The translations under genes were made by a program, and so were the position numbers. A DNA stretch of 64,000 nucleotides from NCBI GenBank assembly GCA_012103505.1, contig WLWP01000001.1:2046001-2110000 (forward strand). The letters run 5' to 3'. The notes under the pieces are model-generated. The model was not told the origin of the DNA and did not search any database. It worked only from the letters and a program-made list of their open reading frames with translations. The stretch comes from Pseudomonadales bacterium (GTDB taxonomy: Bacteria > Pseudomonadota > Gammaproteobacteria > Pseudomonadales > Azotimanducaceae). How positions within the stretch are numbered: position 1 is the stretch's first letter; each line of letters begins with the position of its first letter. Shown piece after piece: positions 1 to 64,000 of this stretch.

Positions 1-1
1 T

Positions 2-817
2 GTGATTGATAAGTCTTGCAACGGACTGATCGAGCTTCCTGCTGTCGAGCGAGACGGCATCCTTTGGGTGCATCCACAACCAGATGGGGAACTCGATGTT
101 GATGGGTTGCTTGGCAAAACACTGGCTGATGAGCTAGCTGCCTATGACCTGGGTAGTCTGATCTACGCTGGCACAAAAACGATAACGAAAGACCTGAATT
201 GGAAATTAGCTAACGACACATTCGGCGAAACGTACCACTTCGGAAAGCTACACAAGGACACCCTAGGTCAACTCAATTACGGCAACAATCTGCACTTAAA
301 AGAGTTTGGACCACACCATCGATTTGTCACAGCATCAAAGGCAATCGACCGCCTGAAAACGCAACCGGAATCTGAGTGGGATATCGGTGTTGGCGCAGGC
401 TTCGTTCTCTACTACCTCTTCCCCAACATTCAGCTGATCGTCAATCCCGGCACGTGCACGCTCGTTAAAATCTACCCAGACCCTGAACGACCTGGACGAT
501 CGACATCACAAATCGTCGTCTACTTTAGCCAAGCAGCCATGGATGCCCAGGCTGATCAAGATGCTGGAAAGGTCACACCCGACATGATCTATGGTGCGAA
601 TGAAGATCGAGGTCCGTCGCTTGCCGCGACCATGGAGATCTTCAACAGTACGATCGAACAAGAAGACTACTTGATGGGGGAGTATCAACAAAAGTCTGCG
701 GAGAACGGACTGCTCACGGAGATAATGTTTGGTCGCAATGAACCCGCTTTGCATCATTTCCACACCACATTCCGCGATAGACTCGGGCAACCGCCGCTAG
801 AGAAAATCAGCGCCTAG
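2..817 (+). CDS. Rieske-type ring-hydroxylating oxygenase, catalytic domain (5'-truncated)
   Basis: This is the C-terminal part of an aromatic-ring-hydroxylating oxygenase large subunit; the N-terminal Rieske [2Fe-2S] domain lies before the window. The visible part holds the mononuclear-iron motif NDTFGETYHFGKLH at about residues 71-84, with the His-x4-His spacing of the family, followed by the usual beta-sheet catalytic fold and a C-terminal helix with an acidic-aromatic stretch. The first codon shown is internal and not a start. Such proteins use an electron-transfer partner to insert O2 into aromatic or other ring substrates; the substrate cannot be read here. It converges on the luciferase-like gene, and the two stop codons share the palindromic CTAG at 814-817. 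Family assignment is firm, substrate unknown. Confidence 0.85.
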   Translation: MIDKSCNGLIELPAVERDGILWVHPQPDGELDVDGLLGKTLADELAAYDLGSLIYAGTKTITKDLNWKLANDTFGETYHFGKLHKDTLGQLNYGNNLHLKEFGPHHRFVTASKAIDRLKTQPESEWDIGVGAGFVLYYLFPNIQLIVNPGTCTLVKIYPDPERPGRSTSQIVVYFSQAAMDAQADQDAGKVTPDMIYGANEDRGPSLAATMEIFNSTIEQEDYLMGEYQQKSAENGLLTEIMFGRNEPALHHFHTTFRDRLGQPPLEKISA

Positions 818-1860
818 GCACTCTCAGCCCTAACTACACTCATCAGTCGACCGAGCGTAGAGACACGTGCATCTAACGTGTCTCCCGCTGGTGACACCTT
901 CAGCGTCGTTACACCTGCGTCTATATAGGCCCTAATTCGGTGTCGAATATCTGCTTCATCGCCGAAAAGATTGGTCTGCAATATCATCTCGGCGGGCACT
1001 CGCTTTGCAGCTTCATCACGACGACCTGCATGCCAAAGCGATTGCACTTCCTCGACTTCTTTACCCCATCCTGCACGCACATAGCTATCCGCATAAAAGT
1101 TCTCGTCACGGGAACCCATAGCAGCAATAGTAAAAGCACGTCCCATGCGTTCTCTATCGACCAATTCATCCACGCTGCCAAAATCAACACGTGCAGCACC
1201 GGCCCCTATATCTAGATCGGTGAGAGTTCGACCAGCCGCCTTAGCGCCAATTTCGATATGGGGCAAAAGTGCGTCTGCGTGCTCCGGACAAAAAGTTGTC
1301 CCAATCCAGCCATCAGCGGCTGCACCGGTGTACTCGAGACTTTTCTTACCTAGGGTCGCTAGATAGATCGGAATCGACTCACTTCCACCACCCCCAAGTC
1401 GCAAACTGCGACCCCGGCCACCCGGCAGTGGTACTTGTATCTGGTCGCCCTGATAATCAATTTTTTCGCCCGCAAGAGACAGCCTAATAACGTCCACTGT
1501 CTCTCGTAGGCGAGTGAGGGGTGCCTCAAACGACACGCCATGAAGTCCCTCGACAACTTGAGCTCCGCTAACGCCTAGACCAAGAAGAAACCGATTATCT
1601 GACAATTCTGCCAACGTTCTAGCCGTCATCGCGATCATACTAGGCACACGTGCACTCAACTGCATGATGCCGGTGCCAAGTCGAATCGTTTCAGTCTGAG
1701 CGGCCAAGTAGGCCAGCGGCGTCACAGCATCAGCGCCCCACCCTTCAACGGTCCAAGCCGCAAACACTCCCAGCTTTTCGGCCTCTTGCACAAATGCAAC
1801 TTCATCCTGAAAGCTTGGTCCTCCGGGTATAGGACCTTGGACCCCGACACTTATCCTCAT
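814..1860 (-). CDS. Luciferase-like (LLM class) flavin/F420-dependent monooxygenase
   Basis: The protein of 348 residues has the bacterial-luciferase TIM-barrel pattern: an N-terminal beta strand beginning MRISVGVQGP, a TETIRLGTGI strand near residue 70, and the LSDNRFLLGLGVSG segment that is typical of LLM-class oxidoreductases. Members use reduced FMN or F420 to oxidise or reduce small organic substrates. I place the start at the ATG at 1860, because the longer frame adds a non-homologous, cysteine-rich leader. The SDR gene upstream on the same strand ends 19 bp before, so the two probably form one transcript. FMN versus F420 use cannot be decided from sequence alone. Confidence 0.85.
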   Translation of the reverse strand: MRISVGVQGPIPGGPSFQDEVAFVQEAEKLGVFAAWTVEGWGADAVTPLAYLAAQTETIRLGTGIMQLSARVPSMIAMTARTLAELSDNRFLLGLGVSGAQVVEGLHGVSFEAPLTRLRETVDVIRLSLAGEKIDYQGDQIQVPLPGGRGRSLRLGGGGSESIPIYLATLGKKSLEYTGAAADGWIGTTFCPEHADALLPHIEIGAKAAGRTLTDLDIGAGAARVDFGSVDELVDRERMGRAFTIAAMGSRDENFYADSYVRAGWGKEVEEVQSLWHAGRRDEAAKRVPAEMILQTNLFGDEADIRHRIRAYIDAGVTTLKVSPAGDTLDARVSTLGRLMSVVRAESA

Positions 1861-1879
1861 TGCCTGATTACCATCGTGG

Positions 1880-2695
1880 TTATGAGTTTGCCTGCTTCCC
1901 AACCAGCAAACCGCCATCGACCGGTAGCAGAGCGCCGGACACATACGACCCAGCTCTACTCGCTAGATAGATGCAGGCCGCGCCTATGTCTTCAGGCTTC
2001 CCCACACGACCAGAAACGGTAACCGCTCCCACAGCTGCTCGCCCTTCTTCAGTCTCAAGAAAGCGATCTAACATGCCTGGAAAAGGTCCGGGGGCGACAG
2101 AATTGAAGTTGATATTGTGACCACCATCGCGACCGTGCTTATTACCCGCCAAGCCTGCGAGCTGTCGGGTCAAATGTATAAGTCCAGCCTTGCCCATGCC
2201 ATAAGCCCAATCGTTGTCTCCAGCGATTCGAACACCATCAACCGATGCGATATTGATGACTGATGCATGCGCTTCTGAGCTAGCTGCTTCCCGTAGCAAA
2301 GGCAGGCAAACCTGAGTCAGTGCGAAGGGAGCGCGCAGATTTACCCGCATCATCGTATCCCACTCTGTCATCGGTAACTCCCCGAACCTATGAATGAATC
2401 CACCCAGCGCTGCGTTATTGACAAGCACATCAAGCTTGCCCTCCCGCTCACTTAACGAAGCACCTAACGCTGCAATGTCGTCATCGTTGGCGAGATCTGT
2501 CTGTAACGGAATACACTCGCCTGGCCCTACCTCAGAAAGCTCCGCAGCAGCGTCCTGCAAATCGCTGCGCGACGTGATGTAAACCCGTGCTCCGCCCGCA
2601 ACAAACGCACCGGCGATGCCGCGTCCGATGCCACCCGCTCCGCCAGTTACACAAACAACTTTTCCCTCGACCCCAAACAGATTATTGAAATCCAC
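1880..2695 (-). CDS. Short-chain dehydrogenase/reductase (SDR)
   Basis: A classical SDR of 271 residues. It shows the NAD(P)-binding motif TGGAGGIG near the N-terminus, the NNAA structural motif, a catalytic Ser followed by YGMGK (Tyr-x3-Lys), and the C-terminal GGLLVGK end. I choose a GTG start at 2695, since it is preceded by a strong GGGAGGA ribosome-binding site; a TTG start 10 codons earlier gives residues that do not resemble the family. It is co-oriented with the luciferase-like gene and divergent from a TetR gene, which may regulate both. It likely oxidises an alcohol or reduces a ketone made by neighbouring oxygenases (inference). Confidence 0.88.
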   Translation of the reverse strand: MDFNNLFGVEGKVVCVTGGAGGIGRGIAGAFVAGGARVYITSRSDLQDAAAELSEVGPGECIPLQTDLANDDDIAALGASLSEREGKLDVLVNNAALGGFIHRFGELPMTEWDTMMRVNLRAPFALTQVCLPLLREAASSEAHASVINIASVDGVRIAGDNDWAYGMGKAGLIHLTRQLAGLAGNKHGRDGGHNINFNSVAPGPFPGMLDRFLETEEGRAAVGAVTVSGRVGKPEDIGAACIYLASRAGSYVSGALLPVDGGLLVGKQANS

Positions 2696-2780
2696 TCTTG
2701 TTCCTCCCCACCTTGGTTTATTCAAGTAATAAAAACTAACACTACGCGCCGGTAACGCAACTGCTAGGCCACCACTATGA

Positions 2781-2804
2781 TTAGAATCTGTTTCCGTTAG
2801 AATC
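2781..2804. promoter_or_regulatory. Direct repeat in SDR/TetR divergent promoter
   Basis: The octamer TTAGAATC occurs at 2781-2788 and again at 2797-2804, a 16-bp period, just upstream of the TetR start at 2812. The position in the divergent intergenic region suggests an operator for that regulator, but a direct repeat is not the inverted symmetry usual for TetR proteins, so this is tentative. Confidence 0.3.
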
Positions 2805-2811
2805 CGAGCGC

Positions 2812-3453
2812 ATGGTCAAAAAAACCACAACTCGAAAAGAACTAAAAGCTGGGAATCGCCAACGGCTAATTTTAGCCGCCCTGGAACTCTTCGGTCAGCT
2901 CGGCTACAGAGAAACAACCCTAGAGGCAATTGCTGAGCGTGCTGGATTCCACGTGCAAACCCTATACCGGCATTTCGACAACAAAGTGCAACTCGCAATG
3001 GCAGGCGAAGAAGAACAGCTCGCCAACTTCAAGATCGCTATCCGCAACCCCACCCGTACAAATACAACCGTTCAGTTCTGGCGTGACTATGTCGGCATCG
3101 CGGCAGAGAAGGCCGTTGTCGCTGACGGCGGACAGGCCTACCGGCAAGTCCTCAAGAATTACCTCGATACACCCGCGATCTCTCCAGTGTTGGCTCGTAT
3201 TGGACGCGACTATCGAGCGCTCTTGGCTGATTATTTGGAACGAGACTTAGTCTTAACGAATCCAGCAGACCGTAAGGAGGTCGCTCGCCTGATCGCCATT
3301 ACGCTCTGGGGCGCAAACGAACATGTCGCCGCAAGCCATCGACGCATGGATGGGTTTGATTTGGTACACGAAGCAGTGGCAGTCATCGATCGGATCGAGA
3401 AGCTCTACTCCCATGTTCTGATCAATGACACTGCGAAATGTAAGGACACATAA
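2812..3453 (+). CDS. TetR/AcrR-family transcriptional regulator
   Basis: A 213-residue regulator with an N-terminal TetR helix-turn-helix: after a lysine-rich start, residues about 15-60 read as helix 1 (ILAALELFGQLGYRETT) and the recognition segment AERAGFHVQTLYRHFDNK. The ligand-binding C-terminal domain is too divergent to name an inducer. It is transcribed away from the SDR and luciferase-like pair with an 116-bp shared intergenic region, the usual layout for a local repressor of that pair. No strong ribosome-binding site precedes the ATG. Confidence 0.88.
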   Translation: MVKKTTTRKELKAGNRQRLILAALELFGQLGYRETTLEAIAERAGFHVQTLYRHFDNKVQLAMAGEEEQLANFKIAIRNPTRTNTTVQFWRDYVGIAAEKAVVADGGQAYRQVLKNYLDTPAISPVLARIGRDYRALLADYLERDLVLTNPADRKEVARLIAITLWGANEHVAASHRRMDGFDLVHEAVAVIDRIEKLYSHVLINDTAKCKDT

Positions 3454-3471
3454 CGTTTATAGATCCCGTCT

Positions 3472-4533
3472 CTAAAATCGCCAATGCCGATCATGGAACT
3501 GTAAAAGTTTGACTCCGTGTGCGTTGTAGAACTTGAGCGGGTTGTGATCAACATCCGGCGCAATCAGTCGTTCTGCGGATATATCTAACGCATACAAATA
3601 TCCGAAGTACTCAAGAGTCGCTGCATAGTTAAAGTCTTTCGTGCCTACCCAAATCATGACTGCAAGATCGTCATACCGCCCGTTCAGGTAAGTTTTAGCT
3701 AGGCTGTACGCATCATTACCCTTACCGAAGTCCAGGGCGGGCGCGTTTGCACCAACACGTGGATCCTGTTCGACACCACCACTTTCGAGGATTAGTTTTT
3801 CTACCGCGTAGCCAGGGCTGCCTGGTGCTGCCGAGACAAAGAGTTCTGGATACTTGAACATGATCCGTGTCGTACCTCGCCCGCCTTGCGAGAAACCCTG
3901 TAGAGCACGACCCCCACGAGTGGCAATGGTCCTATAGGTCCGATCAATATGAGGAATCAACTCTTTTACAAAGACATCTTCACCCAAAGAATCGCCATAG
4001 TTGTAATGACTGACCCTGCCACCATTAGCCCAGACAAAAATCATAGGACGAACAACGCCCGTGGTCACCGCGGTATCGATCTCAGCAACCAAGTCTATAG
4101 TTAAAGACTCATTTCCCGGCCTACCACCGTGCAAGTAATAAATGACGGGGTATCGCTTGTTCGAATTTTCTGGCTGCTCATATCCAGGTGGCAGGTAAAT
4201 GTTAAATCCGACTGACACCTTCATCGTAGGGCTGAGAAAAGTTGAGTGCGAGCGACGCGGGTGAGCTCGCGCAGATTCTGGTGCGTTGACCCAGCTAAAA
4301 GGTCTACCTACCTTCGCCATGAACTCAGCAACCTCTGAACGTACTATAACGCCATCGTCGTTGGTATCTAACAGCGAGAACATACCCGGTGGTGATTCAT
4401 CTTCGGTCAAGACGCCATCGTCATTGCGATCTAACGCCATCATCCTGTTCACACCTGCGCTGGATGCTTCAGCAACAACAGCGATCGGTGCTATCAGAAA
4501 GACTAGCAATACTAGTTGGAAAGGAGTCGTCAC
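3472..4533 (-). CDS. Exported EF-hand / esterase-D-type alpha/beta hydrolase
   Basis: The 353-residue product begins with a signal-peptide-like hydrophobic stretch (about residues 4-22, ending VVAEA). Two EF-hand calcium loops follow, DRNDDGVLTEDE at 35-46 and DTNDDGVIVRSE at 56-67. The rest is an esterase-D/feruloyl-esterase-like alpha/beta hydrolase with the nucleophile elbow GFSQGG and a late Asp-His pair in DVDHNPLKF. It is probably a secreted or periplasmic ester hydrolase with calcium-dependent structure. The start is a GTG with a poor ribosome-binding site. It follows the CmcJ-like gene on the same strand by 21 bp and may be its last operon partner. The domain combination is more familiar to me from planctomycete-type proteins. 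Confidence 0.82.
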   Translation of the reverse strand: MTTPFQLVLLVFLIAPIAVVAEASSAGVNRMMALDRNDDGVLTEDESPPGMFSLLDTNDDGVIVRSEVAEFMAKVGRPFSWVNAPESARAHPRRSHSTFLSPTMKVSVGFNIYLPPGYEQPENSNKRYPVIYYLHGGRPGNESLTIDLVAEIDTAVTTGVVRPMIFVWANGGRVSHYNYGDSLGEDVFVKELIPHIDRTYRTIATRGGRALQGFSQGGRGTTRIMFKYPELFVSAAPGSPGYAVEKLILESGGVEQDPRVGANAPALDFGKGNDAYSLAKTYLNGRYDDLAVMIWVGTKDFNYAATLEYFGYLYALDISAERLIAPDVDHNPLKFYNAHGVKLLQFHDRHWRF

Positions 4534-4554
4534 TAAATATGGCTCGAGATAACC

Positions 4555-5424
4555 CTAGTCACAAAAACAAAGTACTCGCAGTTCAATACTTTTGCGTTCT
4601 ATCCCCACCGGCTGCGGGTGTGAGAAAGATCCATGCGGGCAGGTGGTGCCAATCACCCCTTCTGAGTCATACGACTTGATGACCAAAACATCGTCAGGCG
4701 TCATGTCTGGGTAGTAGAACCACTTGTGGGCATCCGACGCGCTGACACTGAAAGTCTCAATGCCGATATCGTGCCAACTGTAGTTTTCCGCTCCGTAGCC
4801 GTAAACGTTCACTTCCAAAAGATCCTTCCGGCTGACTGTACGCGCATCACATACTGCGAGCGGATTATCGCGGGCTGTGACACTCAGTGGCCGCCAAAAA
4901 TTTAAGGCATAGACTCGTTTCGCTGCCGGTACGGTTTCGCCGTGCAGCGCCAGGTATCGGTCCCAAGTTGTATTGTCGGTGTAGTCCATGTGGACATTGC
5001 CGATGTAACCACCACCACTTGAAATCCCAGATTCGCGTTGCGAACCATCCGTGCCACCGGCGGAAAACTGTTTCTGCGGTTCACGGATGATGTGGTCGAA
5101 GGTGTAGGTCGTGTGCGCACCCGTAAGCTTCTGGGCAAGCGCCTTACATTCGCTGTAGTACACCTTCATAACCTCAGCATGATCGTAAAAATCAGACGTA
5201 GCGCTTGGCTTGCGCACGAGCTCAAAACCGCTCACATGTAGGCCAAGCCCCGTTTCCTGGCTAGCATCTAGCACACTAACTTCCTTAAAATCCGAGGTAC
5301 CCCCGGATGCAGGTTGCCGGAGATCATTATGGGCTATCGGACCACCTGTGAGATCGGCTGGTAAAAAATTCAGCCCACCCATGACGGTGTTCGTCGCGAT
5401 CTTATCCGTTTGTACGCTGCTCAT
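4555..5424 (-). CDS. CmcJ/NvfI-family (AsaB-like) non-heme iron oxygenase
   Basis: This 289-residue protein resembles the CmcJ/NvfI/AsaB family of hydroxylases, desaturases and endoperoxidases, first known from cephamycin and fungal meroterpenoid pathways. The conserved metal motif appears as HMD at residues 145-147 (within NVHMDYTD), followed by NFWRP, and the distal histidine region is CPHGSFSHP near residue 262-270. I start at the ATG at 5424. It overlaps the stop of the SnoaL-like gene as ATGA, which implies translational coupling. Substrate is unknown; the neighbours suggest a secondary-metabolite or terpenoid-like substrate (inference). Confidence 0.75.
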   Translation of the reverse strand: MSSVQTDKIATNTVMGGLNFLPADLTGGPIAHNDLRQPASGGTSDFKEVSVLDASQETGLGLHVSGFELVRKPSATSDFYDHAEVMKVYYSECKALAQKLTGAHTTYTFDHIIREPQKQFSAGGTDGSQRESGISSGGGYIGNVHMDYTDNTTWDRYLALHGETVPAAKRVYALNFWRPLSVTARDNPLAVCDARTVSRKDLLEVNVYGYGAENYSWHDIGIETFSVSASDAHKWFYYPDMTPDDVLVIKSYDSEGVIGTTCPHGSFSHPQPVGIERKSIELRVLCFCD

Positions 5425-5900
5425 GTGGACTCCAGTAAGTGTGGCACTTTGGCCCAACCAGCCTCATGCGTCGTGTAAAAACGACTCTTCAAATTAACCC
5501 TGCGGAATAGCCATCCGTCGTCCACACAGATGAGTTCGTCGTCATATTGAGCGGCAAGCCAAACGGCCTCATTGGATTCTTTTAGTGTTGCGGTTTGCAT
5601 CAGATACCAACGTCCACGAGCTTCCATTCCATCTTCACTTATCTCGATCGCAGAGTTAGTCACATGATGTATGGCAAAAGACATAACGTTAGGCATATTG
5701 GTGAAAAACTTATGCAGAGAGGCATGCCCTTCAAACACGCCCATCTCCCCACCATTCCATACACCATCTTCGGTGAACAAGGCGATCAACGCATCTGCCG
5801 GATACCCCGCGTCACAGAGTTCACAGTAATTCGCTTTTAGCACTCGTATCTGTTCCAGCGCCTCAACCTTTCTCAAACGAACTTCAAACGTCGAGTCCAT
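5421..5900 (-). CDS. SnoaL-like / NTF2-fold protein
   Basis: A 159-residue protein with the SnoaL_4-type NTF2 fold: an N-terminal helix (VEALEQIRVLKANYCELCDAG), then LIALFTEDGVWNGGEMGVFEGHASLHKFF and C-terminal beta strands. Relatives serve as cyclases, dehydratases, isomerases or small subunits of oxygenases. It has a strong ribosome-binding site (GGGAGGT) and its last codon overlaps the start of the CmcJ-like gene, so the two proteins are probably made in fixed ratio and may act on the same substrate. No catalytic residue can be assigned with confidence. Confidence 0.78.
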   Translation of the reverse strand: MDSTFEVRLRKVEALEQIRVLKANYCELCDAGYPADALIALFTEDGVWNGGEMGVFEGHASLHKFFTNMPNVMSFAIHHVTNSAIEISEDGMEARGRWYLMQTATLKESNEAVWLAAQYDDELICVDDGWLFRRVNLKSRFYTTHEAGWAKVPHLLEST

Positions 5901-5957
5901 TTCACTACCTCCCTTGAATTGACGATGAATGCGAACTGGACACCACTTGAGCCTCGT

Positions 5958-6860
5958 TCAAGAAGCTACTCTTGGCAGTGGAAATCCTTGCTCGCTATAT
6001 GGGAACGGGTCATCAAATCCAAGCAGCTCACGCATCAGTTCTGGATTATCACAATCCTCCCAAGGTTGATCGGCCATCGTCACACGCAAATTCTCCTGAG
6101 GCAGAACTGAAATATGCCGATAGTAGGCGACGGCATTTAATCGCAGCCCAGGGGTTTGTTTTGGAAAGGCGCCATGCCAGGTCGCACCATGGAAGACAAT
6201 CGCAGATCCACGTGGCGCCTCAGCTGCAACAGCCTCTTCTGCAGCACCGGGTGTCGGCCAAGAATTTCTTTTGTGCGAACCCGGTACGTACGCCAACGCC
6301 CCGGCTTCGTGCGTATAGTCGGTTAGAGCCCAGGTGACGTTGGCAGTTAGCGCCGTGTCGCCCCATGGGAGCGGATTGGCACCCTGATCAGGATGAAGGC
6401 CCAGGTCAGGCCCATAACCAAATTCCCCTCGCCACTTAATAAAAGAGTTGGCACTAGACAAACGACGCGCAGAACCCTGACCTCGTGTCTGAGGACCCAT
6501 CATATGATCAACCAGGAAATCCACTTTTGGATTGACGGCCAAATCTCGAAAGCTACGGTCAATTTGTAATAGTTGCTGAATCAAAGCTTGAGTAGGGTCA
6601 GGCGCATTCTCAGCCGCCACAAATCGAGCACGGCCACCATCCGGCCACTCCAGCGCTTTCAATGGCCCTTGCGCCAAAGATATGGGACAACCTGTGAGCT
6701 CAGTAAATCTATTGAGCAGCGCACTAGCTGCTCGATCAACCAATTCGGGTGCAACACCTGTGACGTCAGGTGGCAGAATTGTTAGACCATTGGTTTCGAG
6801 CTCTTCAATGTACTTCTCGAGTTCTAAAAGTTCAGTATCGTTGCTAATTTTTTGATTCAT
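5958..6860 (-). CDS. Phytanoyl-CoA dioxygenase (PhyH)-family protein
   Basis: A 300-residue Fe(II)/2-oxoglutarate oxygenase of the PhyH family. The iron-binding His-x-Asp is seen in GLHPDQGAN near residue 157, followed by WALTDYTHEAGALAYVPGSHKR, a distal histidine in ATWHGAFP, and a 2-oxoglutarate-binding arginine in GLRLNAVAYYRH. The triad therefore looks complete, unlike the two PhyH paralogues in this window, which have His-x-Glu. It lies between the SnoaL/CmcJ pair and another PhyH gene, all on the minus strand with gaps of 57 and 73 bp, suggesting a shared pathway. Natural substrate unknown. Confidence 0.82.
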   Translation of the reverse strand: MNQKISNDTELLELEKYIEELETNGLTILPPDVTGVAPELVDRAASALLNRFTELTGCPISLAQGPLKALEWPDGGRARFVAAENAPDPTQALIQQLLQIDRSFRDLAVNPKVDFLVDHMMGPQTRGQGSARRLSSANSFIKWRGEFGYGPDLGLHPDQGANPLPWGDTALTANVTWALTDYTHEAGALAYVPGSHKRNSWPTPGAAEEAVAAEAPRGSAIVFHGATWHGAFPKQTPGLRLNAVAYYRHISVLPQENLRVTMADQPWEDCDNPELMRELLGFDDPFPYSEQGFPLPRVAS

Positions 6861-6933
6861 ATTCGATCGCTTTTAATCTTCTCTAGACCACATGTCTTGT
6901 CTAAATCACATGCCGGGAGCTCGGCGGTTCACC

Positions 6934-7905
6934 CTACAGTTGACCAGATCGTCCGGGTTGTAACAAATCATTCCGATCACGCCCTTTGACCCAGCCAAGT
7001 GTATCGCTGCAAGTGTAGCCAATTAACTGGCGGGCTTGTTCGGAGTATGTCGCAGCGGTTTCGGGCGGTACGGCGATATACTGGTTTTCTTCCTGACGAA
7101 ACCAGTCTGCTATATAGGAAGCAAAATATCCTGTACGGCGCTCCGTTACAAAACTCTTCGCAGCACCATGAAGCGTTCGCGAGAGCCAAAGAACTACAGA
7201 ACCTTTGGGCATGGCCGCCCGAGCGATTTCCGCTGATTTTGCTAGCCTAGATTCTGGCCAATGATGGCTTCCCGGGACGACCCTGGTAGCACCGTTGTCT
7301 TCGGTAAAGTCGGTCCCAGCCCACATGGTAGACAGAATAAATTCTGGCATCACATGTTGTTCGATAAAAGGCTGGTAGATGGCATTTTCACGGTGAAGAG
7401 CCTGATGATCCTCTCGACCACCACCAATCTCAAGCATCACACAGGCACCAACTGTATAGTGATCGCAATGTCTAGCCTCGTCCGCGGTCTGACGCTGCCA
7501 AACGAGCTGGCTACCCCCATCATCAAGCTGTCCGACAGAATATGGCGGCGGGGGCCCTTCCCCATCCTGCATCTCTTTTACTTCCTTCCGTTTCGATCCC
7601 ATTGGACGGAAAGGGTTAAGAACCGCATCGGCAACATCTAAAATCTTCGGATGAACGAGTAATTGTTCAGCAAACGTTTTGCTGACCCCAGCGAGACCAC
7701 CAACTGTTTTGTTGCCTTCTGGCCAGAGCGCACTATTTCCGACTTGGTCCTCTTCTGAAACGTTACGTCGTACTTCGTCGTAGACAGCATCCATCAAGTC
7801 AGCTGAGACAATGTTGCTGATGATTACACCACCGTCAGATCTGAGCGCGTCTGCAATCGCTTGCGGTTCGCTATCCGGCGTAAACGCCGACAAGTATCCA
7901 GTCAT
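6934..7905 (-). CDS. PhyH-family oxygenase with His-x-Glu iron motif
   Basis: A 323-residue PhyH-like protein. The region that normally carries His-x-Asp reads ALHRENAIY, giving H171 and E173. It is followed by the usual DFTEDNGATRVVPGSHHW core (residues 200-216) and the distal histidine H246 in TLHGAAKS. Glutamate can replace aspartate in some Fe(II)/2-oxoglutarate enzymes, so activity is plausible. A good ribosome-binding site (GGAGGA) precedes the ATG. About 40 bp upstream of the start lies a CTAT tetranucleotide array, which could affect expression. It resembles the PhyH at 36223-37071 more than its neighbour at 5958. Confidence 0.82.
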   Translation of the reverse strand: MTGYLSAFTPDSEPQAIADALRSDGGVIISNIVSADLMDAVYDEVRRNVSEEDQVGNSALWPEGNKTVGGLAGVSKTFAEQLLVHPKILDVADAVLNPFRPMGSKRKEVKEMQDGEGPPPPYSVGQLDDGGSQLVWQRQTADEARHCDHYTVGACVMLEIGGGREDHQALHRENAIYQPFIEQHVMPEFILSTMWAGTDFTEDNGATRVVPGSHHWPESRLAKSAEIARAAMPKGSVVLWLSRTLHGAAKSFVTERRTGYFASYIADWFRQEENQYIAVPPETAATYSEQARQLIGYTCSDTLGWVKGRDRNDLLQPGRSGQL

Positions 7906-7943
7906 GAGTCCTCCTAAAATCAGTGTAATCCCAACGACTGCCT

Positions 7944-7999
<56 letters not shown>

Positions 8000-8020
8000 C
8001 ACTCTAACTATCCATCTCTA

Positions 8021-8077
8021 CCTGTCTCTATCTGTCTCTATCTGTCTCTATCTGTCTCTATCTGTCTCTATCTGTCT
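8021..8077. repeat. Decanucleotide tandem repeat (TCTGTCTCTA, about 5.7 copies)
   Basis: A 10-bp unit, TCTGTCTCTA, is repeated almost perfectly from 8021 to 8077; only the first base of the first copy differs. It sits 21 bp from the tetranucleotide array and is separated from it by degenerate CT/TA-rich sequence, so the two probably arose together by slippage. It is pyrimidine-rich on the plus strand. Confidence 0.93.
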
Positions 8078-8107
8078 AAAACAATCTCACTTTATCGATT
8101 GAGTTTG

Positions 8108-8932
8108 TCACCGCCATATTTTCATATCCCACCCCGCTTTAACGCTGGGTGCCAATAATCCTACCTGTTCGCGAGAGAAACGACCAAGAGGCAAGGTAGC
8201 CTGAACCAAGTGGCTCCCAAGCCCACAATCGGGGGGTGCTGCTCGCAGCTCAAATTCGCCTGCAATTGGCGAACCGTCGACGACGAAGACAAGTTCGCTA
8301 ACAAACGTCGATGACGTGCTTTCCGGGGCGATCAAACCAAAAAGGAGCGTGTCCTTACCATTAAGAGTTCCATCTAGCTCTTCATCAAGCACTAGGGCGG
8401 CCTGCGTTATCGATAGAGTTTGGTTTTGATAATTGAGTCTAACCACCTGAGATCGCTGCGCCGCCACCCGACAGTAGTAGTCCGGTGCAGTTTCGCCTTC
8501 TCTCCGCATGCGAAATTCCGCCTCTATACGCGCCGCTCGCGCGGCCTGTTCGGCGTTTCGCTCGGCGATGTTCGAGAGCACAATTTTTGTGCTCAAGCTA
8601 CTCGAGTCTTGAATTTGCTGCCATTGTTCCTTTGTGGCGTGCAGCGTCATGTATTCCGGACCTTCGAAGGCGACGACATACCGCCCCGCTGCATCCGTTA
8701 GGACTGGTTCTGAACAAAACCGTTTGTCCCACACGATTTGACCCTGAGACCTGCCCCAACCGAGATAGCAAGCAGTTACTGTTACCTCGCTAAGGGCGGC
8801 ACCCGCCTCAGATACAACTAACCCTTCGATGGTACGTTCATCCTGCATGCACCCAGAGACCAGTAAAAAGAAGAGGACAAGGACTGTTCCTGGATAGTTC
8901 CAACAACGAACCCTCTTCTTGAGTTCGGTCAT
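8108..8932 (-). CDS. Lipoprotein of unknown function with carboxypeptidase-regulatory-like domain
   Basis: The 274-residue product has a basic N-terminus, a hydrophobic segment and the lipobox LVSGC near residue 28, so it is very likely a lipidated envelope protein. Just after it, EGLVVSEAGAALSEVTVTACY resembles a carboxypeptidase regulatory-like (transthyretin-type) beta domain. An Ala/Arg-rich helix follows (RNAEQAARAARIEAEFRMRR split across residues 130-150), and the remainder is predicted beta-rich. I do not recognise a catalytic motif. Its start overlaps the stop of the alpha/beta hydrolase upstream (8929-8932, ATGA), so it belongs to the GST-hydrolase-lipoprotein operon. Confidence 0.72.
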   Translation of the reverse strand: MTELKKRVRCWNYPGTVLVLFFLLVSGCMQDERTIEGLVVSEAGAALSEVTVTACYLGWGRSQGQIVWDKRFCSEPVLTDAAGRYVVAFEGPEYMTLHATKEQWQQIQDSSSLSTKIVLSNIAERNAEQAARAARIEAEFRMRREGETAPDYYCRVAAQRSQVVRLNYQNQTLSITQAALVLDEELDGTLNGKDTLLFGLIAPESTSSTFVSELVFVVDGSPIAGEFELRAAPPDCGLGSHLVQATLPLGRFSREQVGLLAPSVKAGWDMKIWR

Positions 8933-9780
8933 TGAATCAAGGTTTGCAAGTGCGTCTCTAGAAGCTCCGTGTACCGCCCAGGCACCTCGTCTGTGACAAA
9001 GTGGCCAACGTCGGGTAAACGAACAAACTGATAAGGTCCAGTTACCCTATCTACAGTGCCCTCCGCTGCCATCTCACCTACCGTAGTATCACCAGTACCC
9101 CAAACATAGAGTGTCGGCACGCTAATGGCCGGTAACTCGGCGAAGTTAATGGTTGTATCTTGTACCGCTCTATACCAGTTAATTGCAGCATTAAGCGCTG
9201 CACGTTGACCGAGCGTAGCTAGGTATGCATTCGCATCGTCTGCTGGAACTCCGCCCCACTTAACATACATGTCTCGCAGTTCAACAGCATCGTTAGCTAA
9301 GAGTTCATCTGCTGCACCGAGGTCTTGAAACTTTTTATGGTGACCCGATCTACTTGTCTGAGCAGGATCGTTGGCAAGCGCCTGTATAAAAGCTGCCGGA
9401 TGTGGACGGGAAATAACCGATAGCGAAACGACATGCTCCTCATGCAAAGCGGCAAGACACCACGCAATCTGTCCTCCCCAATCATGACCGACGACGTGAA
9501 ACCGTCTATAACCAAGCGCCTCGGCAATCGCAATTGCGTCGGCGATCATCTCTTCAGGGCGATAGGCCTCAATCGCTTCCGGACGAGCGCCCTCTGAATA
9601 ACCCCGCTGATCATAAGCACAACATCGATACCCAAGCGCTGCTATCGCGTCCATTTCAGTCCGCCAGGTATATCTCGTTTGAGGAAAGCCGTGCAAAAAC
9701 AACACCAGATCGCCTGACTCAGGACCACTCAGATCGGCTGTAAAATCAAGGCCGCGCGTATGAATAAACATCTCTTTCAT
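8929..9780 (-). CDS. Alpha/beta hydrolase, epoxide-hydrolase/haloalkane-dehalogenase-like
   Basis: A 283-residue cytoplasmic alpha/beta hydrolase. The oxyanion segment is HGFPQTRYTWR near residue 31, the nucleophile elbow is VVGHDWGGQIAW with Asp as nucleophile, and the late acid/base region is WGTGDTTVG followed by DVGHFVTDE with the catalytic His. The Asp nucleophile points to epoxide hydrolase or dehalogenase chemistry rather than an esterase. It overlaps the lipoprotein gene by 4 bp. The glutathione-transferase frame upstream would also overlap its ATG by 4 bp if the amber codon at 9846-9848 were read through, which suggests an original operon of three coupled genes. Confidence 0.85.
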   Translation of the reverse strand: MKEMFIHTRGLDFTADLSGPESGDLVLFLHGFPQTRYTWRTEMDAIAALGYRCCAYDQRGYSEGARPEAIEAYRPEEMIADAIAIAEALGYRRFHVVGHDWGGQIAWCLAALHEEHVVSLSVISRPHPAAFIQALANDPAQTSRSGHHKKFQDLGAADELLANDAVELRDMYVKWGGVPADDANAYLATLGQRAALNAAINWYRAVQDTTINFAELPAISVPTLYVWGTGDTTVGEMAAEGTVDRVTGPYQFVRLPDVGHFVTDEVPGRYTELLETHLQTLIQ

Positions 9781-9845
9781 TCTCCAGGCTTAACCTTCAT
9801 TCCTCTCGGAGGATAAAAAGCAGGCCGACTAGTCGTCAGCTCTAC

Positions 9846-10427
9846 CTACGCTTTAACGTTCGGCCAGGGGGTGAAATCAAATTTAACCGCCCGACCATAT
9901 TGGCCAATGGTTGAGGCCATCATGACATCGGCCACAGTGAAGCGGCCTCGCTCGGAGCCAATCAGATAGTCCCGGTCCTTTAATTCAGCATTCAATGCAT
10001 TGAGCAGCGGCTCTAGATTTGATTCAAATTTAGCGCGCCCTTCAGCACCACCCTGGCGAAACACCATCGGCAGAAAATTAGGCTCGAAATTTGAGATTGA
10101 AGAAAGACCATACATATTGATTCGGGCACGCTCTGCAAGATCCTGACCACAGAGCGGACCGCCAAGATACTCTGCGATGTACTGACATATTGCCTGGCTC
10201 TCATAGAGCACGACTTCGCCGTGTTTCATAACCGGGATGAGACGATATGGGTTTAAGGCTAGGAATTCGCTGGTATCGCGGACTTCATTGTAGCCCGTGA
10301 CCGGACCACCCGTATCGACTTCGATAAAGTCCTCGTTGATCGTCATGCCATATTCACGAAGCAGCCAGTAGGGACGACTCGCTCTACTCGCCTGATGTCC
10401 ATATATCGTAATTTTCTCTTCTGCCAC
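9846..10427 (-). CDS. Glutathione S-transferase family protein, C-terminus cut by an amber codon
   Basis: The frame encodes 193 residues with a thioredoxin-like N-terminal domain (ITIYGHQASRASRPYWLLREYG, then ESQAICQYIAEYLGG) and an all-helical GST C-terminal domain. It starts at a GTG with a strong GGGAGGA site. The frame stops with TAG right after PWPNVKA, where relatives have Trp followed by an arginine-rich helix. Reading past the TAG gives 22 more residues including SRPAFYPPRG, a good match for the usual GST end. They stop at a TGA (9777-9779) that overlaps the hydrolase ATG. A TGG-to-TAG change is the simplest explanation; the protein may still fold. Confidence 0.78.
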   Translation of the reverse strand: MAEEKITIYGHQASRASRPYWLLREYGMTINEDFIEVDTGGPVTGYNEVRDTSEFLALNPYRLIPVMKHGEVVLYESQAICQYIAEYLGGPLCGQDLAERARINMYGLSSISNFEPNFLPMVFRQGGAEGRAKFESNLEPLLNALNAELKDRDYLIGSERGRFTVADVMMASTIGQYGRAVKFDFTPWPNVKA

Positions 10428-10659
10428 TGATCCTCCCTAGACCATAACTGGGTGTTTGCTCGCCGCATGTGCGGTTCTAGCTTTTGTTACCGACAGAATA
10501 ACGAGCCGCATACCGCTTTGCCAGCTGGTCACCGGCGCTATAACCGTCGTGCCTGAAGGCCGCAGAAATGCATTTGGTATACTTGGCTCCGGGTAAGGCT
10601 AAACTCCGCCAACCCCAACTTCTAACAAGTTCTAACAAGGATCTCCGCCTAGGCATATT

Positions 10660-12072
10660 ATGGGTTTATTTACCGATCGCGCCGGTGATCCGCTTTTTTC
10701 TTCACGTCGAGTGTTTCTCAACTTTCTCGTTCTCGTGCTTTGCTCCCAGTTCGCATTTTCGGTGTTGGCAATGAAAGGCGCACTGCTGCCTCAGATGCTG
10801 GAGCTATGGCAGATTTCGAAGACCCAGTTTGGTATTTTGATGTCGATCTACGGCATAGTTCACAACATCTTCTACTTGTGTCTCTCTTGGGCGCAGGATA
10901 GATTTTCCCCTCGGATACTCATCCCAGCGAATATGGTACTCGGAGGTATCACCACCTTTTTTCTTGGCACGACCACTGACTTCGCGACCCTATGCTTCCT
11001 CTTCGTGATGCTCTCTCTTTGGTGTGAAGGTGCCTTTTGGCCCGCGGTACTTTCCGCGGTGCGCAAATCCACGTCCGACAGCAATCAAGGCAAGATTTTC
11101 GGGCTATTAGAAGGCGGGCGTGGAGGCATCGAGCTCCTCCAGAATTTACTAACGGTCGGTTTGTACACAGCACTTGGCTATAGCGTTTTGGGTCTTGAAC
11201 TCGCTTTCATGGTGAACGCCGCGATCATGATCGTACTAGGGGTCGTCGCCTGGTTCATATTGCCGAGAGAAACCTTGTTGAAAGCGGGGTCGAATACGAC
11301 TCTTGCAAATCAGGAAGTCATCGCCGGAATGAAAACGATGCTGCGCTTGCCTGAAGTTTGGCTCGCAGGAATCGTTGGTTTCGCTGTCTATTTGGCCTAT
11401 ACCTCTATGCCGTTCTTTCTTACCTATCTACAGGATTTACATGCGCTGCCATTAATCGCGATTTCCATATTCGGCATTGCCAGTACTTCCGGAGGGCGCA
11501 TTGGCATGGCCTTGCCCTCAGGTTTCCTGGCAGATCGGTTTCTTGGCGGTGCCGTCGGTGGCATGCGACTCGGACTTATCCTGGTTGTCATATTTGGTTT
11601 CGTGATGACTGTTCTACCGCCAACCGACGGATTTGCCTGGCCAGCTATGGCGATCATGACCACGTTGGCATTTTTGTTTTTCTTCATGCGAGCACTTTAC
11701 TTCGCCCCATTCGGTGAGATGGGGTTGCCACAGCGATTTTCGGGATCGGTAATCGCTATCGCAGCATTCGTTATCTACTTACCCACTTCTTTCGCCTATC
11801 TACTCTGGGGTTGGTTGTTAGATAACAACCAAGGCGCTTTGGGATACCAACTTATGTTTGCTGTGTTGGCTGTCGTCGCAGGATTGGGAGGCATAGTTGC
11901 CCACTTCTTGAAACAGCGTATAGACGGTGGTTCGTCAACGAATATTGCACAAAAGGTAGCCGACCTTGACCAAGCATTAGGCCTGCATGGAGAGGAGAAG
12001 ACCTTAACGACGCTCATCGACCAACAACTGGAGCAAACAGAAGGAGCGACCTCACGGGGGGCATCGCAGTGA
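10660..12072 (+). CDS. Major facilitator superfamily (MFS) transporter
   Basis: A 470-residue membrane protein with about twelve hydrophobic segments and the MFS arrangement of two six-helix halves. The loop between helices 2 and 3 carries the degenerate signature WAQDRFSPRILIPANMVLGG, and the second half has LPSGFLADRF in the equivalent place. An approximately 40-residue hydrophilic tail is predicted to be cytoplasmic. Anionic organic-acid or sugar transport is common in this type, but the substrate cannot be assigned. Its stop overlaps the GTG start of the methyltransferase gene (GTGA at 12069-12072), so the two are translationally coupled. Confidence 0.88.
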   Translation: MGLFTDRAGDPLFSSRRVFLNFLVLVLCSQFAFSVLAMKGALLPQMLELWQISKTQFGILMSIYGIVHNIFYLCLSWAQDRFSPRILIPANMVLGGITTFFLGTTTDFATLCFLFVMLSLWCEGAFWPAVLSAVRKSTSDSNQGKIFGLLEGGRGGIELLQNLLTVGLYTALGYSVLGLELAFMVNAAIMIVLGVVAWFILPRETLLKAGSNTTLANQEVIAGMKTMLRLPEVWLAGIVGFAVYLAYTSMPFFLTYLQDLHALPLIAISIFGIASTSGGRIGMALPSGFLADRFLGGAVGGMRLGLILVVIFGFVMTVLPPTDGFAWPAMAIMTTLAFLFFFMRALYFAPFGEMGLPQRFSGSVIAIAAFVIYLPTSFAYLLWGWLLDNNQGALGYQLMFAVLAVVAGLGGIVAHFLKQRIDGGSSTNIAQKVADLDQALGLHGEEKTLTTLIDQQLEQTEGATSRGASQ

Positions 12073-12854
12073 CAAACGTCTACGACCAAATCGGCGATAC
12101 GTACGACACCACAAGATCGGCCGACCCGGAGATCGTGGCGCTCCTTGCCGACAAGCTAAACCTCGGTGTTGGGCATTATGTAGACATTGGCTGCGGCACT
12201 GGCAACTACACGGTCGCGCTCAAGGAAATGAGCGGTATCTGGACGGGCCTAGAGCCATCTACTTTGATGTTAGATCTGGCACGAGCCAAAACCGATTCTA
12301 TCGAATGGATCCAAGGTTCTGCTGAATCAATACCACTGCCGGATCATTCTCTCTCCGGCGCAATTTCGACGTTCACGATTCACCACTTTACCAACCTTGA
12401 GCTCGCGCTAACCGACGTTGACCGAGTCTTGAAACCTGGCGCCACATTAGTTATTGCAACAGCTACGCCAGAGCAAACATCGAATTATTGGCTGACGCAC
12501 TATTTTCCAAAAATGATGGCACAAGACGCCGAACAACTGCCTTCTATCAAACAAATCGAAGCTTGTTTGACGGCCACCAGCCTACAGATCGCAGATATCG
12601 AGCCTTTCCACATAACCCGGGAAACGAAGGACTTCTTTTTTTACAGCGGTAAACACAGACCTGGAATGTACCTTTCCGAGAACATCCGAAGAGGCATGTC
12701 ACCATTTCGAATGTTGATCACAGAAGAAGAGCTAACAAAGGGTCTCGCTGAACTAGAACGTGACATCAAGAACGGCGCGATCGAGGAAGTAACTGCTGCA
12801 TGTAACAGCGTTCTTGGTGACTATTGCTTTATCAGCATAACCAAGTCTGTTTAG
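12069..12854 (+). CDS. Class I SAM-dependent methyltransferase
   Basis: A 261-residue methyltransferase of the UbiE/Methyltransf_11 type. Motif I is VDIGCGTGNYTVAL at about residues 35-48, followed by LEPSTLMLDLA (acidic end of strand 2), GSAESIPLPDHSLSGAIS (motif II region) and a VLKPGATLVIATAT strand (motif III). The C-terminal half is helical and less conserved. It starts with GTG and overlaps the MFS gene by 4 bp, which suggests that the transported compound or a related small molecule is the substrate (inference). Confidence 0.88.
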   Translation: MTNVYDQIGDTYDTTRSADPEIVALLADKLNLGVGHYVDIGCGTGNYTVALKEMSGIWTGLEPSTLMLDLARAKTDSIEWIQGSAESIPLPDHSLSGAISTFTIHHFTNLELALTDVDRVLKPGATLVIATATPEQTSNYWLTHYFPKMMAQDAEQLPSIKQIEACLTATSLQIADIEPFHITRETKDFFFYSGKHRPGMYLSENIRRGMSPFRMLITEEELTKGLAELERDIKNGAIEEVTAACNSVLGDYCFISITKSV

Positions 12855-13113
12855 ATTTATCCATTAATCGCCAGACTGTCGTTGCCAGCGATCTTGTTCT
12901 GCATTCTGCGGGGCTTCCGTATCCTTGCTACATCCGTGATTATCATCGTCTCGCTGTCATTAACCCTGAGGACGAGAGCGTCACCCACCCTGTCACAAAT
13001 TTTCAACATTTTTGTTAGGACTTGACTGAGCAAATCTTGAGAATGCGATCATAAGAGCGCACCATGTTCGGCCTGAGGGAATACTCACCTGGACAATCAC
13101 AAGGACTAAACGC

Positions 13114-13902
13114 ATGACCTACTTCGCACGCACCAGTTGTGCCACCATCATTGCAACTTTGGCAACTTTGGCAACTTTGGCAACTTTGATGCTGGCCGCG
13201 CCAGCCTTTGCCAATCACCACGAAAATGACGCTTTCGCAAAAGACGATCGCCCAGCCTCAGACTACGAAGAGCACGCCGTCAGAAAGGCATCTGCTGTTC
13301 TTGCGTTTACTGGCATAGGCCCGGGTATGACGGTCATTGATATGGAAGCTAGTGGTGGTGTCTACACCGAAATTTTCTCAAAAACGGTTGGAGACAGCGG
13401 TACAGTCTACATGCAGAACCCACCACTTTTTGACGGCTTTGCCGGTGACGCAATCAAAGCTCGTATCGCCAACGATCGTCTCGCAAACGTGCAACAAATG
13501 CGTACCGCATTCGATACTTTGCCTGCACCCGACGCGAGCGTTGACGTCGTTACCTGGTTTTTAGGACCACATGAACTCTGGTACTACCCAGATGGCGTTG
13601 AGAAAGGCATCTTGGGGGATCCTGAAACCGCCTTTGCTGCTATTGCACGCGTCCTAAAAACTGGCGGTCATTTCATCGCGCTTGATCACACTGCCCCAGC
13701 GGGATCTCCCGCGGAAACAGGCGGTACAACGCACCGCGTAGATCCATCGATTGTCCAAGAATATGCTGCAAATGCAGGACTTGAGTTAGCCGATGAAAGT
13801 GACTTATTGGCAAACGCTGATGACGACTATTCGAAGAACGTTTTCGATCCATCTGTACGTCGTAAAACAGACCGATTCTTACTCAAATTTGTTAAGAAAT
13901 AG
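13114..13902 (+). CDS. Exported methyltransferase-like protein with signal peptide
   Basis: The 262-residue product starts with a clear signal peptide in which a 9-bp repeat encodes consecutive Ala-Thr-Leu units, ending at a likely cleavage site APAFANH. The rest has a methyltransferase fold of the COG4798 type: a degenerate motif I (VIDMEASGGVYTEIF), a central PDASVDVVTWFLGPHE and a late VLKTGGHFIALDH strand. SAM is not expected outside the cytoplasm, so an exported enzyme of this fold may bind another ligand or have a non-methyltransferase role. A ribosome-binding site (AAGGA) lies 8 bp before the ATG. A strong terminator follows it. Confidence 0.8.
   Translation: MTYFARTSCATIIATLATLATLATLMLAAPAFANHHENDAFAKDDRPASDYEEHAVRKASAVLAFTGIGPGMTVIDMEASGGVYTEIFSKTVGDSGTVYMQNPPLFDGFAGDAIKARIANDRLANVQQMRTAFDTLPAPDASVDVVTWFLGPHELWYYPDGVEKGILGDPETAFAAIARVLKTGGHFIALDHTAPAGSPAETGGTTHRVDPSIVQEYAANAGLELADESDLLANADDDYSKNVFDPSVRRKTDRFLLKFVKK
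13152..13187 (+). repeat. 9-bp in-frame tandem repeat in signal peptide
   Basis: Four copies of the unit GGCAACTTT (first copy with T in place of the first G) lie within the signal-peptide coding region of the exported methyltransferase-like gene and encode Ala-Thr-Leu units. Gain or loss of a copy keeps frame but changes the length of the hydrophobic core. Confidence 0.92.
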
Positions 13903-13924
13903 GTCGGCTAAGGGGACTCCGAAC

Positions 13925-13952
13925 AAAACCCCTGGCCCGCAGGGGTTTTTTT
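13925..13952 (+). terminator. Rho-independent terminator
   Basis: Arms AAAACCCCTG (13925-13934) and CAGGGGTTTT (13940-13949) close a 5-nt GCCCG loop and are followed by a run of seven T (13946-13952). It ends the transcript of the exported methyltransferase-like gene, 22 bp after its stop, and separates it from the flavin hydroxylase. Confidence 0.92.
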
Positions 13953-13975
13953 ATGACTAAACCAAACGTGCGCTC

Positions 13976-15583
13976 ATGACAGATTACGACGTAGTTATTG
14001 CTGGCCTTGGTCCCACGGGTGCAGTTGCGGCAAACTTGCTCGGTGCCGCTGGGATCCGAACACTTGTGGTTGATCCGAACCCCACCGTGTACAACATTCC
14101 ACGGGCAGTGCACTTTGACGGCGAAGTGATGCGCACTTTTCAGTCCCTCAATTTACACACACAAATCTCAGAGGTCGCTGCTCCCGGTGTCGGCCTCGGC
14201 TTCACTAACGGACGTAACTGGAAGCTCTTCGAACAGGACCTATCAATCCTGCCCAAGAGTCAGGGCTGGAATAACAGCAATTTCTTCAACCAACCCGCTC
14301 TCGAAGCACATCTACGAACCGGTTTGGAACGATATTCGTCCGTTACGTGCGCACTGGGCGATCGCGTGAGCGACATAGAACAAACCCAAGACCACGTAGT
14401 TATCAACATAGCCAGTGGCCAGGAGGGTGATTCGACGGGTAGACAGGTGAGCGCTAGGTACCTGCTTGGTTGTGATGGCGCGGCAAGTACAATCCGCAAT
14501 GCACTCGCCATCGAACAAGAAGATCTAGACTGTGACGAACCTTGGCTCGTGGTCGACTGGTTCTTGCCTGGCGACGTTGAGATCAATCGACGCGCCTACC
14601 AAATCTGCGACCCAAACCGACCGGCAACGTTAGTCCCTTGCGAAGGGAGCCACATTCGCTGGGAGTTCATGGTGAACGAAGGCGACGATCTAAAAGCCAT
14701 CGAAGAGGAAGCAAACGTTCGCCAATTGATGGCGCCGCATCTACATCGGCTATCCCCAGAACTCACATCTGACATGGGTGAACTGGTCCGTTCAAAGGTC
14801 TATAACTTTCATGCGTTAATCGCCGAGCGCTTTCAAACTGATCGGATCTTCTTACTCGGTGATGCTGCGCACCAAACACCGCCCTTCCTCGGTCAAGGTA
14901 TGTGTGCTGGTATTCGAGATGCCGACAATCTCTGCTGGAAAATCGTTGGCGTCCTCCAAGGAAAATACCCACCTGGACTTCTATCAACATACACCACCGA
15001 ACGACGTCCACATGTGTACGAAGTGATCAAAACAGCAGTGGGACACGGCAGTGTGATCCAGAATCGAAACCACATCGCAGCGTTTTTTCGAGACTGTTAT
15101 CTAATGCTCGGGCGGCTGGTGCCGCTACTTGTTTCTTTCCTGCGCTTTGATCTTAGTTGGTCGTTAGGCGTCGGATTACTATCGCCGAAAAAACCGAAGG
15201 ACGCGGTGATCGGTAAACCGATACCCCAATTCGAATTGGACGGCCGGGAGCCGCCAACCTTTTCCGATAGCATGCTCGGCAAGGATTTCACATTGATCGG
15301 GATAGACATAGATCCCTCCTCCCTCATCGACAGTCAAACCTCGGATATAAATATCAAATCTGTGATAGTTGGGCCTAACGGGGACATCATCGACTCCAAC
15401 AATTCTTTCTCTACTTGGGGTGCACTCCACGACATTAAAGTCCTGCTGGTGAGACCAGACCGTCAAGTCTTTGGCTACTGTAATGACCAGCCAAGCCTTG
15501 CGGCCAATGTCGCCGCGTTGGTTAATCAGTTGGAGTCACAGCTGAACTCGACTATAACTATCCAAAGAAATAAAGAAGAATGA
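13976..15583 (+). CDS. FAD-dependent aromatic hydroxylase (MhpA/PheA-like), paralogue 1
   Basis: A 535-residue group A flavoprotein monooxygenase. The N-terminal Rossmann motif is GLGPTG (residues 10-15), and the second FAD motif is LLGDAAHQTPPFLGQG with its GD at about 295. A C-terminal thioredoxin-like region ends in VLLVRPDRQVFGYC, which marks the MhpA/phenol-hydroxylase subgroup that hydroxylates phenolic acids or related rings using NAD(P)H and O2. The paralogue at 19487-21094 has exactly the same length. It starts only 23 bp after a strong terminator and has no good ribosome-binding site, so it needs its own promoter in that short space or upstream readthrough. Ring substrate unknown. 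Confidence 0.87.
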   Translation: MTDYDVVIAGLGPTGAVAANLLGAAGIRTLVVDPNPTVYNIPRAVHFDGEVMRTFQSLNLHTQISEVAAPGVGLGFTNGRNWKLFEQDLSILPKSQGWNNSNFFNQPALEAHLRTGLERYSSVTCALGDRVSDIEQTQDHVVINIASGQEGDSTGRQVSARYLLGCDGAASTIRNALAIEQEDLDCDEPWLVVDWFLPGDVEINRRAYQICDPNRPATLVPCEGSHIRWEFMVNEGDDLKAIEEEANVRQLMAPHLHRLSPELTSDMGELVRSKVYNFHALIAERFQTDRIFLLGDAAHQTPPFLGQGMCAGIRDADNLCWKIVGVLQGKYPPGLLSTYTTERRPHVYEVIKTAVGHGSVIQNRNHIAAFFRDCYLMLGRLVPLLVSFLRFDLSWSLGVGLLSPKKPKDAVIGKPIPQFELDGREPPTFSDSMLGKDFTLIGIDIDPSSLIDSQTSDINIKSVIVGPNGDIIDSNNSFSTWGALHDIKVLLVRPDRQVFGYCNDQPSLAANVAALVNQLESQLNSTITIQRNKEE

Positions 15584-15635
15584 AGAAGAATGAAGAATCA
15601 AAGACAATGATAAAAACAAGAACAAGGACTCAACG

Positions 15636-16139
15636 ATGCCCGAGATCACAGCACTAGGTTGGTTTCATACACTAATTGGCGTCCTCGCCTTAGGTAGTGG
15701 CCTGTATACGCTTTGCAGATACAAACTGATCAGATCTAGTACGAAAAGCGGCAAGTTATACCTGTTATGCACGTTGGTAGCCGCTGGGACTGCTTTGGGT
15801 ATCTACAATCAGGGTGGCTTCGGCGTTGCACACATTCTCGCGATTCTCACCCTTCTCGCGGTTGCTGTTGGTGGCCTAGCTGAGAAAAAATCCATCGTGG
15901 GGAGCTTGTCTCCTCACCTGCAAGCAGCCAGCTATTCGGCGACCTTCCTATTCCACATGATTCCTGCCATCACAGACGGCTTAATGCGGCTGCCCCCTGA
16001 AGATCCGATCGTTGCGCGGATCGACGATCCGCTCCTCCAAGGATTCTATTTGGCTTTTCTCGTGACTTACGTTGTCGGGCTAACACTTCAGATGCTTTAT
16101 CTGCGCAGACACAGCTCAACTCCGACATCTACAGCCTGA
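15636..16139 (+). CDS. Small integral membrane protein, function unknown
   Basis: A 167-residue protein with four likely membrane helices: WFHTLIGVLALGSGLYTL, LLCTLVAAGTALGIYN, ILAILTLLAVAVGGLA and FYLAFLVTYVVGLTLQ. This pattern resembles DUF2306-type or other small four-helix membrane proteins, but I do not recognise a catalytic or metal motif beyond scattered histidines. It has a good AAGGA site before the ATG, sits 52 bp after the flavin hydroxylase and may be co-transcribed with it. Its last 11 bp overlap the convergent methyltransferase gene. Confidence 0.7.
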   Translation: MPEITALGWFHTLIGVLALGSGLYTLCRYKLIRSSTKSGKLYLLCTLVAAGTALGIYNQGGFGVAHILAILTLLAVAVGGLAEKKSIVGSLSPHLQAASYSATFLFHMIPAITDGLMRLPPEDPIVARIDDPLLQGFYLAFLVTYVVGLTLQMLYLRRHSSTPTSTA

Positions 16140-16857
16140 CTTTGCGAGCAACAAATGAGCCTGCGCCAAGCAACCCACTGGTAAACGCTTCGAGGACAAA
16201 TTGTTGTTTCTCGAGGACGATGTCGAATATCTTCTGACCGAAACGCTCTACAACCTGGGCTTCCGTTGCCCTAAGTCGTGACAATACCTGCCGATAACCT
16301 TCCGCGAACTCAGCGCTAGTATCCACGTGGGTCGCTACTTCAAACCCTTGGGCAGCCATCAATTCAAGGTAGGTTGCTACATCGCCTAAATTGGCTGAGG
16401 CCGTCACTTTGCGAACCTCTTCCGCTAAATCGCTGCCAGCGTCCTTTAACAACCAGTCGCTGAAAACTAGGGATCCACCCGTAACAAGAGATCTATGCGC
16501 TTCCGAGATCAGTGCTTTTTTGTCGTCGATATGACACCACGCGTCTTGCCCCCAAACAATGTCGAACTGCTCATCATCAAATGGCAGCGCCGTCGCATTC
16601 CCAGCTGTAAACGCGACCAGGTCTCCAATACCCAAGACCTGGGCACGCCGATTCGCTTCAGCAACATTCATTTCCATCAAATCTATGCCTTGCACGACAC
16701 ACGCTTTACGCTCCGCAAGATAGAACGCAGATCCGCCTAAGCCACTACCGATGTCCAGCACCGTCGCGCCATCAGGTAGCTGAACAAGCTCAATGAGCGA
16801 TTGCGTGGTGCCAACAGCACCGGGCGAAAGAAAGCCATCGCCATAAATCATCTCCAT
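16129..16857 (-). CDS. Class I SAM-dependent methyltransferase, small-molecule type
   Basis: A 242-residue methyltransferase related to sarcosine/dimethylglycine and phosphoethanolamine methyltransferases. It has motif I VLDIGSGLGGSAFYL, the acidic GIDLMEMNVAEANRRA segment, a well-conserved IVWGQDAWCHIDDK motif and a GGSLVFSDWL strand. I choose the ATG at 16857; a longer frame to 16914 adds an unrelated polar leader. It overlaps the end of the convergent membrane-protein gene by 11 bp and is divergent from the SDR at 17023. The acceptor is likely a small amine or hydroxyl compound (inference). Confidence 0.85.
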   Translation of the reverse strand: MEMIYGDGFLSPGAVGTTQSLIELVQLPDGATVLDIGSGLGGSAFYLAERKACVVQGIDLMEMNVAEANRRAQVLGIGDLVAFTAGNATALPFDDEQFDIVWGQDAWCHIDDKKALISEAHRSLVTGGSLVFSDWLLKDAGSDLAEEVRKVTASANLGDVATYLELMAAQGFEVATHVDTSAEFAEGYRQVLSRLRATEAQVVERFGQKIFDIVLEKQQFVLEAFTSGLLGAGSFVARKVRL

Positions 16858-17022
16858 GATGATTGTGCCTTTATCGTTATAGTTTGTTGTTACATCGTTT
16901 TTGTTCGACAACACTGTTCTCCATGGGGATTTCCTAACCAGGTGATAAGTGGCGAGGTTTTTTCAAGCCAACACGCTATCATTCAAACCATACTCCGTAA
17001 ATTACGTGAACAAGGACGTCTT

Positions 17023-17799
17023 TTGGATCTTGGAATCAAAGGCCGACAGGCCATCGTTTGCGCTTCGAGTCGTGGCCTAGGCAGAGCGTGCTCAGAAGCT
17101 CTCGCTCGTGAGGGCGTGCACGTCACACTAAACGGTAGAAACGAAGAGGCCTTGGCTCAGGCAACGGAGGCGTGTAAATCTCACGGCGTTAACGTCAATA
17201 GCGTACTCGGAGACATGACTCTCGAGAAAACGAGGGACCGCTTACTAGACGCTTGTCCGAGTCCGGACATTCTAGTGACGAACAACGGTGGTCCGTCACC
17301 AGGACGTCTAACGGATTGGGACTATGACGCTTGGATCGGTGCTTTCGAAGCTAACATGATTACCCACATGCTCATGATTAGAGCAGTCTTAGATGGCATG
17401 GTGGAACGCAAGTTTGGGCGTATCGTCAACATCACATCAGCGATGGTCAAGACACCCAAGGCACCTATGGGTTTGTCCACAGGTGCTCGTGCAGCACTAA
17501 CATCCGTCAGTAAGGCACTCTCCAGCGAAGTTGTTAAGGCGAATGTGACCATAAACAACATGTTGCCGGAACGAATAGACACGGACCGTCAAAAGTTTAT
17601 GGCCAAACGCACTTCCGAGATGCAAGGCATCACAATGGAGGAAGCGTATGACCAGATGCGTGGCACGATCGCCGCCAATCGGCTGGGTACACCTGAAGAA
17701 TTTGGCGATGCCTGCGCTTTTCTCTGTAGTGCCCAGGCTGGATTCATATCTGGGCAGAACTTACAGCTTGATGGCGGCAGTTATGAGGGCCTCATCTAA
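17023..17799 (+). CDS. SDR-family oxidoreductase, 3-oxoacyl-reductase-like
   Basis: An SDR of 258 residues starting at a TTG codon with an AAGGA site 6 bp upstream. The much longer frame from 16801 would add about 74 non-homologous residues antisense to the methyltransferase and is rejected. Seen are the cofactor loop CASSRGLGRACSEALA, the NNGGPSPG variant of the NNAG motif, ITSAMVK containing the catalytic Ser, and a C-terminal GQNLQLDGGSYEGL end. The usual Tyr-x3-Lys position reads STGARAALTSVSK, with no tyrosine visible, as in a known atypical subgroup that has GARAAL. The start choice and the altered active site are both noteworthy. Confidence 0.83.
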   Translation: MDLGIKGRQAIVCASSRGLGRACSEALAREGVHVTLNGRNEEALAQATEACKSHGVNVNSVLGDMTLEKTRDRLLDACPSPDILVTNNGGPSPGRLTDWDYDAWIGAFEANMITHMLMIRAVLDGMVERKFGRIVNITSAMVKTPKAPMGLSTGARAALTSVSKALSSEVVKANVTINNMLPERIDTDRQKFMAKRTSEMQGITMEEAYDQMRGTIAANRLGTPEEFGDACAFLCSAQAGFISGQNLQLDGGSYEGLI

Positions 17800-17827
17800 A
17801 ATAAGACAAGGCCACAGCCTCAGCACC

Positions 17828-18697
17828 TCAGTCAATAACAGTCGCGCCGTCTTCCGGCACGACGGTGTTTTCAATATAGCCCAGCTTCTCTATCTCAACC
17901 CGCACGACATCCCCGGCTTTCATGAACGAACGCGGTTTCATCGCAATACCAACGCCACTGGGCGTCCCCATGAACAAAACATCACCAACATCGAGCGTAA
18001 ACGATTGACTAAGGTGCGCTATCGCATCGAAGCAATCAAAGATCAGGTGTTTCGTATTCGAACTCTGGCGCTCTTCACCGTTAACTGTGCAGCGAATATC
18101 CAAATTATGCGGGTTGCCGACTTCGTCGGGGGTAACCAACCAAGGGCCCATCGGGCCGTGTGTATCGAACGACTTACCTATTTGAAAAGTCGGCACCCGA
18201 ATTTGCCAATCGCGTACGCTGACATCATTGCCACAGAAGTATCCACCGATGACTTCATGCGCGCGGTCTACAGGTACATGCTTGCAGCGCTTGCTGATAA
18301 CTAGACATAGCTCCGCTTCGTAATCTAATTTGTCAGAGACAACCGGGAGGTTGATGTCCGCGTATGGACCATTGGCACAGTTTCTTTGCTTGTTAAACCA
18401 CATCTGAAACTCCGGCGTCTTAGAACCAGTTTCTTCAATGTGATCACTGTAGTTGAGCCCGATAGCGAGAATCTTACCCGGTAAGGGTATGGGGGCTTGC
18501 AAGATAACCGACGATAGCGGCAGACCCGTCTTGCCTGCTGTAGCACTTGATATCGCGTCATTGTCGACCCCGCCAGCAAGTAGAGACATCATATCTCCCT
18601 CGATACCGTTCGCAGCGAGCGAGACAATTTCATCATTTCGTACAAGGCCCACGCCTGGACTCGGATCATCCGAGGTTGAATAGGTTGCTAGTTTCAT
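17828..18697 (-). CDS. Fumarylacetoacetate hydrolase (FAH)-family protein
   Basis: A 289-residue FAH-fold enzyme. It contains ILAIGLNYSDHIEETG, the metal-binding acidic residues in LDYEAELCLVIS, GYFCGNDVSVRDWQ, the substrate-loop K-S-F-D-T-H-G-P-M-G-P-W segment, and the closing GDVLFMGTPSGVG. These enzymes hydrolyse C-C bonds of ring-cleavage products, hydrate 2-oxo-enoates or decarboxylate oxaloacetate. Its location beside two aromatic hydroxylases and a VOC dioxygenase supports a ring-fission product as substrate (inference). It starts at an ATG with an AAAAGGA site and lies downstream of the TetR gene on the same strand. Confidence 0.88.
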   Translation of the reverse strand: MKLATYSTSDDPSPGVGLVRNDEIVSLAANGIEGDMMSLLAGGVDNDAISSATAGKTGLPLSSVILQAPIPLPGKILAIGLNYSDHIEETGSKTPEFQMWFNKQRNCANGPYADINLPVVSDKLDYEAELCLVISKRCKHVPVDRAHEVIGGYFCGNDVSVRDWQIRVPTFQIGKSFDTHGPMGPWLVTPDEVGNPHNLDIRCTVNGEERQSSNTKHLIFDCFDAIAHLSQSFTLDVGDVLFMGTPSGVGIAMKPRSFMKAGDVVRVEIEKLGYIENTVVPEDGATVID

Positions 18698-18754
18698 CGC
18701 AGTTTCCTTTTGGTTGTATTAGTTGTTATCGGTCTGGAGATCGGTGGATGCCGG

Positions 18755-19426
18755 TTAAAGCAGCGGTGGCAGAGGCTGTCTAGCCAGTGTTTGCGCCTCA
18801 TCCGTTTCGAGACCAACGCTGCGGAGAAACATTTCCGCAATTTGGTCAATCGATCGATCGGGATCCGATGAGTTAAAGCTCGCGAGTAAGCCATTAACAA
18901 ACCCACCTAGTAGAAAACTCGATGCAGTGCCTAATTCAGGGACACTAAACCGCCCAGATTTGAGACCAACTCTTATGTCTCGAGTCCCAAACCGACCAAT
19001 CGCGTGCCGCATGTCTTCTACGGGTACGCCGGAATGTTGTAGCAACCATCGCCAAAGCGGATCGGCAGAAATGGCTCTTGCCATGTAACGAGTCGAACTA
19101 GCGAGTACAACAGCCGGATCCTCCCCATCAGCAAATTGCCGTTGAACAATCTCATCCCAGCGGATGGCTTCACGCTCGATAATTGGAATTAGGACTTCGA
19201 ACTTTGACTTAAAGTGTAAGTAGAACGTGCCGTGGCCGACGTCGGCTGCTTCTGTCATGTCCTGAATAGTGACTTCATCAACAGGCCGGGATCGCAGTAA
19301 GACCTCAGCTTCACGAATGATGCGTTCACGGGTATCGCGGCGTTTGCGGTCAACACGCGAAAGTTGCTCGGGCTTATCCTCCACCGCAGTGGTCGCTGTA
19401 TCGGCAGTTGGACTCGGTCTCGGCAT
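18755..19426 (-). CDS. TetR-family transcriptional regulator
   Basis: A 223-residue TetR protein with a proline/threonine-rich N-terminal extension of about 25 residues before the DNA-binding domain (RERIIREAEVLLRSRPVDEVTIQDM, split by helix turns, then AADVGHGTFYLHFKSK). The ligand domain is helical without a recognisable effector site. It is divergent from the flavin hydroxylase at 19487, and the 60-bp space between them holds two TGACT-x2-AGTCA sites. It therefore probably represses both its own gene with the downstream FAH gene and the hydroxylase/VOC genes until an aromatic inducer binds (inference). Confidence 0.88.
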   Translation of the reverse strand: MPRPSPTADTATTAVEDKPEQLSRVDRKRRDTRERIIREAEVLLRSRPVDEVTIQDMTEAADVGHGTFYLHFKSKFEVLIPIIEREAIRWDEIVQRQFADGEDPAVVLASSTRYMARAISADPLWRWLLQHSGVPVEDMRHAIGRFGTRDIRVGLKSGRFSVPELGTASSFLLGGFVNGLLASFNSSDPDRSIDQIAEMFLRSVGLETDEAQTLARQPLPPLL

Positions 19427-19455
19427 CTAATACGCCCTCGCACTTTTCTTTTGAC

Positions 19456-19467
19456 TGACTCGAGTCA
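19456..19467. promoter_or_regulatory. TetR operator candidate, site 1
   Basis: TGACTCGAGTCA is a perfect 12-bp palindrome in the divergent region between the TetR gene and the flavin hydroxylase. Together with a second site centred 32 bp away, three helical turns, it looks like a pair of dimer-binding sites for the adjacent regulator. Confidence 0.65.
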
Positions 19468-19486
19468 ATAATGGTACCTTCCAAAA

Positions 19487-21094
19487 ATGACTGAAGTCAA
19501 TAAATTAAACACTACCCCCGCCGCTGCCACCTATGACCTAGTTATCGTGGGTCTTGGCCCCGTCGGTTGCACAGCTGCGATCCTCTGTGCAGAGGCAGGT
19601 TTAAAGGTAGCAGCCATAGAGCGAGACGCCGAAGTCTACAAACTACCGCGTGCCGTCAAGCTTGATGGCGAAATTCTTCGTGCATTTCAGGCCATTGCGC
19701 GTGGCCATGCTGTTGACGAGTTGATGCAGACCGTTCGAGAAGGCGAACGCGCTGGGTTCGCAAACTCGCGCCGTGAGTGGTTGTTTGGGCACGAAATGAA
19801 GGCATTTGGTACCGATGGATGGCAACCGAGCAATATGTTTGATCAGCCCGAGTTCGAACGCTATTTGCGAGAGGAAGCCCTCGATCACCCTAACGTCACC
19901 TCGTTCATCGGCTACGCCGCGACAGACATTACAAACCGTACAGACGAAGTATCGGTAGTCGTTAACTCCGACTCCGAACAAACGTATGCTATCAGCGCCC
20001 GCTTCCTGCTCGGAACCGATGGCGCCGCCAGCTTTGTCCGAAAATCCATAGGCGCAGGCTGGCAAGACCTGGGTTACAACGTCGATTGGCTTGTCGTGGA
20101 CGTCACAACAAAGCCAGGTCACACGTTAGGCATGGACACATTACAAGTTTGTGATCCAGACCGAATCGTTAGTTACATTTGTACCAAAGATCCGTACCGC
20201 CGTTGGGAATTCAAGATGCTCCCCGGCGAAACGCGCGAGGAGATGTTAGACGAAGACCGGATAACGTCGCTGATAGACCAATGGACACCTCGGGGAACAT
20301 ACGAAATACGTCGGGCGGCTGTTTATCAATTTCACGCAGCCACCGCAGATCGTTGGCAAAGTGGCAACGTTTTCATCGGTGGGGACGCGGCTCACCAAAC
20401 CCCGCCGTTCATCGGGCAAGGGATGAACTCTGGTCTTCGCGACGTCATAAATTTAGCGTGGAAGCTGCAACTCGTCATCCGCGGAGTGTGCAATGTCGAA
20501 CTCCTGCAAAGTTACGAAGCGGAGAGGAACGCCCACTCCCACGATCTTGTTGATTGGGCAGTTTCTGTCGGAAAATTGATGGAACACACAGCCGATGTCG
20601 AGCAAGCCGCACGGCAAGGTTTACCCGCACCTGAAACACCCGCCGCCCTGCGCTCTTCGGGTTACGGACAGGGAAGAAGCCTACCGCCCCTTCGAGACGG
20701 CGTCATTCTCGTAGATCAGGTGGGCGAAGGCAGTTCGACTGGACATCTGTTCGCCCAGCCGGAGGTAACAGTGGCGGATGGAAGTCCGCAGAAACTCGAT
20801 GACCTACTGGGTAACGGGTTCGCCTTAGTCTTACAGTCGGAGGTCTTGCAATCGGAACACACTAACTTGTCAGTTCGAAGTCGGGAAATCCTTGATCTAC
20901 TGGGTGCACAGATCGTATCCCTAGAAAACCTAACCGTGACCCGCGGCCGGTTAGATCGTTTGTTCAAAAATTTCGATGCAGCACTGATTCGACCAGACCG
21001 AGTTGTCTTTGGTCATACGGACCAGACGCATAGCGTTGATGACTTGGTCCAAGCGCTTGCCACTTCCTTACACTTAGCTAACCCGTTAGCATAA
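19487..21094 (+). CDS. FAD-dependent aromatic hydroxylase (MhpA-like), paralogue 2
   Basis: A 535-residue flavoprotein hydroxylase. After a short polar N-terminus it shows GLGPVG at residues 22-27, the conserved KLPRAVKLDGEI segment, the second FAD motif GGDAAHQTPPFIGQGMNSG with its GD at 299-300, and the thioredoxin-like tail ALIRPDRVVFG. This organisation is that of 3-(3-hydroxyphenyl)propionate hydroxylase and resorcinol or phenol hydroxylases, which make catechol-type rings for extradiol cleavage. A VOC-family protein follows 35 bp downstream, in line with that role. The ATG overlaps operator-like site 2, so repression could block both transcription and ribosome access. Confidence 0.9.
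   Translation: MTEVNKLNTTPAAATYDLVIVGLGPVGCTAAILCAEAGLKVAAIERDAEVYKLPRAVKLDGEILRAFQAIARGHAVDELMQTVREGERAGFANSRREWLFGHEMKAFGTDGWQPSNMFDQPEFERYLREEALDHPNVTSFIGYAATDITNRTDEVSVVVNSDSEQTYAISARFLLGTDGAASFVRKSIGAGWQDLGYNVDWLVVDVTTKPGHTLGMDTLQVCDPDRIVSYICTKDPYRRWEFKMLPGETREEMLDEDRITSLIDQWTPRGTYEIRRAAVYQFHAATADRWQSGNVFIGGDAAHQTPPFIGQGMNSGLRDVINLAWKLQLVIRGVCNVELLQSYEAERNAHSHDLVDWAVSVGKLMEHTADVEQAARQGLPAPETPAALRSSGYGQGRSLPPLRDGVILVDQVGEGSSTGHLFAQPEVTVADGSPQKLDDLLGNGFALVLQSEVLQSEHTNLSVRSREILDLLGAQIVSLENLTVTRGRLDRLFKNFDAALIRPDRVVFGHTDQTHSVDDLVQALATSLHLANPLA
19488..19499. promoter_or_regulatory. TetR operator candidate, site 2 (overlaps start codon)
   Basis: TGACTGAAGTCA repeats the half-sites of the perfect palindrome at 19456-19467, with only the centre differing. 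It begins at the second base of the hydroxylase ATG, so the operator would lie within the first codons of the gene. Confidence 0.5.
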
Positions 21095-21129
21095 ATTATC
21101 GATACGCTCAGATACCTTGGAGAAAAACC

Positions 21130-21654
21130 ATGCAATTAAGTTGGTCACACGTAGTTTTGAACGTCAGAGACACCGAAAAGATCTTGGATTTCTATACCGA
21201 AACGCTTGGCTTCTCAGTCAGTGAACGCGGTCCGCTTGCGGAGAACGGTCCGGAAATTGTCTTCCTAAGCCAAGATGCCGACGAACATCACCAACTTGCA
21301 GTCGTGAACACCAGAAAGGATGAAGACCCTTCTAACTCACTGAACCACTTAGCGTTTCGGGTGGGTTCGTTCGACGAAGTCAAAACCGTCAAAGAAAAGC
21401 TCGAAGCCGCGGACACGAAATACCGACCCCTATCACATGGCAATACCCTATCTTTGTATTTTGCCGATCCCGAAGGCAATGGTTTAGAAGTCTTCTGGGA
21501 TACCCCATGGCATGTCTCCCAACCCGAGGGGGCAATCTGGGATGCGAACCTTGATGAAGAACAGGCACTCGCCTGGGTTGAGGAGACCTTTAAACAGAGG
21601 CCGGTATTCGTGAAACGTGAAGACGCTGACTCTGAATTTGTTAACCGACCCTAG
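21130..21654 (+). CDS. VOC-superfamily protein (glyoxalase/extradiol dioxygenase type)
   Basis: A 174-residue vicinal-oxygen-chelate protein. It begins LSWSHVVLNVRDTEKILDFY, where the histidine is the first metal ligand, contains DEHHQLAVVN and SLNHLAFRVGSFDEV in the middle, and ends the fold with SLYFADPEGNGLEVFWD, whose final Glu is the third ligand. Metal ligands of the catechol-2,3-dioxygenase type are therefore present. With its hydroxylase partner 35 bp upstream it probably cleaves the dihydroxylated ring, although single-module VOC proteins can also be isomerases or lyases. It has a GGAG ribosome-binding site and ends 5 bp from a convergent SDR. Confidence 0.85.
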   Translation: MQLSWSHVVLNVRDTEKILDFYTETLGFSVSERGPLAENGPEIVFLSQDADEHHQLAVVNTRKDEDPSNSLNHLAFRVGSFDEVKTVKEKLEAADTKYRPLSHGNTLSLYFADPEGNGLEVFWDTPWHVSQPEGAIWDANLDEEQALAWVEETFKQRPVFVKREDADSEFVNRP

Positions 21655-21659
21655 ACTAG

Positions 21660-22436
21660 TCAACCCATTCTCATGCCACCAGAAATCGTGATCGTCTGGC
21701 CCGTCATGCCATCCGATTCAGCGCTCGCCAAGTAGATCGCGAGATTGGCGATTTCATCGGGCTGCATAAAGCGACCCATAGGAATCCTCGCATACGTCGC
21801 TGTCTTCAGTTGATCCAAGCTGATGCCAGCGGCATCGGCATGGACTTCAAAGTTCTGAAACATATCCGTCTCGACCATACCTGGACAAATCGTATTGACG
21901 TTGATGCCATGTGGTCCCGTTTCCAGGGCAACACATTTACTCATCCCCACCACTGCGTGTTTAGTCGTGTTGTACGCGGCCTGATTCAGGCTCTCCCACT
22001 TGCCCGCAGTCGAGGAAATGTTAACGATCTTGCCGTGGCCACGCGCTTTCATATGGGTCACTGCCTTTTGCATCAACGTAAACACCGCGTAGACATTAAC
22101 TTTCATCAATCGATCCAAATCATCTAAGGCGTATTGCTCAAACGGCTTGCCGTCATAAATACCCGCGTTGTTAACAAGTATGTCCAACCCGCCACTTGCC
22201 TTAGCTGCTTGATCGAACAAGCTGACTACCTCCTGCTCATTGGCTAGGTTGGCTGCGACACACTCGACCGTTATACCTTGCGCCCGAACTGCTTCGGCCA
22301 ACTCTTGTAAACCGTCTACACTGGTCGCCGAGATAACGAGCGAAGCACCCTCCTGCGCATACGCTTCAGCGATCGCCCTGCCTATGCCACGACTTGCGCC
22401 AGTAATCAAAGCCGTTTTGCCTTCTAACCTACCCAT
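21660..22436 (-). CDS. SDR-family oxidoreductase
   Basis: A classical SDR of 258 residues: TGASRGIGRAIA near the N-terminus, NNAGIY, the catalytic Ser in VNISSTAGKW, the YNTTK (Tyr-x3-Lys) active site, PGMVETDM and a C-terminal TGQTITISGGMRMG. It resembles 3-hydroxybutyrate dehydrogenase and cyclitol/sugar dehydrogenases. I choose the ATG at 22436, preceded by a purine-rich GAGAGGGA site; the frame extends 32 codons further upstream, but that part would cover the shared promoter with the OsmC gene. It is divergent from the OsmC selenoprotein candidate and convergent with the VOC gene. Confidence 0.9.
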   Translation of the reverse strand: MGRLEGKTALITGASRGIGRAIAEAYAQEGASLVISATSVDGLQELAEAVRAQGITVECVAANLANEQEVVSLFDQAAKASGGLDILVNNAGIYDGKPFEQYALDDLDRLMKVNVYAVFTLMQKAVTHMKARGHGKIVNISSTAGKWESLNQAAYNTTKHAVVGMSKCVALETGPHGINVNTICPGMVETDMFQNFEVHADAAGISLDQLKTATYARIPMGRFMQPDEIANLAIYLASAESDGMTGQTITISGGMRMG

Positions 22437-22479
22437 CTTGTTTCCCTCTCTCTTGTTCTTTTTTGTGTTTGTCCATATG

Positions 22480-22500
22480 GCCCATTGAATCTCAATTGGC
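22480..22500. promoter_or_regulatory. Near-perfect palindrome in SDR/OsmC divergent promoter
   Basis: The half-sites GCC-x-ATTGA and TCAAT-x-GGC face each other across an ATC centre, a 21-bp inverted repeat with one mismatched pair. It sits 44 bp upstream of the SDR start and 36 bp upstream of the OsmC start. It is a good operator candidate for an unknown regulator shared by the two genes. Confidence 0.5.
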
Positions 22501-22535
22501 GTAAAGTGCCTAGCATCAGCAACCAAGGACATTCT

Positions 22536-23039
22536 ATGAGTAACAACGAATCTCCATTTCAGGTCACACCTGTCGAGGCCGGGTTTCAGGTCTCATTTGA
22601 AGTGCGAACCGTTAAAAGCCAAAGACAAACTAAGAAAGCGCAATTTGATAAGTTTGAGATCATTTGTGACGAAGGTCAGAACATGGGAGGCGACAACTCC
22701 GCGCCACCCCCTTTGGCTTACTTCGCCTCGTCGGTCGCGTTCTGACTACTTACACAAATCGCTCGGTCGAGCGAAGCAAGAAAGATCGAACTAGGCGATG
22801 TGTCCATGACAGTCACACCCAGATTCGAACAAACCGGATCGATCGGAGCCGATACGATTCAAAGTCGCTTGATTGACGTAGAAACATCCTTGCACATTGA
22901 ATCATCAGCACCTACCGACGAAATTGCCAAACTCGTCGCAACTGCAGAACGAATGTGTTTCTTGATGGATGCCATACGAGAGCCTCACGAAGTTCGAAAC
23001 ACAACCTCACTCAATGGCAAGCCGCTTGCTGGGATCTAG
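22536..23039 (+). CDS. OsmC-family peroxiredoxin, probable selenoprotein (UGA = Sec at residue 70)
   Basis: Read through one in-frame TGA (22743-22745), this gene encodes 167 residues of OsmC family. Residues 1-69 end in GQNMGGDNSAPPPLAYFASSVAF, shown here in two parts: GQNMGGDNSAPPPLAY and FASSVAF. The TGA then falls exactly where OsmC proteins have their first reactive cysteine. The second conserved cysteine is present in ATAERMCFLMDAIRE near residue 147. Frame and homology continue on both sides with no gap. The TGA is followed by C, a weak stop context, and by a hairpin that fits a bacterial SECIS. An AAGGA site lies 6 bp before the ATG. OsmC proteins reduce organic hydroperoxides; a selenol would make a faster peroxidase. 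The alternative, a TGT/TGC-to-TGA nonsense mutation, explains neither the hairpin nor the exact position. Confidence 0.82.
22743..22780 (+). promoter_or_regulatory. Candidate bacterial SECIS element
   Basis: Starting 13 nt after the TGA, TCGCTC (22759-22764) and GAGCGA (22769-22774) form a perfect 6-bp stem closing a GGTC loop (22765-22768). The loop starts 19 nt after the stop codon and has G at its first positions. Known bacterial SECIS elements place a small G-containing apical loop about 16-37 nt after UGA; the E. coli fdhF loop also contains GGUC. A weak lower helix CTT/AAG (22749-22751 with 22778-22780) extends it across an internal loop. Confidence 0.72.
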
Positions 23040-23053
23040 AACTTCAAGAGGAG

Positions 23054-23082
23054 GCCTTAGTGTATCGCGGACAAACTAAGGC
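23054..23082. terminator. Hairpin between convergent OsmC and VOC genes
   Basis: Perfect 8-bp arms GCCTTAGT (23054-23061) and ACTAAGGC (23075-23082) enclose a 13-nt loop, 15 bp after the OsmC stop and 29 bp from the end of the convergent VOC gene. There is no T run on either side, so terminator function is only suggested by position. Confidence 0.35.
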
Positions 23083-23110
23083 TCCAGCTATCCAAATATG
23101 CGTGAATGCT

Positions 23111-24040
23111 CTATTGGGAAGCATTCCAACCAGTGATCAACTCTTCCATATCGGGTACCTTGAAGAATAGTTCTGGCTGATCTTTTTCACCCCAGATAGA
23201 CCAAGCATCGGTCATGTCCCAATCATCCTTTACCACCCAAGCCTCATCGTTTTCGATGTTGTCCATATCGGCAAAGAACTCAAAAAACGTACCGCTGGGA
23301 TCTTTCATGTACCAGAAGATGTTGCCACCAATCTGATGCCTACCTGGACCTGCGACTTGATTCTCTTCACCATGCGCACGCAAATAGAGCGTTGCTCCAC
23401 GCATCACAGCGTCGAAGTCATCTTGCTCCATGGCATAGTGGTTTAAATAGGGAACGGGACCCGGAGTAACCAACAAATTGTGATGGTCCCGCGAACATCG
23501 CATGAACGTCGCCATGCCTCCACCAATCGTATCCGACGCACGAAAGCCTAACGCTAGACATAACTCCGTGGTTTTTTGCGGATCTGGACTACCCACCACC
23601 ACATGACCCAGCCGTCTCGGCGTGCGAGGACTCGGTTCTATTAGCACTTGTGCTCGCTCCCCAACACGCTCTCGATTCCCCGGGGAGTTTAGCGCTCGCC
23701 GCGGCATCGTTATTTGATCAGTTACCGCTGAGGGCGCGACCACGTAGCGCCACTTGTTTATCGGGTCTGTGACCTGCAGTTCGCCATTGCTGTGCTCGTA
23801 GGCAACACCGATGGCATCTAGTCTGGTTTTGATCGCTGCAATGTCAGCATCATCTTCACAAGCCATCTTTATGTACTTGAGTTGACGATAGCTCGCCTCT
23901 GAAACCTTGATCTGACCCGGGTAAGTTTCACTCCCCCACACACCTTTCTCGCCCGTAAATCCTATCTCCTGATAAAAATCATCCAGCGTAGAAGGATCCG
24001 GCACTCCAACTTCCATTTCCATCAATCTATGTAACGCCAT
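23111..24040 (-). CDS. Two-domain VOC extradiol-dioxygenase-like protein
   Basis: A 309-residue VOC protein with two tandem modules, the size and layout of 2,3-dihydroxybiphenyl-type extradiol dioxygenases. The C-terminal module starts with RRLGHVVVGSPDP, whose His is the first metal ligand, continues with LNHYAMEQDDFD (second His) and ends GTFFEFFADMD, whose Glu is the third. The N-terminal module lacks this set and is structural. It lies upstream of nothing on its strand except the Baeyer-Villiger gene, which ends 77 bp before its start, so both may be on one transcript. A role in ring or ring-derived substrate cleavage is likely; substrate unknown. Confidence 0.83.
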   Translation of the reverse strand: MALHRLMEMEVGVPDPSTLDDFYQEIGFTGEKGVWGSETYPGQIKVSEASYRQLKYIKMACEDDADIAAIKTRLDAIGVAYEHSNGELQVTDPINKWRYVVAPSAVTDQITMPRRALNSPGNRERVGERAQVLIEPSPRTPRRLGHVVVGSPDPQKTTELCLALGFRASDTIGGGMATFMRCSRDHHNLLVTPGPVPYLNHYAMEQDDFDAVMRGATLYLRAHGEENQVAGPGRHQIGGNIFWYMKDPSGTFFEFFADMDNIENDEAWVVKDDWDMTDAWSIWGEKDQPELFFKVPDMEELITGWNASQ

Positions 24041-24117
24041 GGCTATTTCCTTAAAGTAACTATTTCGCGAGTTTCGAATGCAGTCCGCTGAAGAGGATTT
24101 GTAGTTTCCGACTTAAA

Positions 24118-25746
24118 TTAGTTTGCAGCGCGCTCGAAGGCTAACTCCGGAAAACCTTGAGCGACGGATTCTCGGAGTTTGTCGTAATACACGTTGGCGC
24201 CACCGAAATAGATCAGGACGCGCGGATTTTTATTCTCGATGTTGGCACCCATCATCCAGGAATTTACGCGATCACCTTGTGCCATTAAGGTTTGCGCATG
24301 GATTTCCGCCGTTTCAGCCACCCACGCTTCTTCCGCCTCGCGCAACGGCGCACACACACCATACCCTTCGCTCTCCATCTTCTTAATGCAGTCAGTTATC
24401 CAAAGGATATTTTGCTCGATCGAAGTAGGTAGATTTGCAAACGGAGCTTGTGGGCCCGTGATCAAGAACATATTGGGGAAATCGGCAACACACACCCCCA
24501 TGATAGAGGCAGACTCGGTAGCCCATTTTTCCTTGAGGGTTACATCACCTCGGCCGCGTATCGCAACCGCCTCGGGCGCCCCTGTGTACGCTTGAAAGCC
24601 TGTCGCAAGGACGATGATGTCAAATTCGTATTCATCCGCATCGGTGCGAATCCCCTTTTCGGTAATCGCAACGATGGGTTCGCGATCTTTGATATCGACC
24701 AGCTGTACGTTATCTCGGTTATACGCTTCGAAGTAACCGTGATCGAGCGGTGGTCGCTTGGCAAATAACGGGTAGTCCTTCGGTGTCAGGAGGTCAGCGA
24801 GTTCCGGATCATTTACCCGTTCCCTAATTTTTCCTGCGATGAATTCGGAGACCACCTTGTTGGATTCAGCGTTCGATAACAGGTCATCGAATGTCTCAAA
24901 GACAAACCGAAAACTACCTCGAGGCCAATGCTCTTCGAGAATCGCTTGCACCTCATCCGGTGGCGTATCGGCTAAGTTACGACCAACAGGGCTATCAAAT
25001 GCCATCCCGAAAACATGATTACGACACTTAGCAATGATCTCTTCGTAGTTGTCTTTGATCTCCTTTTCCCATTCCGGCGTCATGGGTTTTTGCACTGCGG
25101 GCATCACGAAGTTAGGGGTTCGTTGGAATACCGTAACGTTAGCAGCGGTCTCCGCCATCACCGGCAACATCTGTACTGTAGTTGCACCACAACCAATGAT
25201 CCCAACTCGCTTCCCAGCATAGTCGAGTCCTTCCTGTGGCCAACGAGACGAATGGAAACAAGGTCCCTTAAAGGTATCCACGCCCTTCAAGTCCGGCACG
25301 TTAGGCTCTGAAATCATACCCATGGCACTGATGAAGTACCTGCATGTGCAGGTAGCGCCGTCGGCTGTCGTAACGACCCAAAGTCCGGAATCTTCCTGGA
25401 AGTCAGCACTCACAACTTCGCTATTGAGTTGAATGTGCGGCCACAGATCGCACTTATCGGCGACGAAATGTAGGTAACGATGCGTCTCTTCCCAACCGGG
25501 ATATCGCTCAGACCAACTCCATTCATCCAGTATTTCTTTCGAAAAGGTTAAGCAGTAATAGTAGCCCTCACTGTCGGTCGCAGCCCCTGGATAGCGGTTC
25601 CAAGTCCAGGTACCACCAATGTCTGAGGCGCGATCAAAAACGCGTATCGATAGACCGGCGTCTCGGAGCGAGTGAATTAGGCCCAGACCGGCAAAACCAG
25701 CACCAATGGCTATTACATCGAAATCAGGCTCTTGGGGCGATGCCAT
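24118..25746 (-). CDS. Baeyer-Villiger monooxygenase (flavin-containing)
   Basis: A 542-residue class B flavoprotein monooxygenase. The FAD motif is GAGFAGLG at residues 15-22, the conserved DIGGTWTWNRYPGA follows at about 42-55, the Baeyer-Villiger fingerprint F-x-G-x3-H-x3-W-P appears as FKGPCFHSSRWP at 159-170, and the NADPH-binding motif is GCGATT at 185-190. These enzymes insert oxygen next to a ketone, giving esters or lactones, as in cyclic-ketone, steroid or terpenoid breakdown. With SDRs and hydrolases nearby, an alcohol-ketone-lactone-acid route is plausible (inference). Confidence 0.92.
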   Translation of the reverse strand: MASPQEPDFDVIAIGAGFAGLGLIHSLRDAGLSIRVFDRASDIGGTWTWNRYPGAATDSEGYYYCLTFSKEILDEWSWSERYPGWEETHRYLHFVADKCDLWPHIQLNSEVVSADFQEDSGLWVVTTADGATCTCRYFISAMGMISEPNVPDLKGVDTFKGPCFHSSRWPQEGLDYAGKRVGIIGCGATTVQMLPVMAETAANVTVFQRTPNFVMPAVQKPMTPEWEKEIKDNYEEIIAKCRNHVFGMAFDSPVGRNLADTPPDEVQAILEEHWPRGSFRFVFETFDDLLSNAESNKVVSEFIAGKIRERVNDPELADLLTPKDYPLFAKRPPLDHGYFEAYNRDNVQLVDIKDREPIVAITEKGIRTDADEYEFDIIVLATGFQAYTGAPEAVAIRGRGDVTLKEKWATESASIMGVCVADFPNMFLITGPQAPFANLPTSIEQNILWITDCIKKMESEGYGVCAPLREAEEAWVAETAEIHAQTLMAQGDRVNSWMMGANIENKNPRVLIYFGGANVYYDKLRESVAQGFPELAFERAAN

Positions 25747-25788
25747 CTATAGTCTCCTTTTTAACAACACTAGATTATCACGGTAAGG

Positions 25789-25801
25789 AGCAAAATTTGC
25801 T
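25789..25801. promoter_or_regulatory. Palindrome upstream of Baeyer-Villiger gene
   Basis: AGCAAAATTTGCT is a perfect 13-bp palindrome 43 bp upstream of the monooxygenase start, in the space it shares with the divergent acyltransferase gene. It may be an operator; no regulator is adjacent. Confidence 0.3.
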
Positions 25802-25890
25802 TCGGCGGATAATTTGCATCGACTTGTTTACAGCAGTGCTAGAGTCGGTAGCATCTATATTTTTACCCATGCCAATCTAGGACAGAGTCT

Positions 25891-26751
25891 TTGCAGCAAC
25901 TAATTCGCACCTTGCTTGGCCTACTCTCCCTATTACCGCTCCCTGCTCTGTACACCCTTTCGACATCCGTCTATTTCGTTAGCTACTACATCGTTCGCTG
26001 GCGCAGATCACTGGTGATGGAGAATCTAAATCGATCGTTCCCTGAAATGTCGATCAGTGACCGCCGCAGGATCTGCAGAGAACACTTTAAGGGACTTTTT
26101 GACACCGCTTTCGAAACTCTTAAGGCACCTAAACTCGGTCCTGAAGATCTGCGGGAGAAAGTTGAGTTTGCCAACTTAGAGATATTGCAGAATCTGCAGG
26201 ACAAACCCTTCATTCTCGCCGCAGCTCACCAAGGCAACTGGGAGTGGCAGGTCTTGGCACTTGGCGATGAACTCAATGTGCCGCTGGACGCCATCTACTC
26301 GCCAAGCGGCATACCGTCGGTTGACGATTTTCTAAGGAGTACGCGAACACGGTTTGGCACGACACTGATCGCACCTCAAGACGCATTGGCACAAATCGCG
26401 AAGCGCCACAAAACCCCAAGAGGCATAGTGATTCTCGCCGATCAAAATCCGCGTCGCGACGTAGAACGTTATTGGACGGAATTCCTTAACCAGGACACAG
26501 CTTTCCAGGTCGGTCTACAGAAAATTGCGAGACTAACCCGTTATCCAATCGTTTTCCTAAACGGACAACGCTTATCTCGAGGGCACTACCGAGTCAGGTT
26601 TGAACTCATTTGCGAACCGCCATACGCAAAGGAAGGCAGCGAGCTCCTGAAGCAGTACACCGTCGCATTGGCGGCATCGATAGAAGCCAACCCAGGCGAG
26701 TGGCTTTGGTCATACGATCGGTGGCGTTATCCTAAGCCTATGTACGGTTAG
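25891..26751 (+). CDS. LpxL/HtrB-type lysophospholipid acyltransferase
   Basis: A 286-residue membrane-associated acyltransferase of the lipid A lauroyl/myristoyl transferase family. It has an N-terminal hydrophobic helix (LLGLLSLLPLPALYTLS), the catalytic His-x4-Glu motif HQGNWE at residues 113-118, and the later ADQNPRRDVERYW segment, whose DQ pair is conserved in the family. It would add a secondary acyl chain to lipid A or a similar lipid in the inner membrane. The start is a TTG with an AGGACA site 8 bp upstream; I see no better candidate. Its stop lies in a triple 13-bp repeat shared with the convergent ligase gene. Confidence 0.87.
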   Translation: MQQLIRTLLGLLSLLPLPALYTLSTSVYFVSYYIVRWRRSLVMENLNRSFPEMSISDRRRICREHFKGLFDTAFETLKAPKLGPEDLREKVEFANLEILQNLQDKPFILAAAHQGNWEWQVLALGDELNVPLDAIYSPSGIPSVDDFLRSTRTRFGTTLIAPQDALAQIAKRHKTPRGIVILADQNPRRDVERYWTEFLNQDTAFQVGLQKIARLTRYPIVFLNGQRLSRGHYRVRFELICEPPYAKEGSELLKQYTVALAASIEANPGEWLWSYDRWRYPKPMYG

Positions 26752-26779
26752 TCTGTACGGTTAGTCTGTACGGCTAGCC
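26741..26779. repeat. Three tandem 13-bp repeats spanning two convergent stop codons
   Basis: TGTACGGTTAGTC occurs at 26741-26753 and 26754-26766, and a variant TGTACGGCTAGCC at 26767-26779. The stop of the acyltransferase lies in the first copy (26749-26751), and the stop of the convergent fatty-acyl ligase lies in the third (26774-26776). Confidence 0.9.
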
Positions 26780-28714
26780 TTCGCGGACTCGCCGCTCCAA
26801 CAATCCACTCAACGCAGCGATAGTTTGGTGATCAAGAAAGTCGTCTAACTCCAACGCGTTCGGATAAACAACATCAATCTCCTCAAGTACTTCAGCGAGC
26901 GACAGCGACGAAACTCCAACGTCCATAAAATTGTCTTCCCGTTGAATACGAACATCCGGAATCACCCCATTGAAAATGCCGTGCAACGTTCGCTCTAACT
27001 CGCTGTAGTCAGCGTCATCCGACCTACTCGCGTTGAGCTCTTCAAGCTCCTTAAGTACTACATCGAATTCGCCGTCTATGAAGCGCTGCGCGAGTTCGTA
27101 TCTCTGGATTTTGCCGCTCGTCGTTTTCGGCATTGTGCGAAGTGGCAGCACATGATCAACCTCGAGTTGGGCATGCTCACCCAAAATTCTCTTCACTTGG
27201 TTAGCGAGTGGTAGAAATTCTGCGGCAGATTGGCGGTGCACTAGGTAGACAAGTAAAAGCTCGCGCCGACCATCTTCTGCAAAAACACCGCAACACGTCA
27301 GCTTACCAAGCTCTAGCTCCATAGCCTGACAGACAACTTGTTCGAGATCCGCTGGATGGTAGTTAACACCGTTTACGATCACGACGTCCTTGGCTCGCCC
27401 GATGATGTACAACGAGCTTTCGTGAATGAAGCCCAAGTCCCCAGTGTCTAGCCAATCCGATCGATCATTGATCAATTCAGAACCATAGTAACCAGGTGAT
27501 ACCATTCCACCGCGGGCTCGTATCCGGCCGTAGTGATCATCGCCGAGCGGTACGCCGTTATCGTTAACGATCTGGAGCTCGCAGTCCTGAACAGGTTTAC
27601 CAACACAAACAACATCTACGCTATCTCGATCGCCTGGTTTTAGATAAACAATTGGATCCCCGACCCGGAGTTCGCCTCGGTTGATCGCGATCGATGCGAC
27701 CCTCGAGCCCAACTCAGTCATGCTCAAACAAACGCAAGCTTCGGCAAGCCCGTATGCAGGTCGTATAGCGCTTTGGGCAAGACCGTACGGCGACAGTGTT
27801 GCTGTGAACTCATCACAGAGGCGTTGAGAGATTGGCTCACCACCGTTGAAGATGACTCTGACGTTACTTAGATCGATCGTTGAGTGGTCTGTCTTAGCAA
27901 ATGCCTTAAGCCAATGTTGGTAGCCAAAGTTGGGTGAACAAAGCACTGTCGCCTCTGTTGCAGATGCTAACTCCAGCCACGCAAGCGGCCGACGTGCAAA
28001 TCGAGACGATGGCATCAGGTACTGATCCACACCCAATACAACGGGCAGCAGATGGAACATGACCATGCCCAGATCATGCGTGAGCGGCACCCAACTAAGA
28101 TGACGATCACTGCTATCCATTGCAGCCGCAGCGATGATTGCGTCAATGTCCGTAAGCAAGTTGGTGTGCGTCAGTAACACACCCTTGGGTGCACCGGTGG
28201 AACCGGATGAATATTGAATCGTAGCGATGCTTTGAGGCTTACTCTCAAACACCTCACCCACCTCAGAGTTCGCGGAAATCTGCTCCATATCGAGGGCATT
28301 ACCGAAACAAGCTGCGAAGTCATCGTAAGTACCCTGACGTCGCGCATACTCCCAAAGACGCTCAGGGTTTCGTCCTTGAGTAACTAAATCCGGCTGATCC
28401 ATTTGGCTTATTACTTGTAGGGTTTTGGCAAGGTGTTCATCCGTACCACCCGCATTCAGCGGCACAGGTGTGAACCCGCCTAATTGACAAGCCCAAAATG
28501 CCTCCACCAGCTGTTGATTGCCATCCAATTGGAACACGACAGACGCTCCAGGTTGGATACCATGTCGTTGCATTGCACCCAGGACTTGGAGCGCGCGACC
28601 ATATAGCGCTTCGTAGCTAAATCGCTGTTCGCGATCACCATCTAAGTAGGTTATACCAGCATCAGTTTCGGCAGCGCGAACCAATGCATCGTGTAGCGTT
28701 AAGACTCGACTCAA
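26774..28714 (-). CDS. Fatty-acyl-AMP ligase fused to an acyl carrier domain
   Basis: A 646-residue adenylating enzyme of the FAAL type. The ATP-binding loop is YSSGSTGAPKG at 168-178, then LSWVPLTHDLGMV (FAAL-like), RPAYGLAEA and the LDTGDLGF hinge region. After about residue 560 comes an acyl-carrier-like domain with DVGVSSLSLAEV; the phosphopantetheine serine would be S603, although the usual Asp before it is replaced by Ser. Such fusions load a fatty acid onto the carrier arm for lipopeptide, polyketide or modified-lipid synthesis. No polyketide or peptide synthetase is in the window; the convergent neighbour is an acyltransferase. TTG start without a clear ribosome-binding site. Confidence 0.86.
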   Translation of the reverse strand: MSRVLTLHDALVRAAETDAGITYLDGDREQRFSYEALYGRALQVLGAMQRHGIQPGASVVFQLDGNQQLVEAFWACQLGGFTPVPLNAGGTDEHLAKTLQVISQMDQPDLVTQGRNPERLWEYARRQGTYDDFAACFGNALDMEQISANSEVGEVFESKPQSIATIQYSSGSTGAPKGVLLTHTNLLTDIDAIIAAAAMDSSDRHLSWVPLTHDLGMVMFHLLPVVLGVDQYLMPSSRFARRPLAWLELASATEATVLCSPNFGYQHWLKAFAKTDHSTIDLSNVRVIFNGGEPISQRLCDEFTATLSPYGLAQSAIRPAYGLAEACVCLSMTELGSRVASIAINRGELRVGDPIVYLKPGDRDSVDVVCVGKPVQDCELQIVNDNGVPLGDDHYGRIRARGGMVSPGYYGSELINDRSDWLDTGDLGFIHESSLYIIGRAKDVVIVNGVNYHPADLEQVVCQAMELELGKLTCCGVFAEDGRRELLLVYLVHRQSAAEFLPLANQVKRILGEHAQLEVDHVLPLRTMPKTTSGKIQRYELAQRFIDGEFDVVLKELEELNASRSDDADYSELERTLHGIFNGVIPDVRIQREDNFMDVGVSSLSLAEVLEEIDVVYPNALELDDFLDHQTIAALSGLLERRVREG

Positions 28715-28784
28715 AGAATTATCAGAGGCCAGTTATTGGAGGCCAACACTAGCAGAAAATCAAACCCATAAGCGTCCGTCCAGT

Positions 28785-29876
28785 TCAGTTCCGCTCATCT
28801 GCCAGAAGCTGCGCGCGCATGCTAATTTCTGCGGCTTTAAAGATGTGCGCCTGGGACATCGCGATTTCAGAGCCATGCAATGCATCCAAAATCATTTGAC
28901 CAAAAAACGGGTACCCAACCTGATCAACACATTCAATACGTTCAACGCCTTGTGAATCTGCTTTTAGAATAAATCCAGCCGGTGCTTGGACGCCTGGATC
29001 AACATATTTCCTGACCTCGAGCGAGCCATCAGTGCCCAGAATAAACGAGCGACCATCACCCCAGACAGGCATACCATCCGGTGTAAACCAGTCCACCCGA
29101 GTATAAAACGAAGCGCCGTTGTCACCGGTTAAAGAAAGTTCGCCAAAGTCTTCCAGTCCCGGCTGGTCCCGATTGCTGAAGTTATCCACGCGCGCAAAGT
29201 TCACTGTCGCGTCGTTACAGCCAGAGTAGGTTAGAAACTGCTCTACCTGATGAGACCCTATGTCCGTAAGGATTCCACCGTAGGCCCTTTTATCAAAAAA
29301 CCAGTCAGGGCGACTACCTTTCGATAGACGATGCGGCGCCAAATTGACCACCTGCAAAACACGCCCTACGGCCCCCGCTGCCACCAGCTCACCTGCGCGC
29401 CACGCTGCTTCGTTATGCAGTCTTTCAGCGTAATAGACGAAGTACCGTCGGTCGGTCTCTCTACATGTCTTTCGCACAGACTCAAGCTGCTCAAGCGTCG
29501 TGAATGGTGACTTATCTGTGAAGTAGTGCTTACCGGACCTCAAGACCCGTTCACCAATCGCTGCTCGTACACGTGGGACGGCGGCGCTTGCGATCATGCT
29601 GATAGAATCGTCCGCTAACAATTCATCAAACGAGCTGGCGATCTGGGTGCCGGGGTAATTCGCAACAAAGGCATCAACGCGACTCCGATCTGGGTCAAAT
29701 ACTGCGCGAAGCGTGGCGCCCGCTCCCAGCAAGCCACTAGTTTGACCGTTTATATGTCCATGATCGAGAAACGCGACGGCAAAGTTAAACTCGCCTGCCC
29801 CAATAACTGGGCCATCATCGGCGGGGGATGTCTTTGGCGCATACGTCGATCCGTCTGCAATAGGCACTACAACCAA
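28785..29876 (-). CDS. Gfo/Idh/MocA-family oxidoreductase, last gene of the sugar operon
   Basis: A 363-residue NAD(P)-dependent oxidoreductase of the Gfo/Idh/MocA group. The cofactor fold begins at about residue 30 with FAVAFLDHGHINGQTSGLLGAG; GKHYFTDKSPFTTLEQ holds the conserved Lys (EKP position reads DKS), and the catalytic Asp-x3-His appears in GGILTDIGSHQVEQFL. It probably oxidises or reduces a sugar or sugar-like ring. The start could be the TTG at 29876 or a GTG three codons on that shares its first G with the transporter stop. It is the last gene of a five-gene run with overlapping ends. Confidence 0.85.
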   Translation of the reverse strand: MVVVPIADGSTYAPKTSPADDGPVIGAGEFNFAVAFLDHGHINGQTSGLLGAGATLRAVFDPDRSRVDAFVANYPGTQIASSFDELLADDSISMIASAAVPRVRAAIGERVLRSGKHYFTDKSPFTTLEQLESVRKTCRETDRRYFVYYAERLHNEAAWRAGELVAAGAVGRVLQVVNLAPHRLSKGSRPDWFFDKRAYGGILTDIGSHQVEQFLTYSGCNDATVNFARVDNFSNRDQPGLEDFGELSLTGDNGASFYTRVDWFTPDGMPVWGDGRSFILGTDGSLEVRKYVDPGVQAPAGFILKADSQGVERIECVDQVGYPFFGQMILDALHGSEIAMSQAHIFKAAEISMRAQLLADERN

Positions 29877-31195
29877 CCTAGTCCTACAGACGTGCTATAC
29901 GCGACACTTGCAAGCACGACGAATATACAAATTAGCATCGCCCCATTGTACAACGAACGCCGCCCACCTACGGGCATCGCATCCCCTAGATAGCTTTGTT
30001 TGTTGTTTAGAATCATCCAGCCAACATAGGCGATCGGCAGCAAGAAACCACATATAGCAGATGTGGGTAGAATTACGTACGGACCCATCGACGTCCATAG
30101 AAAAACACCCAGCACTGCCGGGGTGGGTAGAAGACAGGCCAGGCGGTAAGACTTCGAGTTATCCGCAAAACCAAACATTTCTTTGGCGGCAGCCCCACAT
30201 GTCAACATGTGCATCACCAATGAACCAACCGCCATACCTAGGACACCTAACGGAAAGACAAGTCGTCCAACAATGTCACCCATTCCCGCGGACGCGAACA
30301 TTACTCCTGCTTGCTGAGGGCTCAAACGACTCTGTATAGACCCATCGGATCCAAACAGGACACCAGCTGCAGAAACACTAATCAATGTTGTGACAAGGAG
30401 GTACGGAATAACAAGGCCGAGAACGATATCGTAGCGTGACAACGAGCGTTCATCTTTTCCCCACCCACGGGAGATGAGCGTATACCCATAGACGAAAGTC
30501 ATGTTGATCCCAACAGCCGTACCAAGCGCTGCCATAAGGGTTGTCACTCCAAAAAAGTCATTCGGAAGAGAGTGCGGTACCAAGCCCCAGAGCACATCTG
30601 CCCATTCAATTTGTCCAGTCATACTCGCGGAGACAACAACCCAGGCAAAGCTTAGAACAACAATAGCGCTCAGAATCTTGATGCCGTTTTCAAATAGGCG
30701 CACCGCACCCTTTCCCTTGCCGTAGTGCCAGGCGGTGTAAGCACAGATAGACCACACTAACGCCGCTAGTAGGAAGAGGTACATTTCTCGTTGCAGAGAC
30801 TCGTCTTCGGCTTTTAAATCGAATCCAGAGAGAACGGAGATTGCCTCCTCCAACATCCCAGCACTGAGCGGGTAGTGTGAAAACCCCCAAATTATGCTCG
30901 AGGCTAGAGCCGCAATAGCCCAAAGCCACGCCAGGGAGCCTGAGACGTGTCGACGCATCGCTTGAAAAGGTGGTTCCCCAGTGGACAAAGTCTGATGAGA
31001 CAAGGCAAACAACATCACGCAACCTATCAACATTGAGATCGGCTGCACCCACAAAAATTCATACCCGTAGACTGCACCGATCGTCAGAGAAGTAATTGCG
31101 GACCCACCACCTAAGGTCATGGCACCTTGTAACCAACCAGGGCCACCAATTTGGATCGCTTGCCAAACCCCTTTTTGCGGCGAGGTCACATTCAC
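29867..31195 (-). CDS. NRAMP-like transporter lacking the metal-binding motif
   Basis: A 442-residue membrane protein with about eleven hydrophobic helices and the NRAMP-type opening GGPGWLQGAMTLGGGSAI at residues 17-34. Canonical NRAMP transporters have DPGN here, and Met-Pro-His in helix 6; instead I see LGGGSA and GSLVMHMLTCGAAAKE. The residues that bind Mn2+ or Fe2+ are therefore missing, and it may move another substrate. It overlaps the downstream oxidoreductase by 10 bp, and its GTG start overlaps the upstream gene's stop by 4 bp (GTGA). Its place within a sugar-oxidation-like operon suggests organic-substrate transport (inference). Confidence 0.78.
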   Translation of the reverse strand: MNVTSPQKGVWQAIQIGGPGWLQGAMTLGGGSAITSLTIGAVYGYEFLWVQPISMLIGCVMLFALSHQTLSTGEPPFQAMRRHVSGSLAWLWAIAALASSIIWGFSHYPLSAGMLEEAISVLSGFDLKAEDESLQREMYLFLLAALVWSICAYTAWHYGKGKGAVRLFENGIKILSAIVVLSFAWVVVSASMTGQIEWADVLWGLVPHSLPNDFFGVTTLMAALGTAVGINMTFVYGYTLISRGWGKDERSLSRYDIVLGLVIPYLLVTTLISVSAAGVLFGSDGSIQSRLSPQQAGVMFASAGMGDIVGRLVFPLGVLGMAVGSLVMHMLTCGAAAKEMFGFADNSKSYRLACLLPTPAVLGVFLWTSMGPYVILPTSAICGFLLPIAYVGWMILNNKQSYLGDAMPVGGRRSLYNGAMLICIFVVLASVAYSTSVGLGWL

Positions 31196-32337
31196 CGGTA
31201 CGACGAATCCATATCAACTTGAACATCTATGTCCGAAGGTTCACGCAGCGCTGACTCTCGCTGTCGCCGATGCAACTCAACCTGATATGCCTCAGGGTCC
31301 AAAGGTAAGTTAATTCTGGTGTCTTGCCATGCAGCTAACAAAATCGCATTGGCAAGCTCGACTGATTCAAGCCCAGCGCTCAAGGGTGTTTTAAGCTCTT
31401 CTTTGCCGTTAATCGTTGCGGCCACATTACTCAAAACACTGGCGTGTTGGTTGACTGTACTTCGATTGAGATCCGCCTCTTCGCGATGAGTTACCTCTGG
31501 GGCACCGAACATTTCTTTGGTCGTTCGGCAATGTTCAGCAATGCTCTGGTCGGAGCTTGCGACAACAATTTTCACGCCGTCGAAATTGAGGGATGCTCGA
31601 TCACCCACGATCTCTAAGAAATTGCGCCCAGGCACCTCACCGGTGGAGGCAACGAGGACGCCTGATAATCCATTCTCGTAGGATAAGAGCGCAGTTACTT
31701 CATCTTCGACTTCGATGTCGTGGTATTTACCAAACTTCGCTTCAGCGATCAGAGAATCCGGCATTCCTAGGGGCCACTGCAAGATATCGATATTGTGGAT
31801 GCATTGGTTGATCAGCGCTCCGCCACCTTCACCGAGCCATGCCCCGCGCCAAGAACTAACAAGAAAATAAACGTCTGGGCGATACCAGCTTGTCATAACC
31901 CAGCTAAAACGGGTTAGTGAGCCGAGCTCACCGCTAGCCAGGATCGTTTTAATTCGTTGATAGGCTGGATCATATCTCTGATTCAGCATGACAGCGGCTG
32001 TGGTTTGGTCAGGAACATTCTTGACGAGTCGTGTGGCATCACCCAATGACATTGCTATAGGTTTTTCCATCACAAGACCGAGTCCAGCCTCTAGTACCGC
32101 AGTGCCGCTCTGCAAATGATCCATCGTTGGCGTCGCGATGATGACTGCGTCAACCGAATCTGCCGCAAGCATCTCAGCAATGTCCTGGTAACGACCAACG
32201 GACTCGGGTATTGCTCGTTCAGATTTCGTCACTACCCCCGTGAGCGCCGCATCCGAAACCTGACCATCAAGGAGATTATCGGCATGGGTTTGTCCAATGT
32301 TACCAAACCCGACAATACCAAAACGAACCTTGCTCAT
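31192..32337 (-). CDS. Gfo/Idh/MocA-family oxidoreductase
   Basis: A 381-residue enzyme with the standard N-terminal dinucleotide motif GIVGFGNIGQTHADN (residues 7-21), MEKPIAMSLGDA containing the catalytic EKP, and GGGALINQCIHNIDILQW with the Asp/His pair shifted to the later helix. It has a typical C-terminal beta-sheet domain. The N-terminal motif and EKP are more canonical than in the downstream paralogue, so the two probably act on different steps. Its ATG overlaps the stop of the large cytochrome gene as ATGA. Confidence 0.9.
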   Translation of the reverse strand: MSKVRFGIVGFGNIGQTHADNLLDGQVSDAALTGVVTKSERAIPESVGRYQDIAEMLAADSVDAVIIATPTMDHLQSGTAVLEAGLGLVMEKPIAMSLGDATRLVKNVPDQTTAAVMLNQRYDPAYQRIKTILASGELGSLTRFSWVMTSWYRPDVYFLVSSWRGAWLGEGGGALINQCIHNIDILQWPLGMPDSLIAEAKFGKYHDIEVEDEVTALLSYENGLSGVLVASTGEVPGRNFLEIVGDRASLNFDGVKIVVASSDQSIAEHCRTTKEMFGAPEVTHREEADLNRSTVNQHASVLSNVAATINGKEELKTPLSAGLESVELANAILLAAWQDTRINLPLDPEAYQVELHRRQRESALREPSDIDVQVDMDSSYR

Positions 32338-35138
32338 GGATCCACGCGGGGCATTCTGACTTGCCCCGAGCCAGTACTTAACAAAACAGCAGGCACAGAG
32401 CCCGCAACATCCACCACGAACTCAAACTTCAGGCCGCGCGGTTCAAACAAGAAGTGGTCTTCCTTTGTCTCAATCAGCGGGCCATTAAAAATGCCTGATT
32501 TGACGACGAGGTTCGCGCCGTCATAACTAAACCCCATAGGCTGACTCGGTCGACCATAACTACCTACGTAGATCTGATAGTGAGTATTAATTTGCAAATC
32601 TACCAGTTCGGGCACCGTCCACAACGCAGAACGAGAAGCAGTCTCCGTTCTGACCCTGTTCATAAAATCTGGATCAATGGCACGACCTGAATGACCCCAC
32701 GCACGTCGAAGATAAGTGAGCAGTCCACTCGCTACAGCATCATCTAACCCAGGAAAGTCCTTATGTCCCGGCATCGCCGAATTCCACTCCTGTCCGAGGA
32801 CTTCTATCGGTCCTTGCACGCCGTGTAAGACAATTCGAGCTAAACGCTCAGGTGCGCTGGTCACCCAGTGGGAGTTCGCGAGCGGCGGTCCCAGCGCTCC
32901 AATCCCACCACCATCGCCGCCATGACAATTAGCACAACTATTTGCATAAAAGCGTTCCCCTGCATCTCGATTGACCTTTTGCGCCGGTGTCAGGGGCTTG
33001 GCATCAGCAGCCAAGTCGTCGCCAGGCCAGGTAAAACCTCTTCGCGCTCGAGATGTCGCATGCCAAAGCGCCTCTTCGCCCAGCGCGAATACAGGATGTG
33101 GATGTTCAAGCTCGGTACGCGAAAAATCATTCTCGCGCGTTCGTTCAAAGAACCCTAATAACAACGCCTCCTGAGCCCATTGAGCTTCCGGAGAGACTTG
33201 CGTGATGTAGTCCAACAAGCCAACGGCTTCGGCGCCTTCAGCACGGAACATCTGTTGAGAGAGCCTGGTTAGGAAGCGACTCTCTGTCTCCTGTTCCGCG
33301 CTCCATTTACCCGAATCGACGAGCGTTTGGGCAAACCTCAGCTCTTCGCCACGCAACGCTGACAGCAGTGTATCTCTAATGTATGGATCACCTTCATTCT
33401 CGAGCAGTAGATCAGCTAGCACTCGAAGCACCCTTTCCTGTCCATTGTGATGCCGCAACGCCGCGATGCTGTACAACAAGCCGCGCGGTGAAACGTTTGC
33501 AGCAACAAGCTCGAGAAGGTCCGAAATTGGTATTCGAGCGGCGCCAGCGAGCAACGCTGCTTCTGCAATCGCACTAGACCGACGCAAAGCGAAGCTAAGG
33601 ATTGCATCGGACAATTCGTTGCGGTCTCGCAATATCCAAATGGCACGAGCAGCTGCCGTTGCCTCGCCTTCCTTAACCACATGCGCTAAGACGGATTGGG
33701 TATCTTCCGCAGTCCTTCGCAGCAGCAATCGTTGTGCTGTGTTCCGGCGCCATATGTCTGGCGCCGCCAACAGCGCAGCTAAGCCCGCGGTATCGAGGAA
33801 GGCCCACTCAGGCCGTGATTGCCTATCACGCCTACCTTGTTCGCTAATTCGCCAGATCCGGCCCATGCCCAAGGGACGGATCAGACGACGCTCACGTGCC
33901 TGCGCTTTGAGCTCTTCAGAAATAAAGACGTGGTCCTGAATGACACCGCGATAGAAGTCGAGCACATAGATCATCCCGTCAGGTCCGCTAAAGACATCGA
34001 CCGGTCTGAAGCGCTCATCGGTGGACACCATGAAATCACGCTGACCCCACTCCTCATCCGGATAGAGCATTTGCTCGGCGACGACCTTAAGACCGTCCTC
34101 TTTAAACTTGAAAGCTGCCACTAGATTGGCAGCCGGTTCGGTTACGAAAACATGTGGGACGTGGGGTGCTTTGCGATCAAATCTACCACCTTGGTACACC
34201 ACCATACCGCTGGCGGATGTAGCATTCCGTAAACGTCCGTCCGAACGTAGCGTGCCAGGCACATAAGCCCGATTAACGCCTGTATTTACGCGGACCGAAT
34301 ACACTTCATCATTCGCGCTGATCCGTTGATTTAGACCCGCTGCTTTGTGATTGCCAGAAGAAATAATCTGCTGAGCATCGTAGTAGTCACCGAGTAAGAG
34401 GTTCGAGTTGGTGTTGTAGTAGAGCCGACCTTGATCGTCCTGTGTGATACCCCACTGACCTCTAAATAGGGTTGGTTCTTCGACTAATTTCCCGTCTAGG
34501 ACACGCAGGCGTCGAGCAGACTTCGCACTGTACATCCAGTTGTCTAGGCCCATCAGGAGGCCGTTTTCTGCATGTTCGACTGATCCTTGATGCGCGCCGT
34601 ATGCACCGAGAAAGCGTTTCGAACCGCAATCAATATCCCGAGACCAGCCAGACGAGGACGGGCAGAGCCAGAGTTTTCCCATTTCGCCTATCAAAAGGCC
34701 TTCATTGACGATCCTGAGTGCCCGAGGCAAAACCAGGTTGGTGATCAGTTCTTCACGTGTATCGAATCGACCATCGCCGTCGCTGTCACTCAAACGTACT
34801 ACCGCACCGATCGGTCGCTCCTCACCAGTACCTTCAAGGTCCTCCATGAAGGCTCGCATTTCTGCAATATACAAATTGCCGTCTTCGTCCCAATCAGCAG
34901 CAACAGGATCTTCCACCAACGGTTCCGATGCGACCAAATCTATGGCGTAACCTGGGGCTATCGTAAAGGTTGCGAGTTCACTCTCAGCGGTTAAAACTGG
35001 CGCGGGAGGCGTCACTACCCGTTTATAAAGCGGCTCTGTAGAGTCGCCCGTTGCCTCACCCGCTAGATTGGTTTGCCCCTGATCAGCACAGGAAAAAACG
35101 AGCGCCAAAAGCAAGACAACTCCAGGATTCGCGTTCAA
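32334..35138 (-). CDS. Large PVC-type dehydrogenase/c-type cytochrome lipoprotein
   Basis: A 934-residue exported protein. A short hydrophobic signal with the lipobox-like LVFSC is at about residues 13-17. The N-terminal half reads as the beta-propeller dehydrogenase domain (EDPVAADWDEDGNLYIAEM, then RLSDSDGDGRFDTREEL). A HEAT-like helical part covers about 440-700. The heme c site CANCH is at 735-739 with a likely axial Met at 789 (NSAMPGHK), and a roughly 110-residue beta tail ends the protein. This architecture is typical of planctomycete and verrucomicrobial oxidative enzymes. It probably passes electrons from a periplasmic sugar-like substrate to the respiratory chain. TTG start, overlapping the previous stop as TTGA. 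Confidence 0.85.
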   Translation of the reverse strand: MNANPGVVLLLALVFSCADQGQTNLAGEATGDSTEPLYKRVVTPPAPVLTAESELATFTIAPGYAIDLVASEPLVEDPVAADWDEDGNLYIAEMRAFMEDLEGTGEERPIGAVVRLSDSDGDGRFDTREELITNLVLPRALRIVNEGLLIGEMGKLWLCPSSSGWSRDIDCGSKRFLGAYGAHQGSVEHAENGLLMGLDNWMYSAKSARRLRVLDGKLVEEPTLFRGQWGITQDDQGRLYYNTNSNLLLGDYYDAQQIISSGNHKAAGLNQRISANDEVYSVRVNTGVNRAYVPGTLRSDGRLRNATSASGMVVYQGGRFDRKAPHVPHVFVTEPAANLVAAFKFKEDGLKVVAEQMLYPDEEWGQRDFMVSTDERFRPVDVFSGPDGMIYVLDFYRGVIQDHVFISEELKAQARERRLIRPLGMGRIWRISEQGRRDRQSRPEWAFLDTAGLAALLAAPDIWRRNTAQRLLLRRTAEDTQSVLAHVVKEGEATAAARAIWILRDRNELSDAILSFALRRSSAIAEAALLAGAARIPISDLLELVAANVSPRGLLYSIAALRHHNGQERVLRVLADLLLENEGDPYIRDTLLSALRGEELRFAQTLVDSGKWSAEQETESRFLTRLSQQMFRAEGAEAVGLLDYITQVSPEAQWAQEALLLGFFERTRENDFSRTELEHPHPVFALGEEALWHATSRARRGFTWPGDDLAADAKPLTPAQKVNRDAGERFYANSCANCHGGDGGGIGALGPPLANSHWVTSAPERLARIVLHGVQGPIEVLGQEWNSAMPGHKDFPGLDDAVASGLLTYLRRAWGHSGRAIDPDFMNRVRTETASRSALWTVPELVDLQINTHYQIYVGSYGRPSQPMGFSYDGANLVVKSGIFNGPLIETKEDHFLFEPRGLKFEFVVDVAGSVPAVLLSTGSGQVRMPRVDP

Positions 35139-36073
35139 TAGCGCATCTGCTTGAGGAAGGCATGGGTGCGTTCTGCCGTGCGCATTGGCTCGGGCGGATT
35201 GTCTCGCTCGACGAAGAAGTATTCCGTTCCTGAGTCCTCAGCCGCTCGGACAAATTCAGGCATATCGATCTCGCCGTAGCCCACGTCTTCAAAATCACCT
35301 TCCGACGTAATGTCTTTGAGGTGCGAGCTAGGAAAGCGTCCTGGGTAGTTACTTAAGTAGTGCAGCGGGTCCCGACCACCCTTCGTCACCCAATAGACAT
35401 CCAGCTGAAAAGCCATCAGTTCCGGTTCAATACGTTCCAGCATAAGGTCGTAGGGCACAATCCCATCAACCTCTCCAAACTCCCAGTTGTGGTTGTGATA
35501 GCCGAATTGAATTCCAGCACGCGCGCAGACTTCGCCAGCCCGTCGAAGCAGATCGATGCTAGCCTCGACACCAGATGCCGTCGCAAAGTTATCTGGCATA
35601 AGCGCTGGAAGGACCAAGTGTCTCTGACCTAATTCTCGCGCTGCTTCTAAACCATATTCGACGTTCGCCAACAAATGTTCGGGACCAGCTAAAGTACGAA
35701 ATGCCGCCCTTTGTTCTTCTCGTGGCAGGTTGGCAAATCCTTCAGGTAGCTTCGGTGAGATTCGGCCAACCGGGGCTTCGAGGTTACTGTCAGCAAGGAG
35801 TTGGCTTACGGTTGCAATCGGCCGTCCAAGGAATCCGAGCGCTGAAAATTCAACTTGTTGATAGCCAATCTCAGCCACACGCGCCAATGTCCCTTCAAAG
35901 TCTGCCATCAACATAGGCGTTATGGTCGACAGCTGTAATCCAAACTTTTGCAAAACTCGCGGGTCTGGAGTCATCACTGTCTCTCTTGTTGCGGCCGCTC
36001 CCGTGTCACAGCCTTGCAGCAGACCTATCGTAGGTGCAGCAGCCAGCCATTGAATCAACTCCCGTCTTCGCAT
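35135..36073 (-). CDS. Exported sugar phosphate isomerase/epimerase-like TIM-barrel protein
   Basis: About 312 residues from the ATG at 36073, which has an AGGA site upstream. The N-terminus MRRRELIQWLAAAPTIGLLQGC combines an arginine pair, a hydrophobic stretch and a lipobox, indicating export and probable lipidation, possibly by the Tat route; I write it as MRRRELIQW and LLQGC. The rest is an AP-endonuclease-2/xylose-isomerase-like barrel with EIGYQQVEFSALGF, FGYHNHNWEFGE (metal ligands) and SSHLKDI. It likely isomerises or epimerises a sugar or keto-sugar in the periplasm. It is the first gene of the operon; the PhyH gene at 36223 is divergent from it. Confidence 0.85.
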   Translation of the reverse strand: MRRRELIQWLAAAPTIGLLQGCDTGAAATRETVMTPDPRVLQKFGLQLSTITPMLMADFEGTLARVAEIGYQQVEFSALGFLGRPIATVSQLLADSNLEAPVGRISPKLPEGFANLPREEQRAAFRTLAGPEHLLANVEYGLEAARELGQRHLVLPALMPDNFATASGVEASIDLLRRAGEVCARAGIQFGYHNHNWEFGEVDGIVPYDLMLERIEPELMAFQLDVYWVTKGGRDPLHYLSNYPGRFPSSHLKDITSEGDFEDVGYGEIDMPEFVRAAEDSGTEYFFVERDNPPEPMRTAERTHAFLKQMRY

Positions 36074-36222
36074 ACCCACATTCCTAAACATCGATAATGT
36101 CTGAACGTTGTCGATTCTAATGCGGTACTCCCACAAAGCTAGCGCGAAAGAAGCGCTCTACGTTGTGGCGAGGGCAAACCTGGTCCAAAATCTGGCATCG
36201 CCAACTGAGCAGAGATATCACA

Positions 36223-37071
36223 ATGAGTTTAGGCATACCACAGATTGAAATCAGTGAAATTGCCGACCGCGGCTTAGATCTACTTGAGGACGCAGGTTGC
36301 TTGGTCGTCAATAGTGTCACCAACAATGAGGAGCGCACTGCCCTACGGGAGCAGCTCAGCGGTGTAATGGCAAACACGCCAGTGAAGACTTCGGATGACA
36401 CTGGTCAGTTTTATCCAGGGCACACGAAACGAGGAACATCCCTGGTCGCCCACTCAGATATAGCCCGAAATTTTGTCATGCATCCAATGGCAACAACGGT
36501 CTGCGACCACTTTTTACAACCAAATTGCGGACCTAACTGCCGCTATCAACTTCATGTCAGCGCAGCAATCGAAATAGGGCCTGGAGCGAGAAAGCAGGTG
36601 TTACATCGCGAAGAAGACGCCTTTGACTACTTTCCTGTACCTCGGCCCAACATGATTGTCGCAACGATGTGGGCAATCTCAGATTTCACAGCAGACAATG
36701 GCGCAACACTTTTGGTGCCAGGGAGTCACAAGTGGTCGGCTGAGCGCAGACCAGAACCTTGTGAAGTTCTTTCCGCTGAAATGCCCGCCGGATCCGTCCT
36801 ATTTTGGTTAGGCGGCACCCTTCATGGAGGCGGGGCCAACCTAACGGAGGATTGGCGCTACGGTGTCATACTTACCTATTCACTCGGCTGGCTCCGCCAA
36901 GAAGAAAATCAATCACTCGCAACACCGCCAGATATTGCGCGACAATTTTCGAGTGAGTTGCAGGATATGCTGGGCAATACGGCCAATGGCGCACTGGGTT
37001 TCCACTTCTACCGCGGCTCGGATTCCGAAAGTGATTTGAGCATGGATGAAGCGGCCACTGCACAGACCTAG
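36223..37071 (+). CDS. PhyH-family oxygenase with His-x-Glu iron motif
   Basis: A 282-residue PhyH-like protein from the ATG at 36223; the longer frame adds 20 residues without homology. The iron motif reads VLHREEDAFDYF with H128 and E130, followed by AISDFTADNGATLLVPGSHKW and the distal histidine H201 in TLHGGGANL. The last third (SLGWLRQEENQSLATPP) is clearly like that of the PhyH at 6934-7905, so these are paralogues. It is divergent from the sugar-oxidation-like operon with a 149-bp gap, and ends 2 bp from the convergent acyl-CoA dehydrogenase. Substrate unknown. Confidence 0.82.
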   Translation: MSLGIPQIEISEIADRGLDLLEDAGCLVVNSVTNNEERTALREQLSGVMANTPVKTSDDTGQFYPGHTKRGTSLVAHSDIARNFVMHPMATTVCDHFLQPNCGPNCRYQLHVSAAIEIGPGARKQVLHREEDAFDYFPVPRPNMIVATMWAISDFTADNGATLLVPGSHKWSAERRPEPCEVLSAEMPAGSVLFWLGGTLHGGGANLTEDWRYGVILTYSLGWLRQEENQSLATPPDIARQFSSELQDMLGNTANGALGFHFYRGSDSESDLSMDEAATAQT

Positions 37072-37073
37072 TA

Positions 37074-38207
37074 TCAGTTATATGCCCGCCGCATCGCACG
37101 CGCGATGACCACATTCTGAATCTCTGTGGTCCCATCTATATAGTGCGCGATTTTGGCAGCGGCCAACGCTCGCGAAAACGGAAATTCGTGCTTTAAACCG
37201 TCAGCGCCCATTGCTTGCATACAAGCGGAAACACCATCGAGAGCGACACGCGTTGCGAATTTTTTCGCATGAGCGGCAGCCAACACGGCAGGTTCACCAG
37301 CGTCTATAAGACGCGCAGCTTCCTTCGCCAGTAGACGAGCAGCCGCAAGATCGGTTTCGACATCAGCAATCTGCCAAGACAAACCTTGTTGGTCAATCAG
37401 TGGACTGCCAAAGGCCGGCCGCTCGACGAGCCGAAGCATCACGCACTCGATACCTGTTTCAAGCAAACCACAGCACATTGCCGCAACAACCGTACGGGCA
37501 ATATCGATACCTGCCATCGCCGCGCCAAACCCTTTGCCTGGCGCCACCAACACTTGATGTTCCGCCACACGAACATTCGTGAAGCGAAAACCAGCCGCGT
37601 TCATTGCATACCCGCCGAGCATGTCGTACGCGGGCAATCGTTCAACGCCTTCCGACTCGATTGGGATCTGAAAACTCGCGATACCGCGCGCGCCACTCCC
37701 TGGATCTGTTTGTGCGAAGACATTGAGGAGATCTGCATGCGTGGCGTTTGTCACCCACGCCTTTTCGCCATCGACCACAAAACCAGAACCGTCGGCGGTT
37801 GCAGTTGTCTTAAGCGCCGCCGCATCACTGCCGCCACTGGGTTCTGTCAGCAAGAACGCGCCAACCTTCTCTCCCTTGATCATATCCGGCAACCAGCGAG
37901 AAACTTGTTCCTCAGTACCCGCCGAACTTATCGCTCGCACGTGATTGTTGTGCACGATCAAGGCAAACGTTGCCGCAAAATCCGCCCCAGCAAGAATTCG
38001 TACGACATCAAGGAATGACGAAAAAGTTATGTCTCTGCCACCCTGAGCGACCGGCACCAGGAGTCCACAGAGACCGTATCCTGCTGCGGCAGCGAACATA
38101 TCTCGCGGCATAGTTCGGTTTAGTTCCCAGGATTGCGCGTTCGGAGTTAGATAGTCATGTGCGAACTTTGTCGCATCTTCAACGACATCATTTTGTATCA
38201 CAGCCAT
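37074..38207 (-). CDS. Acyl-CoA dehydrogenase
   Basis: A 377-residue flavoprotein with the acyl-CoA dehydrogenase fold. It shows AFLLTEPSGGSDAAALKTTATADGSG, read as AFLLTEPSGGSD then an FAD-contacting GEKAWVTNA, and a C-terminal YIDGTTEIQNVVIARAM, which holds the family's usual catalytic-base region. It introduces a double bond into an acyl-CoA and passes electrons to ETF. The start is taken at the ATG at 38207; a TTG lies two codons upstream. The CaiB-type CoA-transferase gene upstream ends 30 bp before it, so both probably handle one CoA thioester. Confidence 0.9.
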   Translation of the reverse strand: MAVIQNDVVEDATKFAHDYLTPNAQSWELNRTMPRDMFAAAAGYGLCGLLVPVAQGGRDITFSSFLDVVRILAGADFAATFALIVHNNHVRAISSAGTEEQVSRWLPDMIKGEKVGAFLLTEPSGGSDAAALKTTATADGSGFVVDGEKAWVTNATHADLLNVFAQTDPGSGARGIASFQIPIESEGVERLPAYDMLGGYAMNAAGFRFTNVRVAEHQVLVAPGKGFGAAMAGIDIARTVVAAMCCGLLETGIECVMLRLVERPAFGSPLIDQQGLSWQIADVETDLAAARLLAKEAARLIDAGEPAVLAAAHAKKFATRVALDGVSACMQAMGADGLKHEFPFSRALAAAKIAHYIDGTTEIQNVVIARAMRRAYN

Positions 38208-38237
38208 CTCCAACCCAAACGTCCCAAAAAAGGCGAG

Positions 38238-39443
38238 TTAACCTGCGCCGTCTATTTCGATGCCAAATTCCGCCAGTACTTCTGCATTATGTTCACCGAG
38301 CGTTGGCGGTCCCTGATACAGCCTGGTCGGTGTGTCCGTGAATTTAATTGGGTTTGCAGCCAATGTGATCTCCGGATTATCGCCACCAGGCTGACAGGTC
38401 TCTAACATTTGGCGCGCAGCGACATGTGGATCTTCATAGATGTCCGCCATGTTTTGCACAGGCCCGGCTGGGATACTCCCATCTAGTTTTGCCATAATTT
38501 CAGCGCGTGTTAACTGCGTTGTCCATGCGCAGATTTGTTCTTCTACCCAATCCACATTCTTCAGTCGCGCCGTGTTACTTTCACTGCGCTCATCCGTCAT
38601 CAAATCCGCACGCTCCATTGCCGCGCAGAGGAGATCCCAGTGATGCGGTGAGCCCACAGCGATCGAGACACGACCATCCTTCGCAGGAAAAAGATCAAAT
38701 GGGTAGAGCGTCATAGCACGTTGCAGACCCGATGCATTTGGTTTGCCCGTAAAGCCATATTGAGCCACGGCGCTCTTTTGAAAAGACAACATCGCATCAT
38801 ACATCGAGACATCAAGAAACTGCCCCTTACCAGTTTGACGTGTGCGATGAATCGCTGAGACCACACCAAGTGCCATTAACGTTCCGGGAAAGACGTCCGC
38901 AATAGCCGGTGTCACCAGACCATCATTCGCGTACACCAAGCCACCGAAACTTTGGGCTGCGGCATCGAGGCTTGGCCAATTGGCAAACGGGCTTTCGCCC
39001 GTTCTCGGATCGCCAAAACCTCGCACACAGGCATAAATGATCTTCGGGTTCCGCTCCGCAAGAACCTCATACCCCAAACCGAGTCTATCCATGACACCAG
39101 CACGCATATTCTCCACAAGCGCATCAGCTTGATCGCATAGCTGCAGAAAGATCTCTTTGTCGGCTTCTTGTTTTAAATCGAGACGCACGCTTCGCTTGTT
39201 TTTATTCACCGATGCGAATGGAGCGCCAAAATCGGTGCCTGCTTTTTCATCATCATAGGGTGAAGCGTAATCCGGGAGGAACGGCGGTATATTGCGATAG
39301 CCATCACCCAACGGTGGTTCAATCTTGATCACTCGAGCGCCTAGATCAGCGAGCAGACTCGCCCCAAACGGTCCGGCTAGAGCCCGAGTGCAGTCGATTA
39401 CGGTTAGGTCCTCTAGGGGGCCGGTTCGATCCTGGTCACTCAT
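38238..39443 (-). CDS. CaiB/BaiF (class III) CoA-transferase
   Basis: A 401-residue class III CoA-transferase. It has the N-terminal LTVIDCTRALAGPFGASLLADLGARVIKIEPP, given here as TRALAGPFGASLLADLGA and VIKIEPP, then NKNKRSVRLDLK, the catalytic-Asp-containing region near NWPSLDAAAQSFGG and a C-terminal EHNAEVL. These enzymes move CoA between acids, activating a substrate for beta-oxidation without ATP. I choose the ATG at 39443; the frame extends 17 codons further, but those do not match the family. It likely precedes the acyl-CoA dehydrogenase in both transcript and pathway. Confidence 0.9.
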   Translation of the reverse strand: MSDQDRTGPLEDLTVIDCTRALAGPFGASLLADLGARVIKIEPPLGDGYRNIPPFLPDYASPYDDEKAGTDFGAPFASVNKNKRSVRLDLKQEADKEIFLQLCDQADALVENMRAGVMDRLGLGYEVLAERNPKIIYACVRGFGDPRTGESPFANWPSLDAAAQSFGGLVYANDGLVTPAIADVFPGTLMALGVVSAIHRTRQTGKGQFLDVSMYDAMLSFQKSAVAQYGFTGKPNASGLQRAMTLYPFDLFPAKDGRVSIAVGSPHHWDLLCAAMERADLMTDERSESNTARLKNVDWVEEQICAWTTQLTRAEIMAKLDGSIPAGPVQNMADIYEDPHVAARQMLETCQPGGDNPEITLAANPIKFTDTPTRLYQGPPTLGEHNAEVLAEFGIEIDGAG

Positions 39444-39579
39444 GTCAAACGTCCAATTCCTACTTCTAGCGCAAGTAGAGGGGTTCTGGACCATGGGGTC
39501 AACCCTAAAGCCAGTTAGTGCCCTTTCGGAAGTTCCTATTTTGGGGTGTGCACTTTGAGTGCGCGGAAGGCGTGAGGCA

Positions 39580-39604
39580 AAAATCCCTGAACCCCAGGGG
39601 TTTT
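39580..39604. terminator. Bidirectional terminator-like hairpin
   Basis: Arms AAAATCCCTG (39580-39589) and CAGGGGTTTT (39595-39604) pair over ten positions, with one G-T, around a 5-nt loop. The A and T ends allow termination in either direction. It follows the heme A synthase gene on the minus strand, 72 bp beyond its stop. Confidence 0.7.
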
Positions 39605-39634
39605 AGAGAGGTTTCAGCAAGGAAAGCGTTGGCA

Positions 39635-39658
39635 AGAAATGGCAAGGATGCCATTTCT
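39635..39658. repeat. Perfect 10-bp inverted repeat
   Basis: AGAAATGGCA and TGCCATTTCT flank a 4-nt AGGA loop in the 18-41 bp beyond the heme A synthase stop. There is no T run, so it may protect or pause the transcript rather than end it; the hairpin at 39580-39604 is the better terminator. Confidence 0.75.
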
Positions 39659-39675
39659 GGACAGGCACTAATTAA

Positions 39676-40677
39676 TTAGGTCGGAGCAAGGGTTTGGCTA
39701 CCGGCCTCCTTAAAATGCCGGTAGCTCATCCATATCAAAAACTGCAAGCCGAACAAAAGCGAAGCCGCTAGGAGATGAGTCGGTTGTACGAAGGCTGGCA
39801 TACCGAGGTGTCCCAGTGTTGCCCCGGAGGCGATGGCGGTCGCCACAAACACGACCATCGCAACCGTGAGGCGTGTAAGCAAATGCGACCACCCCACAGA
39901 AGAAACTAACAAACGTATCAACCAGAGGTTCACCACCAAAACCAACGCGGAAAAACTTCGGTGCACGTAGAAAAACCATGGCATCGCTTGAACCCAACTC
40001 GAGCGCAACTCCTCACCTTGTGCTTCTTTGATGAAATCCGTCATCTCCCGCACCTGCGTCCCCAGGGCAACTTGCACTAGGGTCATCCCCATTGCCAGGT
40101 AGAGCCATTTCTCGAACCGTGGATCTAAGCCCTCAATCGATTGTTGCACGCCTAGCTCTCGACGGGATCTGGCCAGGGCAAAGATCAGAACCCCAACTAT
40201 CGCTAGCGCCATCAACATATGAATCGTAATCATGCCAGGCATGAGATTGGAACTAACAACCACTGAGCCGAGCCAGCCTTGGAAACCGACCATAAGAAAA
40301 GCAGCGATGGAGGCGATGGTTATCGCGCGATCCGAGCGCCGCAGCGGCCAAGAGTAGATAGCGGTCAACAAAATCAAGAAGCCAATGGTCACACCTGTGA
40401 GGCGGTTGGCATATTCGGTCCACGTCTTTACCACATTGAAACGCGTCTCGGCATACCCGAGATCAGCGTAGATCTCCTGGTAGTTTTCCGGTAGCTGCGC
40501 CTCGCTGGTCGGAGGGATCCAATAACCAAAACATGTTGGCCAATCTGGACACCCCATCCCCGCCCCTGTAGCGCGAACGCTAGACCCGACCAGTATCAAG
40601 AAGTACACCGATACAAGTGTGATTAACGCTATTCGATAATAACGCCGCGCTTGGATGTTTCCCTTGGCAGAACTCAC
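39676..40677 (-). CDS. ctaA: Heme A synthase, COX15/CtaA type
   Basis: A 333-residue membrane protein with eight predicted helices in two related halves. The first extracytoplasmic loop has GAGMGCPDWPTCFGYWIPP, the signature of this family, and conserved histidines occur near the helix ends (TIHMLMALA, YVHRSFSAL, LGHLGMP, QPTHLLAAS). It oxidises the C8 methyl of heme O to give heme A for aa3-type cytochrome oxidase, showing aerobic respiration. It starts with GTG 2 bp after the P450 stop, so the two heme-related genes form an operon. The rest of a cytochrome oxidase assembly cluster is not in the window. Confidence 0.9.
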   Translation of the reverse strand: MSSAKGNIQARRYYRIALITLVSVYFLILVGSSVRATGAGMGCPDWPTCFGYWIPPTSEAQLPENYQEIYADLGYAETRFNVVKTWTEYANRLTGVTIGFLILLTAIYSWPLRRSDRAITIASIAAFLMVGFQGWLGSVVVSSNLMPGMITIHMLMALAIVGVLIFALARSRRELGVQQSIEGLDPRFEKWLYLAMGMTLVQVALGTQVREMTDFIKEAQGEELRSSWVQAMPWFFYVHRSFSALVLVVNLWLIRLLVSSVGWSHLLTRLTVAMVVFVATAIASGATLGHLGMPAFVQPTHLLAASLLFGLQFLIWMSYRHFKEAGSQTLAPT

Positions 40678-40679
40678 TG

Positions 40680-41990
40680 CTACTTGCGACGAACTTTAAC
40701 AGGCAAACGCGTGTAACCCTTCACGAAGGACGAGAATGTAAGTTCAGGTTCATCTTGGACTTCGATCTTTTCAAATCGAACGAGAATCTCTTCCCACAGG
40801 ATGCGTAACTGTAACTCTGCAAGCCGATTACCCATGCACCGGTGGATCCCGAATCCAAACGACAAATGTTGTCTAGAATTTGGGCGCTCTATATCTAAGT
40901 CATCCGCGTTTTCGAAAACATCCTCATCTCGATTACCTGAGACGTACCACATAAGAACCTGGTCGCCTGCGCGTATTTGCTTGCCACCAACTTCACAATC
41001 AACGTTTGCTGTACGGCGCATATAAGACAGCGGCGTCTGCCAACGAATCATTTCAGCCACCATCTTGGGTATGACTTCCGGGTTTGCGATCAACTTATCG
41101 TATTGTTCTGGAAACTTGTTCAGAGCATAGACACGGCCGGACATGCTATTGCGAGTAGTGTCGTTCCCACCAACAATCAGAAGCAACAAGTTACCAAGAT
41201 GTTCTATCGGCTCCATGTCCTTTGTCGCATCGCCGTGGGCAAGCATCGAGACCAAGTCATCACCAGGGTTCTCCCTGCGCTCTGCCCAGAGCCTACCGAA
41301 GTACTGAATGCACTCAATGAACTCATCGCGCTTCTGTTCTTGCGACTCAACGATGCCGCCTGGTTCTGGAATAGCGAAGGTGATGTCAGACCAACGGGTT
41401 AACTTCGCCCGGTCTTCGAGTGGAAAATCAAACAGTGTCGCCAACATTAACGTTGTCAGTTCGATCGAGACCTTCTCTACCCAATCAAAAGTCTCATTCT
41501 CAGGTAGTCCATCTAGCACATTGCAGGTGCGCTCACGGATGAGTGATTCCATTTTTACTAAGTTCTTAGGCGCGACAACCCCTGTGACTGTCTTTCGTTG
41601 ATCGTCGTGACTTGGTGGATCTTGACTGATAAATGGTGGCTTACTACCAGCAACAAATCCTACTGGCGCATCCGAATCTGGGGGGAAACCGAGGGTTATA
41701 CCGTGCGATGACGAGAACCTCTGCCAATCCGCATCTACCGCTTTGATGTCTTCGTATTTGGTCAGCGACCAATATCGCCCGGCTGTCGCAATTTCGTTTA
41801 GGTGTACCGGGTCTTCTTTACGCAATCGTTCAAACACTTCTTGCCAGCGATTGTCACAAAACAGATGGGCGTTGAGCGGATTGATATCCTCAATCGCCAT
41901 ATCATATGGATCTGGCGTATTTGCGCCTTTTGCTGCTTGTTCTTGCTCCGGCGTCTTAAACTCGGGTGGTGTACTTACTGCTTCACTCAT
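40680..41990 (-). CDS. Cytochrome P450, CYP153-like
   Basis: A 436-residue soluble P450. The I-helix oxygen-binding motif is GGNDTT at 274-279, the ExxR pair is E313/R316 (EMIRWQTPLSYMRRTA), and the heme-binding loop is FGFGIHRCMGNRLAE with cysteine ligand C385. The MWYVSGNRDED stretch and the heme loop recall bacterial CYP153 alkane and fatty-acid omega-hydroxylases, although I rely on memory for that subfamily call. No ferredoxin or reductase gene is adjacent. It is 2 bp upstream of the heme A synthase gene. Confidence 0.9.
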   Translation of the reverse strand: MSEAVSTPPEFKTPEQEQAAKGANTPDPYDMAIEDINPLNAHLFCDNRWQEVFERLRKEDPVHLNEIATAGRYWSLTKYEDIKAVDADWQRFSSSHGITLGFPPDSDAPVGFVAGSKPPFISQDPPSHDDQRKTVTGVVAPKNLVKMESLIRERTCNVLDGLPENETFDWVEKVSIELTTLMLATLFDFPLEDRAKLTRWSDITFAIPEPGGIVESQEQKRDEFIECIQYFGRLWAERRENPGDDLVSMLAHGDATKDMEPIEHLGNLLLLIVGGNDTTRNSMSGRVYALNKFPEQYDKLIANPEVIPKMVAEMIRWQTPLSYMRRTANVDCEVGGKQIRAGDQVLMWYVSGNRDEDVFENADDLDIERPNSRQHLSFGFGIHRCMGNRLAELQLRILWEEILVRFEKIEVQDEPELTFSSFVKGYTRLPVKVRRK

Positions 41991-42123
41991 GTCTTACCTA
42001 ATATCTAGCATTTGAAATTTGCCACGCAGGCGGCGGCATAACTCGGCCACGAAAAATACCACATCTGCTTGGCTTTTGTGTGCGTTGCCGCACTACCGCT
42101 TCACGGTATTTCGAGGGGTGAGT

Positions 42124-45100
42124 TTAAGCGATCGCGGTCTGATCCTGGGTCGGATCGAGAGGTGCTGAGTCCGACGACGAGTCCAAAGCGTTAGCCTCGT
42201 CCGCATCAACCACCTGCGCATGAGTACTCGCTAGCCACAAATACACACTTGGGAGGATAAACAAGGTGAATGCGGTGCCTATGAGCATCCCAGCAACCAA
42301 AATGATACCGATACTGTTGCGTGCTTCAGCACCCGCTCCGGTAACCAACACCAAGGGGAAATGTCCCATTACCGTAGCACCTGTTGTCATCAGTACTGGT
42401 CGCAGCCGTGTGGCCGTCGACTCTTTGATCGCCTCGAGTTTAGACAGGCCTCGCTCCTGCATTTGGCGGGCGAATTCAACAATCAGAATAGCGTTCTTGG
42501 CGATTAACCCGACGAGAGTGATGAACCCGACTTGGGAGTAGATATTTATCGTGGTCAGGCCAAAGAAGGTAAACAGCAAGGCTCCCGATATAGCCAATGG
42601 CGCTGAACCAATGAGTACGACGAGGGGATCACGGAAGCTATTGAATTGCACCGCAAGCGCGAGGAAAACAAAGATCATAGAAACGCCAAGAACACCTACC
42701 AGGGTATTTCCTTCTTGCCGTAACTGGCGCGACTCCCCAGCATAGTCAATACTGTAGCCAGCAGGCAATATCGTCTTAGCCGCCTCCTCAAGAGCAGACA
42801 ACGCCGTCTCCTTGGTATTGCCGGGTAGAACGCCCCCAGTAACGCGGAAGGAATTTTTCTGTTGGAATTTGCCTAGCACCCGTGGTGCAACTGTCTCTCG
42901 CAAACTTGCGATTGCCGACAACGGGATCAAGTCACCCGTCTGCGTGCGAATCTTCAAATCGAGCAACGCTGCCGGATTGACCCGATCGTAATCCTCGACC
43001 ATCGGGATGACCCGATACGCTTTGCCATTGAGATCAAATCGATTCACATAGTTGCCAGACAGAAAAACACTTAGTTGTCGGCTTACAGAAGCCATATCCA
43101 TGCCAAGGTCTGCGATACGTTCACGATCAAGTTCAAAGCGAGCCTGAGGCAGATCAATTCGTAGTTCAGTATCAGCGAACATAAACGCACCGCTGCGCAA
43201 CGCAGCATCTACCATCTCAACGGCATATGGGCGCATTTCACTCGCTGTTTCGGAAGACAGGACCACCATTTCAATATCCATTCGCCCTGCTGTTGGTAGC
43301 GCTGACGAAAGAATCGGGAACGCCTTAACCCCCTCGATCTGAGACAAGTTGCGAAATGCGAGCGGCATCAACTCATGAACGGACATCGGTCTGTCATCGA
43401 AATCAACAAACCCCATACCACCAAAACCACCGGTCGGAAAAACGACTTGCCACATATCGGTTGAGCCCGGCAACGCCTTCATCGCATCTACCACGTCATA
43501 CATATAACGCTCTGTGTAATCCAATGAAGCTTCTGGCGGCGCGGTTACAGCAACGCGAATCATGCCTTCGTCCTCGCGTGGAGCGAGTTCACTTTGGGAA
43601 AACAAAAAGAACGGCACAGCCAACAAAGTGATGAAACCAGCAACAAAGAGCACCTTGCCATTATTCCGCAGAAGTACACTAACGATCTGCCTGTAGCGAT
43701 CCTGGGTCCAAGCGAAGACACGATTCACAAGTTGAGTGAATCTAGACTCTTCACCATGGCTACGGTTAACAAAGCCGCTCATCACAGGTGAAAGGGTTAA
43801 GGCTACAAAGCCTGAAATCAGCACCGCGATCGCCAATGTGAACGCAAATTCCTTAAACAACACCCCGGTGAGTCCGGACAAGAAGCCTATCGGTGCGTAA
43901 ACCGCCGCGAGGGTCAACGTCATTGCAATAATAGGTGCAAACAACTGCCGGGAGCTCGCGAGCGCTGCCTCATATCGACTCATGCCCTCACGCATATAAC
44001 GCGCAACGTTTTCCACGACTACGATCGCATCATCAACAACGAGACCTACCGACAGCACAATCGCCAGTACGGTGAGGAGATTCATCGAGAATCCCATCAC
44101 GCTAATCGCTGCCACGGCACCTAAAAGAGAAATTGGAATCGTGACGAGCGGTACGAGAGCCGTCCGCAGAGAGCCCGTAAACAAGATCACAACCAAACCG
44201 ACCAACAAGACCGTTTCAATCAGTGTTATGAAGATCTCTCGAAGCGCATTGCGCATGTACTCGGTGACATCATGAGCTACGTCGATGCGCATGCCGTCTG
44301 GCAGTTCAGCATTTACCTCGTCTAGTACCTCGTACATCCGATCTGCGATCGCTATCTCGTTCGCACCGGGCAGGGGGTAAATCGCTATGAAGACCACTGC
44401 TTTCTGCGTGAAACGGGAAGTCCCAGATGCTTCTACGGCACCTAGCTCAACTCTGGCGACATCTTTGATACGTATCAAAGCGCCATCTATCTCCCGGATA
44501 ACCAACCGTTCGAACTCAGCTTGGTCGATCAAGTTGGTGTCGAGCATGAGGTCTATACGCCGTGCACTACTCTCCGACGCGCCAACAGTGGCAATTATGT
44601 TGTTGCGAGTGAGTGCGGTCGTGACATCTTGAGTACTGATGTTAAACACGGCAAGTTTGTCAGGGTCTAACCAAATGCGCATTGCTGGTTCCCGACCACC
44701 ACCTAATTCTGCCCGGAGAACATCAGGGATCGACGAAAACTTAGGCAGTACCTGACGCGTTAGATAGTCTGTTATATCAGGACGACTCATCGAGTCTTTG
44801 ACGGGAACAGTCAGATACCAACCAGCATTGGGTCTATCTGCGCGTACTACATTGATCGCAGGATCTTCCGCCTCCACAGGCAGCTCAAACCGAATCTGAC
44901 TCAACCGGGTGTTTAGCTCAGCCAAAGCGTCAGTGCTGTTTTCGTTTAGTCGCAACCAGGCGGTGACTGTGCTCATACCTGCGGTGGTCTCGGAGTCCAC
45001 ATAATCGATGCCAGGGATAGACGCAGCTGCGCGCTCAATAGGCTCAGTGACAAAGCCCTGCACAGTTTCAGCAGAGGCCCCAATGTAAGGGGTTGTTATT

Positions 45101-45273
45101 ACGAGAGATGAACTTTCGATCTTTGGGTACTGCAAGACCGCCAGATCGAGCGCCGCGCGAATCCCGACCAAGACCAGTAATAGAGATATGACGATGGCAA
45201 CGACCGGACGATTGACAAATATGTCCGTCACGCGGGGAATCTTCGCGGTGCGCGGCAGGAGCCTCGTGTTCAT
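42124..45273 (-). CDS. RND-family efflux permease (AcrB/HAE-1 type)
   Basis: A 1049-residue inner-membrane pump with the two-repeat RND layout: a first helix VVAIVISLLLVLVGIRAALDL, two large periplasmic loops, and twelve helices in total. The proton-relay acidic pair is in VGLVVDDAIVVVENV. The start at the ATG at 45273 leaves a 1-bp gap after the adaptor gene; an upstream start would overlap it by 44 bp. The substrate may be hydrophobic toxicants, detergents or antibiotics. No outer-membrane TolC-type gene is seen nearby, so it would use one coded elsewhere. Confidence 0.93.
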   Translation of the reverse strand: MNTRLLPRTAKIPRVTDIFVNRPVVAIVISLLLVLVGIRAALDLAVLQYPKIESSSLVITTPYIGASAETVQGFVTEPIERAAASIPGIDYVDSETTAGMSTVTAWLRLNENSTDALAELNTRLSQIRFELPVEAEDPAINVVRADRPNAGWYLTVPVKDSMSRPDITDYLTRQVLPKFSSIPDVLRAELGGGREPAMRIWLDPDKLAVFNISTQDVTTALTRNNIIATVGASESSARRIDLMLDTNLIDQAEFERLVIREIDGALIRIKDVARVELGAVEASGTSRFTQKAVVFIAIYPLPGANEIAIADRMYEVLDEVNAELPDGMRIDVAHDVTEYMRNALREIFITLIETVLLVGLVVILFTGSLRTALVPLVTIPISLLGAVAAISVMGFSMNLLTVLAIVLSVGLVVDDAIVVVENVARYMREGMSRYEAALASSRQLFAPIIAMTLTLAAVYAPIGFLSGLTGVLFKEFAFTLAIAVLISGFVALTLSPVMSGFVNRSHGEESRFTQLVNRVFAWTQDRYRQIVSVLLRNNGKVLFVAGFITLLAVPFFLFSQSELAPREDEGMIRVAVTAPPEASLDYTERYMYDVVDAMKALPGSTDMWQVVFPTGGFGGMGFVDFDDRPMSVHELMPLAFRNLSQIEGVKAFPILSSALPTAGRMDIEMVVLSSETASEMRPYAVEMVDAALRSGAFMFADTELRIDLPQARFELDRERIADLGMDMASVSRQLSVFLSGNYVNRFDLNGKAYRVIPMVEDYDRVNPAALLDLKIRTQTGDLIPLSAIASLRETVAPRVLGKFQQKNSFRVTGGVLPGNTKETALSALEEAAKTILPAGYSIDYAGESRQLRQEGNTLVGVLGVSMIFVFLALAVQFNSFRDPLVVLIGSAPLAISGALLFTFFGLTTINIYSQVGFITLVGLIAKNAILIVEFARQMQERGLSKLEAIKESTATRLRPVLMTTGATVMGHFPLVLVTGAGAEARNSIGIILVAGMLIGTAFTLFILPSVYLWLASTHAQVVDADEANALDSSSDSAPLDPTQDQTAIA

Positions 45274-45274
45274 C

Positions 45275-46405
45275 TCAGAAGCCAACCGAGCGATCCTGAG
45301 CTGCTTCGTTAGGCGCACTTGGAATCACTAGGCTACCGTCACGCAATTTGAATGCGCCGATCGCAGCAATTTGATCGCCTGCCTTAAGACCTTCGCGGAT
45401 GACAATTAGGTCAGCTTCCTGATCGACATCGGCTATCGTGGCGAGCTGCACCTTGAGTCGTCGAGCACGGGTTTTTTGTTGCCCCTCTTCTTCGACTTCC
45501 TCCAGCAAATAGACGCTCGCGCCTAGCGCATCCCGCCGCACCGCCGTTGCTGGCACTACGGTTACGGTCTCAACAGATCCCAGCGGGACCGAAACCCGGA
45601 CTAACATTCCCGGCAGGAGATCAATAGCGTCTGAAACCAGCTGTGCTCTTAGCCGTAGATTACGACTGCGCACGTTGACGGAAGCATCACGTGCAATCAC
45701 AGTCGCGACCATCAGTTGTTCGAGATCACCATAAGTCACAGAGACAGAGCTACCAATATCTACTTGAGCACTATCCTGGGGTAGCGCGAAGTCAATCCAG
45801 ACATGATCATCGACACCCACCAACATAGTGATCTCTGTCCCGGCATCAAGATATTGGCCCACCTCAAGCTGATGCAAACTGGTGATTGCATCGAAAGGTG
45901 CACGTAGTGTTTTCTTGTCTATCAAAGCTGCAAGGGCAGACACCCTAGCGCGCGCTGAATCAAATTGCGCGCGGGCTTGATCACGATTTTCTATAGAACC
46001 TGCCCCACTCTTAACAAGTCGTACGGCACGATCCAACGCAAGCTGGGCAATTTTTTGATCTGCTCGCGCTTCAGCAATCTGTGCCTGCTCTTGCGACACG
46101 TCTAGCCGCAAGAGCACGCGACCTGCTTCGACCCGTGATCCCGGGGCAAAACCGACATTCACAATTCTGCCCTTGAGCTCGTTCTGTAAGGTTGCGGATT
46201 GGGTTGCGACGACTTCCCCGGTGACTGACAAGCTCGGACGCCGAGTCTGCTCTCGGACAACGAAACGCTCCACGGCCTCAGCGGGCTCAGGAAACGCTTG
46301 CCCCATAGCGATAGCTGCTTGAATTTCGTTATATTTGTAGAAACCCAGACCAGCAGTAACCAGTCCGCATACCACCACAACGCCGAGCCAACTCAACCAA
46401 CGCAT
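45275..46405 (-). CDS. RND efflux adaptor (HlyD/MFP family)
   Basis: A 376-residue periplasmic adaptor protein with one N-terminal membrane anchor (WLGVVVVCGLVTAGLGF). A lipoyl half-motif ATLQNELKGRIVNVGFAPGS and the VEAGRVLLRLD segment follow, then a helical hairpin (about residues 105-165), a beta-barrel domain with APFDAITSLHQLEVGQYL, and a membrane-proximal domain. It bridges the RND pump to an outer-membrane channel. It is the first gene of the pair, 1 bp upstream of the pump. A short palindrome GTCAGGACTGAC at 46422-46433, 17 bp before the start, may be an operator (low confidence). Confidence 0.9.
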   Translation of the reverse strand: MRWLSWLGVVVVCGLVTAGLGFYKYNEIQAAIAMGQAFPEPAEAVERFVVREQTRRPSLSVTGEVVATQSATLQNELKGRIVNVGFAPGSRVEAGRVLLRLDVSQEQAQIAEARADQKIAQLALDRAVRLVKSGAGSIENRDQARAQFDSARARVSALAALIDKKTLRAPFDAITSLHQLEVGQYLDAGTEITMLVGVDDHVWIDFALPQDSAQVDIGSSVSVTYGDLEQLMVATVIARDASVNVRSRNLRLRAQLVSDAIDLLPGMLVRVSVPLGSVETVTVVPATAVRRDALGASVYLLEEVEEEGQQKTRARRLKVQLATIADVDQEADLIVIREGLKAGDQIAAIGAFKLRDGSLVIPSAPNEAAQDRSVGF

Positions 46406-46566
46406 GTGTTACACCTGTGAAGTCAGGACTGACAGTCTAGCTCTTTCGACCTATTCACCGCCAACCTAGGGTAAAGCCCGCTGCGGATACGCGTTGCAGT
46501 GTCTGCCAAGGCTCGTGAGAATGATGTTGGCCCTAAATTGGTAAGATTCACCGGAGGTGATGAACT

Positions 46567-47625
46567 ATGCATCAATACTTCTCCCGATCGTATGCAGAAG
46601 CACGCCGTATATTCTTGCAACAATGCGAGGCAACCGCCGCCACGCTCGAGCACATTCAGCACCCTCTATCTGGGCCTGATGGCGATATCTACATGGACGT
46701 CGCAATTTGGGGCGAACGTCAGTGTGAACACATGCTCATCGTCTCCTCTGCCACCCACGGTATAGAAGGCTATGCTGGCTCGGGTTTGCAATCACTCCTC
46801 TTAGCAGAGGATCTTCCCAACCAATTGCCGGAGAACACCACTCTACTCATGATCCATGGTGTGAACCCGCATGGCTTCGCCTGGCAGCGACGGGTCACAG
46901 AAGACAATGTCGACCTAAACAGAAATTTCCTTGATCACTCGATACCGCCAGAGAATCCGGAATATCTAGAAATCGCTGAGATACTCGAACCCAATGAGTG
47001 GCACCAAGACACAGAAGCGAGCATCCGCGAGCAACTATCCCACTTCTCTCAAAAACATGGTGCACGCTGGTTGCAGGGCGCCATGACAAAAGGTCAGTAC
47101 ACACACGAAAATGGCTTCTTCTACGGTGGCAAAGAACCTACCTGGTCCAATCTTAAACTCCACGAACTGGGACGCCGGTATATCAATCATGCACGGATGG
47201 CGACGATGGTAGACATCCATACCGCTCTAGGCCAATTCGGTGAAGCAGAGTGCATCACGACCTATCCCATGACATCTGACGAATACAAACGCTGTCGATC
47301 TTTGTGGGGAATGAGGGTTCAGACGACAGACACCGGCGACTCAGTTTCAGTCGATGTTAACGGTCCGATGGTTAACGCGATGCAGCAGTACTCCGATGCG
47401 CTTGGCACAGGATTAGAATTTGGCACACATGCCGTCTCGGAGGTCACTATGGCGCTGATCGCTGATCAGTGGTTGCACCAGCACGCCGACTTTAACTTCG
47501 CAGCAGGTCATCCTGTCAAAGAACGAATGATGGAAGCTTTCTACCCGGATTCCGACAAATGGCGCGAATCGATTGCCGGGATCACGCGCGAGATCTTAAA
47601 CCAAAGCTTATCCAGAACAAGTTAA
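46567..47625 (+). CDS. DUF2817/M14-like carboxypeptidase-fold protein
   Basis: A 352-residue protein of the DUF2817 group, related to M14 zinc carboxypeptidases. Likely metal ligands are His and Glu in SATHGIEGYAGSG, the DLNRNFLDH motif corresponds to the substrate-binding Asn-Arg, and a third ligand histidine is in MVDIHTALG. A late Glu in GTGLEFGTHAVSE may be the catalytic acid. It could hydrolyse an amide or ester bond in small molecules or peptides. A strong GGAGGTGA site precedes the ATG. It is divergent from the RND operon and convergent with the dienelactone hydrolase, 11 bp apart. Confidence 0.84.
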   Translation: MHQYFSRSYAEARRIFLQQCEATAATLEHIQHPLSGPDGDIYMDVAIWGERQCEHMLIVSSATHGIEGYAGSGLQSLLLAEDLPNQLPENTTLLMIHGVNPHGFAWQRRVTEDNVDLNRNFLDHSIPPENPEYLEIAEILEPNEWHQDTEASIREQLSHFSQKHGARWLQGAMTKGQYTHENGFFYGGKEPTWSNLKLHELGRRYINHARMATMVDIHTALGQFGEAECITTYPMTSDEYKRCRSLWGMRVQTTDTGDSVSVDVNGPMVNAMQQYSDALGTGLEFGTHAVSEVTMALIADQWLHQHADFNFAAGHPVKERMMEAFYPDSDKWRESIAGITREILNQSLSRTS

Positions 47626-47636
47626 GTGCCTCACCA

Positions 47637-48419
47637 TCAAAGGTGCTGATCGAAAAACTCAAACACCCTACGCCAGCTATCCTCAGCTGCGGCCTCATCA
47701 TACGCCGCTCGAAGGGGTGTCCATCGCCCTAGCTTGGCAACCCCTGAAAGCTGATTCATATACGAATGACCCACACCCGGGTAGAACTTTAGATCGTGTT
47801 CAACTTGCAAGGTATCCAGGTGATTTACTAATCGATGCCCTTGCGAAACAAACACGCTATCTTTCTCCCCATAGCCACCAACAACCGGGCAAATGCCGTT
47901 GAGATCCTCAAGGTCTCGGGGTACGTCTCCGTAAAACGGGGCAACCACTGACACTTTGGCTCTTGCCGCATGCAGTACCGCGAAGCCTCCCCCCATACAA
48001 AACCCAACGACTGCAATGCGCGCCGGATCCACAAATGGAACTGAGCCCAGCCAAGTTTGCACGGCTGCCAAACGTTCAAATGGAGTTCCTGAACCACGCT
48101 TCAGAGATCTCAGGGTTTTAACTACACAAACAGGTTTGGGACCAAGCCCTTGGTATAAATCCGGTGCTATCACAGCAAGAGGTTTTGGTCCGTTGGCCAA
48201 ACGCTGGCAGATACGACGAGTATCGTCATTGAGCCCAAGAATGTCGTGGACCACGATGACGGCTGGTATTCTCGAGGGGGACTTAACGGGAGCGAGAAAA
48301 TGAGCATCCATCTCATCTCCATTCCCATTTCCATCTACATCTACATCCCCATCCCCATCCCCATCCCCATCCCCATGCGGCAGTGGCACGGTGACCGTCT
48401 CTGCACCTATATTACGCAT
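47637..48419 (-). CDS. Dienelactone-hydrolase-family protein with Gly-Asp repeat insert
   Basis: A 260-residue alpha/beta hydrolase with the dienelactone-hydrolase nucleophile elbow VVGFCMGGGFAVLHA (Cys nucleophile), VIVVHDILGLND near the oxyanion site, a late Asp in GEKDSVFV and His in GVGHSYMNQ. Between a normal first strand and the IPAVIVVHD strand, residues about 17-36 are an acidic low-complexity run HGDGDGDGDGDVDVDGNGNG, coded by a GGGGAT-like hexamer repeat. Relatives do not need such a segment, so it is probably an expansion on a surface loop; its spacing is reminiscent of calcium-binding Asp/Gly loops. The ATG at 48419 is preferred over the GTG 2 codons upstream. Confidence 0.85.
   Translation of the reverse strand: MRNIGAETVTVPLPHGDGDGDGDGDVDVDGNGNGDEMDAHFLAPVKSPSRIPAVIVVHDILGLNDDTRRICQRLANGPKPLAVIAPDLYQGLGPKPVCVVKTLRSLKRGSGTPFERLAAVQTWLGSVPFVDPARIAVVGFCMGGGFAVLHAARAKVSVVAPFYGDVPRDLEDLNGICPVVGGYGEKDSVFVSQGHRLVNHLDTLQVEHDLKFYPGVGHSYMNQLSGVAKLGRWTPLRAAYDEAAAEDSWRRVFEFFDQHL
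48344..48376. repeat. In-frame hexanucleotide repeat (CATCCC, about 5.5 copies)
   Basis: The plus strand reads repeated CATCCC from 48344 to 48376, with degenerate CAT-containing copies back to about 48306. On the minus strand it codes for consecutive Gly-Asp units in the dienelactone hydrolase. Copy-number change would not shift frame. Confidence 0.93.
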
Positions 48420-48516
48420 AAGCACTCATTGCTATGGCGTTCATTGACTACAAATGACCACAAATTGGACACACTTCAACGAGTTCTCCTCGTGGTTGCT
48501 CTAAGCTACACGGGGC

Positions 48517-49140
48517 TTAAGAACCGAGAGTTATACCAACACCCGACACCAACATCTTATTAAGGCGCGCCTTACTTTCTCCGGCGCGAGCGCGTAGAGA
48601 CAAACTATGAAGTATGGACTGGGCAAGAGTCGCCCTCTCTGCCGTATCAAATTCAGCCGATAACTGCTCAGCTCGAACGGCTTCTTTAAGACGAGTCTCT
48701 ATGCCACGATCTATTTTTTGAATGACCGCTAGCAGATCCTCCTGAACCTCTGGATGACTAACTGCCGCTGATACAGCCGTACTCATAACAAGACAACCCT
48801 TCGGTTTGTCACCAGATACATAAACTGATAATGCTTCGCGATAAAATCCGGTCAGCGCTTTGTGCACATCCACCTCGGCGAACAATGTCATTTTCATTGC
48901 GGATTCCATTTGCGCCGCAAATTGGGCCAAGGCCCGACGATACAGCGCTTCCTTGTCACCGAAAGCCCTATAGATACTAGGCCGATTCATGTTCATCGCC
49001 GCAGACAGATCGTCCAGTGACGTCGCTGAGAAGCCATTTATCCAAAACACATTACCCGCTAACGCGATGGCCTCTTCTTCGTCAAACTGCCTTGGCCTGC
49101 CCCGCGTTCGTTTTACTGTTCTTTCTGTCATCGGATCCAT
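48517..49140 (-). CDS. TetR-family transcriptional regulator
   Basis: A 207-residue TetR-like regulator from the ATG at 49140, preceded by AAAAAGG. The basic RTRGRPRQFDEEEAI start is followed by ALAGNVFWINGFSATSLDDL and AAMNMNRPSIYRAFGDKEALY, the DNA-binding domain. The C-terminal domain matches the AefR/TetR_C type that often governs GST and efflux genes. A longer start at 49179 is possible but would place the operator-like repeat within the gene. It is divergent from the GST and HD-domain genes and presumably represses them and itself. Confidence 0.88.
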   Translation of the reverse strand: MDPMTERTVKRTRGRPRQFDEEEAIALAGNVFWINGFSATSLDDLSAAMNMNRPSIYRAFGDKEALYRRALAQFAAQMESAMKMTLFAEVDVHKALTGFYREALSVYVSGDKPKGCLVMSTAVSAAVSHPEVQEDLLAVIQKIDRGIETRLKEAVRAEQLSAEFDTAERATLAQSILHSLSLRARAGESKARLNKMLVSGVGITLGS

Positions 49141-49150
49141 CAGCCTTTTT

Positions 49151-49203
49151 GTACTGTATCGAACATTATTAATTGACATCTACATTATTGTTCGAAATAG
49201 TAC
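49151..49203. promoter_or_regulatory. Long inverted repeat between TetR and GST genes
   Basis: GTACTGTATCGAACA (49151-49165) and TGTTCGAAATAGTAC (49189-49203) are inverted copies that match at 13 of 15 positions across a 23-bp spacer. The pair lies between the TetR start (49140) and the GST start (49242) and is a good candidate operator for the TetR protein. Confidence 0.65.
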
Positions 49204-49241
49204 ATAAAACCAAAACACAAAACCAATACGGACGCCAAGCA

Positions 49242-50162
49242 ATGCCTAAAATTGAGCACCCTAAAAGCACAATTCCAAGCCAACTTCATGGCCTGCATCT
49301 ATTCCACTACGATGCTGCACCATGCGCCCAGAGAGTACGCTTTGCTCTCGGTGAAAAAGGCTTAGGCCGCGGCAGAGAGGAGAAATTTGATTCCGTAACC
49401 CCATCCGCTATCGAAGGTGACGATGGCAAATGGGTAAGTCGGCGAATATCTCTTCCCAAGAAGGACCATATGACGCAGACCTACGCCGAAATACACCCCG
49501 ACATGGTCGTCCCAGCCCTCGTCCACGATGGTGCGCTCTTTCTTGAGTCCTTAGACATCATCAGCTACTTGGATGATGCATTTGGTGGCCCACCCCTTGT
49601 TCCTAGGGATGCAACTTTACGTGAAGCGACAATGGCCCGGGTCGAACAGGCAAAAGTGCTGCATCGATCGATTCGATATGTGACTTTCTATTGGGGTCTT
49701 GGTCGGTTGGCGATGCTCAACCCCAAAGAGCGAAACCAACTTACTGATCTGGCCAATCAAGGAAACGATCAAGAACAACTCGTTTCTTTTTATAACCAAT
49801 ACAGTACCGGCAACATTCCAGAGGCGACTTTTAACGATCATCTGAACAAGCTGTTCACAGCTTTTTCTGAACTCGATGTGCAACTAAACGACGGCCGACA
49901 ATTTCTGATGTCTGATGAACTATCAATCGCTGATCCATTCTGGTCTATGAAAATTCTACGCTTACTGGAGTGCGGCTACCCAGTCGAGCAACACCACCCG
50001 AATTTGTACGCCTGGTATCAGAGAATCTACCAACGCCCTTCATTCCAGAACGAGGTCATGGGTAAGAATCGATTAACCAATAGAGCCTTCAAAATGAAAG
50101 CAGGTATCGAGCAGTTCTTCGGTAAAGGCTTGAGGAACGCCGTCGAGATGATCGCCGCGTGA
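49242..50162 (+). CDS. Glutathione S-transferase-like protein
   Basis: A 306-residue protein with a GST N-terminal domain: GLHLFHYDAAPCAQRVRFALGEKG, written as LFHYDAAPCAQRVRFALGE, has a Cys-x2-Arg active-site motif, and ALFLESLDIISYLDDAFG supplies the glutathione-binding Glu-Ser. The C-terminal helical domain is enlarged, and SIADPFWSMKILRL holds the conserved Asp. I start at the ATG at 49242; earlier in-frame codons would run over the operator-like repeat. Its stop overlaps the GTG of the HD-domain gene (GTGA). Detoxification under TetR control is likely (inference). Confidence 0.87.
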   Translation: MPKIEHPKSTIPSQLHGLHLFHYDAAPCAQRVRFALGEKGLGRGREEKFDSVTPSAIEGDDGKWVSRRISLPKKDHMTQTYAEIHPDMVVPALVHDGALFLESLDIISYLDDAFGGPPLVPRDATLREATMARVEQAKVLHRSIRYVTFYWGLGRLAMLNPKERNQLTDLANQGNDQEQLVSFYNQYSTGNIPEATFNDHLNKLFTAFSELDVQLNDGRQFLMSDELSIADPFWSMKILRLLECGYPVEQHHPNLYAWYQRIYQRPSFQNEVMGKNRLTNRAFKMKAGIEQFFGKGLRNAVEMIAA

Positions 50163-50902
50163 GTGCCTCCAAACTAGGACCGACGCAGTTAGTTCCTGAC
50201 CCAGGTTCTCCATCAAAACCACTGCTAGCATCTCGCTTTTTGCGCGCGGAAATCCGTGCCCAGCTGAAGCGAATGGCTATCCGCTTAGGCGTACGCAAAC
50301 TACATGAAGCGCTTCCCGCCCAATGGGAAGTCCCTGACAGTGCGATTGCCACCTTGGCCATTGAGACTGTCCAAGCACTATGTCCGGATTTCATGATCAG
50401 GCATTGCTACCGGTCATATTGTTTCGGTGCGATTCTCGCAGCACGCAATAATACGAAGTTGGATCGCGAGACCTTTTTTGTCGCCGCGATGCTCCACGAT
50501 CTCGCCTTGAGCGACAAACACGCAAAGGACCCAGGCTCGTTTGAGTGGGTTGGCGCCAAGCTTGCTTACGACTTTTGCCTTAATGCCGAGCAAGCGGAAG
50601 AACGAGCTGCCATGATTCACAATTCAATTGCACTACACACTTCCCTTGGCGTTGCCCATCGGCACGTACCGGAGATCGCCATGTTGCACTTTGGTACAGC
50701 AATGGATCTATTTGGCATGCGCTTAGATGAGATTCCACCAAACCTCCTACAGTCAGTGTTGACTGAGTATCCGCGATCGAGGTTCAAGGCCGAATTCTCA
50801 CCCTGCTTACGTCACCAAGCAGAAACAAAGCCTAGCAGCCAGATTGCTGGGTCCGTTGGAATCGGAATCCTAGACAGAATCAAGCTTGACCTCGAGGACT
50901 AG
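50159..50902 (+). CDS. HD-domain protein
   Basis: A 247-residue protein with a metal-dependent phosphohydrolase (HD) domain. The central DRETFFVAAMLHDLALSDKH has the His-Asp pair, an earlier histidine is in RHCYRSYCFG, and later ones in MIHNSIALHTSLG. This cyanamide-hydratase-like arrangement is common beside GST genes. It may hydrolyse or hydrate a small molecule rather than a nucleotide. GTG start overlapping the GST stop by 4 bp, so the two proteins are likely made together. Confidence 0.82.
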   Translation: MSASKLGPTQLVPDPGSPSKPLLASRFLRAEIRAQLKRMAIRLGVRKLHEALPAQWEVPDSAIATLAIETVQALCPDFMIRHCYRSYCFGAILAARNNTKLDRETFFVAAMLHDLALSDKHAKDPGSFEWVGAKLAYDFCLNAEQAEERAAMIHNSIALHTSLGVAHRHVPEIAMLHFGTAMDLFGMRLDEIPPNLLQSVLTEYPRSRFKAEFSPCLRHQAETKPSSQIAGSVGIGILDRIKLDLED

Positions 50903-51002
50903 AAATCCATGAAATGATTCGACGCAAGCAACGTAAAGGAAACGTTTGCTTAGTCGCAAACAGTGCTAGAGTGGGAACAACGTAACGCCTAGGAGACCGA
51001 CA

Positions 51003-51473
51003 ATGGAACGTGATAGTTACCTAGATGGCATTAGAGGCGCGTGGCTCGGCGAACTATTGGGCGAAGCTTTCTTTACCGCCCTTGCAGAGCGGACTGATGA
51101 TGAGTCCATGCGCGCAGCATGGCGCACTCTGGCAGAGCTCGAGAACGTAACCGGCAAGAAGATGGCAAAGTTGCTCGAGGTTAACGGCGAAGCTGCGGTG
51201 ACAGAAGAAAGCATTGAGATCAACGAAGAGATTCTCGATCAGTACACCAAAGGTAATCATCTTGATTCGATGCAGCGGTTGAAGGATGTTGTAGCGAAAG
51301 CGATCGTACGATTCGACCAGCTTCTTGCGATCGCACCTGAATCCGATATCCAGTCTGTGCAGTTTTTAGTCCAGCACGAACAAGCTCTACAGACCTTCGC
51401 TGATCGAGAGATTTCAGGTGATCATGCGCATGCGCTAGATGATGCTCAAGCGTTAATCGCCAGCGCTAATTGA
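51003..51473 (+). CDS. Helical protein of unknown function, ferritin-like character
   Basis: A 156-residue, almost entirely helical acidic protein. The pattern GELLGEAFFTALAERTDDESMRAAWRTLAELE, read as LGEAFFTALAERT then WRTLAELENVTG, and a later VQFLVQHEQALQTFADRE resemble the Glu/His-bearing helices of ferritin-like or rubrerythrin-like four-helix proteins, but I cannot trace a full di-iron motif. It has a strong TAGGAGA ribosome-binding site. It stands alone between the HD gene and a convergent VOC gene. Function not assigned. Confidence 0.7.
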   Translation: MERDSYLDGIRGAWLGELLGEAFFTALAERTDDESMRAAWRTLAELENVTGKKMAKLLEVNGEAAVTEESIEINEEILDQYTKGNHLDSMQRLKDVVAKAIVRFDQLLAIAPESDIQSVQFLVQHEQALQTFADREISGDHAHALDDAQALIASAN

Positions 51474-51513
51474 CACGCAGACGACGAGTCAATCAGCGAG
51501 GAAAGACTGTGTG

Positions 51514-51975
51514 TTAGTCCCAGGTAGTATCGGCATTGCCGACTTGACCAAGTCCAGGTGCTAACAGTCCCTGCCCTGGAACATGGTTTGCCTCAATGCG
51601 GATCCCGTCCGGGTCTTCGAAAAGCACAGAGTAGTAGCCGGGTGCAAAGCCATCTTCCTGAGGTGGGTGCACGATGAGCGCACCGATCTCAATAGCGATC
51701 TCGTGTATTTCATCCACGTCTTCTCGACTTCGGGCTCGAAAGCAAAAGTGGTGCAATCCAGGGCGCCGCTGATGGTATCCGTCCTGGGTGTATGGCTCGT
51801 GACTCGCAGAGATCGTTATCCCAGTTCGACCGCCTACGCCATAAATGCCGCTTTCATTGTCGTTTACCAGGGTCAATCCCATCCCAGTTAACAATCTTCG
51901 ATAAAACGGTATGGATTTCGTCAGATCTGACACGGACAGCTGTATGTGTGCAATCCCATTAATTTCAGCCACCAC
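51514..51975 (-). CDS. VOC-superfamily protein
   Basis: A 153-residue glyoxalase-like protein with metal ligands seen as His in GIAHIQLSVSDLTKSIPFY, His in RPGLHHFCFRARSRED, and Glu in LFEDPDGIRIEANHV. The FEDPDGIRIE end is characteristic of catechol dioxygenase/glyoxalase-I-type proteins. An AAGGAGG site lies just upstream of two adjacent GTG codons (51975 and 51972); either may be used. It is convergent with the helical protein at 51003 and divergent from the small gene at 52107. Substrate unknown. Confidence 0.85.
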   Translation of the reverse strand: MVAEINGIAHIQLSVSDLTKSIPFYRRLLTGMGLTLVNDNESGIYGVGGRTGITISASHEPYTQDGYHQRRPGLHHFCFRARSREDVDEIHEIAIEIGALIVHPPQEDGFAPGYYSVLFEDPDGIRIEANHVPGQGLLAPGLGQVGNADTTWD

Positions 51976-52106
51976 AACCTCCTTTTCGAGTTAACGTTTG
52001 AGCAACTGCTACCACAAGCCTTGGGGCTAAGTTATCGTATGTTGCTAAACCTAAGCCTTCTAGCGTTTTCGTGTAAAATACGACGCGCTAAAAATCACAG
52101 AGTAAA

Positions 52107-52388
52107 ATGAAATCTGACGTAGATAAGCTCCTGAAGAAGAACGAGCAACTCAACCAGCTAGATTTGGTTAAAGTCGTCAGCCATGTGCAACGAGAAATCG
52201 AAGATGGTGACTGGGTGTTAAATACTCTGATGTTGGAAGGGTACGACGTACCATTCAAATACAGGCGTAAGAAGAAGTATCAAAACCTCAAAGGCGCCCC
52301 AGTTAATCTCACTTACTACCCAGAAATCGAACAAGTTGCAGGTTTCGATGTTGAAGTGATGAAGGTTGTTCGAGTTCGCAAGGGCTAG
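52107..52388 (+). CDS. Small conserved-looking hypothetical protein
   Basis: A 93-residue charged protein with an N-terminal predicted helix (VDKLLKKNEQLNQLDLVKVVSHVQRE in part) and a C-terminal basic region YRRKKKYQNLKGAPVNLTYY. I do not recognise it. The even codon use, a start close to a plausible promoter and lack of overlap with other genes favour a real gene. The alternation of basic and aromatic residues could suit nucleic-acid or partner binding, but there is no direct evidence. It ends 24 bp before the convergent carboxyltransferase. Confidence 0.6.
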   Translation: MKSDVDKLLKKNEQLNQLDLVKVVSHVQREIEDGDWVLNTLMLEGYDVPFKYRRKKKYQNLKGAPVNLTYYPEIEQVAGFDVEVMKVVRVRKG

Positions 52389-52412
52389 CGCCGAACAACC
52401 CGCGCGCGCTAC

Positions 52413-53966
52413 TCAGGGCCGATAGCTCGAACCCGCTCGCCGACCGAGTTGTGAAGGCAACATTCGCCACGCATCCTCGACAAAATCGACCAACAGCGGA
52501 CGTGTCTCGCGAGGATCTATGATGTCTTCGATACCAAACGCGTGCGCATTTCGGAACGGAGAGGAAATGGATTGTAGCATTGCCTCTATTTCTGCGCGTT
52601 TCGCTTCCGGGTCATCTGCCTCTTCTATGTCTCTTTTGTAAGCAATCGCTGTACCACCTTCGATATGCATGGAGCCACCATGTGTTGAGGGCCAGGCGTA
52701 GCGTCGATAGAAACCGTCACTGCGGCTATGCAAACCACCAGCGACGCCGTACAGCTGGCGCACAACAAAACAAATATATGGCGTTCTACTCGCTGACATC
52801 GCGGTGACGACACGGGCGCCCGCCCGAATTATCCCCATCTCCTCCTGAGCTGGCCCAACCGAAAACCCAGGTTCATCAGCAAAGTAAACCAACGGTAAAT
52901 GGAAGGTGTCGCAGAGATCTAAGAGTCGCAACGTCTTCTCCCCAGCCGCGATATCCATCGAGCCACCATTAAACTTCGGGTTGTTAGCCATCACCCCACA
53001 CGGGATACCGTTGACCCGCGCAAGGCCGGTAACTCGAGCTCGACCGTAGTACGGTCCAATTTCGAAAAAGCTGTCGCGATCAAGAACCGCTTGCAAGATC
53101 TTCTTCGGATCGTAAATCTGTCGGCGATTCTTAGGCACGATCGAGAGTAGCTCTTCTTCGCGACGGTTCGGGTCATCCTCGCTGGGTAGACGTGGTGGCA
53201 ACTCCCAAACGTTTGTCGGTAAAAAGGAGAGGAAGCGTCGTACTTGTCGTAGGGCGTCTTGCTCGTCCTCAGCGAGATTCATAATCACGCCGTTCTTAAC
53301 CTGAATGCGTTCGTCGCCGAGATCTTCTTTGGTTATGGCCCTGCCTGTGGCCTGTTCCACAACTTTGGGCCCAGCAACGAATACTTGGCTGGTGTTCTTC
53401 ACCATAACGTTGAAATGGCACAGACAAGCCTGGACCGCAGGAAGACCCGCCACAGAGCCGAGCACCGCGCTTACTACTGGCACTGTATCGAGCATCTCGG
53501 CGGTCCGGCCGCCGCCGGTACTGTCGCCCGGTAAATAGGTCCGCCCAATTTGTTCAAAAGTCTTTACGCTGCCGCCAGTAGCGTCTAATAGATGTACGAA
53601 GGGAATCTTCGCTTTAACGGCGTAGTCTTCTATATGGCCACGCTTGTTACCGATCGAAGCATCCGCAGCCCCCCCTCGGATAGTGAAATCACCACCTGAA
53701 AAGGCGATCTTGCGACCGTCCACTTTGCAGGTACCAATCACCGTATTCAAAGGCTTCAGATGTTCGACCCGGTCACCCTCCCAAGTTGCGGTGCCCGTGA
53801 GTGCTCCTATCTCCTGAAAACTCTCCTCATCGGCGAGAAGGTCGATCCGCTCGCGTACCGTTAGCTTGTTTCGCTCGTGCTGGAACGCGACCCCGTCTGA
53901 GCCACCCATTTCGGCGGCCATGGCCTTTTGTCTTTCCAGCTCATCGACGTCTTGCTGCCAACTCAT
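52413..53966 (-). CDS. Acyl-CoA carboxylase, carboxyltransferase subunit
   Basis: A 517-residue carboxyltransferase of the propionyl-CoA/methylcrotonyl-CoA carboxylase beta type. The two crotonase-like halves are visible: FSGGDFTIRGGAADASIGNKRGHIEDYAV in the first (in part FTIRGGAADASIGNK), and GVMANNPKFNGGSMDIAAGEK plus YFADEPGFSVGPAQEE in the second. It moves a carboxyl group from biotin to an acyl-CoA. The biotin carboxylase/carrier subunit is not adjacent, which is unusual for this family, so it relies on one coded elsewhere or has specialised for a related carboxylated CoA ester. Confidence 0.88.
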   Translation of the reverse strand: MSWQQDVDELERQKAMAAEMGGSDGVAFQHERNKLTVRERIDLLADEESFQEIGALTGTATWEGDRVEHLKPLNTVIGTCKVDGRKIAFSGGDFTIRGGAADASIGNKRGHIEDYAVKAKIPFVHLLDATGGSVKTFEQIGRTYLPGDSTGGGRTAEMLDTVPVVSAVLGSVAGLPAVQACLCHFNVMVKNTSQVFVAGPKVVEQATGRAITKEDLGDERIQVKNGVIMNLAEDEQDALRQVRRFLSFLPTNVWELPPRLPSEDDPNRREEELLSIVPKNRRQIYDPKKILQAVLDRDSFFEIGPYYGRARVTGLARVNGIPCGVMANNPKFNGGSMDIAAGEKTLRLLDLCDTFHLPLVYFADEPGFSVGPAQEEMGIIRAGARVVTAMSASRTPYICFVVRQLYGVAGGLHSRSDGFYRRYAWPSTHGGSMHIEGGTAIAYKRDIEEADDPEAKRAEIEAMLQSISSPFRNAHAFGIEDIIDPRETRPLLVDFVEDAWRMLPSQLGRRAGSSYRP

Positions 53967-54074
53967 ATCGACCCCTACCTCGTAGATTGAAGACCTAGTA
54001 TGCCAAAACCCAGAAGCAAAATGCCTTGGGTAGACCTTAAAGTGACAAACGCCAGTTCTGGCAAGTCGTACAGT

Positions 54075-54878
54075 TCAAACAAACCGACAGGAGATACCCC
54101 CTAACGGACCATAGTCGGCATGGATAGTGTCACCCTGGCCTACCGCTATCGGGGCAGTAAACGAACCAGACAAAATAATCTGGCCGGGCTCTAGACTAAC
54201 GCCGTGAGGTGCAAAGCGTTTCGCTACCCAACAAATCCCATTCGCTGGGTGGTTCAGGACAGCAGCAGCCAACCCCGTCTCTTCGATAACTCCATTGAGG
54301 TACAAAATGCCTCCACACCAACGCAGATCTCTCTCAGTCGGTTTTATCGGTCGCCCACCGATAACAATACCCGCATTCCCTGCATTGTCTGCTACGGTGT
54401 CTGCTACTTTCCGCGTATATCCCGTCTCTGGATCTTTCCGATGACTACGTGCGGCGATGATCTCTAGCGCGGGGACGACGTAGTCCGTCGCATTGAGAAC
54501 ATCGAATATGGTCACATGCTCACCTGCCAGGCGATCTTTCAACACGAAAGCCAACTCGGCCTCAATACGTGGATCACAAAATTGCGCGGCTTCAATTTCA
54601 CCACCATCCGCAAACACCATGCTATCGAGCAATACCCCGAAATCTGGCTCAGTAATATTTAGCGCCTTCTGCATCGCTCTCGAGGTATAACCAATTTTGT
54701 ACCCGACTAAGCGATCACCAGACGCAATCTTCCTTTGCACGACTTGTTCCTGGATCGAATAAGCCTGATCGAGACTAAGATCGGGATACCTAAGCGACAG
54801 CGCCCTAATGGGCTGCCTATTTTCTTCCGCAGCGCATAAGTCTATTGCCGCCTGTTCGATGTCTTGTTGAGTTAACAT
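54075..54878 (-). CDS. 2-Oxopent-4-enoate hydratase / oxalocrotonate decarboxylase-type enzyme
   Basis: A 267-residue enzyme of the MhpD/DmpE/DmpH family. It has AYSIQEQVVQRKIASGDRLVGYKIG (in part SGDRLVGYKIG), the metal-binding acidic pair in RIEAELAFVLKD, TDYVVPALEI, and NAGNAGIVIGG. These enzymes hydrate 2-hydroxypenta-2,4-dienoate or decarboxylate 4-oxalocrotonate after ring cleavage. It is the last gene of the LigAB/aldehyde-dehydrogenase operon, starting 14 bp after the LigB stop. The pathway's usual aldolase and acetaldehyde dehydrogenase are not in the window. Confidence 0.88.
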   Translation of the reverse strand: MLTQQDIEQAAIDLCAAEENRQPIRALSLRYPDLSLDQAYSIQEQVVQRKIASGDRLVGYKIGYTSRAMQKALNITEPDFGVLLDSMVFADGGEIEAAQFCDPRIEAELAFVLKDRLAGEHVTIFDVLNATDYVVPALEIIAARSHRKDPETGYTRKVADTVADNAGNAGIVIGGRPIKPTERDLRWCGGILYLNGVIEETGLAAAVLNHPANGICWVAKRFAPHGVSLEPGQIILSGSFTAPIAVGQGDTIHADYGPLGGISCRFV

Positions 54879-54892
54879 GCCGAGCTCCTAGC

Positions 54893-55723
54893 TTAGTGGG
54901 TTGCGTTAACTTGGACCGTACCTATTGTGCAACCCACCGCAAATATCGGGATGGGTTGGTAGTAGTCGACCTTTGCAGGCATACCTTGAGTAGCACCCGC
55001 CAAAGCAATGAATGTACGTATCTCAAAACCACCTTGACCCGCCTCGGCATAAGTTTCTTCGTCCGAGTAGGACAACAACATATCTTTATCGTTGGACTCC
55101 CAACGGGCAAGAAACTCTCGATCCCATTCTTCATTAATTTTTCCGGAGTCTGGCGTTGCAGGCCAATGAGAGATTCCACCTGTTGCGATGACCGCAATGC
55201 GTTCCGGGGCTGCGGTGCACGCTCGGCCCAACGCTTCACCAAATGCCCAGGCGCGATGTAGCGGCGTTAGGGGTGGGCCCTGGCAGTTGATATTCGCGGG
55301 GATAATCGGCAGATCACTATCTGGCGTGAGAAAATGCAAAGGCACGCTGATGCCATGATCGAATTTCCATTCTTCCGCATAAGCAACGTCTACATCTTCA
55401 AGCAGCGATTGAATCAGTCTTTTCGATAGTTCCGGCGCGCCTGGAAATGTCGTACGCGGAATACCGAGCCAATCCGGATCCTCTATAGGGCCGGTGTACT
55501 CGTCGGCCATACCCATGCAATAGGCTGGCATGTTGTCCATAAAAAAATTGGCAAAATGTTCGGCCGCGATGACGACCAGCACGTCGGGCTGCGCGGCGCG
55601 TAGCTCGCTCTGCATTTGTGCAAACGCGCTATACAGCTCTGCCACATGTTGAGGGTCTGCCATGTCTTTGCGGCCTGTGATTCCTGGACCGTGCGAACAC
55701 ACACCCGCAAAAACTAAACTCAT
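54893..55723 (-). CDS. LigB-type extradiol ring-cleavage dioxygenase, catalytic subunit
   Basis: A 276-residue class III extradiol dioxygenase subunit. Iron ligands fit H11 (VCSHGPGITG), H56 (VVIAAEHFANF) and E234 (GGFEIRTF); a second-sphere catalytic base histidine is in IATGGISHWPATP. Together with the alpha subunit upstream it forms a protocatechuate-4,5-dioxygenase-type enzyme that opens catechol-type rings next to a hydroxyl group. Its ATG overlaps the LigA stop as ATGA, ensuring matched synthesis. The exact aromatic substrate (protocatechuate, gallate or a catechol) is not shown. Confidence 0.9.
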   Translation of the reverse strand: MSLVFAGVCSHGPGITGRKDMADPQHVAELYSAFAQMQSELRAAQPDVLVVIAAEHFANFFMDNMPAYCMGMADEYTGPIEDPDWLGIPRTTFPGAPELSKRLIQSLLEDVDVAYAEEWKFDHGISVPLHFLTPDSDLPIIPANINCQGPPLTPLHRAWAFGEALGRACTAAPERIAVIATGGISHWPATPDSGKINEEWDREFLARWESNDKDMLLSYSDEETYAEAGQGGFEIRTFIALAGATQGMPAKVDYYQPIPIFAVGCTIGTVQVNATH

Positions 55724-56034
55724 ATCGCCCCCTGCCCATCGGTAGTGGCGTATAGACCCGCCCTGACATTGCCATGAATTTGTAAGGCATCGCGCATCGC
55801 TTGTATGTAATCAGGCCACGCATATCCACACATCGCGGCGAAGTGCATCAGGATCTGACCGTTAACGCCCAATATGTAGAGTAAGCCTATGTCTTCGTCC
55901 TCTATAGCCTGACGTTCCTCGATGTCTAGTTTGAACTTGCTCAGAACAGATTCCTTGTCAGCGCGAAAGCGGCCTTGGAGCTCCTCGTCACGATTCAGCT
56001 GATACAGTAGTTTTTGCAAGCCGTATAAGCTCAT
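55720..56034 (-). CDS. LigA-type extradiol dioxygenase alpha subunit
   Basis: A 104-residue all-helical subunit: YGLQKLLYQLNRDEELQGRF near the start, EERQAIEDEDIGLLYILGVNGQILMHFA in the centre (in part IGLLYILGVNGQ), then MCGYAWPDYIQAM. This is the LigA fold, which closes the LigB active site and helps bind the ring carboxylate. The alpha subunit is separate here, whereas some relatives have the two fused. It starts 5 bp downstream of the aldehyde dehydrogenase stop and overlaps LigB by 4 bp. Confidence 0.88.
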   Translation of the reverse strand: MSLYGLQKLLYQLNRDEELQGRFRADKESVLSKFKLDIEERQAIEDEDIGLLYILGVNGQILMHFAAMCGYAWPDYIQAMRDALQIHGNVRAGLYATTDGQGAI

Positions 56035-56039
56035 TCTAT

Positions 56040-57572
56040 CTATCCTCCTAGAACTGGGACTTTGTGCGCCCCATGCGCTATACAGACGTTTTTAGTTTCC
56101 ATGTAGAAGTCGAAGCTATAGTCACCGCCGTCTCGGCCAACACCCGACATTTTCATACCGCCAAACGGCGACGGTAGGTTGCGATTATTTTCCGAATTCA
56201 CCCACAACATGCCTGCTTCTACTTTTTTCGCCATACGCATCGCGCGGCCTGTGTTTTCTGTCCAGATGTAACCCGCGAGTCCATAGTCAGTATCGTTGGC
56301 GAGAGTGACAGCCTCTGCCTCTGTTGCAAACGTCATCGCCGTGAGGACTGGTCCAAATATCTCTTCTCGAGCAACACGCATGGAATTGTCAGCGTCAACA
56401 AACAGTGTCGGCGAGACATAGTTGCCTGCACCAAGATCGGTACGCCGCTGACCACCTACCAATATGCGTGCGCCATCTTGTTCTGCTACTTCGAAGTAAC
56501 CGCATACTTTCTCGCAATGATCAGTGTGGACAAGGGGACCCACTTCAGTGTCCGGATCTAGGGGATGTCCCACATTGAGTTTCTTGACGCGAGCTTCGAG
56601 CGCATGCATAAATTTTGGGGCTATGCCGTTTTGAATTAACAAACGACTCGACGACGTACAACGCTGTCCATTTAGGCTGTAGATCATGAACACGACCGCA
56701 TCCAACGCGCGCTCAAAGTCGGCATCGTCGAAGACGATGACTGGGTTCTTGCCACCTAACTCAAAGTGAACGCGCTTCAGTGTGTCAGCGCTCTGACGCA
56801 TAATGTGGCTACCCGTCGCCGACTCCCCTACCAGTGCAACCGCTCGAATTGCTGGATGTTCCGTAAGACGCTTACCAACCACCTCGCCGTAGCCGTTTAC
56901 CATATTCCAGACACCTGGTGGCAAACCCGCTTCCTGCGCGATCTCAGCTAACAAGTAAGCGCTTAGGGGCGATAGCTCAGCGGGTTTGTGCACGACCGTA
57001 CAACCCGCCGCAAGCGCAGGCGCTATCTTCCATGTCGCGAGCATGAAAGGCGTATTCCAAGGAGTAATAATGCCGACCGGACCCACCGGCGAACGCATTG
57101 TGTAATTGGTGTGATCAGCCTGATAAAGCGCTTGGCCGTTTTCCGCCTCGGGGGCCTTGTCAGCAAAAAACCTAAAGTTTGCAGCCCCACGTATCGCTGC
57201 TTGTTTCATGAAACGGATCGGTTGACCGCAATCGACCGACTCGACCAACGCGATTTCATCCGCTCGCTCCGTAATCAGATCAGCTAAGTGATTCAGGATC
57301 TTTTTGCGCTCGGCGCCTGGGACATCTCGCCAAGTCTCGAATGCCTGTGCGGCGGCCTCACAGGCTTGGTCCATATCAGATTCAGTCCCAGCAACCACAT
57401 CACCGAGAGAGGTATTGTCCGCCGGGGACAGATTGGCAAAGACCTCAGCGTCTTCGGGGAGAATGGCTTTCCCGGCAACGACGTGGCCCAAGACTTGTTC
57501 CTTAAATCTCAGTAGATAGCTATCCGCCTGTTGTGTATTTTGCTCTAGGGCACTCTGTTCAGATGCGCTCAT
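56040..57572 (-). CDS. Aldehyde dehydrogenase, hydroxymuconic-semialdehyde type
   Basis: A 510-residue NAD-dependent aldehyde dehydrogenase. The active-site glutamate is E271 in HFELGGKNPVIVFDDADFE and the nucleophile is C305 in LNGQRCTSSSR; TPWNTPFMLATWK and GPVLTAMTF belong to the cofactor and substrate channels. In order with LigAB and the hydratase, it most likely oxidises the ring-cleavage semialdehyde, as HpaE, DmpC or LigC-type steps do. First gene of the four-gene meta-cleavage operon; ATG at 57572. Confidence 0.92.
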   Translation of the reverse strand: MSASEQSALEQNTQQADSYLLRFKEQVLGHVVAGKAILPEDAEVFANLSPADNTSLGDVVAGTESDMDQACEAAAQAFETWRDVPGAERKKILNHLADLITERADEIALVESVDCGQPIRFMKQAAIRGAANFRFFADKAPEAENGQALYQADHTNYTMRSPVGPVGIITPWNTPFMLATWKIAPALAAGCTVVHKPAELSPLSAYLLAEIAQEAGLPPGVWNMVNGYGEVVGKRLTEHPAIRAVALVGESATGSHIMRQSADTLKRVHFELGGKNPVIVFDDADFERALDAVVFMIYSLNGQRCTSSSRLLIQNGIAPKFMHALEARVKKLNVGHPLDPDTEVGPLVHTDHCEKVCGYFEVAEQDGARILVGGQRRTDLGAGNYVSPTLFVDADNSMRVAREEIFGPVLTAMTFATEAEAVTLANDTDYGLAGYIWTENTGRAMRMAKKVEAGMLWVNSENNRNLPSPFGGMKMSGVGRDGGDYSFDFYMETKNVCIAHGAHKVPVLGG

Positions 57573-57729
57573 TCCGTTTCCTTGCCAAGAAAAAAGTTAA
57601 CTTGTTCAGTGACAATTTATCTTACTCTTTGGCGGCAAGCGATTCCGCAATTTGCTTTTCAACGACAGTGACCCTACCAACAGAGTCTGCCGGTACATCC
57701 AGGCGATTGATCGCTGATAATTTAAATTC

Positions 57730-57759
57730 ATTTGTATTTATATAAATTTGTATTTATAT
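57730..57759. promoter_or_regulatory. AT-rich repeat/palindrome upstream of the SRPBCC-ArsR genes
   Basis: The 14-mer ATTTGTATTTATAT is repeated at 57730-57743 and 57746-57759, a 16-bp period, and the junction contains the perfect palindrome ATTTATATAAAT (57736-57747). AT-rich inverted sites of this sort suit ArsR-type repressors; the site ends 31 bp before the GTG of the SRPBCC gene. Confidence 0.5.
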
Positions 57760-57790
57760 TTCATGTTTTCGAGATCGAGATGAATTACAA

Positions 57791-58429
57791 GTGACTCAAG
57801 AGCAATCGGAGATCGAACGCAAAATACAATCGATGGTATGGGAAGGCGAGCCGTCTCGGGCGGTGATCACCCAACGCACCTACCCGACGGAAATTGAAGA
57901 CTTATGGGACGCCATAGTTACCCCTGAACGATTGTCACGCTGGTTCCTCCCTATAACTGGCGATCTTCGTGAAGGCGGTCGTTACCAGTTAGAAGGCAAT
58001 GCCGGTGGGACTATCACCCAGTGCAAAGCACCTAATCTAGTTAGCGTCACCTGGGAAATGTTCGGGGACATTGGTTGGCTCAACGTGAACCTCGAAGCAT
58101 TGGGGAACCAGTCAACGCGCCTGACTCTTGAACATATCGCGCACGAGACCGCAGATACGCTCCAGTTCTGGGATCAGTATGGTCCTGGGGCCTTGGGAGT
58201 TGGCTGGGACTTGGGTTTGTCTGGGCTGCCTAAATACCTGGCAAGCGCAGATGATTTCAACCCAGAGGTCGAGGAAACCTGGGTAGCCTCAGCCGAAGGC
58301 CGTGACTTTATCCGCTCCTGCAGCGACGAGTGGGTCGCAGCCGCGCTGGCATATGGTACGGACTCACAACAAGCACAAGAGGCCGGTGATCGCACAGTAG
58401 CTTTTTACACAGGCGATGCAGTCGAGTGA
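57791..58429 (+). CDS. SRPBCC (AHSA1-like) domain protein
   Basis: A 212-residue protein of the START/SRPBCC fold, AHSA1 subgroup: RTYPTEIEDLWDAIVTPERLSRWFLPITGDLREGG (here ITQRTYPTEIEDLWDAI and LSRWFLP) is the typical opening, and CKAPNLVSVTWE and RLTLEHIA mark the beta sheet. The C-terminal tail from about residue 165 is longer than the usual domain. These proteins bind a hydrophobic ligand; function unknown. It starts at GTG, and a 4-codon upstream frame (57780-57794) ends across this start (GTGA). An ArsR gene follows 38 bp downstream, a frequent pairing. Confidence 0.82.
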   Translation: MTQEQSEIERKIQSMVWEGEPSRAVITQRTYPTEIEDLWDAIVTPERLSRWFLPITGDLREGGRYQLEGNAGGTITQCKAPNLVSVTWEMFGDIGWLNVNLEALGNQSTRLTLEHIAHETADTLQFWDQYGPGALGVGWDLGLSGLPKYLASADDFNPEVEETWVASAEGRDFIRSCSDEWVAAALAYGTDSQQAQEAGDRTVAFYTGDAVE

Positions 58430-58467
58430 TAGCCCAAAGTGAGTCAACTACGGTGTCGTCTTAACTA

Positions 58468-58800
58468 ATGCATGCATTAGATATTCTCGGTGACCCCGTA
58501 CGTCGTCGTATTCTGGAGTTACTCACGACCGGCGAACAATCTTCTGGGGAGGTCGTCGCTGTCATCGCTCAGGAGTTCGCCATTAGCCAACCTGCCGTTT
58601 CCCACCAACTCAAGGTGCTTCGGGAGAGCGGATTCACCAGTGTTCGACCCGAAGGCCAACGGCGCATATATGCACTTAGCCCTGGACCAATTACCGAAGT
58701 TGAACAGTGGTTGGAACCTTTCCGTCAATTCTGGGACCACAAGCTGGGCGCGCTTGCCACCGAAATAGCGCGTGGCAAGAAAAAGCAGAGTAAGCCATAA
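58468..58800 (+). CDS. ArsR-family transcriptional regulator
   Basis: A 110-residue winged-helix repressor. LDILGDPVRRRILELLTTGE is the classic ArsR opening, and FAISQPAVSHQLKVLRESGF is the recognition helix region; the wing includes VRPEGQRRIYALS. There is no metal-binding cysteine pair, so it probably senses something other than a heavy metal, as usual for ArsR proteins paired with SRPBCC partners. It has no clear ribosome-binding site and presumably shares the SRPBCC transcript. Likely autoregulator through the AT-rich site upstream. Confidence 0.9.
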   Translation: MHALDILGDPVRRRILELLTTGEQSSGEVVAVIAQEFAISQPAVSHQLKVLRESGFTSVRPEGQRRIYALSPGPITEVEQWLEPFRQFWDHKLGALATEIARGKKKQSKP

Positions 58801-58855
58801 GTCTGTCTGTGGAACTATTGGTCGGGGTAAGTCCCTGGCCGCCTCCCTCTATTGC

Positions 58856-59938
58856 CTAATTTTGCGCGAAATAGGCGCCAATTCGAGTCGCGACGTTTTC
58901 CCGAATACTCGCATGGAACAAACTATAGTCATAAACATGCATGCTGTTGCCAAACATTCTTTGCGGAAAGGATTCCGACCGTAGATCGAGAACGGCAAGC
59001 TGCCCATCTGGCTCGCATTGCGCATCCGCTATGCCCACTTCAACAGTCATGGCGCTTACATCTTCACCAGGCTCGGCAGGACCATAAGAGGCATAACCTA
59101 TTGCGCCTTTGTTCAGGTCATGGCTTGCATAACTAGCGTCTGCACGCCAGTTTAACGGATTCGTACAGATCAAACCCTCGTTGCCACCAAAGGCACCGGC
59201 GCCCTGTCCATCCATAACGTTCCAACCCAAGGCACAGTTAATTTCTTCTGCGCTTTGGCATACCGTGACGTCGCCCAGCTGCGTGTCTGTCACGCCAAAG
59301 CCAACTAGATAGGCGGCAACCATACGCTCAACGAGGGGTGTATCTGAAACATGCTCTTTGACCAGCTGAGCCGCGTGACGTGATCCCTGAGAGTGACTTG
59401 CAATCACGAATGGTTGATCGGGCTGAATTCGACCCAAAAAATGTTGAAAGGCGGCGACAACATCTTCATAGGCCAGGGCTAAGGCTTGCTCTCCATTGCC
59501 ACTCTGATCCATGAAGGAAAAAAACGTTGCCTGACGGTAACGCGGCGCATATATGTCACAACAGCTATTAAAGACTGTGGCTTGGTGTCGAAGAATCCGT
59601 TCATCCACAACCCAATTCGCATCCTGCGCAGCCAACGGCTGATTCCAGTTCTCCTTACCGAAATAGGAAGTCGGGTGAACAAAAAATACAGCCACCCCTA
59701 GCGATTGTCGTATAGCCCCATCCGGAAGTTGATCCGCTGCATCGGCGCGTGATGGCAACGCTGCCCACCACCTCTCGTCCCCAAAATCGGGTGCATCAGG
59801 TGCTAACTCAGCACTAAAATCATGTTCGGGCGCGATCTGAGAACCCATCATCGCAACCATAAGTTGCTGACGAAATACATACGCGGCAACTACCGCAAGA
59901 ATGAGAATCACCCCAAGACCGATCAAGACTTTTTTCAT
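58856..59938 (-). CDS. DUF3089-family lipase-like alpha/beta hydrolase, membrane-anchored
   Basis: A 360-residue protein starting at the ATG at 59938, with an N-terminal hydrophobic helix VLIGLGVILILAVVAAYVF and no clear cleavage site, so an inner-membrane anchor. The body is a DUF3089 hydrolase: VAVFFVHPTSYFG, then FVIASHSQGSRHAAQL with the nucleophilic serine, and a late acid/base region near residue 340. It probably hydrolyses lipid or ester substrates in the periplasm. It is convergent with the ArsR gene and divergent from the methyltransferase. Confidence 0.84.
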   Translation of the reverse strand: MKKVLIGLGVILILAVVAAYVFRQQLMVAMMGSQIAPEHDFSAELAPDAPDFGDERWWAALPSRADAADQLPDGAIRQSLGVAVFFVHPTSYFGKENWNQPLAAQDANWVVDERILRHQATVFNSCCDIYAPRYRQATFFSFMDQSGNGEQALALAYEDVVAAFQHFLGRIQPDQPFVIASHSQGSRHAAQLVKEHVSDTPLVERMVAAYLVGFGVTDTQLGDVTVCQSAEEINCALGWNVMDGQGAGAFGGNEGLICTNPLNWRADASYASHDLNKGAIGYASYGPAEPGEDVSAMTVEVGIADAQCEPDGQLAVLDLRSESFPQRMFGNSMHVYDYSLFHASIRENVATRIGAYFAQN

Positions 59939-60093
59939 GAAAAACTTCCTACATTGAAGCCGCATTATTGCAAATTAACACTGTAAATGAACGTCAGCGA
60001 TACATCCGATCTCAATCGGCCATAAGCAAACTTGGGGTGTCCTCGCCCAGTGGCCTGAGTACACTGCCAGCTCCTACAAAAGAGGTGAGACTC

Positions 60094-60696
60094 TTGGCAC
60101 TATCAGATTTCGCAACGCCTGAACTTTGGCGCAAGGATCTCGACGCCCGTTGGCCAGAACGACTCGTGATGAAAAGGCTGTTAAGGGGCCACCTCATAGA
60201 GCGTTTATCAGAAAACCCAAATGCTCGAGTCCTAGAGCTGGGTATTGGAGATGGAGAGCTGCTCATGGCGCTTAACGAATCCCTACCGCAACTCCAACTG
60301 ATCGCAATGGACATCAATCAGACTTTGCTCGATCGGTGCAACGAACTTATGTCAGAACGAAACTTCTCACCAATCTGTACCGATCTGTCCCGACCTTGGT
60401 CAGAAGGATATGAAAACAGTTTCTCAGCAGTCTACTCCTTACAATCAGTTCATGACTTCGGTGGCCGCGAAGCCCTCACGTCCACCTATCAAGAGATTGC
60501 ATCCGTACTAGAACCAGGGGGCATCGTGCTGAACGCCGACTTTGTCGTTCCTTTCCCTCAAGACAAGGATGACTCACCCCGGCGATTTCCAGTTGAGACC
60601 CACCTGCAAATTTTACGCGAATGCGGCTTTACGCAAGCAACCGTATTGCACAAAGAAGGACTACTTGGCCTCATCACTGCGAAGAATCCTAACTAG
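60094..60696 (+). CDS. Class I SAM-dependent methyltransferase
   Basis: A 200-residue methyltransferase using a TTG start at 60094 with a GAGGTGA site just upstream. The motif I VLELGIGDGELLMAL, AMDINQTLLDRC and VLEPGGIVLNADFV strands are clear. An in-frame TTG at 59968 would add 42 residues but has no ribosome-binding site and lies only 29 bp from the divergent hydrolase start. The acceptor is unknown. It stands alone between the DUF3089 and enoyl-CoA hydratase genes. Confidence 0.78.
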   Translation: MALSDFATPELWRKDLDARWPERLVMKRLLRGHLIERLSENPNARVLELGIGDGELLMALNESLPQLQLIAMDINQTLLDRCNELMSERNFSPICTDLSRPWSEGYENSFSAVYSLQSVHDFGGREALTSTYQEIASVLEPGGIVLNADFVVPFPQDKDDSPRRFPVETHLQILRECGFTQATVLHKEGLLGLITAKNPN

Positions 60697-60720
60697 CTTT
60701 TACTTGCTCAGACCTGCCTA

Positions 60721-60736
60721 ACTATCAACCGATAGT
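60721..60736. repeat. Short inverted repeat upstream of enoyl-CoA hydratase gene
   Basis: ACTATC and GATAGT flank an AACC spacer, 44 bp upstream of the enoyl-CoA hydratase ATG and 24 bp after the methyltransferase stop. It could be an operator or the base of a weak terminator; no T run follows. Confidence 0.3.
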
Positions 60737-60780
60737 CAGACTCGTCAGAGGACCATCACCAGAACGAATAAGGGGGAAAA

Positions 60781-61581
60781 ATGTCCGACAGTCCAGAGGT
60801 AGCCGTCTCTTTTGAAGACGAAGTTGTACGGATACAACTCAATCGGCCCAAACAATTGAACGCCTTGAACGACAGTGTTCGACAGGTCATCGCGCGTACT
60901 CTAGAAGAGCTAATGGAACGCCCAGAGATACGCATATTAGTCTTTAGCGGCAACGGTCCCTCATTTTGCGCTGGTGCAGACCTCGCCAATAGCTCCTACC
61001 CAAAGGTAGAAGGATCCTGGTCGACCCGTCGGAATAGAACCTCTACTTGGCAACGCGTGCTGGAACAGCTAGATCGCATTCCGCAGGTCACCATTGCGAG
61101 TATTCACCGGCATGCGATTGGCGGTGGCGCCCTCTTGGCTACCGCTTGTGATTTCCGTGTCGTCGCCAACGACGTTGTCTTCAGAATTCCCGAACTTGCG
61201 CTAGGTATACCGAACGTCTGGAATGGCACGCCACTACTCGCTCGCGAAGTCGGACTACCCACGACCCGCGACTGGGTCATGACCACGCGAAATGTGTTTG
61301 CGGAAGAACTAGTCCGGACCGGGTGGGCACAGCGATGTGTTGAGCCGGAAGCACTCGCCGAAGCGACAGAAACCTTAGTACGCGAGCTCCTCGATATCCC
61401 CGCAGCGCCTCTCGCTTTGACTCGGAGTATGACCTCAGCGCTTGGGCGCGCAGAATCCGGGATGCAACTCGGTTGGGCGGATGCAGACCTACAGCAATGG
61501 TCGCTGACCGAGGATGAGTATAAGGAGGTCATTAGACGATATGTACAAGGCGTCGGTTCGAGCAAATCGAATGGCAGCTAA
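60781..61581 (+). CDS. Enoyl-CoA hydratase/isomerase (crotonase)-family protein
   Basis: A 266-residue crotonase-fold protein. The first oxyanion loop is FSGNGPSFCAGADL and the second is HAIGGGALLATACDFR. In classical hydratases one catalytic glutamate follows GGG; here that position is Ala-Leu-Leu. The second glutamate is present in FRIPELALGIP. With one acid missing it is more likely an isomerase, hydrolase or decarboxylase of a CoA ester than a true hydratase (inference). A strong AAGGGGG site precedes the ATG. It is convergent with the LysR gene. Confidence 0.87.
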   Translation: MSDSPEVAVSFEDEVVRIQLNRPKQLNALNDSVRQVIARTLEELMERPEIRILVFSGNGPSFCAGADLANSSYPKVEGSWSTRRNRTSTWQRVLEQLDRIPQVTIASIHRHAIGGGALLATACDFRVVANDVVFRIPELALGIPNVWNGTPLLAREVGLPTTRDWVMTTRNVFAEELVRTGWAQRCVEPEALAEATETLVRELLDIPAAPLALTRSMTSALGRAESGMQLGWADADLQQWSLTEDEYKEVIRRYVQGVGSSKSNGS

Positions 61582-61588
61582 GCAACCG

Positions 61589-62506
61589 CTAAGCCATCTT
61601 TTGATCCTCAGACAACTCCGAGAGTAACCACTCGCGAAAAGCGACGATGCTCGATCGTCTCGAGTAGGCTTCGGGATAAACAAAATAAAAGCTATTGCCT
61701 AACGGTAGGGATAGATCAAACGGAGCGACCACGCGACCAGCGAGAACATCTTTCTCAGCCAGCACTTGCCAACCCAAAACAACACCAGCACCGTCGATGC
61801 TGGCCTGCAGGCCATGGTCTGGCAGGCTGTAATGGGTACCTCGATTGACATCGACTCCTGGGACACCTGCCGCCGTTAACCACGTCTCCCACGTAGGTGC
61901 CTCAGGATCGTAATCCATAGAGTGATTGTGCAGCAGGACATGTTTGCTCAAATCGCTGGCAGTTCGAATCGCGTCTTCCCCCTCCAATAATTTAGGGCTA
62001 CACATTGGCGTGACGGATTCTTCGAACAACAATACTTCTTCCAAGCCAAACCAGTCGCCGTGCCCCAGCCGAATTGCGGCGTCAATCTCGTCTCGCTGAA
62101 AATCAACAAGACCAAGCCCGGTAGATACTCGAACGTCAATCTCGGGGTACAGAACATGGAACTTCTGGAGCCTTGGAATCAACCACATCATGGCGAAGGT
62201 AGGCGCGACGCTGAGCGTCAGCGAGCCACGGGTTTCAGTTTCTAAAACCCGAGTTAGCGCCTTATCTAGACTAAGAAATACTTCGCCTAACTCTGACCGC
62301 AACAATTGACCCGTGTCCGTTAAGAGCAAACCCTTGGGCTGCCGCCGAAACAGCGCCAAGCCGAGATAAGTCTCCAAAACTTTCACTTGCTGACTGACGG
62401 CAGCAGCAGTAACAGAAAGTTCTTCAGAAGCCTTAACAAAACTGAGATTTCTAGCTGCTGCTTCGAACACACGCAGGGCGTTCATTGGATAGTTTCGACG
62501 AGGCAT
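61589..62506 (-). CDS. LysR-family transcriptional regulator, GcvA-like
   Basis: A 305-residue LysR regulator of the GcvA/AmpR-like group. It opens MPRRNYPMNALRVFEAAARN, followed by the helix-turn-helix FVKASEELSVTAAAVSQQVKVLE and a substrate-binding domain with FAMMWLIPRLQKFHVLYPEIDVRV (in part MMWLIPRLQKFHVLYPEI). It is divergent from the DUF1348 and hydrolase genes, 112 bp apart, which is the standard layout for a LysR activator and its target. A T-x11-A inverted repeat lies in that gap. Confidence 0.92.
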   Translation of the reverse strand: MPRRNYPMNALRVFEAAARNLSFVKASEELSVTAAAVSQQVKVLETYLGLALFRRQPKGLLLTDTGQLLRSELGEVFLSLDKALTRVLETETRGSLTLSVAPTFAMMWLIPRLQKFHVLYPEIDVRVSTGLGLVDFQRDEIDAAIRLGHGDWFGLEEVLLFEESVTPMCSPKLLEGEDAIRTASDLSKHVLLHNHSMDYDPEAPTWETWLTAAGVPGVDVNRGTHYSLPDHGLQASIDGAGVVLGWQVLAEKDVLAGRVVAPFDLSLPLGNSFYFVYPEAYSRRSSIVAFREWLLSELSEDQKMA

Positions 62507-62534
62507 TTCTAGGAATAACTCTCACACATTAGAT

Positions 62535-62555
62535 TTTCTTAGTCTCCCTAAGAAA
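62535..62555. promoter_or_regulatory. LysR-box candidate
   Basis: Perfect 8-bp arms TTTCTTAG (62535-62542) and CTAAGAAA (62548-62555) around a 5-nt spacer lie between the LysR gene and the divergent DUF1348 gene. The inner part fits the T-x11-A pattern of LysR binding sites. Confidence 0.65.
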
Positions 62556-62618
62556 TACTCGTTTGTCCATTTCTGCGTGAACGCCTAAAAATACCCCTCG
62601 CTCTTACTGGAGACAAAA

Positions 62619-63038
62619 ATGCAAAGACCGCCCTTACCACCTTTCACCCAAGCGTCTGCGCTGGCCAAAGTACAAGCAGCCGAAGATGCCTGGAACTCGA
62701 AAGAGCCGGAACGCGTTGTGCAGGCTTACACACCGGACTGCCTATGGCGTAACCGCCACGAAACCTTTCAAGGCCGCGCCGCAATTCTCTTCTTTCTAAA
62801 ACGAAAGTGGGCGACGGAGCTGAATTACCAACTCATGAAAGAACTTTGGTCCTACACAGGCAGCCGCATATCAGTCCGATTCGAATATGAGTGGCAGCAC
62901 GCTGACACCAAAGAGTGGTACCGCAGCCACGGTAACGAACATTGGGAATTCAACTCTGACGGTTACATGAGCAGACGCGACATGAGCGCCAATGACATTT
63001 CAATCAACGCTACCGAACTCAGGATCGGCATCAACTAA
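62619..63038 (+). CDS. DUF1348/NTF2-like protein
   Basis: A 139-residue protein with the nuclear-transport-factor-2 fold of DUF1348: AEDAWNSKEPERVVQAYTPDCLWRNRHETFQGR (in part NSKEPERVVQAYTPDCLWRN), ILFFLKRKW, and the strand RISVRFEYEW followed by GNEHWEFNSDGYMSRRDMS. The family is often linked to small-molecule catabolism under LysR or other local control; mechanism unknown. It has a GGAG site before the ATG and is followed 19 bp later by an exported hydrolase, so the two probably form the LysR target operon. Confidence 0.85.
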   Translation: MQRPPLPPFTQASALAKVQAAEDAWNSKEPERVVQAYTPDCLWRNRHETFQGRAAILFFLKRKWATELNYQLMKELWSYTGSRISVRFEYEWQHADTKEWYRSHGNEHWEFNSDGYMSRRDMSANDISINATELRIGIN

Positions 63039-63057
63039 TTAAACAGGGGAACAAAAC

Positions 63058-64000
63058 ATGAACTCAAATATAAAAACAAACATGATCACGGCATACCTTA
63101 GGTCCGCGATGATCTCAGCGGTCATCGCCATTTCTGCCACGAGCGCAGTCGCAGATGATCTACATGACTTACGGTACAAAACGACCACCATCGAAGAAGT
63201 CGAAATCTTCTATCGCGAAGCGGGCAACCCGGAAAATCCAACCGTCCTTTTGTTGCACGGTTTCCCGACTTCATCCCACATGTTTCGAGACCTGATCCCC
63301 GAGCTCGCTGAGGACTACTACGTCATCGCTCCGGACTACCCAGGATATGGATTTAGCTCGATGCCAACGGTTGACGAATTCGAGTATACGTTCGAGAACA
63401 CCGCTAGGCTCGTAAGCTTGTTGATCGACGAAATCGGGGTGGAGAGGTTTAGTGTCTACCTAATGGATTACGGCGCCCCAATTGGCTTTCGGATCGCGAG
63501 CTCTCAACCTGAGCGTATCGAAAGCCTAGTCATACAGAATGGTAACGCCTATCTCGAAGGCATCAACAACGATTTTTGGGAACCGATCAAAGCCTACTGG
63601 GATGATCGAGACTCTGTTAACAAGGGATTGGACAATGCTTGGTGGAAGAACGTTAAGGCTGCCTACAAACAACCAAACATGTCCAACGACACAGCGCTTC
63701 GCTTCCTAACAACCCTCGGCGCCACACAGTGGCAGTACACGAACGGGGTCTCCAATGTCGAATCCGTTAGTCCGGATACCTGGGGGCATGTACAACCCCT
63801 CCTCGATCGAGAAGGTAATCAGGACATCCAACTTCAGATGTTTTACAGCTACGGTTCAAACCCACCGCTGTACCCTGCCTGGCAAGAATACCTGCGCAAA
63901 CATCAACCACCCACGCTGATAGTTTGGGGTCAGAACGATGAGATCTTTCCTGCTGCAGGCGCTGAGCCGTACAAACGTGACCTCGACAATCTCGAATACC
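63058..64000 (+). CDS. Exported alpha/beta hydrolase, dehalogenase/epoxide-hydrolase-like (3'-truncated)
   Basis: This frame starts at an ATG with an AGGGGA site and stays open to the window edge, giving 314 residues so far. A signal peptide (about residues 1-32, ending TSAVADDL) is followed by an alpha/beta hydrolase: [33 protein letters not shown] with Asp as nucleophile, and the late [16 protein letters not shown] that carries the acid; the catalytic His lies beyond the edge. The Asp nucleophile indicates dehalogenase or epoxide-hydrolase chemistry. An exported member is less usual and would act in the periplasm. Confidence 0.85.

Follow-up and report, generated by a model that had tools for sequence, protein, structure and literature searches.

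Selenoproteins with an OsmC-like domain are known from marine metagenomes. The Sargasso Sea survey of 2005 includes, in the portion consulted, three OsmC-like proteins with a UxxT motif and a predicted SECIS element (PMC1088965), and the GOS survey of 2008 includes the family with the same motif, listing five sequences (PMC2398784). The family is listed again in the excerpts used of PMC9312934 and PMC13188914. A curated NCBIfam model, NF041052 'OsmC-related (seleno)protein' (OsmC_like_Se), already describes it. The Ohr/OsmC thiol peroxidases have the same fold and two redox positions. According to the relevant section of PMC5962072, the catalytic triad of Ohr consists of Arg19 (X. fastidiosa Ohr), Glu51 and Cys61, and the activity of YhfA-type OsmC members is unknown.

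The stretch of DNA analysed here, 64,000 nucleotides in full and called the window below, contains a gene whose product, judged from the sequence, is very probably an OsmC/Ohr-fold selenoprotein with selenocysteine at residue 70 (Sec70). An open reading frame listing of the window divides it into two separate frames of the same phase, 22485-22745 and 22800-23039. If the TGA at 22743-22745 is read as U, a single frame of 167 amino acids results, running from the ATG at 22536 to the TAG at 23037-23039, with U70 as its sole recoded position. The sequence-only reading had proposed that the two apparent frames form one OsmC protein through this TGA and that the following base is C; the joined frame and the base itself agree with both statements. 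The features of the locus are as follows.

22536-23039, plus strand: OsmC-like gene, probable selenoprotein of 167 amino acids with U70; ATG start, TAG stop; matches to PF02566 and NF041052.
22743-22745, plus strand: in-frame TGA, residue 70, probably read as selenocysteine within a U-L-L-T (UxxT) motif; located by codon comparison with relatives.
22759-22774, plus strand: SECIS-like hairpin TCGCTC-GGTC-GAGCGA with a 6-bp stem; its apical loop lies 19 nt past the UGA.
22956-22958, plus strand: codon TGT for Cys141, the second conserved cysteine and a probable resolving residue; invariant in 13 of 13 sequences.

Three observations carry the selenoprotein reading: a UGA conserved at the codon of the reactive cysteine in six of six sequences, a full set of selenocysteine genes (selA, selB, selC and selD), and a well-placed SECIS-like hairpin in all six. 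By description, the Sargasso Sea and GOS proteins share the OsmC domain, the U at the cysteine site and the UxxT motif with the window protein, and the sequence-only reading was right that such proteins appear in marine metagenome surveys (PMC1088965 and PMC2398784). Whereas those members are environmental metagenome sequences, the window gene comes from a near-complete genome that includes selenium machinery. A family first seen in marine metagenomes is thereby placed beside that machinery and could be studied in a defined organism. The gene leaves our knowledge of selenocysteine coding unchanged; it is a well-supported example of how standard annotation would divide or truncate such a gene.

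As a control for chance, we collected all frames in the window that hold exactly one internal TGA under set length limits. There are 17, and for 6 of them the overlap with other frames stays below half the length. On inspection by eye, only the OsmC gene among these six has a recognisable domain divided by its TGA; the remaining five are tails beyond an ordinary stop or have a false upstream start. Within the window, ARAGORN found no tRNA, an Rfam scan gave no match, and a promoter and terminator scan stayed at chance level, its one terminator-like match being the SECIS-like hairpin read on the minus strand.

With cysteine typed at residue 70, the protein scores 50.5 bits against the Pfam model OsmC PF02566 (gathering cut-off 27.5). 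NF041052 matches at 151.3 bits (curated cut-off 95), with 142 of its 144 positions covered. A YcaO-fusion model and two models for Ohr reach 16.7-25.2 bits, far under their cut-offs. The gene is a further member of the known NF041052 family, whose members over the cut-off carry TGA or Cys at one column, and we saw no substantive difference from it; its novelty is low because that model already describes the family. A sequence search of solved structures gave two matches, 3cje (44 bits) and 6mjn (22.9 bits). The former, an OsmC-like protein of Jannaschia, is the closest solved relative by sequence; the stretch GGD-SAPPPLA is common to both proteins, and 3cje has Cys where the window protein would have Sec. 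The TGA residue aligns with a cysteine in both structures and in seven of seven Cys-form relatives over the NF041052 cut-off, which places it at the first conserved cysteine of OsmC proteins, as the sequence-only reading had suggested. An AlphaFold2 model built from 13 window and locus sequences has a moderate mean pLDDT of 70.3 and a weak N-terminal part. When it was compared to the PDB with Foldseek (E <= 0.001), titles naming OsmC, Ohr or osmotic stress were carried by 48 of the best 50 of 61 matches, and two of those 50 are untitled hypothetical proteins. Among the matches listed, the best E value is 4e-8, TM-scores by query length range from 0.42 to 0.54 and rmsd values from 7.5 to 17.6. 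Given these titles and values, we take the predicted OsmC/Ohr fold to be correct and the predicted model to be rough.

To relate the window gene to its relatives, we searched a contig collection, which gave 4 loci, and genome sets of increasing breadth around the genome of the window (G000). Among 40 genomes of the genus, 6 had a match at E 0.001; the only full-length relative beyond G000 is that of G030 (95%), the other four being weak OsmC matches. In the family, 5 of 206 genomes matched at E 1e-15, G000 included, and in the class G000 alone matched among 369. Merging copies (L022 with L029, L033 with L030, L035 with L031) left six distinct sequences with the window gene. All six, with mutual identities of 55-95%, have TGA at the same codon in a frame that is open on both sides. 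One of them, L032, belongs to a record whose title reads Deltaproteobacteria, and the tree output places it in Myxococcota. The earlier note had named random stop positions in relatives as a sign against its proposal; the position is a single fixed codon.

Matches above the NF041052 cut-off occur in 8 of the 206 genomes of the family, of which 5 have the TGA and 3 do not, and in 5 of 398 genomes of the phylum, where G000 has it and the other 4 do not. All seven more distant members that score over the cut-off without TGA have TGC or TGT at this codon. Eight matches below the cut-off were inspected (L046, L047, L078, L079, L082, L099, L027 and L028), and seven carry Cys in this column, L078 having Ser (TCC). 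In an alignment of 13 sequences, neither the Sec/Cys column nor Cys141 varies, so the second cysteine is kept, as had been claimed. The tree unites the Cys forms with support of 99/97 and the Sec forms with weak support of 52/53. Stops in L082 (TAA) and L099 (TGA) hinted at a second Sec-containing OsmC subfamily, which we dropped because the aligned cysteine codon is TGC in both. A distant OsmC match under the family cut-off, G071:C112:7080-7457, holds one TGA; in L099, which resembles it, the TGA lies off the Cys codon. A mobile or phage origin of the window gene found no support: the viral contig collection contained no relative, a DNA-level search of a phage collection gave no match, and plasmid protein matches amounted to 5 records that are 26-36% identical.

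The hairpin starts 13 nt past the UGA and has the loop GGUC. In the excerpt used of PMC13188914, the rules for bacterial SECIS elements (bSECIS) are a stem-loop 16-37 nt after the UGA, a G in the first two loop positions and an MFE <= -7.5. Six of six TGA genes comply, against none of seven Cys genes. A SECIS-like hairpin thus follows the TGA in every TGA-bearing relative, its absence being the other finding that had been named as adverse. We compared each gene with 2000 synonymous recodings, applying the codon usage of six window genes to all 13 sequences. For the six TGA genes, 102 (window), 275, 125, 40, 111 and 171 of 2000 recodings folded as well as the native sequence, and 151 to 249 of 2000 complied with the bSECIS rule by chance (212 for the window stretch). 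Recodings of the Cys genes did so in 4 to 183 of 2000 cases; since these genes would mostly fail the rule anyway, their 0/7 says little. Shuffling a 61-nt segment revealed no excess folding of the window sequence (z -0.28; 75 of 200 shuffles at least as stable).

Across the six TGA sequences, the helix is paired in 97.2% of cells, compared to 33-56% when the pairing is slid by 1-3 columns; L032 has its stem displaced by one base, still with 6 pairs. No compensatory changes, and no change on both sides, were found in the hairpin across the six. Where the residue is the same in all six, an identical codon is commoner within the hairpin (residues 74-80), at 2 of 5 sites, than outside it, at 2 of 56 (p 0.03 in a one-sided Fisher test). 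A count on four sequences gave 4 of 6 and 5 of 67 codons, but L029 and L032 had been left out post hoc and the six-sequence count is preferred. We conclude that the hairpin, weak in any single sequence, is supporting evidence and not proof.

The genome of the window comprises 5,820,554 bases in 21 contigs (99.13% complete, 6.61% contamination). All four selenocysteine genes that the sequence-only reading had asked for are present and score over their curated cut-offs: selB at C6:913803-915629 (401.6 bits; cut-off 242.25), the adjoining selA (541.4 bits; 267.9), selD at C6:905616-906518 (253 bits; 125) and the tRNA-Sec gene selC at C6:913659-913747 (71.7 bits; gathering score 47), which ARAGORN confirms with anticodon tca. 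On contig C6, selA, selB and tRNA-Sec form a group, with selD about 7 kb off. The window lies on the same contig of 4.65 Mb, so contamination is an unlikely source. The selD match forms the C-terminal portion of a 742-amino-acid open frame, in which it is joined to an oxidoreductase-like domain (L018:47-1609; G000:C6 ~905-906.6 kb); TIGR04369 and TIGR03169 also match this fusion frame, under their cut-offs on the piece scanned. In the family, selB occurs in 160 of 206 genomes, including three with the Cys form (G040, G050 and G186). Among the five family genomes that carry the TGA gene, G000, G030 and G069 have both selB and tRNA-Sec.

The other two carriers provide the main result against the selenoprotein reading, as selB and tRNA-Sec were found in neither draft. 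At E 1e-80, no selB was found in G089 or G179, and neither gave a tRNA-Sec; for selA, G089 gave just a fragment on the edge of a contig, and G179 (L034/L100, G179:C46) no match. These drafts, in 550 and 80 contigs, have completeness values of 91% and 96%, and the OsmC gene of G179 begins at base 18 of its contig; gaps or mis-binning may therefore account for the genes not found. Taken at face value, the incomplete machinery fits a dead gene, in which decay or a sequencing error turned a Cys codon, TGC or TGT, into TGA by a single base change. We consider this explanation extremely unlikely, because neither error nor decay would be conserved, and the same TGA recurs in six distinct sequences that span two phyla.

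We hold it equally improbable that the UGA is read by other means, such as a near-cognate tRNA for Trp or Cys, or leaky termination. A C after a stop codon is a leaky termination context, which is found here, and a hairpin that is unexceptional in one sequence (z -0.28) also fits such read-through. The alignment of the TGA with Cys, the classic position for Sec, speaks against it, as do the presence of selA, selB, selC and selD in G000 and the retention of TGA, and not of a sense codon, by close relatives. In addition, the gene in L031 and L032 terminates on TGA as well as carrying one internally at the Sec site. UGA is thus not generally read there, and the inner and the terminal TGA are handled differently.

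If the UGA is decoded as selenocysteine, SelB with GTP and Sec-tRNA(Sec) would bind the hairpin and insert Sec70. Sec70 would next reduce an oxidised substrate by nucleophilic attack of its selenol; an organic hydroperoxide is the likeliest candidate, this substrate step being the least certain. Cys141 could resolve the oxidised selenium, before a cellular thiol returns it to the reduced state. Compared to the Ohr/OsmC thiol peroxidases, the window protein would have Sec in place of the peroxidatic Cys and has Leu in place of the Ohr glutamate: the catalytic Glu, which precedes the peroxidatic Cys by ten residues, corresponds to Leu60 in the 6mjn alignment, and Leu60 is invariant in 13 of 13 sequences. 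This alignment begins at residue 48, and the N-terminal part of the model, where a counterpart of the catalytic Arg19 of Ohr would be sought, is of low confidence. The name 'peroxiredoxin', used in the sequence-only reading, is too strong, as Ohr/OsmC proteins are distinct from Prx and this subgroup is without the Ohr catalytic Glu. Hydroperoxide reduction would thus be the most likely role of the protein, a role that we propose with caution given Leu60 in place of that residue.

A selenoprotein of YhfA-like type could instead perform other thiol or selenol chemistry that serves the surrounding catabolic enzymes. This alternative, which concerns the substrate step only, is a tentative one that we rank as possible: the invariant change of Ohr Glu51 to Leu60 fits it, and YhfA-type members have unknown activity in the cited section of PMC5962072. 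Its genomic context fits as well, since the Pfam-identified neighbours in the window include flavin monooxygenases, a glyoxalase-fold protein, an SDR and an FAA hydrolase, and by eye the ORF lists of relatives show catabolic-looking genes too. The two conserved redox residues in Ohr-like positions argue against it, as do the neighbour genes, which by eye differ outside the genus (L030, L031, L032 and L100). A broader proposal, which we regard as doubtful, is that the Sec-containing OsmC clade of Pseudomonadales-type and Myxococcota genomes has lost the Ohr Glu and uses its selenol for non-hydroperoxide chemistry tied to accompanying genes of oxidative catabolism. Reduction of an organic hydroperoxide by Sec70 is the role that we prefer.

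By Pfam, positions 17828-25746 of the window encode an FAA hydrolase, a TetR regulator, an FAD monooxygenase, a glyoxalase-fold protein, an SDR and an FMO-like monooxygenase, and this cluster looks like a degradation gene island. Downstream of the OsmC gene, the minus strand at 23111-24040 encodes a 309-amino-acid protein that has no Pfam match at E 1e-5 and a close copy beside the OsmC gene in L029. This locus, from the same genus, retains the downstream pair formed in the window by 23111-24040 and 24118-25746.
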